Below the pieces are notes generated by a model that searched no databases, was not told the origin of the DNA, and saw only the letters and a list, made by a program, of their open reading frames with translations. The position numbers and the translations under genes are program-made. A DNA stretch of 40,863 nucleotides, taken from assembly GCA_902618335.1 (NCBI GenBank), contig CACNAI010000009.1, positions 1 through 40,863 on the forward strand, written 5' to 3'. This document shows positions 1 to 40,863 of the stretch, piece by piece. Within the stretch, counting starts at the first letter, position 1. Each line of letters begins with the position of its first letter. The DNA comes from an uncultured Prochlorococcus sp. GTDB lineage: Bacteria; Cyanobacteriota; Cyanobacteriia; PCC-6307; Cyanobiaceae.

Positions 1-190
1 CAGGATACAACTCGAGATAGCGATTCCATTCTTGTAAAGCAATATTAAATTTTCCACCGGAGCTTAAATCTAATGCATTTTTAAACAAATCCTGTCTCGA
101 GGATAATGAATAGCATGGTTGAATATAAAAAATATTTACAAAAACAAAAATTAATAAAAAACAAACCTTAACTTTTTTAAAAGTTATCAT
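1..190 (-). CDS. Secreted or membrane-anchored TPR-like protein, partial (N-terminal 63 residues)
   Basis: The reading frame runs off the left edge, so only the N-terminus is seen. It opens with MITFKKVKV, followed by a hydrophobic stretch (about residues 10-25) that reads as a signal peptide or membrane anchor. A cysteine follows near residue 29, but no proper lipobox surrounds it. The segment after that ([20 protein letters not shown]) has the alternating pattern of a tetratricopeptide helix pair. The ATG at 188-190 lies inside the end of ruvB, so the two genes overlap by 14 bp and are probably co-transcribed. TPR proteins act as protein-protein adaptors, but the partner is unknown here. 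The short length limits certainty about the family. Confidence 0.75.
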
Positions 191-1235
191 TTTTTGAATC
201 AATGTACTTTTTTCCTAAAGCAGTAAGTAATCTTCCACGAGGAGTTCTCGTGAGGAAACCAATTTGAATTAAATATGGCTCAACTACAAATTCTAACATT
301 GAAGAATCATCACCCAATCCAGCTACGATTGAATCGAGGCCAATTGGAATATTATTATTTTTATTTAAAAAAGACAGATATTTTCTATCTATAGAATCCA
401 ATCCTTTTTCATCTATTTGGTAAGAATTTAAAGCTTTTTTAAGTATAAAAGAGGAAATATGATTAGTTTTATTAACAACTTGAGCGTAATCTCTTACTCG
501 TTTTAATAATCTCAAAGCAATTCTTGGAGTTCCTCTAGATATCTTTGCTAAATTATATGATGCTTGATCATCTAAATTAATGTTTATCAGTCGAGAGAAA
601 TTAACAATAATTTGTTTTAATTCATCAAGTTTATAAAATTCAATTTTCTGAGAAATACCAAATCTGTCTCTGAGTGGTGAACTTATTGATGCCAATTTAG
701 TTGTCGCACCAATAAGAGTAAACCTGGGAAGATTAATTGTTCTGCAACGAGCGCCTCTATTAGCTCCAATAGTTAAATCTAATCTAAAATCCTCCATCGC
801 AGAATATAGCAACTCTTCAGTTAACCTATTTAACCTATGTATCTCGTCGATAAATAAAATTTCACCTTCTTTTAATCCAAGCAGTAACCCAATAATATCT
901 CTAGGTCTTTCAAATGCGGGTGCAGTAGCTATCCTGCACTTAGTATTCATTTCATTGGCTATCAAAAAAGCAAGGGAAGTCTTCCCCAAACCAGGCTGTC
1001 CATATAAAAGAATATGCTCCAAAGGTTCTTTCCTATAAATTGAAGCATCAATAGCTATTTTTAAAGAAGATTTAAGTTGTTCTTGGCCAATAAATTCTTC
1101 GAATGTAGCAGGACGAGCTAAGTTCAGATTATTATTTCTTTTTTCTTCTGAAAGGATTGTTGAATCAACTAACCTAAGCTCTTTTTTCTGAAGAGGAAAT
1201 TCATTATCGCCTATATTGGAGGAAATTATTGCCAT
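177..1235 (-). CDS. ruvB: RuvB, Holliday junction branch-migration helicase
   Basis: This is the AAA+ motor of the RuvAB complex, which drives Holliday junction migration during recombinational repair. The 352 residues match the usual family length. Visible motifs are Walker [10 protein letters not shown] (about 79-87), Walker B LFIDEIH (127-133), sensor 1 GATTK (176-180) and the arginine-finger segment SPLRDRFG (186-193). The C-terminal winged-helix domain is intact and includes a TPRGR motif. The first 35 residues form a variable tail before the conserved [11 protein letters not shown]. It is divergent from smpB with only 52 bp between the starts, and its 3' end overlaps the downstream TPR-like gene by 14 bp. 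Confidence 0.97.
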
Positions 1236-1287
1236 AATGAAAGGTTAATTGCAATTGTTCTGAGTAGAAAGATTTTTATCAACTAAA

Positions 1288-1782
1288 ATGGCAAAACATT
1301 CAAGCAAAATTCAAAAAAATACTCAAAAAGAAAAAAATTTTAAACGCCTAGCTGAGAATAGATATGCAAAATTTCAGTATGCGATATCTGAAACAATCGA
1401 AGCTGGAATTGAACTTTTAGGGACTGAAGTCAAATCTATTAGAAACGGAAAAGCAAATTTAAAAGATGGTTACTGTACATTCAGGGATGGTGAGATTTTA
1501 TTATTAAATGTCCACATTTCACCACATAAAAATGTGGGATCTTTTTTTAATCATGATCCCTTAAGAAATAGAAAGTTACTACTTCATAAAAAAGAAATAA
1601 TAAAACTGAAATCTAATACTGAAAAAAAAGGAATGACTATTGTTCCATTATCTCTTTATTTAAAAGGCTCATGGATAAAATTAACTATTGGAGTAGGTAA
1701 AGGGAAAAAATTGCATGACAAACGACAAGATGAAAAACAAAAAAGTATGAGAAAAGAAATCAACTCTGCATTAAAAAGATAA
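1288..1782 (+). CDS. smpB: SmpB, tmRNA-binding protein
   Basis: SmpB binds tmRNA (ssrA) and delivers it to stalled ribosomes for trans-translation. Family landmarks are [19 protein letters not shown] near residue 22, then [19 protein letters not shown] and the later [12 protein letters not shown]. The tail is rich in lysine and arginine ([19 protein letters not shown]), the part that enters the decoding centre in the family. At 164 residues it is a normal length. The ATG at 1288 is preceded by a 52-bp region shared with divergent ruvB. It ends 20 bp before the convergent small gene at 1803. No tmRNA gene was recognised in the window. Confidence 0.97.
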
Positions 1783-1802
1783 AATATCGTTCTAAATTAA
1801 AA

Positions 1803-2051
1803 TTATGAATCTAAACTTACTGAACTTGGTGGGGGAGAAGGATCTGGATCTGCAATTAACATATGCTGCAAAACAGTTTCAGGTCTCTCACTATCTCTCC
1901 AGCGAATTTTGTACGCAGGCATTTTTGTACCCCTGCTTGTAGTTTGCTCTACTGGTTCCATAACCCATCCTCTTCTTGATCTGCCTTGAGGATTTCTTTT
2001 CACTACTGCATCCGCATGTTTGAAACGGAAACCAACACGTTCACCACTCAT
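1803..2051 (-). CDS. Small conserved basic protein of unknown function (82 aa)
   Basis: I do not recognise a named family. The protein has a basic N-terminal half (VGFRFKHADAVVKRNPQGRSRRGW, split by short turns), a middle with IRWRDSERPETVLQHML, and a proline/serine-rich tail (PDPSPPPSSVS). There is no signal peptide or membrane segment. Its codons give well-behaved protein and it sits 28 bp upstream of lysS in the same direction, so it is probably a real gene co-transcribed with lysS. Short proteins of this type are common as picocyanobacterial conserved hypotheticals. The charged N-terminus would suit nucleic-acid or ribosome binding, but that is only an inference. Confidence 0.75.
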   Translation of the reverse strand: MSGERVGFRFKHADAVVKRNPQGRSRRGWVMEPVEQTTSRGTKMPAYKIRWRDSERPETVLQHMLIADPDPSPPPSSVSLDS

Positions 2052-2079
2052 TTAAAAATTTCGTATTGGATTAATTTTT

Positions 2080-3618
2080 TTATTTTACTTCATTTAAGGG
2101 TAATTTTTCATTTTTGTTTGAAGTTATTTCTGGTTTTAACAATGGGAAGGGTATTACATCTCTAATTGATGGACTATCAGTAATTAACATTATAAGTCTA
2201 TCAATTCCTATACCTAAACCTCCAGTAGGAGGCATACCAATCTCTAAAGCATTTAAAAAATCTTCATCTACACAATGAGCCTCAAAATCTCCTTTATCTC
2301 TTAGAGATTGTTGTAATTGCATTCTTTCTCTTTGATCTACTGGATCTATCAACTCACTAAAAGCGTTTGCTAGCTCTCGACCAACAATAAATAATTCAAA
2401 TCTTTGAACCAATTCTTTATTTTCTTGATGAGGCCTAGCTAAAGGAGAAATTTCAACAGGATAATCTATTACAAAAGTAGGTTCTATAAGTTCTGACTCT
2501 ACTTTTTGCTCGAAAACTTCATTTAAAAGTCTACCCAATGTATTTACTTTAGGAGAAAATTCAACATTTATACTTTTAACGACCTTTTGGGCTTCTTGAA
2601 AGTCTCCACTAAAAGAATCAAAATCGATGCCTGTATATTTTTTAACTATATCTTTCATGGATATTCTTAACCAAGGTTTAGAAAAATCAATTACTTTATT
2701 TTGATAGTTAATAGTTAAAGAGCCACAAGCATCAGCCAAGATATCTTTAATCAGTTCTTCCGTTAAATTCATCATATCAACGTAGTTAGAAAAAGCCTGA
2801 TAAATTTCAACTGAAGTAAATTCAGGATTATGCTTTGTACTTATTCCTTCATTACGAAAAATTCTACCCAGTTCATAAACTTTCTCAAATCCCCCAACAA
2901 CCATTCTTTTTAAATGTAATTCTGTAGCTATTCTTAGGTACAAAGGAATATCTAATGTATTGTGATGAGTAATAAATGGTCTTGCTTCTGCTCCACCAGC
3001 TTCAGATTGCAGAATTGGAGTCTCAATCTCTAAAAAATTTCTATTATCTAGCCATTTTCTTATAAAACTTAGGCATTTCGCTCTTTTTTTAAATACATTT
3101 TTAGAGTGAGGATTTACAATTAAATCCAGATAACGTTGTCTATATCTTTTTTCAATATCAGTCAATCCATGCCACTTATCTGGTAAAGGCTGTAGTGATT
3201 TTGATAACATTTCCCAATTTTCTACTTTTATTGAAAGCTCACCTTTATTAGTTTTTTTAATAGTTCCGCAGACTCCAATCCAATCACCAACATCAACTAA
3301 TTCTTTAATATCTTCAAAAGAAAGTAATTTTTGGTTTTCTAAATTGTAATTAATAATCCTTTTATCTAAATAAAGCTGAATCTGACCTTCTTGATCACTT
3401 ATTGTATAAAAAGCAATTTTACCCATTACCCTTTTTGCCATTACTCTGCCAGCAATAGAGATACTGAAGTCTTCCTCTTGACCATTTTCTAAATAATCAA
3501 ATTTTTGGGTAAGAAATTTTGTAGTATGTGAAACTTTAAAACTTTCAGCGTAAGAAGAAAATCCTTTATTCAATAATGAATTAGCTTTTTTTAGGCGGGC
3601 TTCTCTTATTTCAGACAA
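2080..3618 (-). CDS. lysS: Lysyl-tRNA synthetase, class II
   Basis: It charges tRNA-Lys with lysine in the cytoplasm. The 512-residue protein has an N-terminal OB-fold anticodon-binding domain (about 55-140) and then the class II catalytic core. The core shows motif 1 around FLEIETPIL (195-203), motif 2 [14 protein letters not shown] (254-267) and motif 3 [13 protein letters not shown] near 475-487. Size and layout are those of bacterial LysS. The short basic-protein gene lies downstream in the same direction and rpaB-like lies 50 bp upstream. All three are on the minus strand and could share transcripts. Confidence 0.98.
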
Positions 3619-3668
3619 AATTTACTTTAAAAGGTTTGATTTATTTAATAAAAGTATCAGACTAAGGC

Positions 3669-4415
3669 TTAACTTGCCAAAGATGTTGCTGTTTCACCAA
3701 CTCTCTGAGATGCATAACCGATCCCGCGAACAGTTAGTATTAATTCTGGATTTCTTGGATCTGGTTCTAATTTACCTCTTAGTCTCGCAACATATACATC
3801 TACAACTCTTAAATCTGCTGCTCTTCTAGGAGGATAACCCCATAACTGTTCTAAGATTTCTGCTCGTGGAACAACTTTACCGGGCTCATCGAATAATAAT
3901 TCTAGAAGACTAAATTCTGTATAAGTTAGGCTGATTCTTTCACCAGCTCTAGAAACTTGTCTGCGATTAGTATCAACAACTAAACTCCCAAATTTCATAA
4001 CGCCTTTACCAGATGGAACTTCTTTTGTTTCGGTAACCGATACAGTAGGTCCCATTCTTCTCAAAATAGTAGCTATCCTGGCTTCTAGCTCTTTAGGACT
4101 AAATGGTTTAGATAAGTAATCATCAGCTCCTAAATCCAATCCAGCGACTCTTTCTGAAATTGCTTCAAGGGCGGTTAAAAAGATTATTGGTACTACTGAT
4201 TCAGCTCTGATTCTTCTGCAAACTGCAAATCCATCCATTTTTGGAAGCATAACGTCAAGAACTATTAAATCTGGGGAATCTCGGTGAAAAGATTCAAGAG
4301 CCTCTTCACCGTTAGTGGCTGAATAAACTTGATATCCTGCTAATTGAAGTCTTGTAACTAATACCTTCAAAACTGCTGGCTCATCATCAACAACTAAAAT
4401 TCTTGCTTTTGACAT
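3669..4415 (-). CDS. rpaB: OmpR-family response regulator, RpaB (Ycf27)-like
   Basis: This is a two-component DNA-binding regulator. The receiver domain (about 4-118) has the acidic pair D10/D11, the phospho-acceptor D54 in LIVLDVMLPKMDG, T81 and K103. The C-terminal half (about 140-240) is an OmpR-type winged helix ending in LTVRGIGYASQR. The stretch from GADDYLSKPFSPKELEAR through the winged helix is close to cyanobacterial RpaB, which controls high-light and photosystem genes through HLR1 sites in other cyanobacteria. RpaA differs in the receiver. A paralogous OmpR regulator cannot be ruled out. It has its own 180-bp upstream gap, which probably holds its promoter. No cognate kinase is nearby. 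Confidence 0.78.
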   Translation of the reverse strand: MSKARILVVDDEPAVLKVLVTRLQLAGYQVYSATNGEEALESFHRDSPDLIVLDVMLPKMDGFAVCRRIRAESVVPIIFLTALEAISERVAGLDLGADDYLSKPFSPKELEARIATILRRMGPTVSVTETKEVPSGKGVMKFGSLVVDTNRRQVSRAGERISLTYTEFSLLELLFDEPGKVVPRAEILEQLWGYPPRRAADLRVVDVYVARLRGKLEPDPRNPELILTVRGIGYASQRVGETATSLAS

Positions 4416-4595
4416 AGATAATAAAGATTTCTCGAAACTTCAAAGCAAAGATTTATTGCAATGAATATTTATTCTAACAATTAAAAATATAACATTAAGT
4501 ACCCTCAAAGAGATAATCCCTAGTTTTAAAAATTTTTCAACAATTTGAAGATAGTTTTTTTATTTCAAACAAAACTTACTTCTTTGCAGAATAAA
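4416..4595. other. Non-coding gap between mreD and the rpaB-like gene
   Basis: This is 180 bp of very AT-rich sequence between two minus-strand genes. It holds the 3' flank of mreD and the presumed promoter and leader of the rpaB-like gene. No hairpin-plus-T-run terminator, paired HLR1-like hexamers or tRNA-like fold is obvious. Confidence 0.5.
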
Positions 4596-5144
4596 TTATT
4601 GTACTTTTCTCCCTGGATATTTAAAAAAGATTAAAAGTTGAGAGCAAAAAAAAGGAGCCAAAAAACCTGTAAGAAAAACTTCCGCTAAGATATTTTGAAC
4701 ACTGGAGATAAGTAGCAAAAGAGAGCTCTCTGAAAAATTTTTAAACAAAATTTGTAAAAAATAAATAGTCCCACATAAAAAACTTCCAAAAGAGCAAATT
4801 AAACCATACCTAAAATGTCCCACCAAAACATTACTATTTAATTTAACTCTCCCAAACCAAAATCCACATAAAATTAAACCTGGTATTTGGGTAAAATTAC
4901 TATCCAGAGTAAGAGAATCTAAAATTAGACCTAAAAACAAACCGAATATTAGTCCATTAACTGGTCCATTGATAATTGACCAAGGCAATAACCAAAATAA
5001 AGGCCAATATGGCTGAACTCCCAAAAATCCAAGCCAATTTGGGTGCCATAAAAAAATAATTGGAATAAAAATTAAAAGAACTATATCCAATTTTTTTTTA
5101 ATGTATCTATTCACTAAATTTTTGTTTTTAAAATTTGCACCCAA
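4596..5144 (-). CDS. mreD: MreD-like rod-shape membrane protein
   Basis: MreD is an integral inner-membrane partner of MreC and MreB in the elongasome that guides lateral wall synthesis. The 182 residues are mostly hydrophobic with about five membrane segments, starting at LDIVLLIFIPIIFL (about residues 19-33). The N-terminus is basic (KNKNLVNRYIKKK). MreD sequences diverge quickly, so the call rests on topology, length and its place directly after mreC. The annotated ATG lies inside mreC, giving a 31-bp overlap. No later Met precedes the first membrane segment, so this start is plausible. Confidence 0.85.
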   Translation of the reverse strand: MGANFKNKNLVNRYIKKKLDIVLLIFIPIIFLWHPNWLGFLGVQPYWPLFWLLPWSIINGPVNGLIFGLFLGLILDSLTLDSNFTQIPGLILCGFWFGRVKLNSNVLVGHFRYGLICSFGSFLCGTIYFLQILFKNFSESSLLLLISSVQNILAEVFLTGFLAPFFCSQLLIFFKYPGRKVQ

Positions 5145-5860
5145 TCTATTACTTGAGGTTTGGCAAGAAGAGATATTTTCGCTATTTTTTTTGCTTTAAT
5201 TGGCTCATCTATAGATTGGACAAAACCAATAGGAATATTGGGAGGTAACAAAGTACTAGCAGGAGAAGATGATACAAAATCTCCAACCTTGATATCAGCA
5301 TCTTTAGAATAAAGTATTAAGCTAGGAAAATCATCTCCTAAACCTACGAGTAATCCATTAATTTGAATTCTATTCACCCATACGCCTACCTTACTTTCTG
5401 GGGAGGTTAATAAAGTTACCGACGAAGTAAATAACGAAGTATTTTTTACTCTTCCTAATAATCCACCAGGGCCAACAACAGTACTTCCAATTTCAACTCC
5501 ATCTTTTGAACCTTTGTTTAATAATATTTGTCTCCACCAACTACCTGTTTTTCTTGAAATAACTGCAGCTGAAATATTATCAGGTGATGACTCTTGTAGA
5601 GATAAAATTTTCCGTAATCTATTGTTATCGCTTTTTAGAAGATTTAATTTTATGAGAGATTCTTGATCTATACTTTTTAAAATAATTTCTTTTTGAAATT
5701 GACCAGGCCAAAAAGGCTTAGAAATAAAATAATAAAAATCCTTATAAATAGATCCTTTTGAGATCCTTATAAAAACTAAAAATAAAAAAATTGTAAGCAA
5801 TATCCAATTTTTCTTTTTATGCCACCAACGACTACTAGAAATTCGTCGGATATCTAACAT
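5114..5860 (-). CDS. mreC: MreC, rod-shape determining scaffold
   Basis: MreC is a bitopic membrane protein whose periplasmic part scaffolds the wall elongation complex. A basic N-terminus (RRISSSRWWHKKK) leads into one membrane span at about residues 18-33. A short coiled-coil region follows (SLIKLNLLKSDNNRLRKIL, about 68-88) and then the paired beta-barrel region with VISRKTGSWWRQILLNKGS and VVGPGGLLGRV. At 248 residues it is a little short but complete for cyanobacteria. It begins 4 bp after the mreB stop and overlaps mreD by 31 bp, so mreBCD form one operon read mreB-mreC-mreD. Confidence 0.95.
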   Translation of the reverse strand: MLDIRRISSSRWWHKKKNWILLTIFLFLVFIRISKGSIYKDFYYFISKPFWPGQFQKEIILKSIDQESLIKLNLLKSDNNRLRKILSLQESSPDNISAAVISRKTGSWWRQILLNKGSKDGVEIGSTVVGPGGLLGRVKNTSLFTSSVTLLTSPESKVGVWVNRIQINGLLVGLGDDFPSLILYSKDADIKVGDFVSSSPASTLLPPNIPIGFVQSIDEPIKAKKIAKISLLAKPQVIDWVQILKTKI

Positions 5861-5864
5861 AGTA

Positions 5865-6917
5865 TTAATCTCTTATGGCGTTCCTTATAAAGTCAGGAGT
5901 ATCAACAACTCTTCTTAGTTTCTTAAAATCATCCAAAACCTCTCCACAACCATTAACTACACAAAGCAGTGGGTTTTCTGCTATGTGAGTAAAAATTCCA
6001 GTCTCATCACTCAATAAATCATTTATACCTCTTACTAAAGCTCCACCTCCAGCTAGCATAATGCCCCTGTCAACAATATCTGCAGCAAGTTCAGGGGGCG
6101 TTCGCTCTAAAGTTCTTTTTACGGCTTCAACTATTTTGCTAAGTGTATCAGCCATAGCTTCTCTTATTTCTCCTGATGTCAAAGTTACTGACCTAGGTAA
6201 ACCAGATAAAAGATGTAAACCTCTAACTTCATAAGTAGTTTTATCAAAATCATCATCTGGAAATGCGGATCCAATTTTTATCTTAATATCTTCTGCAGTT
6301 CTCTCTCCAACAACTAAATTATGAACTTTTTTTAAATAAAGAGCAATTGATTCATTTATTTCGTCGCCAGCTATTCTCACAGATTCACTTAATACGGTTC
6401 CACCCAAACTTAATACCGCAACCTCAGTGGTACCACCTCCAATATCAACAATCATAGTTCCAATAGGCTCAGTTACTGGTAGTGATGCTCCTATTGCTGC
6501 CGCAACAGGTTCATCAATTAAGTGAACTTCTCTGGCTCCGGCTAAACCAGCTTCTCTTACTGCTCTTCGCTCAACACTGGTCACTCCACTTGGAATACCA
6601 ATAACTATTCTTGGGGCTACTATACCCTTACCTTCGTTACATTTTTGAATAAATGTTTTTATCATTTGTTCTGCGGCATCAAAATCTGCGATAACCCCAT
6701 CTCTTAGTGGTCTTACAGCTCTAATATTGCCAGGTGTTCTTCCTAACATTAACTTTGCTTCTTTACCAACAGCCAATGGCACACCTTCTTCTAAATCCAT
6801 TGCTACCACTGAAGGTTCTTGCAAAACAACCCCCTTACCTGATACGTGTATAAGAGTATTAGCCGTTCCCAAATCTATGCCAATATCTCTAGAAAATTTA
6901 AATCTGTTAAAAATCAC
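5865..6917 (-). CDS. mreB: MreB, bacterial actin homologue
   Basis: MreB forms membrane-bound filaments that organise wall synthesis and cell width. The 350 residues carry the actin-fold phosphate motif [11 protein letters not shown] (11-21), the second phosphate loop [13 protein letters not shown] (156-168) and the adenosine-site segment [12 protein letters not shown] near residue 287. It is the first gene of mreBCD. The region 6918-7048 separates it from divergent ssb and must hold promoters for both. The length and all nucleotide-binding motifs look intact. Confidence 0.98.
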
Positions 6918-7048
6918 AATAAAAATTCTTTTTCATAAATAATATATCTTTTTTTATTAAGCTTCCATATTTCTCTCATTTAGTTATGAATAGCACTTAA
7001 AACTTTGAGCAAAACCTGAAAATATGAGTAGTATTAAAAAAAAAAATT

Positions 7049-7420
7049 ATGGAAATTAACACTATTAACCTAGTTGGTAGAGCCGGAAGAGAACCAGATG
7101 TAAGATATTTTGAATCTGGTAGTATTGTAGCTAATTTTACTCTTGCGGTGAATAGAAGAAGCAGAGATGAAGAGCCAGATTGGTTTAATTTAGAAATATG
7201 GGGCAAACAAGCCCAAATAGCGGCAGATTACGTTAAAAAAGGATCTTTAGTTGGAATTACAGGCAGCTTTAAAATTGATAGTTGGAAGGATAAGAATACT
7301 GGGGAAGACAGATTCAAACCAGTTGTTAGAGTAGACAGATTGAACTTGTTAAGCTCGCGCAAAGAGTCTGAAAACAACCAATATTCTAATAATAGTAACT
7401 CTAGTGAAATCCCTTTTTAA
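7049..7420 (+). CDS. ssb: Single-stranded DNA-binding protein
   Basis: The protein binds ssDNA during replication and repair. The 123 residues form one OB fold, seen in INTINLVGRAGREPDVRYF, VANFTLAVNRR and WFNLEIWGKQAQIAADYVKKG. The C-terminal tail is Ser/Asn-rich and ends in SSEIPF. This resembles the usual acidic DDDIPF tip but with a single acidic residue, so the partner-recruiting tip is weakly charged. The last 4 bp overlap the stop of the convergent DedA-family gene. Confidence 0.95.
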   Translation: MEINTINLVGRAGREPDVRYFESGSIVANFTLAVNRRSRDEEPDWFNLEIWGKQAQIAADYVKKGSLVGITGSFKIDSWKDKNTGEDRFKPVVRVDRLNLLSSRKESENNQYSNNSNSSEIPF

Positions 7421-8076
7421 GCTTTATTTCTTTTTATAAGTCTAAAAATTAGTTTTATGAAAAAATATAGAAAAATAAAAAATAATATTGGCTTAATCAC
7501 ATATTTAATTTGATCTAAATATGTTTCAATGACTGGATAATTTTCACCAAATAAAAAACCTGCATAAGTTAGAATCACAACCCATATCAAGCTACCCAAT
7601 GTAGTCCAAATCAAAAATTTTCTTAATGGCATAATTTCTATTCCAGCAGGAACAGAAATTAAAGTTCTTATACCTGGAACTAATCTACCCCAAAAAACTA
7701 AAGAAACCCCGTATTTCTCAAACCACCTTTTACTTTTAGCCAAATCGTTCGAGGAAATTCCTAAATATTTCCCCTTTTTTTCTAAAAAATTTGAAAGTTT
7801 TTTTTCATTCACTAATCTGCCTAAGTAATACCAAGGTAAAGATCCCAAGATTGTTCCTAATAAACCCCAGAAAACTAAAATAAAAAAATTTAATTTTTGT
7901 TGATAAACGAAAAACCCTCCTAATGGCATTATTATTTCCGATGGAATTGGGGGGATTATATTTTCTAAGAACATAGCCAAACAAATAGTAAGGTATGCAA
8001 TTGTTGAATTCTTCTCGACAGCCAAACTTATATAGTCAGGAATTGAAGTAAGAAAATTTACCAAGATTAGATTCAA
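7417..8076 (-). CDS. DedA / SNARE-associated family membrane protein
   Basis: This is an integral membrane protein of 219 residues with about five to six hydrophobic segments. It shows the family pattern: ENIIPPIPSEIIMPLGGFF (about 37-55), then a loop with the GRLVPGIRTLISVPAG segment and its conserved arginine and proline. DedA proteins are implicated in lipid (undecaprenyl-phosphate or phospholipid) translocation and envelope homeostasis, and the substrate cannot be told from sequence. Only 2 bp separate it from ahcY upstream, so they are probably co-transcribed although functionally unrelated. Its 3' end overlaps ssb by 4 bp. Confidence 0.9.
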   Translation of the reverse strand: MNLILVNFLTSIPDYISLAVEKNSTIAYLTICLAMFLENIIPPIPSEIIMPLGGFFVYQQKLNFFILVFWGLLGTILGSLPWYYLGRLVNEKKLSNFLEKKGKYLGISSNDLAKSKRWFEKYGVSLVFWGRLVPGIRTLISVPAGIEIMPLRKFLIWTTLGSLIWVVILTYAGFLFGENYPVIETYLDQIKYVIKPILFFIFLYFFIKLIFRLIKRNKA

Positions 8077-8078
8077 AC

Positions 8079-9497
8079 TTAATATCTATACAATTCTGGT
8101 TTATAAGGTCCATCAACTGAAACATTAATATAATCAGCCTGTTCTTTAGTTAACTTTGTTAGTTTTGCACCAATTTTATCTAGATGTAATCTAGCTACCA
8201 TTTCATCTAAATGTTTTGGTAAAACATAGACCTCTTTAGCATATTGATCTGATTTAGTGAAAAGTTCAATTTGAGCTAATACTTGATTAGTAAAAGAATT
8301 ACTCATCACAAAACTTGGATGTCCAGTAGCACAGCCCAAGTTAACTAATCTACCTTCAGCTAAAAGAATAATTTTGTTTCCGCTCGGTAAAGTTATGTGA
8401 TCAACCTGCGGCTTAATATTTTCCCAGGAATATTCTTTTAATGAAGCTACATCGATTTCATTATCGAAATGGCCAATATTACAAACTATGGCCTCATCCT
8501 TCATCTTGACAAGATTTTCATGAGTTATTACCTGATAATTCCCAGTGGCCGTAACAAATATATCTATATCTTCGACAACATCTTCTAGCCTAACGACGCT
8601 ATAACCTTCCATTGCCGCTTGAAGGGCGCAAATTGGATCGACTTCAGCGACTTTTACAATTGCACCGAGTCCTCTTAATGACTGTGCTGAGCCTTTACCT
8701 ACGTCGCCAAAGCCCATTACTAATGCAACTTTGCCTGCAATCATTACATCAGTAGCACGTTTAATACTATCAACTAAAGATTCTCGACAGCCATATAAAT
8801 TATCAAATTTGCTTTTTGTTACTGAATCATTAACATTTATAGCAGGAAAAGGTAAAGCATTTTGCTTTTGAAGTTGATAAAGTCTTGCAACACCAGTAGT
8901 AGTCTCTTCTGTGACACCAATAATATTACTCTTTATTCTGGAATAGAAGCTGGAATCAATTTGCAACTTAGACTTAATAGAATTAAATAAAGCAATTTCT
9001 TCTTCATTACTAGGATTATCCAAAACAGACAAATCTTTTTCTGCTTTACTACCAAGTATCAATAAGCCTGTTGCATCTCCCCCGTCATCAAGAATCATAT
9101 TTGGCGAATCTGAACCCCAATCCAGGATGTAGTGGGTGTACTGCCAATATTCATCAAGAGTCTCACCTTTTTTTGCGTATACCGGAATCCCTTGATCAGC
9201 AATAGCTGCAGCTGCATGATCTTGGGTTGAAAAAATATTGCATGAAGCCCATTTCACTTGTGCGCCAAGATCAACCAGAGTTTCTATTAATACTGCTGTC
9301 TGAATTGTCATATGAAGACTTCCAGCTATTTTTGCACCTTTAAGTGGCTTTTCAGATAGATATTTTTCTCTAAGTGCCATTAATCCTGGCATCTCTGTTT
9401 CAGCAATTTTAATTTCTTTACGCCCAAAATTTGATAATGAAATGTCAGAAATTACGAATTGAGGAACTGATGTTTTAATTGAATTCGCGATAACCAT
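8079..9497 (-). CDS. ahcY: S-adenosylhomocysteine hydrolase
   Basis: The enzyme cleaves S-adenosylhomocysteine to adenosine and homocysteine using bound NAD, clearing the inhibitor of methyltransferases. Signatures are [15 protein letters not shown] (about 85-99), [16 protein letters not shown] and the NAD loop [17 protein letters not shown]. The C-terminus ends in KPELYRY, the normal K-x-x-x-Y-R-Y tail. At 472 residues it is the long form with an approximately 40-residue insertion around residues 150-190, as in many bacteria and plants. The 39-bp gap to divergent tsaE is too short for a SAH riboswitch. Confidence 0.98.
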
Positions 9498-9536
9498 ATC
9501 TTGTAAATACCTTTTCTACTAAACTATATATGATTT

Positions 9537-9986
9537 TTGGTTAATTTTGTGTTTGTTGAGAATTTAAAAGAGACTCTAAATTTAGGGGAAAAACTCTCGC
9601 AAAAATTAAATCCACAATCAATTGTTTTGTTAAAAGGTCCAATTGGGGCAGGGAAAACTTCATTTGTACAAGGTATTGCAAGAGGTTTATCTATATCTGA
9701 AGATATTACAAGCCCTACTTTTGCTTTATCGCATCACTATAGTTCCGGAAAAATTCCGCTAATTCACCTTGATTTATACAGATTAGAAAATAGTTCTTCA
9801 GCCAAAGAAGTTTTCTTTTCTGAAGAAGAAGAGGCATTACAAAGCAAAGCTATATTAGTTATTGAATGGCCAGAATTAATAGAACCAATTATTAAAGATT
9901 TCTGGAAAATAGAAATTAATTACGCTAAAAACTATGGAAGAAACTACATGATAAGGGATCCTAAAAATTTATTAACCTTTTTATAA
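9537..9986 (+). CDS. tsaE: TsaE, ATPase for tRNA t6A modification
   Basis: TsaE is the P-loop ATPase that works with TsaB and TsaD to make threonylcarbamoyladenosine at position 37 of ANN-decoding tRNAs. The Walker A loop is GPIGAGKTSFV (about 35-45). The family motif SPTFALSHHY and the Walker-B-like LIHLDLYRL follow. The start is TTG at 9537. The only later close alternative is an in-frame GTG at 9549, which would trim four residues, and the upstream ATG at 9530 is out of frame and stops at once. The gene's 3' end overlaps the convergent PfkB kinase by 43 bp. Confidence 0.93.
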   Translation: MVNFVFVENLKETLNLGEKLSQKLNPQSIVLLKGPIGAGKTSFVQGIARGLSISEDITSPTFALSHHYSSGKIPLIHLDLYRLENSSSAKEVFFSEEEEALQSKAILVIEWPELIEPIIKDFWKIEINYAKNYGRNYMIRDPKNLLTFL

Positions 9987-10942
9987 TCTGGCTGTTGCTC
10001 GATTGCACCTTCACCAAGACAAGTTAATAATCCACAAACACTTGCGAAATTAACACAATCTTGGATCTCTAATTCATTTGAAGGATAACCAGAAGAAATT
10101 AATTTTGAAATTAATCCAGCTAGAAAGGCGTCACCAGCACCAGTAGTATCGACAATTTTTTGTGAATCAGGAGTTTCTGTAGTTCCCTGATACCCATTTA
10201 TAAACCATTGAACAGGATTTTTTCCATCAGTGATTATTACATCTGGCCTTTCTGACATTTGTTGAGATATTAGCATTGGATTTTCGTTCTTAAAAAACAA
10301 AGTAGCTTCTTCCTTAGCAAGTTTTAAAATATGAGCATGATTTAAAAATTTTTTAATTAAATTCACTCGCGCAGTTTTACTAATTTCAGATGAAAAATTT
10401 GAATAATCCCAAAAGACCTCTCTCCAATTTAAATCGATAATTATTTTGACTTGAAATTTCTTAGCCTTTTGCAAAAGAAAGAAAATAGTATCTGAAGACA
10501 TTGGAGATGATAGAAATATCGTTCCCGTAACCAAATATTTTGTTTCAAGAAATAATTTCTCCAAATTTGGAAGTTTATTTTCGATTAAATTCTTACTAAG
10601 AACTTCATCAGCAAAGTGTGAATGAGATTTTGCTTCAAATCCTGAAAAAAAACGATCTCCAACTTGATCTCGATCGACATTTACGACGCGAGTAGAGGAA
10701 TCATTATCCAACTGCAAAAAATCTAAGTTAACCTCCAATTCTGTAAATTGCTTAATAAATTTTTTTCCATAATCATCTTTTCCTAAACTTCCAATAAATA
10801 TAGAATCTATTTCTAATTTTTTTAATGCACAAGCAACATTAGCCGGTGCACCTCCCAAAAAATCTGTGAATCCTTGATTTGACTTATTACGGATCCTGTC
10901 TATTAACGCCTCACCAATACATACAACCTTATTCTTTTTCAT
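9944..10942 (-). CDS. PfkB-family carbohydrate kinase (fructokinase-like)
   Basis: This is a ribokinase-fold sugar kinase of 332 residues. It has the N-terminal signature GGAPANVACALKKL (30-43) and the C-terminal signature DTTGAGDAFLAGL (265-277), in which D271 is the expected catalytic base and GAGD the anion hole. The best guess is fructokinase, from the GGAPANVA motif and the GSLGKDDYGK segment. Sugar specificity is not certain. It converges on tsaE with a 43-bp coding overlap, so both proteins' C-termini constrain the same DNA. It is divergent from the alpha/beta hydrolase, with 90 bp between. Confidence 0.88.
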   Translation of the reverse strand: MKKNKVVCIGEALIDRIRNKSNQGFTDFLGGAPANVACALKKLEIDSIFIGSLGKDDYGKKFIKQFTELEVNLDFLQLDNDSSTRVVNVDRDQVGDRFFSGFEAKSHSHFADEVLSKNLIENKLPNLEKLFLETKYLVTGTIFLSSPMSSDTIFFLLQKAKKFQVKIIIDLNWREVFWDYSNFSSEISKTARVNLIKKFLNHAHILKLAKEEATLFFKNENPMLISQQMSERPDVIITDGKNPVQWFINGYQGTTETPDSQKIVDTTGAGDAFLAGLISKLISSGYPSNELEIQDCVNFASVCGLLTCLGEGAIEQQPDYKKVNKFLGSLIM

Positions 10943-11032
10943 AAGATTAAACCCTTTTTCTTATCTAAGAATAATTAATCAATAACAAATAATTTTTTTT
11001 TGAATTAAAGTTTAATTAATATTTTATTTACG

Positions 11033-11947
11033 GTGTACTTTAATAAATCTAAAACTTGGAAATGGAAAAATTGGAACATTTCATGGTCTTTATCAAAAAA
11101 ATCTTCGAGCGAAAATAAAATTAATATTTTATTAGTTCATGGATTTGGGGCATCAAAGAAACATTGGAGACACAATCAAAATTTTCTTGGACAATTTTTT
11201 AATTGCTACGCAATTGACCTTATAGGATTCGGAGAAAGCAGTCAGCCTAGTGCCATATTAGATTACGAACCTTATAAAGAAAATTCAACTAAATATTCAT
11301 TTGATTTATGGGGTAATCAAATTTCAAAATTTTGTTCAGAAATAATAAAATCTCCTGTTTACTTGGTAGGAAACTCAATTGGTGGTGTTATTTCATTGAA
11401 AGCTGCTGAAATTCTCAAAAATAATTGTAAAGGTGTCATTCTGATTGATTGTGCTCAAAGAACTATGGATGATAAACGCTTAAAAAAAGGTGATATTTTA
11501 ATGAATTTAATTAGGCCTATATTAAAAACAGTCGTCAGACAAAGGTTAATTAGTAATACACTTTTTACAAGAGCTGCTAATCCAAAAGTTATAAAAAAAA
11601 TTCTCGAACAAGCTTACCCCTCCGGAAAAAATATTGATGAAGAATTAATTGAAATACTTTATCAACCCGCTAAACGGGAAAACTCAAAAGAAGCATTTCG
11701 TGGTTTTATTAACCTATTTAATGACTATCTTGCAACAGACCTTTTCGATAAGGTTGATGCTCCTATCCAATTGATATGGGGGGAAAAGGATCCTTGGGAA
11801 TCTTTAAGTGAAGCAAAATTATGGAAGTCAAAATTCAAGAGTATTAAAAGATTAGACATTATAAAGGATGCTGGACATTGTCCTCATGATGAAAAACCTG
11901 AAATAACAAATCAGTTTATATGTGAATTTATTCAAGAAACAAAATAA
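11033..11947 (+). CDS. Alpha/beta hydrolase fold protein
   Basis: A soluble hydrolase of 304 residues with no signal peptide. The oxyanion segment VHGFGASKKHW (35-45) and nucleophile elbow GNSIGG (S115) are present, together with an acid in IWGEKDPW (D253) and the histidine in DAGHCPHDE (H282). The catalytic triad is therefore complete. The family covers esterases, haloperoxidase-like and cofactor-metabolism enzymes, and the substrate is not evident. The start is GTG at 11033. The 3' end overlaps the convergent sigma-factor gene by 16 bp. Confidence 0.9.
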   Translation: MYFNKSKTWKWKNWNISWSLSKKSSSENKINILLVHGFGASKKHWRHNQNFLGQFFNCYAIDLIGFGESSQPSAILDYEPYKENSTKYSFDLWGNQISKFCSEIIKSPVYLVGNSIGGVISLKAAEILKNNCKGVILIDCAQRTMDDKRLKKGDILMNLIRPILKTVVRQRLISNTLFTRAANPKVIKKILEQAYPSGKNIDEELIEILYQPAKRENSKEAFRGFINLFNDYLATDLFDKVDAPIQLIWGEKDPWESLSEAKLWKSKFKSIKRLDIIKDAGHCPHDEKPEITNQFICEFIQETK

Positions 11948-12933
11948 GCTTCTACATTATCGCTAAGTCTTCTCAAACCTCTTAAACCATCTCGTTCTAG
12001 ATTTCTTACTCGATCTCTACTTATTCCAAGGACCCTACCTATTCCTGTAAGAGACATTGGTTCATCACCATCCATCCCATATCTCATTCTTAAAACTCTA
12101 CATTGCAGTTCTGGTAATTGATGTAAAAGAGAATGAAGATCTCCTCTCATGCAATCCATCTCTATTTGTTCATCAGGCAAATCCTCACCGCCAGCCAGTA
12201 AATCTAGTAGGACAGTGTCTTCACCATCTCCAACTTTTGTTTCAAGACTAACTGGCTGTCCAGCTTTGCACATTAAATCTTTAACATCTTCTTCAGGAAG
12301 TTCTACGTACTTTGCAAGTTCACTTACTGTTGGGGTTCTAGACATTTCTTGACTCAGCTCTCTTTGCCCTTTTTTCAACTTATTCAACATTTCAGTTATG
12401 TGTATAGGTAATCTTATAGCCCTGCTTTTCTCAGCTATAGCTCTGGTAATACCTTGTCTAATCCACCAGTATGCATAAGTTGAAAACTTATAGCCTCTGG
12501 CGGGATCAAATTTTTCTACTCCCCTTACTAATCCAATAGTTCCCTCCTGGATTAAATCTAATAATTCCATATTTCTTTTAGTATATTTTTTCGCAACACT
12601 GACTACCAACCTTAAATTAGCTGCAACCATTCTTTCTTTAGCTCTCTGTCCAGCCCTCAATCTTTTTTTTATTACTGAAGTAGATAAATTTAATTTATTT
12701 GATAATTCTTCAATACTAGGCTTATCTCCTGTCAGTTCAGTAATTTCTATTTCTGCTCTTTCAACTTGCATATATTCTTGAACTTGCCTACCAAGTGTAA
12801 TTTCTTGCTCGTGAGATAAAAGAGGAACTCTGCCTATATCTCTCAAATAAGAGCGGACAAGATCAACATCGTTACTTGCTTTTAGACTTGATATTGATGT
12901 TAATTTATTCTCACTTAATGTTTCAGATGACAT
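11932..12933 (-). CDS. Group 2 (alternative) sigma-70 factor
   Basis: An RNA polymerase sigma subunit of 333 residues from MSSETLSENK. It has region 1.2 (DLVRSYLRDIGRVPLLSHEQE), the region 2 core GTIGLVRGVEKFDPARGYKFSTYAYWWIRQ (in pieces), region 3, and a region 4.2 helix-turn-helix GIGRVLGISRDRVRNLERDGLRGL. It lacks the long N-terminal region 1.1 of primary sigma, placing it in group 2, which is used in stress and circadian control in cyanobacteria. The frame is open 25 codons further upstream (to 13008), but that extension is hydrophobic and unlike the family, so the ATG at 12931-12933 is preferred. Confidence 0.93.
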   Translation of the reverse strand: MSSETLSENKLTSISSLKASNDVDLVRSYLRDIGRVPLLSHEQEITLGRQVQEYMQVERAEIEITELTGDKPSIEELSNKLNLSTSVIKKRLRAGQRAKERMVAANLRLVVSVAKKYTKRNMELLDLIQEGTIGLVRGVEKFDPARGYKFSTYAYWWIRQGITRAIAEKSRAIRLPIHITEMLNKLKKGQRELSQEMSRTPTVSELAKYVELPEEDVKDLMCKAGQPVSLETKVGDGEDTVLLDLLAGGEDLPDEQIEMDCMRGDLHSLLHQLPELQCRVLRMRYGMDGDEPMSLTGIGRVLGISRDRVRNLERDGLRGLRRLSDNVEAYFVS

Positions 12934-13033
12934 GAAAGTTGAATGTTGTTTTGTAAACAATACCATTAAGAAATGTAAAGTTAAACAAAAAAATCCACAA
13001 ATTAACAAAAATGAGAATAAATACCTAGTGAAT

Positions 13034-14440
13034 TTAAATGAATGAAGAGCTTAAAAGCCATTTTGCTGTACTTAGATAAATAAATACACCCGCAATATCA
13101 GTGACAGTTGTTATGAAAGGAGAAGACATTAATGCTGGATCCAATCTCATTCTGTCAAACAACAAAGGAAGAATAGCTCCTGTTGTAGCAGCTAATGTAG
13201 TTATAGATATTAAGCTTATTCCTACTGCAGATGCTATTAATGGGCCTTCTCCTTGCCACCAGGCGAAAGGAAATACCACTAGCATCATCAAAACACCTAA
13301 TATTGCACCTGTTATTGCCTCCTTAACTACTGCTTTAATTGCACCAAGAGACTTCAATTTTTGAGTACTCAAACCTCTTATGACGACTGTTGAACTTTGA
13401 GCGCCAACATTTCCACCAGTACCTATAAGCAATGGAATAAATGCAGCTAGCAAAACTATTTCTTTTAAAATTTGATCATTCATTGCTATAACTTTTGTGG
13501 TTAAACCATTTGCCAAAACCAAAATTAACAACCACAAAATTCTTCGTCGAGCTATCGTGAATAAACTACTTTGAAAATAATCATCCTCATCTCCAGGTTG
13601 AACTGCCCCCGCAGCATAAATATCCCTTGTTGCTTCTTGCTCAATAACATCAATTAAATCATCGACAGTCACTATCCCAACAAGTCTTTTTTCTTTATCA
13701 ACAACTGGGAGAGCCAAAAAATCATATCTTTGTATTGCTCTTGCAACCTCTTCTTGATTTGTATTAGTAGAGATGTTAACTACATCTTTTGTCATAACAT
13801 CCCCAATTGGCTTTGTTGGATCAGCAGTTACAAGGTCTCTCAAAGAAAGAATACCCGTTAAATGCCTTTCTTTATCCGTAACATATAAACTATAAATTGT
13901 TTCTGTAAATGAAGCTCTTTTTCTAACTAAAGAAAGAGCCTCAGCTGCTGTTTGCATTTCTTTAAGGTCTATGAACTCAGTTGTCATAAGTCTTCCAGCA
14001 GTTTCAGGCTCATATCCAAGTAATTCAGCTGTCACTTTCCTTTCACCAGGACTGAGAGCCGACAAAAATTTACGTACAACTTTTGCAGGTAATTCGTCGA
14101 AAAGTTGAACTCTGTCGTCAGGAGACATTTTCTCAACAATTTCCAAAACTTCTCCCGAACGGAGCCTGTCTAGTAAAGTTTGTTGAACAACTGGATCTAA
14201 ATATTCATAAACCTCAATTGCCTCATTTTTCTTTAACAATCGAAAAGCAAGTGCCTGAAGTATTAATGGAAGACTTCCAATAGCATCAGCGATATCAACA
14301 GGTTGAGAAGGTTCTAAAAGTAACTTTGCCTCATCATAATTTCCTGCGACTAGTAATTCTTCTAGTTGAATAGTTATATTTTTTCGAGTATTTAAATCAG
14401 AAGATAAAGATGAAACTGTTTCAAGATTATTATCATTCAT
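13034..14440 (-). CDS. mgtE: MgtE-type magnesium channel
   Basis: A homodimeric Mg2+-gated Mg2+ channel of the cytoplasmic membrane. The 468 residues show the order N-domain (about 25-135), a pair of CBS domains (about 145-275, including VMTKDVVNIS and LPVVDKEKRLVGIVTVDDL) and five C-terminal membrane helices. The pore signature GTGGNVGAQSSTVVIRGL is intact, as is the later LDPALMSSPFITTVTD. The gating cytosolic part is complete. Only 44 bp lie upstream before the crcB gene, too little for a ykoK Mg riboswitch. Confidence 0.96.
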   Translation of the reverse strand: MNDNNLETVSSLSSDLNTRKNITIQLEELLVAGNYDEAKLLLEPSQPVDIADAIGSLPLILQALAFRLLKKNEAIEVYEYLDPVVQQTLLDRLRSGEVLEIVEKMSPDDRVQLFDELPAKVVRKFLSALSPGERKVTAELLGYEPETAGRLMTTEFIDLKEMQTAAEALSLVRKRASFTETIYSLYVTDKERHLTGILSLRDLVTADPTKPIGDVMTKDVVNISTNTNQEEVARAIQRYDFLALPVVDKEKRLVGIVTVDDLIDVIEQEATRDIYAAGAVQPGDEDDYFQSSLFTIARRRILWLLILVLANGLTTKVIAMNDQILKEIVLLAAFIPLLIGTGGNVGAQSSTVVIRGLSTQKLKSLGAIKAVVKEAITGAILGVLMMLVVFPFAWWQGEGPLIASAVGISLISITTLAATTGAILPLLFDRMRLDPALMSSPFITTVTDIAGVFIYLSTAKWLLSSSFI

Positions 14441-14484
14441 AAATATAATCCCTTGTCAAAAGTAACAACACCATTATATGAACT

Positions 14485-14814
14485 CTAAGTAATTTTTCTA
14501 CTTATCCAGAACCCAAAATACATCGTAAGTAAATTTATAATAATGATTGAATTAAATAAAAATATAAATTTTATCCAAGCTCCATTATTAAAAATTCCAT
14601 ACAAAAAATATATAAAACCGCTAAAAGATGTAAAGCAAGAAAAAAAACCACCTATTATAATTTTTTGTCTCGAATAACTTAATCTTTTTGCAATTACAAA
14701 ACCAAAAAAAAATGAACCTAATAATGAAACAATAAAATTATTATTTATACATGCCCTAAAAAAAGTAGCTAAATAACAAGCTAAAAGAATATAAATGAAA
14801 TTAACTATTTTCAT
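14485..14814 (-). CDS. crcB: CrcB/Fluc fluoride channel subunit, divergent copy
   Basis: A four-helix membrane protein of 109 residues in the CrcB/Fluc family of fluoride exporters, which work as dual-topology dimers. Family marks are degraded: the TM1 arginine is kept (FFRACINN), the usual TM2 asparagine position reads as serine (FIVSLLGSFFFG), and the TM3 box is GFFSCFTSFSGF rather than GxxGxxTTFSTF. It overlaps the upstream crcB by 4 bp (ATGA), so translation is probably coupled. The pairing suggests a heterodimer in which this subunit is specialised. Confidence 0.82.
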   Translation of the reverse strand: MKIVNFIYILLACYLATFFRACINNNFIVSLLGSFFFGFVIAKRLSYSRQKIIIGGFFSCFTSFSGFIYFLYGIFNNGAWIKFIFLFNSIIIINLLTMYFGFWISRKIT

Positions 14815-15179
14815 CTATAAATTTGCATCAAAAAATAGCCTAGATAGAAGCAAATAAAGGAAATTATTACTACTTCCAAATAATGAAAAATTAGACGAAT
14901 GAATTTCCTCTTTTGGAATAAAACAAATAGCTGATAAATAAAAGAAGAAAATGTACTAAAACATCCTAAAAAGCCAGTAAAAAATAATAAGAAAATCTTG
15001 TTGTTAATAAAGTTTAATGCCACAAGAATACCCAAAAAAAATGATGCTATGAAATTCACTATTGAAGTATTCTGAATATTAATTCCTGTACTGATTTTTA
15101 AATGATTTTGTATAAATAACCTTAGCGTTAATCCTAGAGTACTACCAAATAAAACAATGATAATTGAAGTCAAATCCAA
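14811..15179 (-). CDS. crcB: CrcB/Fluc fluoride channel subunit
   Basis: A four-helix membrane protein of 122 residues. It keeps the TM1 arginine (GLTLRLFIQ), the pore asparagine (SIVNFIASFFLG) and the box GFLGCFSTFSSF, close to the family consensus. It exports fluoride passively, protecting enolase and pyrophosphatase. It starts 3 bp after the stop of the SH3-like gene and overlaps the second crcB by 4 bp. The run from gyrB downstream is tightly packed. No fluoride riboswitch fits in the space available. Confidence 0.88.
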   Translation of the reverse strand: MDLTSIIIVLFGSTLGLTLRLFIQNHLKISTGINIQNTSIVNFIASFFLGILVALNFINNKIFLLFFTGFLGCFSTFSSFIYQLFVLFQKRKFIRLIFHYLEVVIISFICFYLGYFLMQIYR

Positions 15180-15182
15180 AAT

Positions 15183-17476
<2,294 letters not shown>

Positions 17477-17629
17477 TTATTATAAAAAAAAAACATTTAA
17501 CTTTTAAAAATGTTATTTTCAAAAGTTCTTTCATTAAACTTACCACTGCAATAAGAGAAAGGCTCGAAGTCTATGAAAATTTTAATCACTTTAATTATAT
17601 AGCTAATAAATTTTTCTTCAGAAATTCAT

Positions 17630-18529
17630 ATGTCTTCTCATTCCCCAAATGTAATAGTTTTAGTTGGACCCACAGCAAGTGGCAAAACAGAATTAGCTAT
17701 TGACATTGCAGAACATTTTAAAACTTGTATCCATAATATTGATTCAAGACAAATTTATAAGTATATGGATATCGGAACAGCCAAACCATCCAAGGATCAA
17801 CAAAAGAAAATAAAGCACTTCTTAATAGATATTGAAGAGCCTATCAATCATATGAATGTAAAAAAATTTCAAAGAATTGCTCAAAGATCAATAAAAAAAG
17901 AACTTAAAAAGAACAAACTAGTTTTTCTTGCTGGAGGTAGTGGTTTATATATGAACTCAATAACACAAGGATTTTTTCTGCCCGATATCCCTCCACAAAA
18001 TAATCTAAGAAAACAATTAGAAGACCTTGGTCAGCAAGAATGTTGGGATCTTTTAAAAAATTGTGATCCAATATCAACAAAAAAGATTAATTTTGCTGAT
18101 CATATTAGGACAATAAGAGCTTTGGAAGTCTTCTATGTAACAGGTAAGCCTTTATCAACTCAGAAAATTCAAAAACCTCCTAAATGGAGGATACTGGAAC
18201 TCGGATTAAATAGAGATAATTTAAAAGAAAGAATTTTACAAAGAACAAAAAATATGTTTTGCACTGGGATTATTGATGAGACGAAGCATCTTATTTCTAA
18301 ATATGGATCAGATTTACCGATATTAAAAACCATTGGTTATCGTGAGGCTAAAGATGTTTTAAATAGCAAATTAACTATTGACGAGGCGATTAAAGTAACT
18401 ACTACAAAAACAATCCAATTTGCTAAAAGACAAAAAACATGGTTTCGTAATAAAAATAATCCTATTTGGCTTGATAACAAAAACCTGCTAAAAGATGCAA
18501 TAATTAAAATAGAGTCTTTTATAGGCTAA
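17630..18529 (+). CDS. miaA: tRNA dimethylallyltransferase
   Basis: The enzyme attaches a dimethylallyl group to adenosine 37 of tRNAs that read codons starting with U. The 299 residues show the P-loop [10 protein letters not shown] (13-22), the substrate segment [17 protein letters not shown] and later [17 protein letters not shown]. The C-terminal zone ends in [15 protein letters not shown], as in the family. The divergent gap to gyrB and the 53-bp gap to infC suggest that miaA and infC may share transcription, though infC may also have its own start. Confidence 0.97.
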
Positions 18530-18582
18530 CTTTATAAATAATAGATTTGTTCATTATCCAATCAATTTATTAACACAACTGA

Positions 18583-19155
18583 ATGCCACCACGTCCACGC
18601 TTTGACCGCCGCGCTCCTGTTAGAGAGCTCCCAAATATTAATGAAAGAATAAAATACCCTCAATTGAGAGTCGTTGATTCAGATGGGAAGCAATTAGGAG
18701 TTATTGATAGATTAAAAGCGTTAGAAATAGCCTCGGAAAGAGAACTTGACTTAGTTTTAGTAAGCGAAAAAGCAAATCCTCCGGTCTGTAGAATCATGGA
18801 CTATGGAAAATATAAGTTTGAACAAGAAAAGAAAGCAAAAGAAGCAAGAAAAAAATCTCATCAAACAGAAGTAAAAGAAGTAAAAATGAGGTATAAGATT
18901 GACAAGCATGATTATGACGTTCGAATAGGTCAAGCTACTAAATTCTTAAAATCGGGAGACAAAGTAAAATGTACCGTAATTTTTAGGGGAAGAGAAATTC
19001 AACACTCAAATTTAGCTGAAACACTCCTTTTAAAAATGGCCAATGATTTAGAAGAGCAATCAGAAGTACAACAAAAACCAAAACGGGAAGGGAGAAACAT
19101 GATTATGTTTTTAAGTCCTAGAAAAACTCCTCTTATAAAAAAGGATGAAGGATGA
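18583..19155 (+). CDS. infC: Translation initiation factor IF-3
   Basis: IF-3 prevents early subunit joining and checks initiator tRNA pairing. The 190-residue protein has the N domain with [21 protein letters not shown], a basic linker ([20 protein letters not shown]) and a C domain with [20 protein letters not shown] and [17 protein letters not shown]. Its start is an ordinary ATG rather than the AUU used for autoregulation in enterobacteria, so that control is not indicated. It is followed by the GntR gene after 78 bp. Confidence 0.97.
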
Positions 19156-19175
19156 AAAATTGTTATCGAAAAACT

Positions 19176-19203
19176 ATGACAAATGTTAAAGTGTCACTAT
19201 AAA
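19176..19203 (+). promoter_or_regulatory. Putative sigma-70 promoter of the GntR gene
   Basis: An ATGACA -35 box (19176-19181) and a TATAAA -10 box (19198-19203) are separated by 16 bp, about 30 bp before the GTG start. An inverted repeat TGACA/TGTCA (19177-19181 and 19192-19196) lies on the -35 and spacer, where an autorepressor could bind. Each element is short, so chance is possible. Confidence 0.35.
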
Positions 19204-19233
19204 TAAAAATTATTTAAAAAGGATTTTTATACA

Positions 19234-20220
19234 GTGAGATTCCATATTCAACAAGAAAGTGATATCCCCGCATCTACACAACTATATAATCAAATTTGCT
19301 TTGCAATAGCAGCAAGACATTATCCTCCCGGTCACAGGCTACCCAGCACTAGGCAACTTGCAATGCAAACTGGACTCCATCGTAATACTATAAGCAAAGT
19401 TTATAGACAACTTGAAATTGACGGGGTTGTTGAGGCGATAGCTGGATCGGGTATATATGTAAGAGATAATCTTACTAAAAGAGAATTTAAAAAATCATTT
19501 TTCTCAAAAGACAAAGTAAGTAAACCTCCAGATCAAGAAGCAAAAAAGGCTGTTGATAACTTTATAAATATTGGCTGCACCTTACAAGAAACAAGAGAAA
19601 TATTAACTAACGAAATTGATTGGCGTATCAAATGCGGAGCAAGAATTATAGTGAGTACTCCAAGAGAGGATATAGGTGCTTCTATGCTGATAGCAGAAGA
19701 TCTCTCTCCGAAAATTAATGTGCCAGTCGAAGTTGTACCAATGGAAGAATTAGAAAAAGTTTTGAGTAATTCAAATAATGGGACTATTGTAACGAGCAGA
19801 TATTTTTTACAACCTTTAGAAAAAGTTGCCAAACAACATGGGGTTCGAGCTATCGCAGTTGACTTGAGTGACTTTCAAAAGGAATTGAAAATTCTCAAAG
19901 AATTAAATGCTGGAAGTTGTGTAGGTATCGTTAGCATTAGTCCTGGTTTATTAAGGGCAGCAGAAGTTATTATTCACAGCATGCGAGGAAATGAAATAAT
20001 GTTAATGACAGCAATTTCAGATAATAACAGTAGATTACTATCACTTTTAAAGGCCTCAAATCATATTGTATGTGATGGACCTAGCTTATCAGTGGTAGAA
20101 AACACTTTACTAAAAAATAGGTCTCAGCTAATGAGATTACCTCAAATAATATGTGCTAAAAATTATTTGAGTATAGAAACTATTAATCAATTAAAACAAG
20201 AAATTGGAGTGATTAGTTAG
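19234..20220 (+). CDS. GntR-family transcriptional regulator
   Basis: A DNA-binding regulator of 328 residues. The N-terminal winged helix (about 10-78) has the GntR pattern SDIPASTQLYNQICFAIAAR, YPPGHRLPSTRQLA and the recognition helix LHRNTISKVYRQLE, ending GSGIYVRD. The remaining 240 residues are not the aminotransferase domain of MocR and do not match an FadR, HutC or YtrA tail that I recognise. They alternate strands and helices and read like an alpha/beta ligand or degenerate binding domain. The start is GTG at 19234, preceded by an AAAAGGA-like ribosome site. cysE starts 3 bp after its stop, so both are likely one transcript. Confidence 0.9.
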   Translation: MRFHIQQESDIPASTQLYNQICFAIAARHYPPGHRLPSTRQLAMQTGLHRNTISKVYRQLEIDGVVEAIAGSGIYVRDNLTKREFKKSFFSKDKVSKPPDQEAKKAVDNFINIGCTLQETREILTNEIDWRIKCGARIIVSTPREDIGASMLIAEDLSPKINVPVEVVPMEELEKVLSNSNNGTIVTSRYFLQPLEKVAKQHGVRAIAVDLSDFQKELKILKELNAGSCVGIVSISPGLLRAAEVIIHSMRGNEIMLMTAISDNNSRLLSLLKASNHIVCDGPSLSVVENTLLKNRSQLMRLPQIICAKNYLSIETINQLKQEIGVIS

Positions 20221-20223
20221 AGC

Positions 20224-20961
20224 ATGATTCTAAAAACTTTTAAATCAGATATTGAAATTATCAAAGAAAGAGACCCAGCAGCAAGAGGAATATTGGAGAT
20301 TTTTCTTTGCTACCCAGGCTTTCAAGCCATAGTAATTCATAGATTTACGCATAAATTATGGCAATTAAGAATTCCCTTAATTCCACGATTATTGAGTCAT
20401 CTCAATAGATTACTAACAGGCATTGAAATCCACCCTGGGGCCAAAATTGGTAAACGAGTTTTCATAGACCATGGAATGGGAGTTGTGATTGGTGAAACTG
20501 CTGAGATAGGAAATAATTGCCTACTTTATCAGGGGGTAACCCTAGGGGGTACTGGTAAAAGTCATGGTAAAAGGCACCCAACCTTAATGGAAAATGTGGT
20601 GGTTGGAGCGGGTGCAAAAGTTCTTGGTTCGATCGTAGTAGGATCTAATACACGTATTGGTGCTGGTTCAGTAGTTGTTCGTAATGTAGAGGGAAACAGC
20701 ACTGTAGTCGGAGTTCCTGGCAGAGTTGTACATCAAAGTGGTGTTAAAGTTAATCCACTAGCACACTCTGCACTACCAGATGCAGAAGCAAATGTTATAA
20801 AAAATTTGATGGATAGAATAGATATGCTTGAAAATGAAATTCTTAAGTTACAAAAAACCTTACAATGTTTAGCTAACTCAGAATCTATTGATACTTCTAA
20901 ACTCGGTGATGCGCAAAACCTTAAAGATAAAGAAATTATTGAATTTCTTGGAGATGATTAA
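20224..20961 (+). CDS. cysE: Serine O-acetyltransferase
   Basis: This acetylates L-serine with acetyl-CoA, the first step of cysteine synthesis. The 245 residues have a helical N-terminal part ([20 protein letters not shown]) and then the left-handed beta-helix of hexapeptide repeats (about 75-165), with the catalytic site segment [16 protein letters not shown] and [16 protein letters not shown]. The tail beyond about 185 is a short coiled coil ([18 protein letters not shown]). It starts 3 bp after the GntR gene, which could regulate it, though no target is proven. Its 3' end is 8 bp from that of secA. Confidence 0.96.
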
Positions 20962-20969
20962 ATACTAAT

Positions 20970-23801
20970 TTAATTTTTGTCATCTGTTTCAGTTTTTGGT
21001 TGAAACATAAACATCGAATAAATGACATTTCTTCTCATATTGGTCATCATTTCGAGAAACATGTCGTATCCTTCATTTTTATATTCAATTAAAGGATCTT
21101 TTTGACCATAACCTCTTAACCCGACTGATTCCCTCAAAGAATCCATGGCTTGAAGATGTTCTCTCCATAAATTATCAATTTGCTGCAAAATGAAAAATCT
21201 TTCAGCTTCTCTCATTAATCCTGGACGAATATTTTCTATTTGTGACTCTTTTAAATCATATGCTATGCGCAGCTGCTCTTGAAGATAGTTTTTTAATTCT
21301 TCTATTGAAAGTAAATTAATATCAGAAGCTTTAAGATCATCCAATAAATATATAAATTCTTTAACTTTAGAAATTAATTGATCAATATTCCATTCTTCAG
21401 GAGGAAGATCAGGATTAATATAAGCCTCTACTATCTCACTCATTGTTCTCTCTCCATATCCTATTACTTGCCTTTTTAAATCAATTCCTTGCAAAACTCT
21501 TAGTCTTTCACTATACACGGCCTTTCTTTGGTTATTCATTACTTCATCATATTCAAAAACTTGTTTTCTAATGTCGTAATAATAAGTCTCTACTTTCTTT
21601 TGAGCACTCTCAAGAGACCTAGTAAGCATACCTGACTCGATAGGCATATCTTCATCTACCCTAAACGCATTCATTAGATTTGCGACTCTGTCGCCTCCAA
21701 AAATCCTTAATAGATTATCTTCTAAAGACAAAAAGAATCTGGTACTTCCAAGATCCCCTTGTCTTCCTGCTCTACCTCTTAGTTGATTATCTACTCTTCT
21801 TGATTCATGTCTCTCTGTACCTATGACATGCAAACCTCCAGCTTTTCTTACTTTTTCCTCTTCATGAATCAAAACATTTTCATATTCTTTTTTTACATCT
21901 GATAAAGATTCTCTCAAAAGTTTTATCATATTATCCTCAGTAGGCGCTTTTTCTGCAGCTGTGGCTATCCTGTCATCTAGTTCCAAATCAGAAAGTTGTC
22001 TGTCTCCCCAATTTTCAACGAGTTTATTAGATAAAAGAGAAAGTTTATTTTCAATCGATTCATCTAATTTGCAAGGAAATAGACTGGTTGATGAGTCTGA
22101 AATATTCTTTTTCAAATTTGAGCCCACCTTTGAAGAAAAACCACCCTTAGATTTTGAAGTTTTTTGCTTAGGGATTGGTGGTTTGTGCTCATTATCTGGC
22201 CTTACTAGTAAAGGAACTAAAATTTCCTTTAATTTAAGTCTTGCCATATAGTCGCTGTTACCACCGAGAATTATATCTGTTCCCCTCCCAGCCATATTAG
22301 TAGCAATTGTAACAGCTCCTGCTCTACCTGCCTGAGCAACAATTTCTGCTTCACGTTCAACATTCTCTGGCTTGGCATTTAACAAATTATGTTGAATTTT
22401 TTCCTCGATTAATAGTGAACTTAGTAACTCACTTTTTTCGACACTTGTAGTACCTACTAAAACAGGTCTTCCCTCTCTGTGTATTTGTGCAGTTTCTTTA
22501 GCAACGGCCTTCCATTTACCTATCTCAGTCTTAAATACTTGGTCAGACAAATCTTTTCTCTTCCTTATTTGATTCGTCGGTATGACTGTTGATTCTAATT
22601 TATAGGTTTTTTCAAATTCAACTTCTTCAGTTTTTGCAGTTCCTGTCATCCCTGCGAGACCTGGATATAAGAGAAAAAAATTCTGATAAGTAATTGATGC
22701 TAATGTTTGAGTTTCGGGCTGAATTTTAAGATTTTCTTTCGCTTCTATTGCTTGATGTTGTCCGTCACTCCAACGCCTTCCTGGCATTATCCTGCCTGTA
22801 AATTCATCGACTATCACAGCCTCTTCATTTTTAATAATGTAATTTACATCTCTAATAAATAATTCTTTGGCTTTTAAAGCATTAGTTATATAGTGTGCCC
22901 ATGGATCTTGAGGATTATATAAATCAATAACTCCCAAATACTCTTCACATTTAGCGAAACCTTGATCAGTTAATATACAACTTCTCTGCTTTTCATCAAC
23001 TTCATAATCCCCTTCCGGATCAATCCCATCTTTACTTAATTCTTTTGCTTTAACTAATGCCAAAGCCAATTCTGAAGCTTTTTGATATTTTTCTTGGGGT
23101 CTTTCAACTTGACCAGAAATAATTAAAGGTGTTCTAGCTTCATCAATTAGTATTGAATCAACCTCGTCAATCACGCAGTAATTGAATTTTCTTTGAACCA
23201 CTTCATTAATATCAGTAGACATATTATCCCTTAAATAATCAAATCCTAATTCGGAATTCGTAGCATAAGTAATATCACATTCATAATTTTTCTTTCTCTC
23301 AATTGGGCTCATATCTTGCTGAATCAAGCCAACTGATAAGCCCAAAAAACGATGAACTTGGCCCATCCATTCAGCATCTCTTCTAGCGAGATAATCATTT
23401 ACAGTAACAACGTGAACCCCTTTCCCAGTTAATGCATTTAAATAGCAAGGTAATGTTGCAACAAGAGTTTTACCTTCTCCAGTCTTCATTTCAGCAATTT
23501 GACACTCATGTAAAACCATCCCGCCTATTAACTGGACATCAAAATGTCTCATATCAAGAACACGTTTACTTGCTTCCCTTACGATTGCAAAGGCTTTAGG
23601 AAGAAATTCTTCCAGGAGTACTTTTTGTTTTTTAAAGTCTAATTCTGATGAAATCTTTGATTTAAGATTTTGAGTTTCTTTTCTTAGCTCATCATCACTA
23701 TATTGAGAAATTTCTTCCTCTAAAAAATTTATCTCTTCCACTATTGGTTGATAGCGCTTTAACTTTCGTGTATTCGGGTCTCCCAACAAAAGTTTTAGCA
23801 T
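20970..23801 (-). CDS. secA: SecA, preprotein translocase ATPase
   Basis: The motor that pushes unfolded preproteins through SecYEG (plasma and thylakoid membranes in cyanobacteria). The 943 residues include Walker A MKTGEGKT (105-112), Walker [19 protein letters not shown], the helicase motif [19 protein letters not shown] and [18 protein letters not shown]. The C-terminus lacks the cysteine-rich zinc tail of some bacteria. An insertion at about residues 530-615 is lysine/serine-rich, with [18 protein letters not shown], before the sequence resumes with [23 protein letters not shown] in pieces. The inserted zone is the most variable part and is of the type seen in cyanobacterial SecA. Confidence 0.98.
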
Positions 23802-23929
23802 AAGTCAAAGTCCTTAAAAAATTCATCCTATTACAAACATTATAAATTAGTGCGTTACAACAGAATGCAGAAATTTTTTATCTCTTTATTTTATAGAAAT
23901 GATCGATTAAGGTATTTAGATTGAAATCA

Positions 23930-23952
23930 GAAAGATAAGTGACTTATCTTTC
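23930..23952 (+). promoter_or_regulatory. Perfect 10-bp hairpin or operator upstream of the GNAT gene
   Basis: GAAAGATAAG, a 3-nt loop TGA, then CTTATCTTTC form a perfect inverted repeat ending 23 bp before the acetyltransferase ATG. No gene on either strand ends here, so it is not placed as an ordinary terminator. It could be a leader hairpin or a repressor site. Confidence 0.5.
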
Positions 23953-23975
23953 ACTTTTCTAAATCTTTTTAACAA

Positions 23976-24431
23976 ATGAAAGAAATATCTCTAATCAACC
24001 ATTCCAAGGGAGCTTTAGGGTTAAGGCTTTTTGGATTAGGTCCCAATCTCAAACCCACTAATGGATTAAACAAGCTACAAAAGTTGCTAGATAATAATGC
24101 TTTCTGGGCAAAAAATAGAACAATTAATGATCTAAAAAAATGTCTTGCTAACAGTGACGTTGTAATAAGCATTTGGGTTGGCAACGAAATAGTTGGTTTT
24201 GGCAGAGCTTTAACAGATGGAATTTATCGTGGGGTGCTTTGGGATATTGTTATAGATCAAAAGCATCAAGGCAAAGGTTTTGGGAAATTAATTGTAAATA
24301 ATCTTTTATCTTCAAAAGAAATTAAAAATACAAGGAAAATATATTTAATGACGACGAATAAAAAATTGTTTTATTCTCAAATGGATTTCAAAGAAGTTAC
24401 CTCTCAAAATTTGTTAATTCGTGAAATATAA
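23976..24431 (+). CDS. GNAT-family N-acetyltransferase
   Basis: A protein of 151 residues with the acetyl-CoA binding pattern of GNAT enzymes: GRALTDGIYRGVLWDIVID (beta 3-4) followed by QKHQGKGFGKLIVN, the pyrophosphate loop (Q/R-x-x-G-x-G/A). The substrate is not evident. It starts 23 bp after a perfect hairpin and is divergent from secA. It converges on the NTF2-like gene. It lies just outside the accessory segments and has no sign of transfer. Confidence 0.85.
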   Translation: MKEISLINHSKGALGLRLFGLGPNLKPTNGLNKLQKLLDNNAFWAKNRTINDLKKCLANSDVVISIWVGNEIVGFGRALTDGIYRGVLWDIVIDQKHQGKGFGKLIVNNLLSSKEIKNTRKIYLMTTNKKLFYSQMDFKEVTSQNLLIREI

Positions 24432-24454
24432 AGTTCTTTTCTGTAGAATTCAAA

Positions 24455-24886
24455 TCAAGAAACAAATCTACTATAAAGCCATCTTATAAAAGGACCTAAA
24501 ATAGGAACTGGTGCAAAAGTGGGACCGCAAAAATCAAAGTAATCTCTATGCTCTTTTATTAATCCATTTTCACCAAATAATAAACGTGTAGTTCCAGGAT
24601 AAATAAATTCTTTACCCATAATTTTTAAACCCATTGTCCATTCAACAAATCCACAATTTCCAGTTATGGAAATCGCATGAGTTTTTAAAAAAACATCATC
24701 ACATCTTTTAACTAGCTTTTCTTGAGCTTTAATATAAGAATCTAAGCCCTCTGTTTCCTGGGTTGGGTCTACAAAAATAACATTCTCATTATAAAATTCA
24801 GCCCATTTTTGTTTTGTTGGTGCATCTATACCATAAGGTTTAGTAAATAATCCTTTTAAATCCTCAATAGAAATTACTTTTGTCAT
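24455..24886 (-). CDS. NTF2-like / SnoaL-like domain protein
   Basis: A small soluble protein of 143 residues with the cone-shaped NTF2-like fold pattern: an N-terminal helix (PTKQKWAEFYNENVIFVDPT), a central strand-loop region (GNCGFVEWTMGLKIMG) and a beta sheet with GTTRLLFGENGLIKEHRDYFDF. The fold serves as a ligand pocket or cyclase in many families, so no reaction can be assigned. There is no signal peptide. It converges with the GNAT gene after 23 bp. Its 5' side opens on the non-coding stretch that carries the decayed tRNA-Gly repeat. Confidence 0.75.
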   Translation of the reverse strand: MTKVISIEDLKGLFTKPYGIDAPTKQKWAEFYNENVIFVDPTQETEGLDSYIKAQEKLVKRCDDVFLKTHAISITGNCGFVEWTMGLKIMGKEFIYPGTTRLLFGENGLIKEHRDYFDFCGPTFAPVPILGPFIRWLYSRFVS

Positions 24887-24899
24887 TACGAATTGATGA

Positions 24900-24909
24900 T
24901 TACAAACAC
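24900..24909 (+). repeat. TTACAAACAC decamer, copy 1
   Basis: The same ten bases occur at 27693-27702, 30845-30854 and 30855-30864, each close to a tRNA-Gly-derived sequence. Confidence 0.55.
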
Positions 24910-24930
24910 TTTAAGAGATACAAACATTAA

Positions 24931-24982
24931 AAGCGGATGAAGACATTCGAATAATCTACAATCTGCTCAAAAGGGCTGCAAT
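24931..24982 (-). repeat. Decayed tRNA-Gly 3' copy (putative old attachment site)
   Basis: The first 21 bases (AAGCGGATGAAGACATTCGAA) match the 3' end of tRNA-Gly(GCC) at 20 of 21 positions. After that the match drops to about 60 percent, yet the run AAGGGCT continues like the AAGGGGCT that follows the 27703 copy. The resemblance therefore extends beyond the tRNA-identical part, as expected for an att site shared by related elements. It cannot fold as a tRNA. Confidence 0.6.
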
Positions 24983-25236
24983 ATAGTAGTAAATAATTCA
25001 AACTAAAACTTTAAAATTTTTTTGTTCCTTATATTGACGAGCCATGCAGATATTATTGCAGATGAAATTTTGAAATTTTTCTTCATTTAGATTCATGCAA
25101 AGTTAATGCATAAGCGGTTTTTTTAATTTTTAAATTTTTAGTAAACGATAGAAATAATTTTAAAAATATTTCAAATTATCTTTGAACGAACTAAAAAAAA
25201 AATTTATTGTTATGTTGATCCTATATTCATTTAGAT

Positions 25237-26730
25237 ATGGTATTAAATAAGAACTTTAGAGCTTCAACTCTTATACCAATCTATACAAAAGCAGGAATAA
25301 CTAATAAATTAAATTTTCTATCTTATTGGAAACTTAAAAATAACTATTTAAATGTTGAAATGAAGTTAAGTTTTAGAGATGCAAAAGGACAAAAATTTAA
25401 GGAAAAACACATTAAGATTGATCCCAAGCCCAAGGTTTATGAATTATCACTTGAAGAGCTTATGGAAAAACCAATTTTAAAAATAAAAGATGGATTTAAT
25501 TCATATGTTGAAATTGAAGTATTTTTTGAGAGAGAGCCGTTAATCAAATATCCAGCAATAATTTATAGTCTAGAAAATGAAAATTACTCCAGCTCAGTTC
25601 ATTCTTGTTTAAGAACTTTTAATCCTTCCGAAAAAATTCCCACCTATTTTAAGGAACTTAATCAAACTGGATTTGATTCTTTTTTCAAAAAAAACATAAA
25701 AAACTATATCTTATTTATTGGAGGTGAGAAACAGGAAACATATAATTTCAATATCTCCTTAATAAACAAAAATAATAAAAAAATTTTTTCTAAAGAAATT
25801 AAGCTTAAAAATAATTGCGCAAAAAAATTATTCAATATTGTTCTGGAAGAGGAATTCAATCTAGATAAATATGAAGGGGAAATACTAAAAGTAATTATTG
25901 GACATGATATTGAAGATATATTTCCAAGATTTTATGTTGGAAATTATTCAACAAGTAGCTTACCTTCGATCACACATACTTTCTTTGACGAGAGCAATTT
26001 ACCCAAAACTAATAAAAATCTTCAAAAAAATAATTTAGCTTCCGCTTTTATATTTCCCTTACTTAAAGAGTATAATCTCATTTCAAGCATTTCATCCTAT
26101 AAATCAAATCAGATATGGAAGGGACAAATAATTATTAAATTATTAAATCAAGAAGGAAATACACTATTTAAAAAGTATTTAAATCAATCCCAATTTAACC
26201 TTTTTAATAATATTTCGAAAAACTACACAGATGAATTTTTCAATATCTCGGAAAACTCTAATTTAGAGAATTTATTTTGTAAGTATGAATTTATATCTGA
26301 AAATTTTCCTAAAAGATTTAAGTTAGGTCTCAATATAGGTCCAAAATATGAATCTAATAAATCTACTAATATTTGTTTTTCTCCTCAAATAAGTGAGCAA
26401 GATTTAATGAAAAAAGAATTTAATACAACTTGGGCTCCGATTGGTGGGTCTTCAAACTTTAATGTATTTTTTCACAATACATCTTTTAACTTAAAGTCAT
26501 CATGTGATCATCTTGAGGTTATTATATTTTCTAATAATGGAGAGAATAGAACTTTAAATTTAAATTTAAAGCCTGATCAAAGTATTTTATTTAATTCTTC
26601 AAATAAAGATATACGCAGAATAATTGGAGAGGAATTAGGTTACCTATACATAAGAACTTCAAACCCTTTTTTTAGTTGTTGGTATTTATCTATTAGTCAA
26701 AATGGAGTAGGTGGAGATCACTCTTTTTAG
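25237..26730 (+). CDS. Large repetitive beta-rich protein of unknown function (497 aa)
   Basis: I do not recognise the family. By eye the protein consists of four diverged modules of about 100-125 residues (roughly 5-130, 146-253, 267-385, 395-497). Each opens with a short hydrophobic edge such as STLIPIY, NYILFIGG, SAFIFPLL or TTWAPIGG. Each continues with strands of the type IIKLLNQEGNTLFKKYL or NISLINKNNKKIFSKEI, and most close with a T-C-F-like end (SCLRTFNPS, THTFFDES, NICFSPQ). There is no signal peptide and no membrane segment. Lysine, asparagine and serine are abundant. It precedes the methylase by 57 bp to its preferred ATG, so the pair may form an operon. A role in surface glycan or carbohydrate handling is inferred from that neighbour only. 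Confidence 0.7.
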   Translation: MVLNKNFRASTLIPIYTKAGITNKLNFLSYWKLKNNYLNVEMKLSFRDAKGQKFKEKHIKIDPKPKVYELSLEELMEKPILKIKDGFNSYVEIEVFFEREPLIKYPAIIYSLENENYSSSVHSCLRTFNPSEKIPTYFKELNQTGFDSFFKKNIKNYILFIGGEKQETYNFNISLINKNNKKIFSKEIKLKNNCAKKLFNIVLEEEFNLDKYEGEILKVIIGHDIEDIFPRFYVGNYSTSSLPSITHTFFDESNLPKTNKNLQKNNLASAFIFPLLKEYNLISSISSYKSNQIWKGQIIIKLLNQEGNTLFKKYLNQSQFNLFNNISKNYTDEFFNISENSNLENLFCKYEFISENFPKRFKLGLNIGPKYESNKSTNICFSPQISEQDLMKKEFNTTWAPIGGSSNFNVFFHNTSFNLKSSCDHLEVIIFSNNGENRTLNLNLKPDQSILFNSSNKDIRRIIGEELGYLYIRTSNPFFSCWYLSISQNGVGGDHSF

Positions 26731-26787
26731 GATTTAGACTTCTCTGAAGTAAAGTATTATGATTATCATTTGATTTCAATAGCAATA

Positions 26788-27420
26788 ATGCAAAAAAATT
26801 TCAATAAACAAGAATTTTTTTGGAGCGAAACTTACGCCGAAGAATATGCAAAAAAAAATAAAAATTTTGATAAAAAATTAATCTTAGAAGGATGGTCCAC
26901 AATTCTTAGAAAGATAAAAACAAAACCTACTAAAATATTAGAATGTGGAGCAAATATCGGGAGAAACATAGATGCCTTAAAAGATATTTATCCAGAAACT
27001 AAATTTACTGCGATTGAAATATCTTCAGGTGCTTGCACAAAATTAATCAATAAATTTCCAAATTTAGAAGTTATAAATACAAGTATCTTAGAAAGCAGTT
27101 TGAAAAGTAATAATTATGACATTGTTTTCACTATGGGCGTTTTAATACATATTCATCCTGATAACCTACTTTCAAATCTTAAATTAATAAAATCTTATTC
27201 AAGTAAATACATTATTTTTGGTGAATATTTCAATAGAACTCCTAATCAAATAAATTATCAAGGAGAAAACGACATTCTATTTAAAAATGATTTTGGCAAA
27301 ATTTTTATAGAAAATTTTAATTCTGAATATAAACTTTTAGATTATGGTTTCCTATGGGGATATATCTATGATTTGGGAGGTTTTGATGATATAACATGGT
27401 GGGTCTTTGAAAAAATTTAA
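26788..27420 (+). CDS. SAM-dependent methyltransferase, pseudaminic-acid-associated methylase type
   Basis: This is a class I methyltransferase of 210 residues from MQKNFNKQEFFW. Motif I is ILECGANIGRNIDAL, and later IVFTMGVLIHIHPDNLL and the C-terminal FDDITWWVFEK match the small family of methylases found in pseudaminic or related nonulosonic acid gene clusters. Such enzymes are thought to modify surface sugars. The frame is open to a TTG at 26770, but the ATG at 26788 gives the usual start. No nonulosonic acid synthesis genes lie in the window, so it stands alone as cargo. Confidence 0.8.
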   Translation: MQKNFNKQEFFWSETYAEEYAKKNKNFDKKLILEGWSTILRKIKTKPTKILECGANIGRNIDALKDIYPETKFTAIEISSGACTKLINKFPNLEVINTSILESSLKSNNYDIVFTMGVLIHIHPDNLLSNLKLIKSYSSKYIIFGEYFNRTPNQINYQGENDILFKNDFGKIFIENFNSEYKLLDYGFLWGYIYDLGGFDDITWWVFEKI

Positions 27421-27692
27421 AATTCTCACAAATTTGTTTTTGCTAAAAGAAGAGTTCTCTTAACCTGGGGAGGAAATTTTTAATATAATGACGAACTATT
27501 TAATTAGATAACCATAACTATAAATTAAATCTGAAATAAACATAAGTATTAAATACAGTTAATATGAATATGTAATCAAAATATAAATTTTTATTACTGA
27601 CGGCCATTTATAAAAATGCTATTGGTATTAAATTATTTTATACAAATTGCAAGCATATTTTAGTAATATTTCTAACAACTAAAAAGGTCTCT

Positions 27693-27702
27693 TTACAAAC
27701 AC
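27693..27702 (+). repeat. TTACAAACAC decamer, copy 2
   Basis: It lies directly against the left 46-bp repeat and is identical to the copies at 24900, 30845 and 30855. Confidence 0.55.
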
Positions 27703-27748
27703 GAAGCGGATGAAGAGATTCGAACTCTCGACATTCTCCTTGGCAAGG
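27703..27748 (-). repeat. Distal attachment-site repeat, exact copy of tRNA-Gly 3' part
   Basis: 46 bp identical to 30921-30966. It covers tRNA nucleotides 29-72 (anticodon stem-loop through the 3' end) plus two bases beyond, in the same orientation as the intact gene. It lacks the 5' part of the tRNA. An intact tRNA at one end and a partial 3' copy at the other is the normal outcome of tyrosine-recombinase integration into a tRNA gene. Confidence 0.9.
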
Positions 27749-27819
27749 GGCTACGCTTTCCCCATAACATGAGTCATAGCAATACTTTAAAGAAATAAAA
27801 TATTAAATATCATTTAATT

Positions 27820-27838
27820 AGTGCAGAAATTAGTGCAA
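27820..27838 (+). repeat. Paired AGTGCA motif, left inner end
   Basis: AGTGCAG (27820-27826) and AGTGCAA (27832-27838) start 12 bp apart. The right inner end carries AGTGCAG twice with the same 12-bp spacing (30810-30816, 30822-30828). Matching direct repeats inside both ends are what arm-type recombinase sites look like. Confidence 0.55.
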
Positions 27839-27946
27839 GAATTTATAAATCTAAATTACTGAGTTATGAGTAGTACAAAAATAACAACTCTCCATAATAG
27901 ATTGATAAAAGGTAATTTTAAGAACTAATTAATAAATATAAAACTG

Positions 27947-27963
27947 AGATCACAATGTGATCT
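27947..27963. promoter_or_regulatory. 17-nt perfect palindrome, likely operator
   Basis: AGATCACA-A-TGTGATCT is a perfect inverted repeat around a central A. It ends 10 bp before the -35 box of the element promoter. Its half-sites would suit a dimeric repressor or activator. The neighbouring ribbon-helix-helix-like product is an obvious candidate ligand, but this is inference. Confidence 0.5.
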
Positions 27964-27973
27964 GAGTAAATGC

Positions 27974-28002
27974 TTGACAAATAGAAACATAGCCAATATA
28001 TT
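27974..28002 (+). promoter_or_regulatory. Sigma-70 promoter of the element operon
   Basis: A consensus -35 TTGACA (27974-27979), a 17-bp spacer and a -10 TATATT (27997-28002) sit 23 bp before the first ATG of the element. Transcription would begin about 28009, leaving a short leader. It is the clearest promoter in the window. Confidence 0.65.
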
Positions 28003-28025
28003 GGTAACACCTGTTAATTAAAGTT

Positions 28026-28691
28026 ATGCCAAACAGCGCAAATAACGAATCATTAAACATTACTGATGAAGTGATAAAGAAATCAGCAACTATAAAAGCT
28101 TATACAGAGTGGAAAAAAAACACTTCCTATTCAGAAGACATAAAAAATAAAGTTGAATTTGCTATGCAAGTAAATGAAATAGGATTCGAAGATGATGGTC
28201 AACCTTACAATGAATTTAATGTAATTGAGAGATATGCCTACAATGATAGTGATGCAGCAAGATCAGTTGAATCTATAAATGACCTTGATGAAAAAACCAA
28301 AAGCGAATGGAATAGGCCCAAAACAAAAGATGAAGTAGAAAAAGATAGAAGAGAAGCTGAAAAGTTTTTTGAAGTAGCCGTAGAAAGGTCTTGCATTTCA
28401 ACAAAAGCTGCTTTTCTAAAATCAGAGAGATATCAACTACAAGTTCCGTCTGGTTTAGATATCTTAATTCAAAGTGCTAGTGCAGCCCAAGGAAGATCTG
28501 CTGCTTCGTTCGCTTTGTATGCATTGGAATATGGCTTAAACCAACTATTAGAAAATGGATCAATCCCAAAAATTGCAGAAAAAAAATATCAATCACATTG
28601 TGAAATGCTTGCTGCACTAGGAGATGTTAAAACACTGTTTAAAAAAGTTGGAGAAAGAGATCCTTATTTTGAAGAAAAATCCTGTTACTAA
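28026..28691 (+). CDS. Element gene 1: protein with ribbon-helix-helix-like segment (221 aa)
   Basis: I do not recognise a named family. The first 120 residues are acidic and helical, with no clear domain. Residues about 134-175 read as one strand (RYQLQVPSG), a helix (LDILIQSASAAQ), the turn GRSAA and a second helix (SFALYALEYGLNQLL). This is the pattern of ribbon-helix-helix DNA-binding proteins of the MetJ/Arc class. It is the first gene after the TTGACA promoter and its palindrome, so autoregulation is plausible. Two hairpins follow its stop before the next gene. Confidence 0.7.
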   Translation: MPNSANNESLNITDEVIKKSATIKAYTEWKKNTSYSEDIKNKVEFAMQVNEIGFEDDGQPYNEFNVIERYAYNDSDAARSVESINDLDEKTKSEWNRPKTKDEVEKDRREAEKFFEVAVERSCISTKAAFLKSERYQLQVPSGLDILIQSASAAQGRSAASFALYALEYGLNQLLENGSIPKIAEKKYQSHCEMLAALGDVKTLFKKVGERDPYFEEKSCY

Positions 28692-28705
28692 AGATTTTTC
28701 CCTTA

Positions 28706-28762
28706 GCTGATATTATCAGCCTCCCATGAAAAAGTGCATCAAACCCCGCCAGGCTGATGCAC
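28706..28762 (+). other. Two adjacent hairpins between element genes 1 and 2
   Basis: GCTGATATTATCAGC (28706-28720) is a 15-nt perfect palindrome. After 13 bases comes GTGCATCA (28734-28741), a 13-nt C/G-richer loop and TGATGCAC (28755-28762), an 8-bp stem. No T run follows, so these are not standard terminators. They could be mRNA processing structures, protein-binding sites or a small RNA. The second stem also contains GTGCA, like the end motifs. Confidence 0.5.
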
Positions 28763-28805
28763 AAAGGGAGTCCAAGAAACCACTCTTATCCCCATAATTA
28801 TTTTA

Positions 28806-29492
28806 ATGGCAAATTTAAATTTAGAAGGTATTACTAAGAAAAAACTTTTTTGTACCGGTCCCTCACTCTTAAGTGAATATATTGCTAATCCCGATCCTTG
28901 CCCATTACCAATGTGGGCAAGTCATATTGCGAAACCCGATAAAAAATCTTCTTTCGATTTAGACCAATACAAAAAGACCCATAAAGAAGTAGAAACTTTC
29001 GTTAATCCCATTTTTCAAAATATGTTGAGCAGTGCTTATCATTATGAGCCTGATACCAAAAAATTAAAATGTGTGATTAAAGGAAAAACAATCTTCGGAG
29101 TTCCTGATTTATTAGCCACCACCAAAGAAAAAATTTTTGTATGTGATATCAAGACAGGCGAACGAAAAATTACAGAGCATTCACTCCAAGTTGGGACTTA
29201 CGCCTTTATGGCTTTAGCTCAAGGCATTGCCCAAGATATTGGTGGTCTCTATCTTGCATATGGATCAAAAAAAGAAAATTTAGAAATAATTGAACTACCA
29301 AATATTGAAGATATATGGACTTTGGAAAGGCAAGTTAAAGCAGAAGAACTAATGGATTTACTTGAAGAGGAAAATGAGCCTACTCCAAACCCATCAGAAA
29401 ATAATTGTAGATATTGTAAATGGTCTAACAGATGTAATGTCGCGCATAAATCAACAAAGAAAGTAGAAATGTTCTCGGTATTGAAAAAATGA
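28806..29492 (+). CDS. Element gene 2: Cas4/AddB-like PD-(D/E)XK nuclease with cysteine cluster
   Basis: A protein of 228 residues. The nuclease core reads GVPD (D101), then VCDIKTGER with D114-x-K116, and a helix with Q128 (HSLQVGTYAFMAL), the order of RecB-type PD-(D/E)XK enzymes. The C-terminal CRYCKWSNRC (C201, C204, C210; C-x2-C-x5-C), together with an N-terminal cysteine (C16 or C32), is the arrangement that holds a 4Fe-4S cluster in Cas4 and AddB. It therefore probably cuts or resects DNA ends. It overlaps the next gene by 4 bp. No CRISPR array or other cas gene is present, so a CRISPR role is not suggested. Confidence 0.82.
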   Translation: MANLNLEGITKKKLFCTGPSLLSEYIANPDPCPLPMWASHIAKPDKKSSFDLDQYKKTHKEVETFVNPIFQNMLSSAYHYEPDTKKLKCVIKGKTIFGVPDLLATTKEKIFVCDIKTGERKITEHSLQVGTYAFMALAQGIAQDIGGLYLAYGSKKENLEIIELPNIEDIWTLERQVKAEELMDLLEEENEPTPNPSENNCRYCKWSNRCNVAHKSTKKVEMFSVLKK

Positions 29493-29905
29493 AAAAATCT
29501 GCAAAGTTTAAAAAAATTATAGGCATAGTAAATTGTTCAAGCCCATATTTGATTATTCATCTAGAAAGCAAATTTGAAGAAACAATTTATGCAGAATTAT
29601 CTTCAGATTCTTTTCCAATACATCATGCAAAAATGATGATGGGTCAAGAATTACTTTTTGATAGAGATGATGGTCAGAACCAATTAGCAAGAATATTACC
29701 TTTTACTCGCCAAAAACCGGAAGTTATAAGCAAACTAATTAGCAAATTAATTAACCAAGGCAAACATAAATTATCCAAAATCCCAGTTTTAGATTCACAA
29801 GATTCATTGCAAGAAGATACTAAAGATTTAAAAAATAAACTCTCGTTTCTTCTAAAACTTGAAAGTCTTTACTTAGAAGATCCTCACAAAGATCAAATTA
29901 CCTAA
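29489..29905 (+). CDS. Element gene 3: unknown protein (138 aa)
   Basis: No family is recognised. The N-terminal 75 residues look like a compact alpha/beta or all-beta unit (KKIIGIVNCSSPYLIIHL, then ETIYAELSSDSFPIHHAKM). The C-terminal 60 residues are helical and charged (PEVISKLISKLINQGKHKLS, LKNKLSFLLKLESLYLED). The start overlaps the end of the nuclease gene by 4 bp (ATGA), implying translational coupling and probably a shared function with it. There is no signal peptide or membrane helix. Confidence 0.72.
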   Translation: MKKSAKFKKIIGIVNCSSPYLIIHLESKFEETIYAELSSDSFPIHHAKMMMGQELLFDRDDGQNQLARILPFTRQKPEVISKLISKLINQGKHKLSKIPVLDSQDSLQEDTKDLKNKLSFLLKLESLYLEDPHKDQIT

Positions 29906-29938
29906 CTCAAAATCCTATTTTTTATCACATTCAGTACG

Positions 29939-30550
29939 ATGATTACCAAAACAAGATCAATACAAACTTATTACAAGGGATACTATTTTAGAAGTCGCCT
30001 TGAGGCAAGATACGCCGTATTTTTAGATTATTTAGGAATTCGCTGGAAATATGAAACGGAAGGATACATCATTGACAAAAATGAATTTTCTGAAAGTTTC
30101 GGTCATGTTGGTGAGGCATACCTTCCAGATTTTTTTCTTCCTGATTTACATATTTATTTAGAAATTAAACCTGAAGGACCTACTGGACACTCTAATTTTT
30201 CTGAAGATGTAAATAAAGCGTTAGCTTTTGGCGCCTACGTATGTCAAGGACTTCCTGAGGAGAATGATATAAACCCTGCTGGATGGATCGAGAGAGGTTT
30301 TGACAATCCATACGCTGACAAAAGATATTCATTACTTGTACCCTTCGATCATGGTTATGACTGGTGTTATTGTCATTCACAAAAAAAGATTGGAATAGAA
30401 TATGAAGGGAGAAGCGATAGATTAATTCCTAGAGATCAAAAAACTGATGATAGGGGACATAATTCAGATGCTCTAATACTTAGACAAGCTTGGCGAGCTG
30501 CAAGAACTGCAAGATTCGAACATGGCCAAAGAGGAATGTTATGGAAATAA
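29939..30550 (+). CDS. Element gene 4: second PD-(D/E)XK nuclease-like protein (203 aa)
   Basis: The N-terminal half has the layout of TnsA/Vsr-like restriction folds. YYFRSRLEARYAVFLDYLGI carries E22, YLPDFFLPDL carries D64, and IYLEIKPEG carries E75-x-K77, giving an E...D...E-x-K site. The C-terminal half (about 100-203) contains an aromatic and cysteine stretch (DHGYDWCYCHSQKKIG) and an arginine-rich end (RQAWRAARTARFEHGQRG), possibly for DNA contact. Proteins with this nuclease core occur in phages and integrated elements. It differs in motif order from the Cas4-like nuclease two genes upstream, so they are not duplicates. It starts 33 bp after gene 3. Confidence 0.78.
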   Translation: MITKTRSIQTYYKGYYFRSRLEARYAVFLDYLGIRWKYETEGYIIDKNEFSESFGHVGEAYLPDFFLPDLHIYLEIKPEGPTGHSNFSEDVNKALAFGAYVCQGLPEENDINPAGWIERGFDNPYADKRYSLLVPFDHGYDWCYCHSQKKIGIEYEGRSDRLIPRDQKTDDRGHNSDALILRQAWRAARTARFEHGQRGMLWK

Positions 30551-30789
30551 ATAACGAAGAAGTTTATGATCCAGATGATAAGGAGATTATTGAAGTATTA
30601 AATAATTACCTTGAAACGAGATCAAAAATGCTCGATAACTTACAGACAATAATTGGACTGCTGATGGAACATCTTGTTGCATATAAAGAACAGCAATCAC
30701 ATCTAAGACAATTAACCAAATTACTTCAAACAAAACGAATAAAGGGATATAAAAACCACCTTAAAGATTGCTATGACAAAGATATTTAA
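30541..30789 (+). CDS. Element gene 5: small helical protein (82 aa)
   Basis: An acidic start (MEINNEEVYDPDDKEIIEVL) leads into one long predicted helix with heptad-like leucines (LDNLQTIIGLLMEHLVAYKE, HLRQLTKLLQTKRIKGY), so it is probably a coiled-coil protein. The frame is open further upstream to 30490, but the ATG at 30541, inside the last codons of the nuclease gene (10-bp overlap), gives a cleaner N-terminus. It closes the element operon. No function is recognised. Confidence 0.6.
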   Translation: MEINNEEVYDPDDKEIIEVLNNYLETRSKMLDNLQTIIGLLMEHLVAYKEQQSHLRQLTKLLQTKRIKGYKNHLKDCYDKDI

Positions 30790-30809
30790 AATAAAAATCA
30801 AACATCATT

Positions 30810-30828
30810 AGTGCAGATTCAAGTGCAG
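30810..30828 (+). repeat. Paired AGTGCAG motif, right inner end
   Basis: AGTGCAG occurs at 30810-30816 and 30822-30828, starting 12 bp apart, matching the pair at 27820-27838. Both are preceded by ATCATT or a close variant. Confidence 0.55.
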
Positions 30829-30844
30829 AATCGATATTATGCAC

Positions 30845-30864
30845 TTACAAACACTTACAAACAC
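30845..30864 (+). repeat. Tandem TTACAAACAC decamers, copies 3 and 4
   Basis: Two head-to-tail copies of the decamer also found at 24900 and 27693. They lie about 60 bp inside the right attachment repeat. Confidence 0.55.
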
Positions 30865-30890
30865 TTATTTAGAAAATATCTCTAACCAAT

Positions 30891-30913
30891 AAAAAACCCT
30901 GTCTATAACAGGG
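30891..30913 (-). terminator. Rho-independent terminator of tRNA-Gly
   Basis: On the minus strand CCCTG, a 7-nt loop TTATAGA, CAGGG and six T form a standard hairpin 10 bases after the tRNA 3' end. It lies on the element side of the right repeat, so it was apparently brought in by the element. Confidence 0.8.
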
Positions 30914-30920
30914 ATTTAGG

Positions 30921-30966
30921 GAAGCGGATGAAGAGATTCGAACTCTCGACATTCTCCTTGGCAAGG
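30921..30966 (-). repeat. Proximal attachment-site repeat within tRNA-Gly
   Basis: 46 bp identical to 27703-27748. The inner limit falls in the anticodon stem (tRNA nucleotide 29), which is a usual crossover region for tRNA-targeting tyrosine recombinases. Confidence 0.9.
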
Positions 30967-30994
30967 AGATGCTCTACCACTGAGCTACATCCGC
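30923..30994 (-). tRNA. tRNA-Gly(GCC)
   Basis: A complete 72-nt cloverleaf. Acceptor GCGGATG pairs with CATCCGC, the D stem is GCTC/GAGC, and the anticodon stem TCTCC/GGAGA holds the loop TTGCCAA with anticodon GCC (plus-strand 30960-30962). The T arm is GAGAG-TTCGAAT-CTCTT, and the discriminator base is T. CCA is not encoded. Its 3' part is duplicated at 27703. Confidence 0.97.
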
Positions 30995-31055
30995 ATAACG
31001 TTTTTATTTTATCTCAAAGAGGGGATCAATGATAGAAATAATTAAATTTTTTCAA

Positions 31056-31532
31056 TTAATTTAAATTTTTAATCAAGGATCCCATCTCAATTGCTTGTAG
31101 AGCATAATTCCAACCAAGATTATTTTTAATTCCTGCTCTTTCTAGAGCCTGCTGCATAGTATCAGTAGTCAAAACTCCAAAAATAATTGGAACATTGTTT
31201 TCATATGAAACTTGTGAAATACCTTTGCTAGCCTCAGATATAACTACATCATAGTGGGAAGTTTCCCCACGAATCACAGCCCCTAGAGCAATTACTACGT
31301 CATAACTCTTTTTTTTCATGAGGGTTTTAGCTGCGATTGGTAATTCGAATGAACCAGGAACCCAAACTATATCTAATTGATTGCTTAATTCAGATGTGTC
31401 TAAACCATGTCTTTTTAAACAATCAAGACAACCAGATAAAATTTTATTTGTAATTAAATCATTAAATCTTGCTATTACAATCCCAACTTTTAAAGTAGAT
31501 GCATTAGTAAAAGATCCCTCAAAAATAGCCAT
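31056..31532 (-). CDS. ribH: 6,7-dimethyl-8-ribityllumazine synthase
   Basis: It condenses 5-amino-6-ribitylamino-uracil with 3,4-dihydroxy-2-butanone 4-phosphate, the step before riboflavin. The 158 residues include [30 protein letters not shown], the conserved [16 protein letters not shown] with its catalytic histidine, and [20 protein letters not shown]. This is standard length for the icosahedral or pentameric enzyme. It lies 49 bp downstream of psbZ in the same direction and may be read with it. The intact tRNA-Gly lies beyond its 3' end. Confidence 0.97.
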
Positions 31533-31581
31533 TAAATTTTATTTTGATATATTAATAGACTCTCACGAAAAGGTATTAAGT

Positions 31582-31779
31582 TCAAACTAATGAAGAAACA
31601 ATTCCTGTAACAAAAACCAAAACAACCCAAACAGCAGCAATAGAATAAATTTTTCTCCTACTTTCTCGCTGTCCTTCCTCAGTAGAAGGTTGAGTCACAT
31701 ATAAAACGGGCACTCCAACTACCGCAATCAAAGATGCAAATAATAGAGCATTTACGAAGAAAAAGTTAACAGCTTGCAT
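31582..31779 (-). CDS. psbZ: Photosystem II protein PsbZ
   Basis: A small photosystem II subunit with two thylakoid membrane spans. The 65 residues comprise helix 1 (VNFFFVNALLFASLIAVVG), the conserved VPVLYVTQP turn, a short polar stretch (STEEGQRESRRK) and helix 2 (IYSIAAVWVVLVFVTGIVSS). PsbZ (Ycf9) stabilises the interaction of PSII with antenna and nearby small subunits. It marks the organism as an oxygenic phototroph. Confidence 0.95.
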   Translation of the reverse strand: MQAVNFFFVNALLFASLIAVVGVPVLYVTQPSTEEGQRESRRKIYSIAAVWVVLVFVTGIVSSLV

Positions 31780-31802
31780 AATTCAGTCTTAAGTTTCAAG
31801 TT

Positions 31803-31808
31803 ATTATA
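31803..31808 (-). promoter_or_regulatory. Putative psbZ -10 box
   Basis: A TATAAT hexamer on the minus strand 23 bp before the psbZ ATG. No good -35 box lies at the normal distance, so it could be activator-dependent or chance in AT-rich DNA. Confidence 0.3.
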
Positions 31809-31921
31809 AATACTATAATCTCATGAAAATGATAATTTTTAGAGAAAATTTACATACTTTAGCCACATTAAAATGCAAAAAAAATTTTTCTACCTAATAT
31901 CTATTTAGGAATTAAAAAAGT

Positions 31922-34663
31922 ATGCAAGAAGATACGTTAATTCAAAAAAATTTATTTGCTATTGGTAATGAAAATAATGAGCAAGAAGAAATAAGAAAAA
32001 TTCCAGAAGATTTATCTTGTGAAGATTTAAAAAAAGAATCTAAAAAAAGACCTAGACAAAGAAAAAATTCAACTAATTTAATAAATAAATTCAAAAATGA
32101 TTTAATTTCAAATAACAAAAATGTTTGTATCAATGAAGAATCTTATAGCTATAAAACAGTTTCAAAACTCAAATTAACTCCTGTAATGAAGCATTATGTA
32201 ACTCTAAAAGAGGAAAATAAAGATAGGTTATTACTTTATAGATTAGGAGATTTTTTTGAATGTTTTTTTGAGGATGCTGTATTAATATCTAACCTTTTAG
32301 AAATAACACTTACCAGTAAAGATGCTGGAAAAGAGATTGGTAAGATCCCTATGGCAGGGGTTCCTCATCATGCAATGGAAAGATACTGTGCTGATTTAAT
32401 TAAAAAAAATTATTCTGTGGTTATATGCGACCAACTTGAAAAAAGTTCTGGAAATTATGGGACTCCAATTAAAAGAGGAATAACAAGAATAATTACTCCT
32501 GGAACTGTAATCGAAGAGGGGATGTTGATAGCAAAAAAAAATAATTGGATTACTGCTATTTACTTATCAGAAGAAAACTCAGATAAATCTTATGAATGGG
32601 GTATATCAAAAGCGGATGTAAGCACAGGAGAATTAATAACTTTAGAAGGTCAATCTCTTTCAAAACTATTTGATGAAATTATTAAATTAGATTCTTCAGA
32701 AATCATTGTAGGAAGCAATGAAGTTAGAAATTTATTAATTAAGGGAAATAGTCACATAACATATACAGTCTCTCAAGAGACTAATTTTGGTATTAATGAA
32801 GCAAATTATCTAATAAAAAAATATTTCCAAATTGCAAGCCTAGAAGGAATAGGACTTAAAAATTTAAACAATGCGACTAGATCTCTTGGAGGTTTATTAA
32901 ATTATTTAGAAAAAATTAATCCTTCAAATTTAGATAAAGATTCTTCTGTAAAAATCTCATTAGACTTTCCACAAATTCAATTTGTTCATAACAAATTAAT
33001 TATTGATTATCAAACTCAAAAAAACTTAGAAATCAAAAATACACAAAGAGAAAACAATTATGTAGGTTCGCTACTATGGAGCATTGATAGAACCTATACT
33101 TGCATGGGTGCAAGGTGTTTAAGAAGGTGGATAGATTCTCCACTATTAAACGTTAATGAAATTCATAAAAGACAAAATATAATTCAAAACTTTATTGAAT
33201 CTAGACAATTACGTGTAGATACCCAAAATTTACTTAGAGCAATGGGGGATTTAGAAAGACTTGCAGGTAGAGCTTGTGCAGGGCATGCAAGTCCTAGAGA
33301 CTTGATTGCAATAGCGGAAGGTTTAAAAAAATTGCCTAGATTAAAATCTATAATTGAATTGTTTAAATATGATCTCCCAGATTGGACTGGTCAATTAAAA
33401 AATATTGATGCAGGGCTCTTAGAGTTAGCTGACATTATAAGTTTTAAACTAATAGAAAATCCTCCTTTGAATATCAGTGAAGGAGGCATGATCCACGATG
33501 GTGTTGACAATATATTAGATGGTTTACGTAATTTAATGGATGATTACTCTGAGTGGCTAAATAAAGAGGAATTAAAAGAAAGGAAAATTAGCAAAATTTC
33601 AAACCTGAAAATTCAATTTCATAAAAATTTTGGTTACTACATTTCTATAAATAAATCAAAAATTAATTTAGCTCCGCAACATTGGATCAAAAGGCAAACA
33701 CTTACTAATGAAGAAAGGTATATCACTTCAGAAATTAAAAATAAAGAAAATAAGATTTTCCAAATAAAAAGTAGAGCTTCATCAAGAGAATATGAAATTT
33801 TCTGCGAATTAAGAAATAAAGTTGCTGAAAAAACAAAACAAATAAGATCAATCGCAAAATCTATAGCATCTCTTGATGCATTGCTTGGTTTATCAATTAC
33901 TTCATTAGAAAACAATTTTATAAAACCTTCATTAATACCAATAAATGATTCAATGACAAAAAATAGTACAAAAATTATCGCAGGAAGAAATCCAATTGTA
34001 GAGCAGTTGTTAAATGATAAAAACTTTATAGCGAACGATATCTCTTTTGATGAGAATCAAAAATTAATTATATTAACTGGTCCTAATGCAAGCGGAAAAA
34101 GTTGCTTTATAAGACAACTTGGTTTAATACAAATTCTCGCACAAGTTGGTAGCTTTGTTCCAGCTAATAATGCTGCAATCAAGATTGCAGATAGGATTTT
34201 TACAAGAATTGGGGCGGTTGATGATCAATCATCTGGACAATCAACATTTATGGTAGAAATGTCTGAAACTGCATCAATTCTAAATCAAGCAACTTCTAGC
34301 TCACTAGTTTTACTTGATGAGATAGGTAGAGGGACATCTACTTTTGATGGACTTTCAATAGCTTGGTCAGTAAGTGAATATCTTGCAAAAAAAATTCAAT
34401 GTAATACTATTTTTGCCACCCACTATCATGAGCTGAATTATTTAAAAAATTCAAATAATAATATACAAAATTTTCAAGTTTTAGTAGAACAAAATAACGA
34501 TCAGCTAATTTTTAGTCACAGGATTGTCAAAGGGGGCTCAAACAAAAGCTACGGTATAGAAGCAGCTAAATTAGCAGGAGTTCCAAAAGAAGTTATAGAA
34601 AAAGCAAAATCAGTCTTAAATTCTTTAGAAGAAAATAATAAATTAAATTATAATAATGATTAG
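31922..34663 (+). CDS. mutS: DNA mismatch repair protein MutS
   Basis: MutS recognises mismatches and small loops. The 913 residues are longer than the usual ~855 because of a lysine-rich N-terminal extension of about 75 residues (with [13 protein letters not shown]). The mismatch-contacting F-x-E motif is intact (F111-F-E113 in [11 protein letters not shown]). The ATPase has Walker [10 protein letters not shown] (about 718-726), the loop [14 protein letters not shown], Walker [17 protein letters not shown] and the signature THYHEL. The C-terminus is short and lacks a long dimerisation tail. It is divergent from psbZ, with 142 bp between. Confidence 0.97.
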
Positions 34664-34694
34664 ATTTTTGATATTTTTATAAGATATATACTTT

Positions 34695-35318
34695 TTAAAT
34701 AGTTTCCCTCAACAAGGCGTTAACTGCCGCAGCTGCCATGGCAGCACCGCCTCTAGTTGAATTCAAAACTATTCTAGGAAGATCAGTAGAAATCAGTTTG
34801 TTTTTGCTTTTCTCTACTCCAATAAATCCAACGGGCATTCCGATAATTAAACTAGGTAAATCTTTTGCATTCTCTAAAATATCAATTAAATAAGTTAAAG
34901 CTGTTGGAGAACTGCCAATTACAACAATAGGTGATTTGCTTCCAGAATTTATAGCAGATAACTCCTTCCAACCTTCACTTAAACCATATGCAGTTTTTGT
35001 TAACTCTATATGCTTATTTTCTCCAAACCACATTCTCGCCGTAAATACTTTATTCCTAGTGGTATTCTCTGCCATAGATTTTATAGCTGCTGCAGCCATA
35101 TCGGTATCAGTTAAAATCGGAGCACCATTTTTAAGTGCATGAAGACCCTTTTCGCAAGCACCTTCACTAAAATTAATAAGATTTTGAACTGAAAAATCTC
35201 CTGAAGTATGGACTAATCTCTCTAAAACTTTTTTTTCCAAATAATTTAGATCGTTGGATCCTAAATGAGATCTTATAAATCTGATGCTTTCCAAAAAAAT
35301 TGGATGATCTATTACCAT
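34695..35318 (-). CDS. cobH: Precorrin-8X methylmutase
   Basis: It moves the C-11 methyl to C-12, forming hydrogenobyrinate or cobyrinate in (pseudo)cobalamin synthesis. The 207 residues include the N-terminal HPIFLESIRFIRSHLG, the catalytic-histidine strand VLERLVHTSGDFS, the TDTDMAAAAI segment and the C-terminal LNSTRGGAAMAAAAVNALLR. Equivalent names are CobH and CbiC. Picocyanobacteria make pseudocobalamin, and no other corrin gene is in the window. It is divergent from holA across 58 bp. Confidence 0.95.
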   Translation of the reverse strand: MVIDHPIFLESIRFIRSHLGSNDLNYLEKKVLERLVHTSGDFSVQNLINFSEGACEKGLHALKNGAPILTDTDMAAAAIKSMAENTTRNKVFTARMWFGENKHIELTKTAYGLSEGWKELSAINSGSKSPIVVIGSSPTALTYLIDILENAKDLPSLIIGMPVGFIGVEKSKNKLISTDLPRIVLNSTRGGAAMAAAAVNALLRETI

Positions 35319-35376
35319 TAAATTTAATTTGTGTTAAAAGTAATCATAGTTAATATATGGTTTTTATTGAGCGATT

Positions 35377-36378
35377 ATGCCAATACAAATATTATGGGGT
35401 AATGATCTAAATGCTCAAAATACATTTATTCAAAAATTAATTGATAACGAAGTATCCAAAGAATGGAAGGAAATAAACGTAACTAATTTAAATGGAGATG
35501 ATGATGAGCAAGTCAATAAAGCTTTTGATGAAGTTCTTACACCTCCTTTTGGAGATGGATACAGAATAGTTACACTAAAAAATAATCCAATTTTTACCTC
35601 AAAAAATGAGGATCTAAGAATTAAATTTGAAAAAATGCATGACAATATACCTCAAAATACTTATTTCATTTTGCAAAATACGAAAAAACCAGACTCACGA
35701 CTAAAGAGTACTAAATTTTTACAAAAACTTATCAAAAATAATTTAGCCAAAGAAAAATCATTTTCTTTACCAGAAATCTGGGATTATGAGGGACAAAAAA
35801 AATTCTTAGAAGATGCAGCAAATGAAATGAATATTAAAATTGATAAAAATGCAGCTGAATTAATTATTGATTCTGTTGGTAATGATAGCTTTAAATTAAT
35901 AAATGAATTAGCTAAAGCAAAAACATACCTTTCTGCAGTATCAAGTGATTTGAATTCACAACTTTTTCTAAATAGTATTGATGTAAAAAAAATATTTAGT
36001 GATCATCAATCCAACATTTTCAAAATCATTGATCTTCTCTTACAAAAAAATATTAATGAAAGCCTCATTGAAATAAATTATTCCTTACAGAAAGGAGAAC
36101 CTCCTTTAAGACTAAATGCAGGTTTAATTAGTCAGATAAGAATTCATACAATCGTAAAATTAGCAGTAAATTCAGAAAACGATAATGCAGAAAAGATTTG
36201 TAATCTTGCAGGCATTTCTAATCCAAAAAGAATTTTTTTTATTCGTAGAAAAGTCAAGAATGTATCTCACGAATATTTAATAAATCTAATGAGTAATTTA
36301 TTAGATATTGAATCATTACTAAAAAAAGGTAATAATCCTTTAAACGTTTTTACAGAGAATTTAATTAATTTAAGTTAA
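35377..36378 (+). CDS. holA: DNA polymerase III delta subunit
   Basis: The delta subunit opens the sliding clamp within the clamp loader. The 333 residues show the N-terminal ILWGNDLNAQNTFIQKLID, a central FILQNTKKPDSRLKSTKFLQ stretch, the helical lid SDHQSNIFKIIDLLLQKN and the C-terminal collar with INLMSNLLDIESLLKKG. Sequence conservation in this family is low, so the call rests on overall layout and the partial motifs. It precedes lysC by 39 bp in the same direction. Confidence 0.85.
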   Translation: MPIQILWGNDLNAQNTFIQKLIDNEVSKEWKEINVTNLNGDDDEQVNKAFDEVLTPPFGDGYRIVTLKNNPIFTSKNEDLRIKFEKMHDNIPQNTYFILQNTKKPDSRLKSTKFLQKLIKNNLAKEKSFSLPEIWDYEGQKKFLEDAANEMNIKIDKNAAELIIDSVGNDSFKLINELAKAKTYLSAVSSDLNSQLFLNSIDVKKIFSDHQSNIFKIIDLLLQKNINESLIEINYSLQKGEPPLRLNAGLISQIRIHTIVKLAVNSENDNAEKICNLAGISNPKRIFFIRRKVKNVSHEYLINLMSNLLDIESLLKKGNNPLNVFTENLINLS

Positions 36379-36417
36379 CCAAATTATAAGTTTAAGAATT
36401 TAGATTATGATTTATAT

Positions 36418-38178
36418 ATGGCTTTACTAGTAAAAAAATTTGGCGGCACTTCTGTCGGTGATATTAAAAAAATTAAAAATATTGCAAGTAGCATTTTTCA
36501 AAGTAAAGAAGCAGGTAATGAAATTATCGTAGTTGTCTCTGCAATGGGGCAAACTACTGATGATTTAAATTGTTTAGCTGAATCAATTAGTAAAAATCCC
36601 AATCGAAGAGAATTGGATATGCTTCTCTCAACTGGAGAGCAAGTAACCATAGCTCTTCTCTCAATGGCATTAAACGAATACGGAGTACCTGCAATTTCAA
36701 TGACCGGTAGCCAAGTTGGAATTATTACTGAATCAATTCATGGGAAAGCAAGAATTCTGGATATTAAAACAGAAAGAATCCAAAATTATATAAATCAGGG
36801 TTTTGTAGTTGTAGTAGCTGGATTTCAAGGAACAACATTAAGCCATACGGGTTCAATGGAAATTACAACTTTGGGTAGAGGTGGTTCAGATACTTCAGCA
36901 GTAGCTTTATCAACAGCTTTAGGAGCTGAGACTTGCGAAATTTATACAGACGTTCCAGGGGTTCTTACTACTGATCCAAGAATTGTTCCTAATGCAAAAC
37001 TCTTAGATGAAATTAGCTGTGAGGAAATGCTTGAACTTGCAAGTGTCGGTGCTTCAGTTCTACATCCAAGAGCAGTAGAAATTGCTCGCAATTATGGAAT
37101 TAAATTATGTGTCAAATCAAGCCAAAGTGACTCAAGTGGGACTCTGTTAGAAAGTCAAATCCAACCTCTCCCGCTAAAAAGAGGAAGCTTAGAATTAACA
37201 AAAACAGTCAACAGTCTTGAAGTATTAGAAAACCAAGCAGTATTCAGTCTCTCAAATATTCCTGATAGGCCTGGGATTGCTGCACAAATATTTGAAAAAC
37301 TTTCAGAAGCAAGCATTAATGTAGATTTAATCATTCAATCTACAAATGATGGAAATAATAACGATATTACATTTACTGTTAGTGAATTAGAAGTTAAAAA
37401 GACTGCAGAACAATGTGAACTTATTACTAGTCAATTAGGAGGAGAATATAATCTAAAAACAAAAATGACTAAATTAAGTATTCAAGGAGCGGGCATTATG
37501 GGCAGACCTAGTGTTTCAGCTGATTTGTTTGATACTTTATCTCAAGCGAATATAAATGTCAGGTTAATAGCTACTAGTGAAATTAAAGTCAGCTGCGTAA
37601 TCGAAATTAATAATATTCCAAAAGCTATTAGATTTGTTGCTGAAAAATTCAAGTTATCCGATACACAAATATTTGTTAATCCAATCAACGCAAAAAAAGA
37701 TCAACCTGAAGTAAGAGGAATTGCATTAGATAAAAACCAAGTTCAAGTAAGTTTTCGAAAACTGCCTGATCGTCCAGGTGTAGCTGCATCAATATGTTTA
37801 GCATTAGCTGAAAATAATTTACTTTTCGATACTATCGTGCAGTCTGAAAGTATTTCCTCTTTAAAAACTAAGGATATTAGTCTTACAATGAATAAACAAG
37901 ATAGAGAAAAAGCTAATCAAGTTTTTGAGGCCTTAACAAAAAAATTACCCGGATCATACATTGAAGATGGCCCTGCGATAGCCAAAGTAAGTACTGTTGG
38001 AGCAGGAATGGCATTTAAGGTTGGAACGGCTGGAAAAATATTTAGAGCATTAGCTGATCAAAATATCAATATTGAAATGATTGCTACTAGTGAAATCAGA
38101 ACTTCATGTATTGTCTTAGAAAAAGATTGTGACAAAGCAGTGAATGCTATTCATAATCATTTCGAATTAGGAAAATAA
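36418..38178 (+). CDS. lysC: Aspartate kinase with four ACT modules
   Basis: It phosphorylates aspartate, opening the lysine, threonine and methionine pathway. The kinase domain (about 1-245) has KKFGGTSVGD (6-15), VSAMGQTTDDL and GRGGSDTSAVALS. After it come two tandem pairs of ACT regulatory modules: DRPGIAAQIFEKLSEASINV, GIMGRPSVSADLFDTLSQAN, DRPGVAASICLALAENNLLF and GAGMAFKVGTAGKIFRALAD. That makes 586 residues, the long cyanobacterial form, against about 400-450 for most bacteria. The extra pair implies layered feedback by end-product amino acids. Its end is 8 bp from the convergent uvrB. Confidence 0.96.
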   Translation: MALLVKKFGGTSVGDIKKIKNIASSIFQSKEAGNEIIVVVSAMGQTTDDLNCLAESISKNPNRRELDMLLSTGEQVTIALLSMALNEYGVPAISMTGSQVGIITESIHGKARILDIKTERIQNYINQGFVVVVAGFQGTTLSHTGSMEITTLGRGGSDTSAVALSTALGAETCEIYTDVPGVLTTDPRIVPNAKLLDEISCEEMLELASVGASVLHPRAVEIARNYGIKLCVKSSQSDSSGTLLESQIQPLPLKRGSLELTKTVNSLEVLENQAVFSLSNIPDRPGIAAQIFEKLSEASINVDLIIQSTNDGNNNDITFTVSELEVKKTAEQCELITSQLGGEYNLKTKMTKLSIQGAGIMGRPSVSADLFDTLSQANINVRLIATSEIKVSCVIEINNIPKAIRFVAEKFKLSDTQIFVNPINAKKDQPEVRGIALDKNQVQVSFRKLPDRPGVAASICLALAENNLLFDTIVQSESISSLKTKDISLTMNKQDREKANQVFEALTKKLPGSYIEDGPAIAKVSTVGAGMAFKVGTAGKIFRALADQNINIEMIATSEIRTSCIVLEKDCDKAVNAIHNHFELGK

Positions 38179-38185
38179 GTTCCTT

Positions 38186-40228
38186 TTAATTATTTCTTGC
38201 CAATTTTTGTCTTAATTTTTTGATTCTATCCCGCAAATTTGCTGCTTCTTCAAAATTTAACTCTTTTGCAGCATCTTTCATTTTAATTTCTAACTTTTCT
38301 ATTAAATCAGGTAATTCTTCTAGCAAACATTGATTATCACTGGAATTGAGAATTACGTCAGTTTTGTTATTGACTATATTTATTAAATCTTTAGATAAAC
38401 CACCAGCATCTAATTTCCTTGAAAGTTCTAGAAAAGATAATATTGAATTTTCTATTTTTTTGCCTGCTGGTTTTGGAGTAATACCATTTATTTGGTTATA
38501 TTTTTTTTGAATAGTTCTTCTTCTTTCAGTTTCAGATATAGCTTTTTTCATTGAATCTGTAAAATTATCTGCATATAGCAAGGCAACACCTTCAACATGT
38601 CTTGCAGCTCTTCCTATTGTTTGAATCAATGACCTTTCTGCTCTCAGAAAACCTTCTTTATCAGCATCTAAAATAGCAACTAAGGATACTTCAGGAAGAT
38701 CTAATCCCTCTCTTAATAAATTAACTCCTACCAAAACATCATATTCTCCAATTCTAAGGTCTTGAATAATTTCAATTCTTTCAATTGAATGAATTTCTGA
38801 ATGCAAATATCTAACTCTTACTTTATTTTCAGATAAAAAATCAGTTAGATCTTCAGCCATTCTCTTAGTAAGTGTTGTCACTAGCACTCTTTGATTCCTT
38901 TCAGCTCTAATTCTTATTTCAGATAAAAGATCTTCTATTTGGCCCTCACTAGGTCTTACATCAATTACAGGGTCTAATACTCCAGTTGGTCTTATAACTT
39001 GCTCAATAAATTCACCATCACATTGATCTAATTCCCATTGACCGGGAGTTGCACTTATAAATAGTGTTTGCTTTGATTTTTCCCAAAACTCTTCACATTT
39101 TAAAGGTCTATTATCTGCAGCACTTGGCAGTCTAAAACCATGATCTATTAAAACTTTTTTTCTAGATTGATCACCGTTGTACATCGCGTGAAGTTGAGGA
39201 CATGTTACGTGACTCTCATCGACTACTAACAACCAATCTTCAGGAAAGTAATCTATTAAGCATTCTGGAGGTGACCCTTCCTTCCTTCCTGATAAATGAC
39301 GAGCATAATTCTCAACCCCATTACAATAACCAACCTCTTTCAGCATTTCTAAATCATATTTTGTGCGTTGTTCTAAACGTTGAGCCTCTAACAATTTTCC
39401 TTCGTATGTAAATTTATCGAGTTGAGTTTTTAATTCACTTCTAATTGCACTGATTGCACTCTCTAGTCTTTCTTTTGGAGTGACAAAATGCTTCGCGGGG
39501 TAAACACTTACTTGTTCTAAACTTTCAAGTATTTCTCCAGTAGTAGGGTCAACATATCTAATAGCCTCGACTTCATCACCAAATAATTCGATTCTTATTA
39601 ATCTATCTTCATAGGCTGGACCAATTTCTAAAACATCGCCTTTAATTCTGAATCTACCTCTAGTAATTTCAATATCATTTCTAGTATATTGATTTTCAAC
39701 AAGAGATCTTAAAGAAGAACGTAGATTGATAGATTTTCCAACTTCAAATTTAACTGCAGCCTTTAAATATTCACTTGGTATACCCAGACCATAAATGCAA
39801 CTTATAGATGCTACTACAATTACATCTTTTCTCTCAAACAAAGACCGTGTTGCGGAGTGCCTGAGCATATCTATTTCTTCATTAATTGAAGCAGTTTTTG
39901 CTATATAAGTATCACTTACAGGGACATAAGCTTCAGGTTGATAATAATCGTAGTAAGAAATGAAATACTCAACAGCATTTTTTGGAAAAAATTCCCTTAA
40001 TTCATTACATAGTTGTGCTGCTAATGTTTTGTTATGGGCTAATACAAGAGCTGGCCTTCCTGTTTGTTGAATTACATTCGCAATGGTAAATGTTTTACCA
40101 GTTCCAGTAGCTCCTAAAAGAGTCTGAAACTCTTTACCATTATTAACGCCTTTAACTAATTTTTTAATAGCTTCAGGTTGATCTCCATTTGGTTCGTAAG
40201 GAGCTTGAAGCTTATAGTTATTCATCAA
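38186..40228 (-). CDS. uvrB: UvrB, nucleotide excision repair helicase
   Basis: UvrB verifies damage in the UvrABC system. The 680 residues include Walker [16 protein letters not shown] (39-53), the DNA-clamping beta-hairpin [12 protein letters not shown] (about 92-103), the helicase motifs [12 protein letters not shown] and [12 protein letters not shown], and a C-terminal UVR coiled-coil module ([20 protein letters not shown]) that binds UvrC. The frame starts with two Met codons, and the first is reported. It is followed upstream by the DUF561 gene on the same strand after 26 bp. Confidence 0.98.
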
Positions 40229-40254
40229 ACTAATAGCTAAAGGATATTGCTATA

Positions 40255-40863
40255 CTAAGAAATTTTTTTTCCGATTATTGAATTTTTCAAAGATTCTTTT
40301 AAGCCTCTAACAACCGCAATCATTGATATTAAATCATCTAATTTATTAACTACAGATCCAACGCCAACTGCTGAGGCTCCTGAGGATATTGCTAATGGAC
40401 AAGTTACTTGGCTTAATCCAGAGGCACTCATGATTGGTATATTCAGTGATTGTTTCTTAAATTCTTGATAAATAGCATAGGTAGCTGCAAGAGTTGGTAC
40501 TGATTTTTCAAAAAAGCCTTGAATTCCTGGAGAGTAAGGATTAGAACTGGTACCACCTTCTGTTTGAATAATATCAACACCTTCTTCCACTAGCTTTACA
40601 GCAAGATCAACTTGTTTATCAATAGGCATAGTATGAGGAACAGTTACTGATAAAGGAACATTAGGCAATAAATCCCTCGTCTCTTTTGTGATGTTTAAAA
40701 CTTTCTTATCTGAAAAATTAATACCTTTTTCATAAAAAGTATCGTAATTTCCTATCTCAATTAATGAGGCCCCTGCCTTTACAGAGTCTAAAAAAGATCT
40801 TGGTGCTACTGAACTCACACACACTGGCAATGAAGAATTCTTAATCGCCAAATCAACGAGTTC
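40255..40863 (-). CDS. DUF561 / Ycf23-like protein, truncated by window edge
   Basis: The frame continues past the right edge, where codons for ELVDLAIKNSSLP are still open, so the N-terminus is missing. The visible 203 residues look like a TIM-barrel enzyme relative: VKAGASLIEIGNYDTFYEKG, the conserved IIQTEGGTSSNPYSPGIQG and IMSASGLSQVTCPLAISSGA. This is the DUF561 family, called Ycf23 in algal plastids. It has been proposed to be related to phosphate-binding TIM barrels, but its reaction is unknown. The start is not in the window. Confidence 0.85.
   Translation of the reverse strand, partial: ELVDLAIKNSSLPVCVSSVAPRSFLDSVKAGASLIEIGNYDTFYEKGINFSDKKVLNITKETRDLLPNVPLSVTVPHTMPIDKQVDLAVKLVEEGVDIIQTEGGTSSNPYSPGIQGFFEKSVPTLAATYAIYQEFKKQSLNIPIMSASGLSQVTCPLAISSGASAVGVGSVVNKLDDLISMIAVVRGLKESLKNSIIGKKIS

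Follow-up and report, generated by a model that had tools for sequence, protein, structure and literature searches.

A probable CIME-like, integrase-less segment with two predicted nucleases at a tRNA-Gly gene of Prochlorococcus

Introduction

A role in reshaping the genomic islands of Prochlorococcus is attributed to mobile elements at tRNA genes. The tycheposons of this genus, reported by Hackl et al. in 2023, are said to integrate at tRNA genes. Their size is given as 4–200 kb (PMC10872708). Another point of comparison is the cis-mobilizable element (CIME), tandem accretion being described for streptococcal ICE-derived elements (PMC5704250). Our literature search on a Prochlorococcus tRNA-Gly genomic island returned nothing related.

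The locus considered here lies in a window (the whole stretch of DNA analysed) of 40,863 nt from an uncultured Prochlorococcus sp., and its features are listed in Table 1. Its rightmost part, segment B, is in our view probably a CIME-like, non-autonomous tRNA-Gly integrative element that is mobile only with an integrase supplied in trans, and its genes 1–5 probably form a phage-derived DNA-processing cassette.

Table 1. Features of the tRNA-Gly locus, in window coordinates.
Feature	Position	Strand	Description
Left core flank gene	24455-24886	minus	143 aa; SnoaL/NTF2-like by eye
Third attachment remnant	24930-24975		decayed tRNA-Gly 3' part, at the empty-site junction
Segment A	24931-27702		bounded by attachment copies, in tandem with B; two genes
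Segment A gene	25237-26730	plus	497 aa
Segment A gene	26770-27420	plus	216 aa; methyltransferase domain protein (PF13649, E 2.2e-7)
Segment B	27703-30920		3.2 kb, five genes
Distal attachment copy of B	27703-27748		46 bp identical to the tRNA-Gly 3' part
Distal arm of B	27749-27850		arm motif 27818-27837 (TTAGTGCAGAAATTAGTGCA)
Palindrome AGATCACATTGTGATCT	27947-27963		putative operator; listed by the scan as a terminator-like stem
Best promoter-like match	27974-28002	plus	TTGACA-17-TATATT, 24 bp before gene 1
Gene 1	28026-28691	plus	221 aa
Structured leader	28698-28770	plus	gap between genes 1 and 2; closing stem and two hairpins
Gene 2	28806-29492	plus	228 aa; predicted Cas4/RecB-type PD-(D/E)XK nuclease
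Gene 3	29489-29905	plus	138 aa; no assigned family; overlaps gene 2 by 4 bp
Gene 4	29939-30550	plus	203 aa; predicted PD-(D/E)XK endonuclease, phage family phrog_21138
Gene 5	30541-30789	plus	82 aa from its ATG; coiled-coil-like by eye
tRNA-proximal arm of B	30807-30920		motif 30808-30827; common to integrase-bearing elements
Proximal attachment copy of B	30921-30966		inside tRNA-Gly
Intact tRNA-Gly (GCC)	30923-30994	minus

Results

Two tandem segments at the tRNA-Gly gene

As the original prediction had it, segment B is bounded by an exact 46-bp direct repeat, which is still 93% identical when extended to 55 nt; the right copy consists of the 3' part of tRNA-Gly plus two bases. The prediction of one 3.2-kb element is ruled out, in that comparison with empty sites sets the left end of the insertion at 24931. 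Strains with an empty site, whose existence had been proposed as a check, are common: of 40 Prochlorococcus genomes compared, 35 lack an insertion at the tRNA-Gly site. These 40 were the best matches, a non-random choice, out of 254 genomes (of 266) in which a match was found. The junction of 24930 with the tRNA 3' end is base-exact in 34 genomes and within 2 bases in one. Because empty-site genomes join at 24930/30922, the insertion amounts to 6.0 kb and comprises segments A and B. The 143-aa gene of the left flank directly adjoins tRNA-Gly in the empty-site genomes.

Including the remnant at this junction, there are three tRNA-Gly remnants, at 24930, 27703 and 30921. The outermost is identical at 33 of 46 positions, with 21 nt at 95%, and its score of 39 is reached by none of 1000 shuffles, which, like those used below for arm ends and for pairings of genes 3 and 5, preserve composition only. 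Segment A has no recognisable integrase, and its 497-aa product has no Pfam match at E 0.01. Given this outer remnant, segment A is clearly older than B and decayed. The three attachment copies would be present because B inserted beside segment A, which is older and belongs to the same family.

A genome that is 60.56% complete and in 51 contigs, with repeats that favour false joins, raises the question of a chimera formed in assembly or single-cell amplification through the repeated tRNA sequence. This is highly improbable, however, given that the left junction falls on the exact empty-site base, the core genes normally found there follow on the right flank, and natural elements with matching sequence exist for both arms of B, in one case as a complete arrangement bounded by attachment sites.

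Arms of segment B and their integrase-bearing relatives

The 114-bp proximal arm of B recurs, over nearly its whole length and at 86–95% identity, in five of 265 other genomes. The same five genomes hold the only close copies (97–100%; the next is at 49%) of one tyrosine recombinase, encoded beside the arm, and the arm homology stops ahead of the start of the recombinase gene. The helper recombinase envisaged in the original prediction thus gains a candidate, judged from sequence, whereas the mobilisation of B, like its function, is something we infer. Both arms of B carry the motif given in Table 1; its pattern was composed after both sites had been seen, which makes its shuffle count post hoc.

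A complete integrase-bearing element of the tRNA-Gly kind, L144, is 9.3 kb long, has a 45-bp repeat and carries a phosphonate-type ABC transporter. Its distal arm and that of B are only about 71% alike; in a separate shuffle test of the distal ends, their similarity was reached by 0 of 1000 shuffles. Segment A is similar to L144 at its distal end (0 of 1000 shuffles) and to B at its proximal end (1 of 1000); comparison of the distal ends of A and B gave no signal (151 of 1000). Further integrase-less segments bounded by attachment sites occur at tRNA-Gly in genomes G258 (L082) and G051 (L147).

No integrase family was matched by any of the five genes of B, in agreement with the original prediction, though one of them may be a recombinase too diverged to be recognised. 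No match to the L144-type integrase was found at E 1e-10 in the source genome (G000, ~61% complete), nor to the tRNA-Gly integrase in the viral contigs. B may be an immobile relic, that is, what is left of an autonomous element whose integrase was deleted and which is now fixed. Such an origin would suit the clearly older, decayed neighbour, and CIMEs are described as arising by decay, then accretion (PMC5704250). We nevertheless find it doubtful, as B is not visibly decayed: its attachment copies agree at all 46 positions, the motif is intact in each arm, and its five ORFs are open. Rather unlikely, in our judgement, is the opposite reading of B as an active parasite of tRNA-Gly elements, which would keep only arms, borrow an integrase and use its own phage-type exonuclease/resolvase pair to process or copy excised DNA at the expense of the host element, tandem accretion being normal; if this were true, the L082 and L147 segments would share the lifestyle of B with different cargo.

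Gene 1 and the upstream regions of genes 1 and 2

Between the repeats lie the five co-directional ORFs originally predicted, all on the plus strand. The predicted promoter ahead of gene 1 corresponds to an 11/12 match, the best of the region and a consensus match only; promoter-like matches across the region number 25, fewer than in shuffled sequences (mean 33.3). The ribbon-helix-helix label for gene 1 was a reading by eye, and no library matched the protein. The C-terminal part of gene 1 is akin to a small protein conserved in Prochlorococcus, with matches in 195 of 266 genomes at E 0.1, mostly about residues 68–208.

The structured leader upstream of gene 2 folds well (z -3.54, 0 of 200 shuffles) and has no Rfam match. 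A special RNA at this position was considered and rejected; the leader is not distinctive because other gene-2 relatives show comparable upstream folding signals (rough scan, mononucleotide shuffles).

Gene 2, a Cas4/RecB-type nuclease

Gene 2 is, as far as can be told from sequence, a Cas4/RecB-type nuclease with a four-cysteine motif. The RecB-type core and the C-x2-C-x5-C cluster that had been predicted are present (C201-x2-C204-x5-C210), with a further Cys at 32, and C32, C201, C204, C210, H59, D101, D114, K116, Q128 and Y132 are invariant in 12 sequences. Matches were obtained with Pfam PF12705 (2.7e-12) and PF01930 (Cas_Cas4, 3.8e-8, above cut-off), with the PADLOC models for Cas4 (2.4e-16), DruK (2.1e-6) and a Cas4-like nuclease associated with Argonaute (3e-5), and, by profile search of the PDB, with Cas4 4r5q (1.3e-5). 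The NCBIfam cas4 model gave 44.5 bits, below its cut-off of 65. A repeat scan of 25000–33500 showed no CRISPR-like array among the 20 of 41 direct families listed.

The nearest relatives of gene 2 are chromosomal-island proteins, not phage proteins, and a phage origin of this gene was rejected, as a search of phage records gave no match at E 1e-3. Among viral contigs, the gene 2 query matched a single one, of 1,068 bp, over 40 residues, and the gene 2 profile matched none.

Gene 4 and its phage relatives

Gene 4 is a predicted PD-(D/E)XK endonuclease, which appears nearest to T7 endonuclease I by sequence and to TnsA/Hjc by fold, the structural matches being weak. Its catalytic pattern, read as E...D...E-x-K in the original prediction, is E22, D64, E75-x-K77 and is invariant in 56 sequences; a C-terminal motif, ARFEHGE, is also conserved. 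The single sequence scores 12.9 bits against Pfam Phage_endo_I (cut-off 29.1, E 0.087), and with a profile of the 56 sequences the PDB matches are all T7 endonuclease I (E 1.4e-4). Structure prediction had been proposed as a check of the nuclease fold. For gene 4, TnsA and Hjc take top rows in VIA-align, together with mitoribosomal chains, at a Z of 6.6 at best; Foldseek returned nothing at E 0.001, its top rows being influenza PA endonucleases. The analysis supports the view that genes 2 and 4 encode distinct PD-(D/E)XK nucleases, their nuclease activity being predicted.

A single-query search with gene 4 found no viral relative, and the profile search found at least 576 confirmed ones among the 600 matches listed. 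In four of four annotated records examined, these phage relatives sit among replication/recombination genes. The pairing of two such nucleases had been called unfamiliar, which holds in part: in Idiomarinaceae phage 1N2-2 the gene-4 relative directly adjoins a Cas4-domain exonuclease, accompanied by a single-strand annealing protein, but only 2 of 73 gene-4 records have a Cas4-like nuclease within two ORFs. The pairing is only occasional, since 62 of the 73 are without such a nuclease in the available flank.

A phage-type gene 4, an exonuclease-type gene 2 and small size would also fit a phage satellite that a cyanophage packages and whose nucleases process satellite or helper DNA. We consider this quite unlikely, because no capsid, terminase, packaging or transfer family was recognised among the five genes (3 and 5 being without assigned family), and queries with genes 1, 2 and 3 found no B-like viral contig, those with genes 1 and 3 having no viral contig match at all.

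Genes 3 and 5, and the cassette as a whole

Gene 3 has one clear homologue, in G285, which lies downstream of a DUF2130 nuclease and adjoins this gene and two HNH-type genes inside another tRNA element. Weak matches (E 0.01–0.09) occur in eight further genomes; the four examined (L039, L040, L041 and L043) fall within genes of unrelated appearance and were discarded. Kinship of gene 3 with the F2 family found beside other Cas4-like proteins was also rejected (hhalign probability 1.1), and the single-sequence fold of gene 3 was left unused (mean pLDDT 42). No relatives of gene 5 were found; neither the F1 coiled-coil family nor the small protein of G285 is supported as a relative, with 1496 of 2000 shuffles scoring as high. 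The five-gene cassette is absent from every other genome of the 266-genome set; a search for its gene order elsewhere, as the original prediction had proposed, found no further locus with it.

Because the tRNA site is variable and the operon there combines two dissimilar nucleases with small partner proteins, genes 1–5 may instead be anti-phage or anti-element cargo at a tRNA hotspot, with nucleases that destroy foreign DNA and a gene 1 that controls expression. Nuclease swapping is frequent in conflict systems, and the gene 3 homologue keeps company with different nucleases; the DruK and Argonaute-associated hits of gene 2 point the same way. Against this, PADLOC at E 0.1 gave nothing for genes 1, 3 and 4 and only BrxA at 0.01 for gene 5; no complete known anti-phage defence system of PADLOC-DB is present in B, gene 2 alone being clear, and the phage relatives of gene 4 belong to replication loci. 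We favour the phage-derived DNA-processing cassette and regard the defence cassette, less probable as it is, as a strong rival.

Discussion

As a CIME-like element, B would rely on a tyrosine recombinase of Prochlorococcus, using its tRNA-Gly attachment site and arm sites while encoding no recombinase itself. Excision and integration would occur when a matching recombinase enters with an autonomous element, and B would move between cells by whichever route the autonomous tRNA-Gly elements take. Genes 1–5 would be expressed as one operon from the promoter ahead of gene 1, with gene 1 as regulator and genes 3 and 5 as partners, and the two nucleases would trim and resolve branched DNA, as their phage relatives probably do in replication and recombination.

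The locus shows an island assembled from tandem segments in which attachment arms are kept and the integrase is missing. With a probable helper enzyme and the precise sequences of the arms in hand, mobilisation in trans is directly testable; if it is true, part of the integrase-less islands may still be mobile.

Comparison with known systems

B resembles CIMEs in keeping both attachment sites without integration genes, in tandem with a segment likewise bounded by attachment sites at the same tRNA. It differs in belonging to a Prochlorococcus tRNA-Gly family, the streptococcal elements being ICE-derived, and in its intact five-gene operon with two nucleases. Like tycheposons, B is bordered by a tRNA gene, and its relative L144 combines nutrient cargo with a divergent tyrosine recombinase (PF00589, E 9.6e-5, under the Pfam cut-off); B itself, with no tyrosine recombinase of its own, a length of 3.2 kb and nuclease cargo, departs from tycheposons in these respects.

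At the level of the genes, Idiomarinaceae phage 1N2-2 shares the adjacent nucleases, but has a primase-helicase, an annealing protein and a helicase, none of which B has; a search of this phage for a gene 3 relative found none. Gene 2 shares the nuclease core and four conserved cysteines of Cas4/RecB-like exonucleases and passes the Pfam Cas_Cas4 cut-off; it differs from CRISPR-associated Cas4 in falling under the NCBIfam cut-off and in that none of the other four genes (1, 3, 4 and 5) matched a Cas family. Gene 4 has the E...D...E-x-K pattern of T7 endonuclease I, TnsA, Hjc and Vsr, but is longer than these and has a conserved C-terminal ARFEHGE motif, its junction cleavage being a prediction.

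Extent of the insertion at tRNA-Gly

The original prediction proposed looking for strains with an empty site, and most of the loci compared are of this kind. The tRNA-Gly/ribH side of the site (ribH being named by eye) is conserved: of the 266 Prochlorococcus genomes, 254 match a 661-bp query that spans it. In 35 of the 40 loci compared, taken from the best matches to this query, the core gene at 24455-24886 immediately adjoins the 3' end of the tRNA. The remaining five (L082, L089, L091, L095 and L109) differ or hold inserts at the site. Empty-site loci join 24930 to 30922, exactly to the base in 34 cases and to within 2 bases at L097 (the L103 alignment is gap-free only over the 474 bp nearest the tRNA), and the insertion is therefore 5,991 bp long. 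Its left edge carries a decayed tRNA-Gly remnant (33/46 identical), so that the insertion consists of two segments, A and B, delimited by three attachment copies. The 46-bp repeat, the tRNA-Gly and five ORFs were all recovered as previously described, and of the single 3.2-kb element first proposed, the tRNA-Gly repeats bracketing segment B stand, while its extent is replaced by that of A plus B. The attachment-site anatomy of segment B is near certain.

Segment A is an older, attachment-bounded segment in tandem with B, carrying a 497-aa gene of unassigned family and a methyltransferase. Its outer end is similar to the outer end of an element that carries an integrase (0/1000 shuffles); at the inner end the similarity is to the inner end of B (1/1000). 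The ends of A and B distal to the tRNA show no resemblance to each other (151/1000).

Coordinates of features in the window and in related loci
Feature	Locus	Position	Strand
Core gene	window	24455-24886	
Insertion (A + B)	window	24931-30921	
Segment A	window	24931-27702	
Segment B	window	27703-30920	
Motif TTAGTGCAGANWNWAGTGCA	window	27818; 30808	
Palindrome AGATCACATTGTGATCT	window	27947-27963	
RNA leader	window	28698-28770	
Gene 2	window	28806-29492	+
Gene 3	window	29489-29905	+
Gene 4	window	29939-30550	+
Arm of B	window	30807-30920	
tRNA-Gly element, G174	L144	5348-14748	
Recombinase tandem, G272	L143	4157-7241	
tRNA-Thr element, G285	L067	2739-11019	

A shared arm and its recombinase

The 114 bp of B before the tRNA (the arm) recur at 86-95% in five other genomes (G272, G174, G224, G306 and G048); among the 97 genomes listed, matches outside these are shorter or weaker. 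The arm adjoins an intact tRNA-Gly in four, and a 48-nt tRNA-Gly fragment in G272. Next to it in all five lies the same tyrosine recombinase (97-100% identical; next-best match in 266 genomes, 49%), in which the catalytic residues R, RH, H and Y can be made out by eye; the N-terminus of the G048 copy aligns as two pieces. Homology to B ends short of the recombinase gene start. The window contains two exact copies of the motif TTAGTGCAGANWNWAGTGCA; two copies arose in 0/100 shuffles, the pattern having been picked after the sites were seen.

G174 holds a complete 9.3-kb tRNA-Gly element with a 45-bp repeat, the recombinase, a phosphonate-binding-type ABC transporter, a phosphodiesterase, an HD-domain protein and other cargo. 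In G272, recombinase genes flank the tRNA-Gly fragment, the second being recombinase-like (40% identical); this is a natural tandem of elements. Short attachment-bounded segments with no integrase ORF seen occur at tRNA-Gly in G258 (L082) and G051 (L147), neither of which is among the 84 genomes with a recombinase match at 1e-10. The genome carrying the window, an incomplete assembly (1.08 Mb, 51 contigs, 60.56% complete), likewise has no match at this threshold. The chances that B is mobilised in trans are, in our judgement, about even.

Gene content of segment B

As predicted, a promoter-like site precedes gene 1; it is the strongest in the region. Genes 2 and 3 share 4 bp, and the start of gene 5 falls within gene 4. 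A perfect palindrome shortly upstream of the promoter-like site is a possible operator. Between genes 1 and 2 lies an RNA leader that folds well (z -3.54); it has no match in Rfam, and its hairpin, searched as an exact pattern in 251 loci, is present in copies of the window only.

Gene 1 may encode an RHH protein, judging by eye from the sequence; proteins matching its C-terminal part at E 0.1 occur in 195/266 genomes, one of them 165 aa in its complete reading. Gene 3 has one clear homologue (30% across 100 residues), within a tRNA-Thr element of G285 that also carries an integrase, an F3 gene (a family described below), a DUF2130 nuclease and two HNH-type genes.

Gene 2 exceeds the Pfam cut-offs for both PDDEXK_1 and Cas_Cas4 and scores under the NCBIfam cas4 cut-off; H, D, D-x-K, Q..Y and four cysteines are invariant in 12 sequences. 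At E 0.001, 14 further genomes among the 266 hold a relative. The five genes, which the original prediction suggested searching for together, do not recur as a set in the 13 regions compared around these relatives (L024-L036): none encodes a relative of gene 1, 3 or 4, and gene 5 has chance-level matches only (best E 0.035). These regions hold a conserved module of Prochlorococcus islands, in which the gene-2 relative is adjoined by a small F1 (13/13), F2 (11/13) and a divergent F3 (10/13); F2 and F3 lack a convincing Pfam match, the one exception being the F3 of L027, whose C-terminus bears a T5orf172 domain.

Gene 4 matches phrog_21138 (1.4e-29) and has relatives in 28 phage records, 18 covering at least 80% of its length. 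Within the genus it was found in the window's genome only (249 genomes sampled), one further match (E 0.009) lying within a 1,019-aa frame; when the search was widened to 149 relatives, three partial matches appeared, all outside the genus. Its 56-sequence profile finds only T7 endonuclease I in the PDB (four sequences at E up to 1, best 1.4e-4). The AlphaFold model (pLDDT 79, pTM 0.76) is nearest to TnsA (Z 6.6) and Hjc (5.7); Vsr and XisH-type proteins rank lower, and all of these matches are below the tool's safe level of Z 8. In four annotated phage records the relative has primase, helicase, RepA/DnaB or annealing-protein genes nearby, and in one of them a Cas4-domain exonuclease directly follows it. 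The pairing with a Cas4-like nuclease is recurrent yet not usual, since such a nuclease occurs in the available flank in 11/73 records, within four ORFs in 5/73 and within two in 2/73. We give a DNA-processing role for the payload of B somewhat lower than even odds.

Comparison with known elements

Taken as a whole, segment B is rather probably a non-autonomous integrative element whose cassette is of phage origin and serves in DNA processing. Helper-dependent elements in general have been reviewed (PMC11389934), and another picocyanobacterial tRNA recombinase family is known (PMC10187409). Tycheposons are the known tRNA elements of Prochlorococcus; we do not class B among them because PMC10872708 describes them with a tyrosine recombinase and a size of 4-200 kb. 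The insertion anatomy fits the definition of cis-mobilizable elements (CIMEs) and accretion as given in PMC5704250, here in tRNA-Gly elements of Prochlorococcus.
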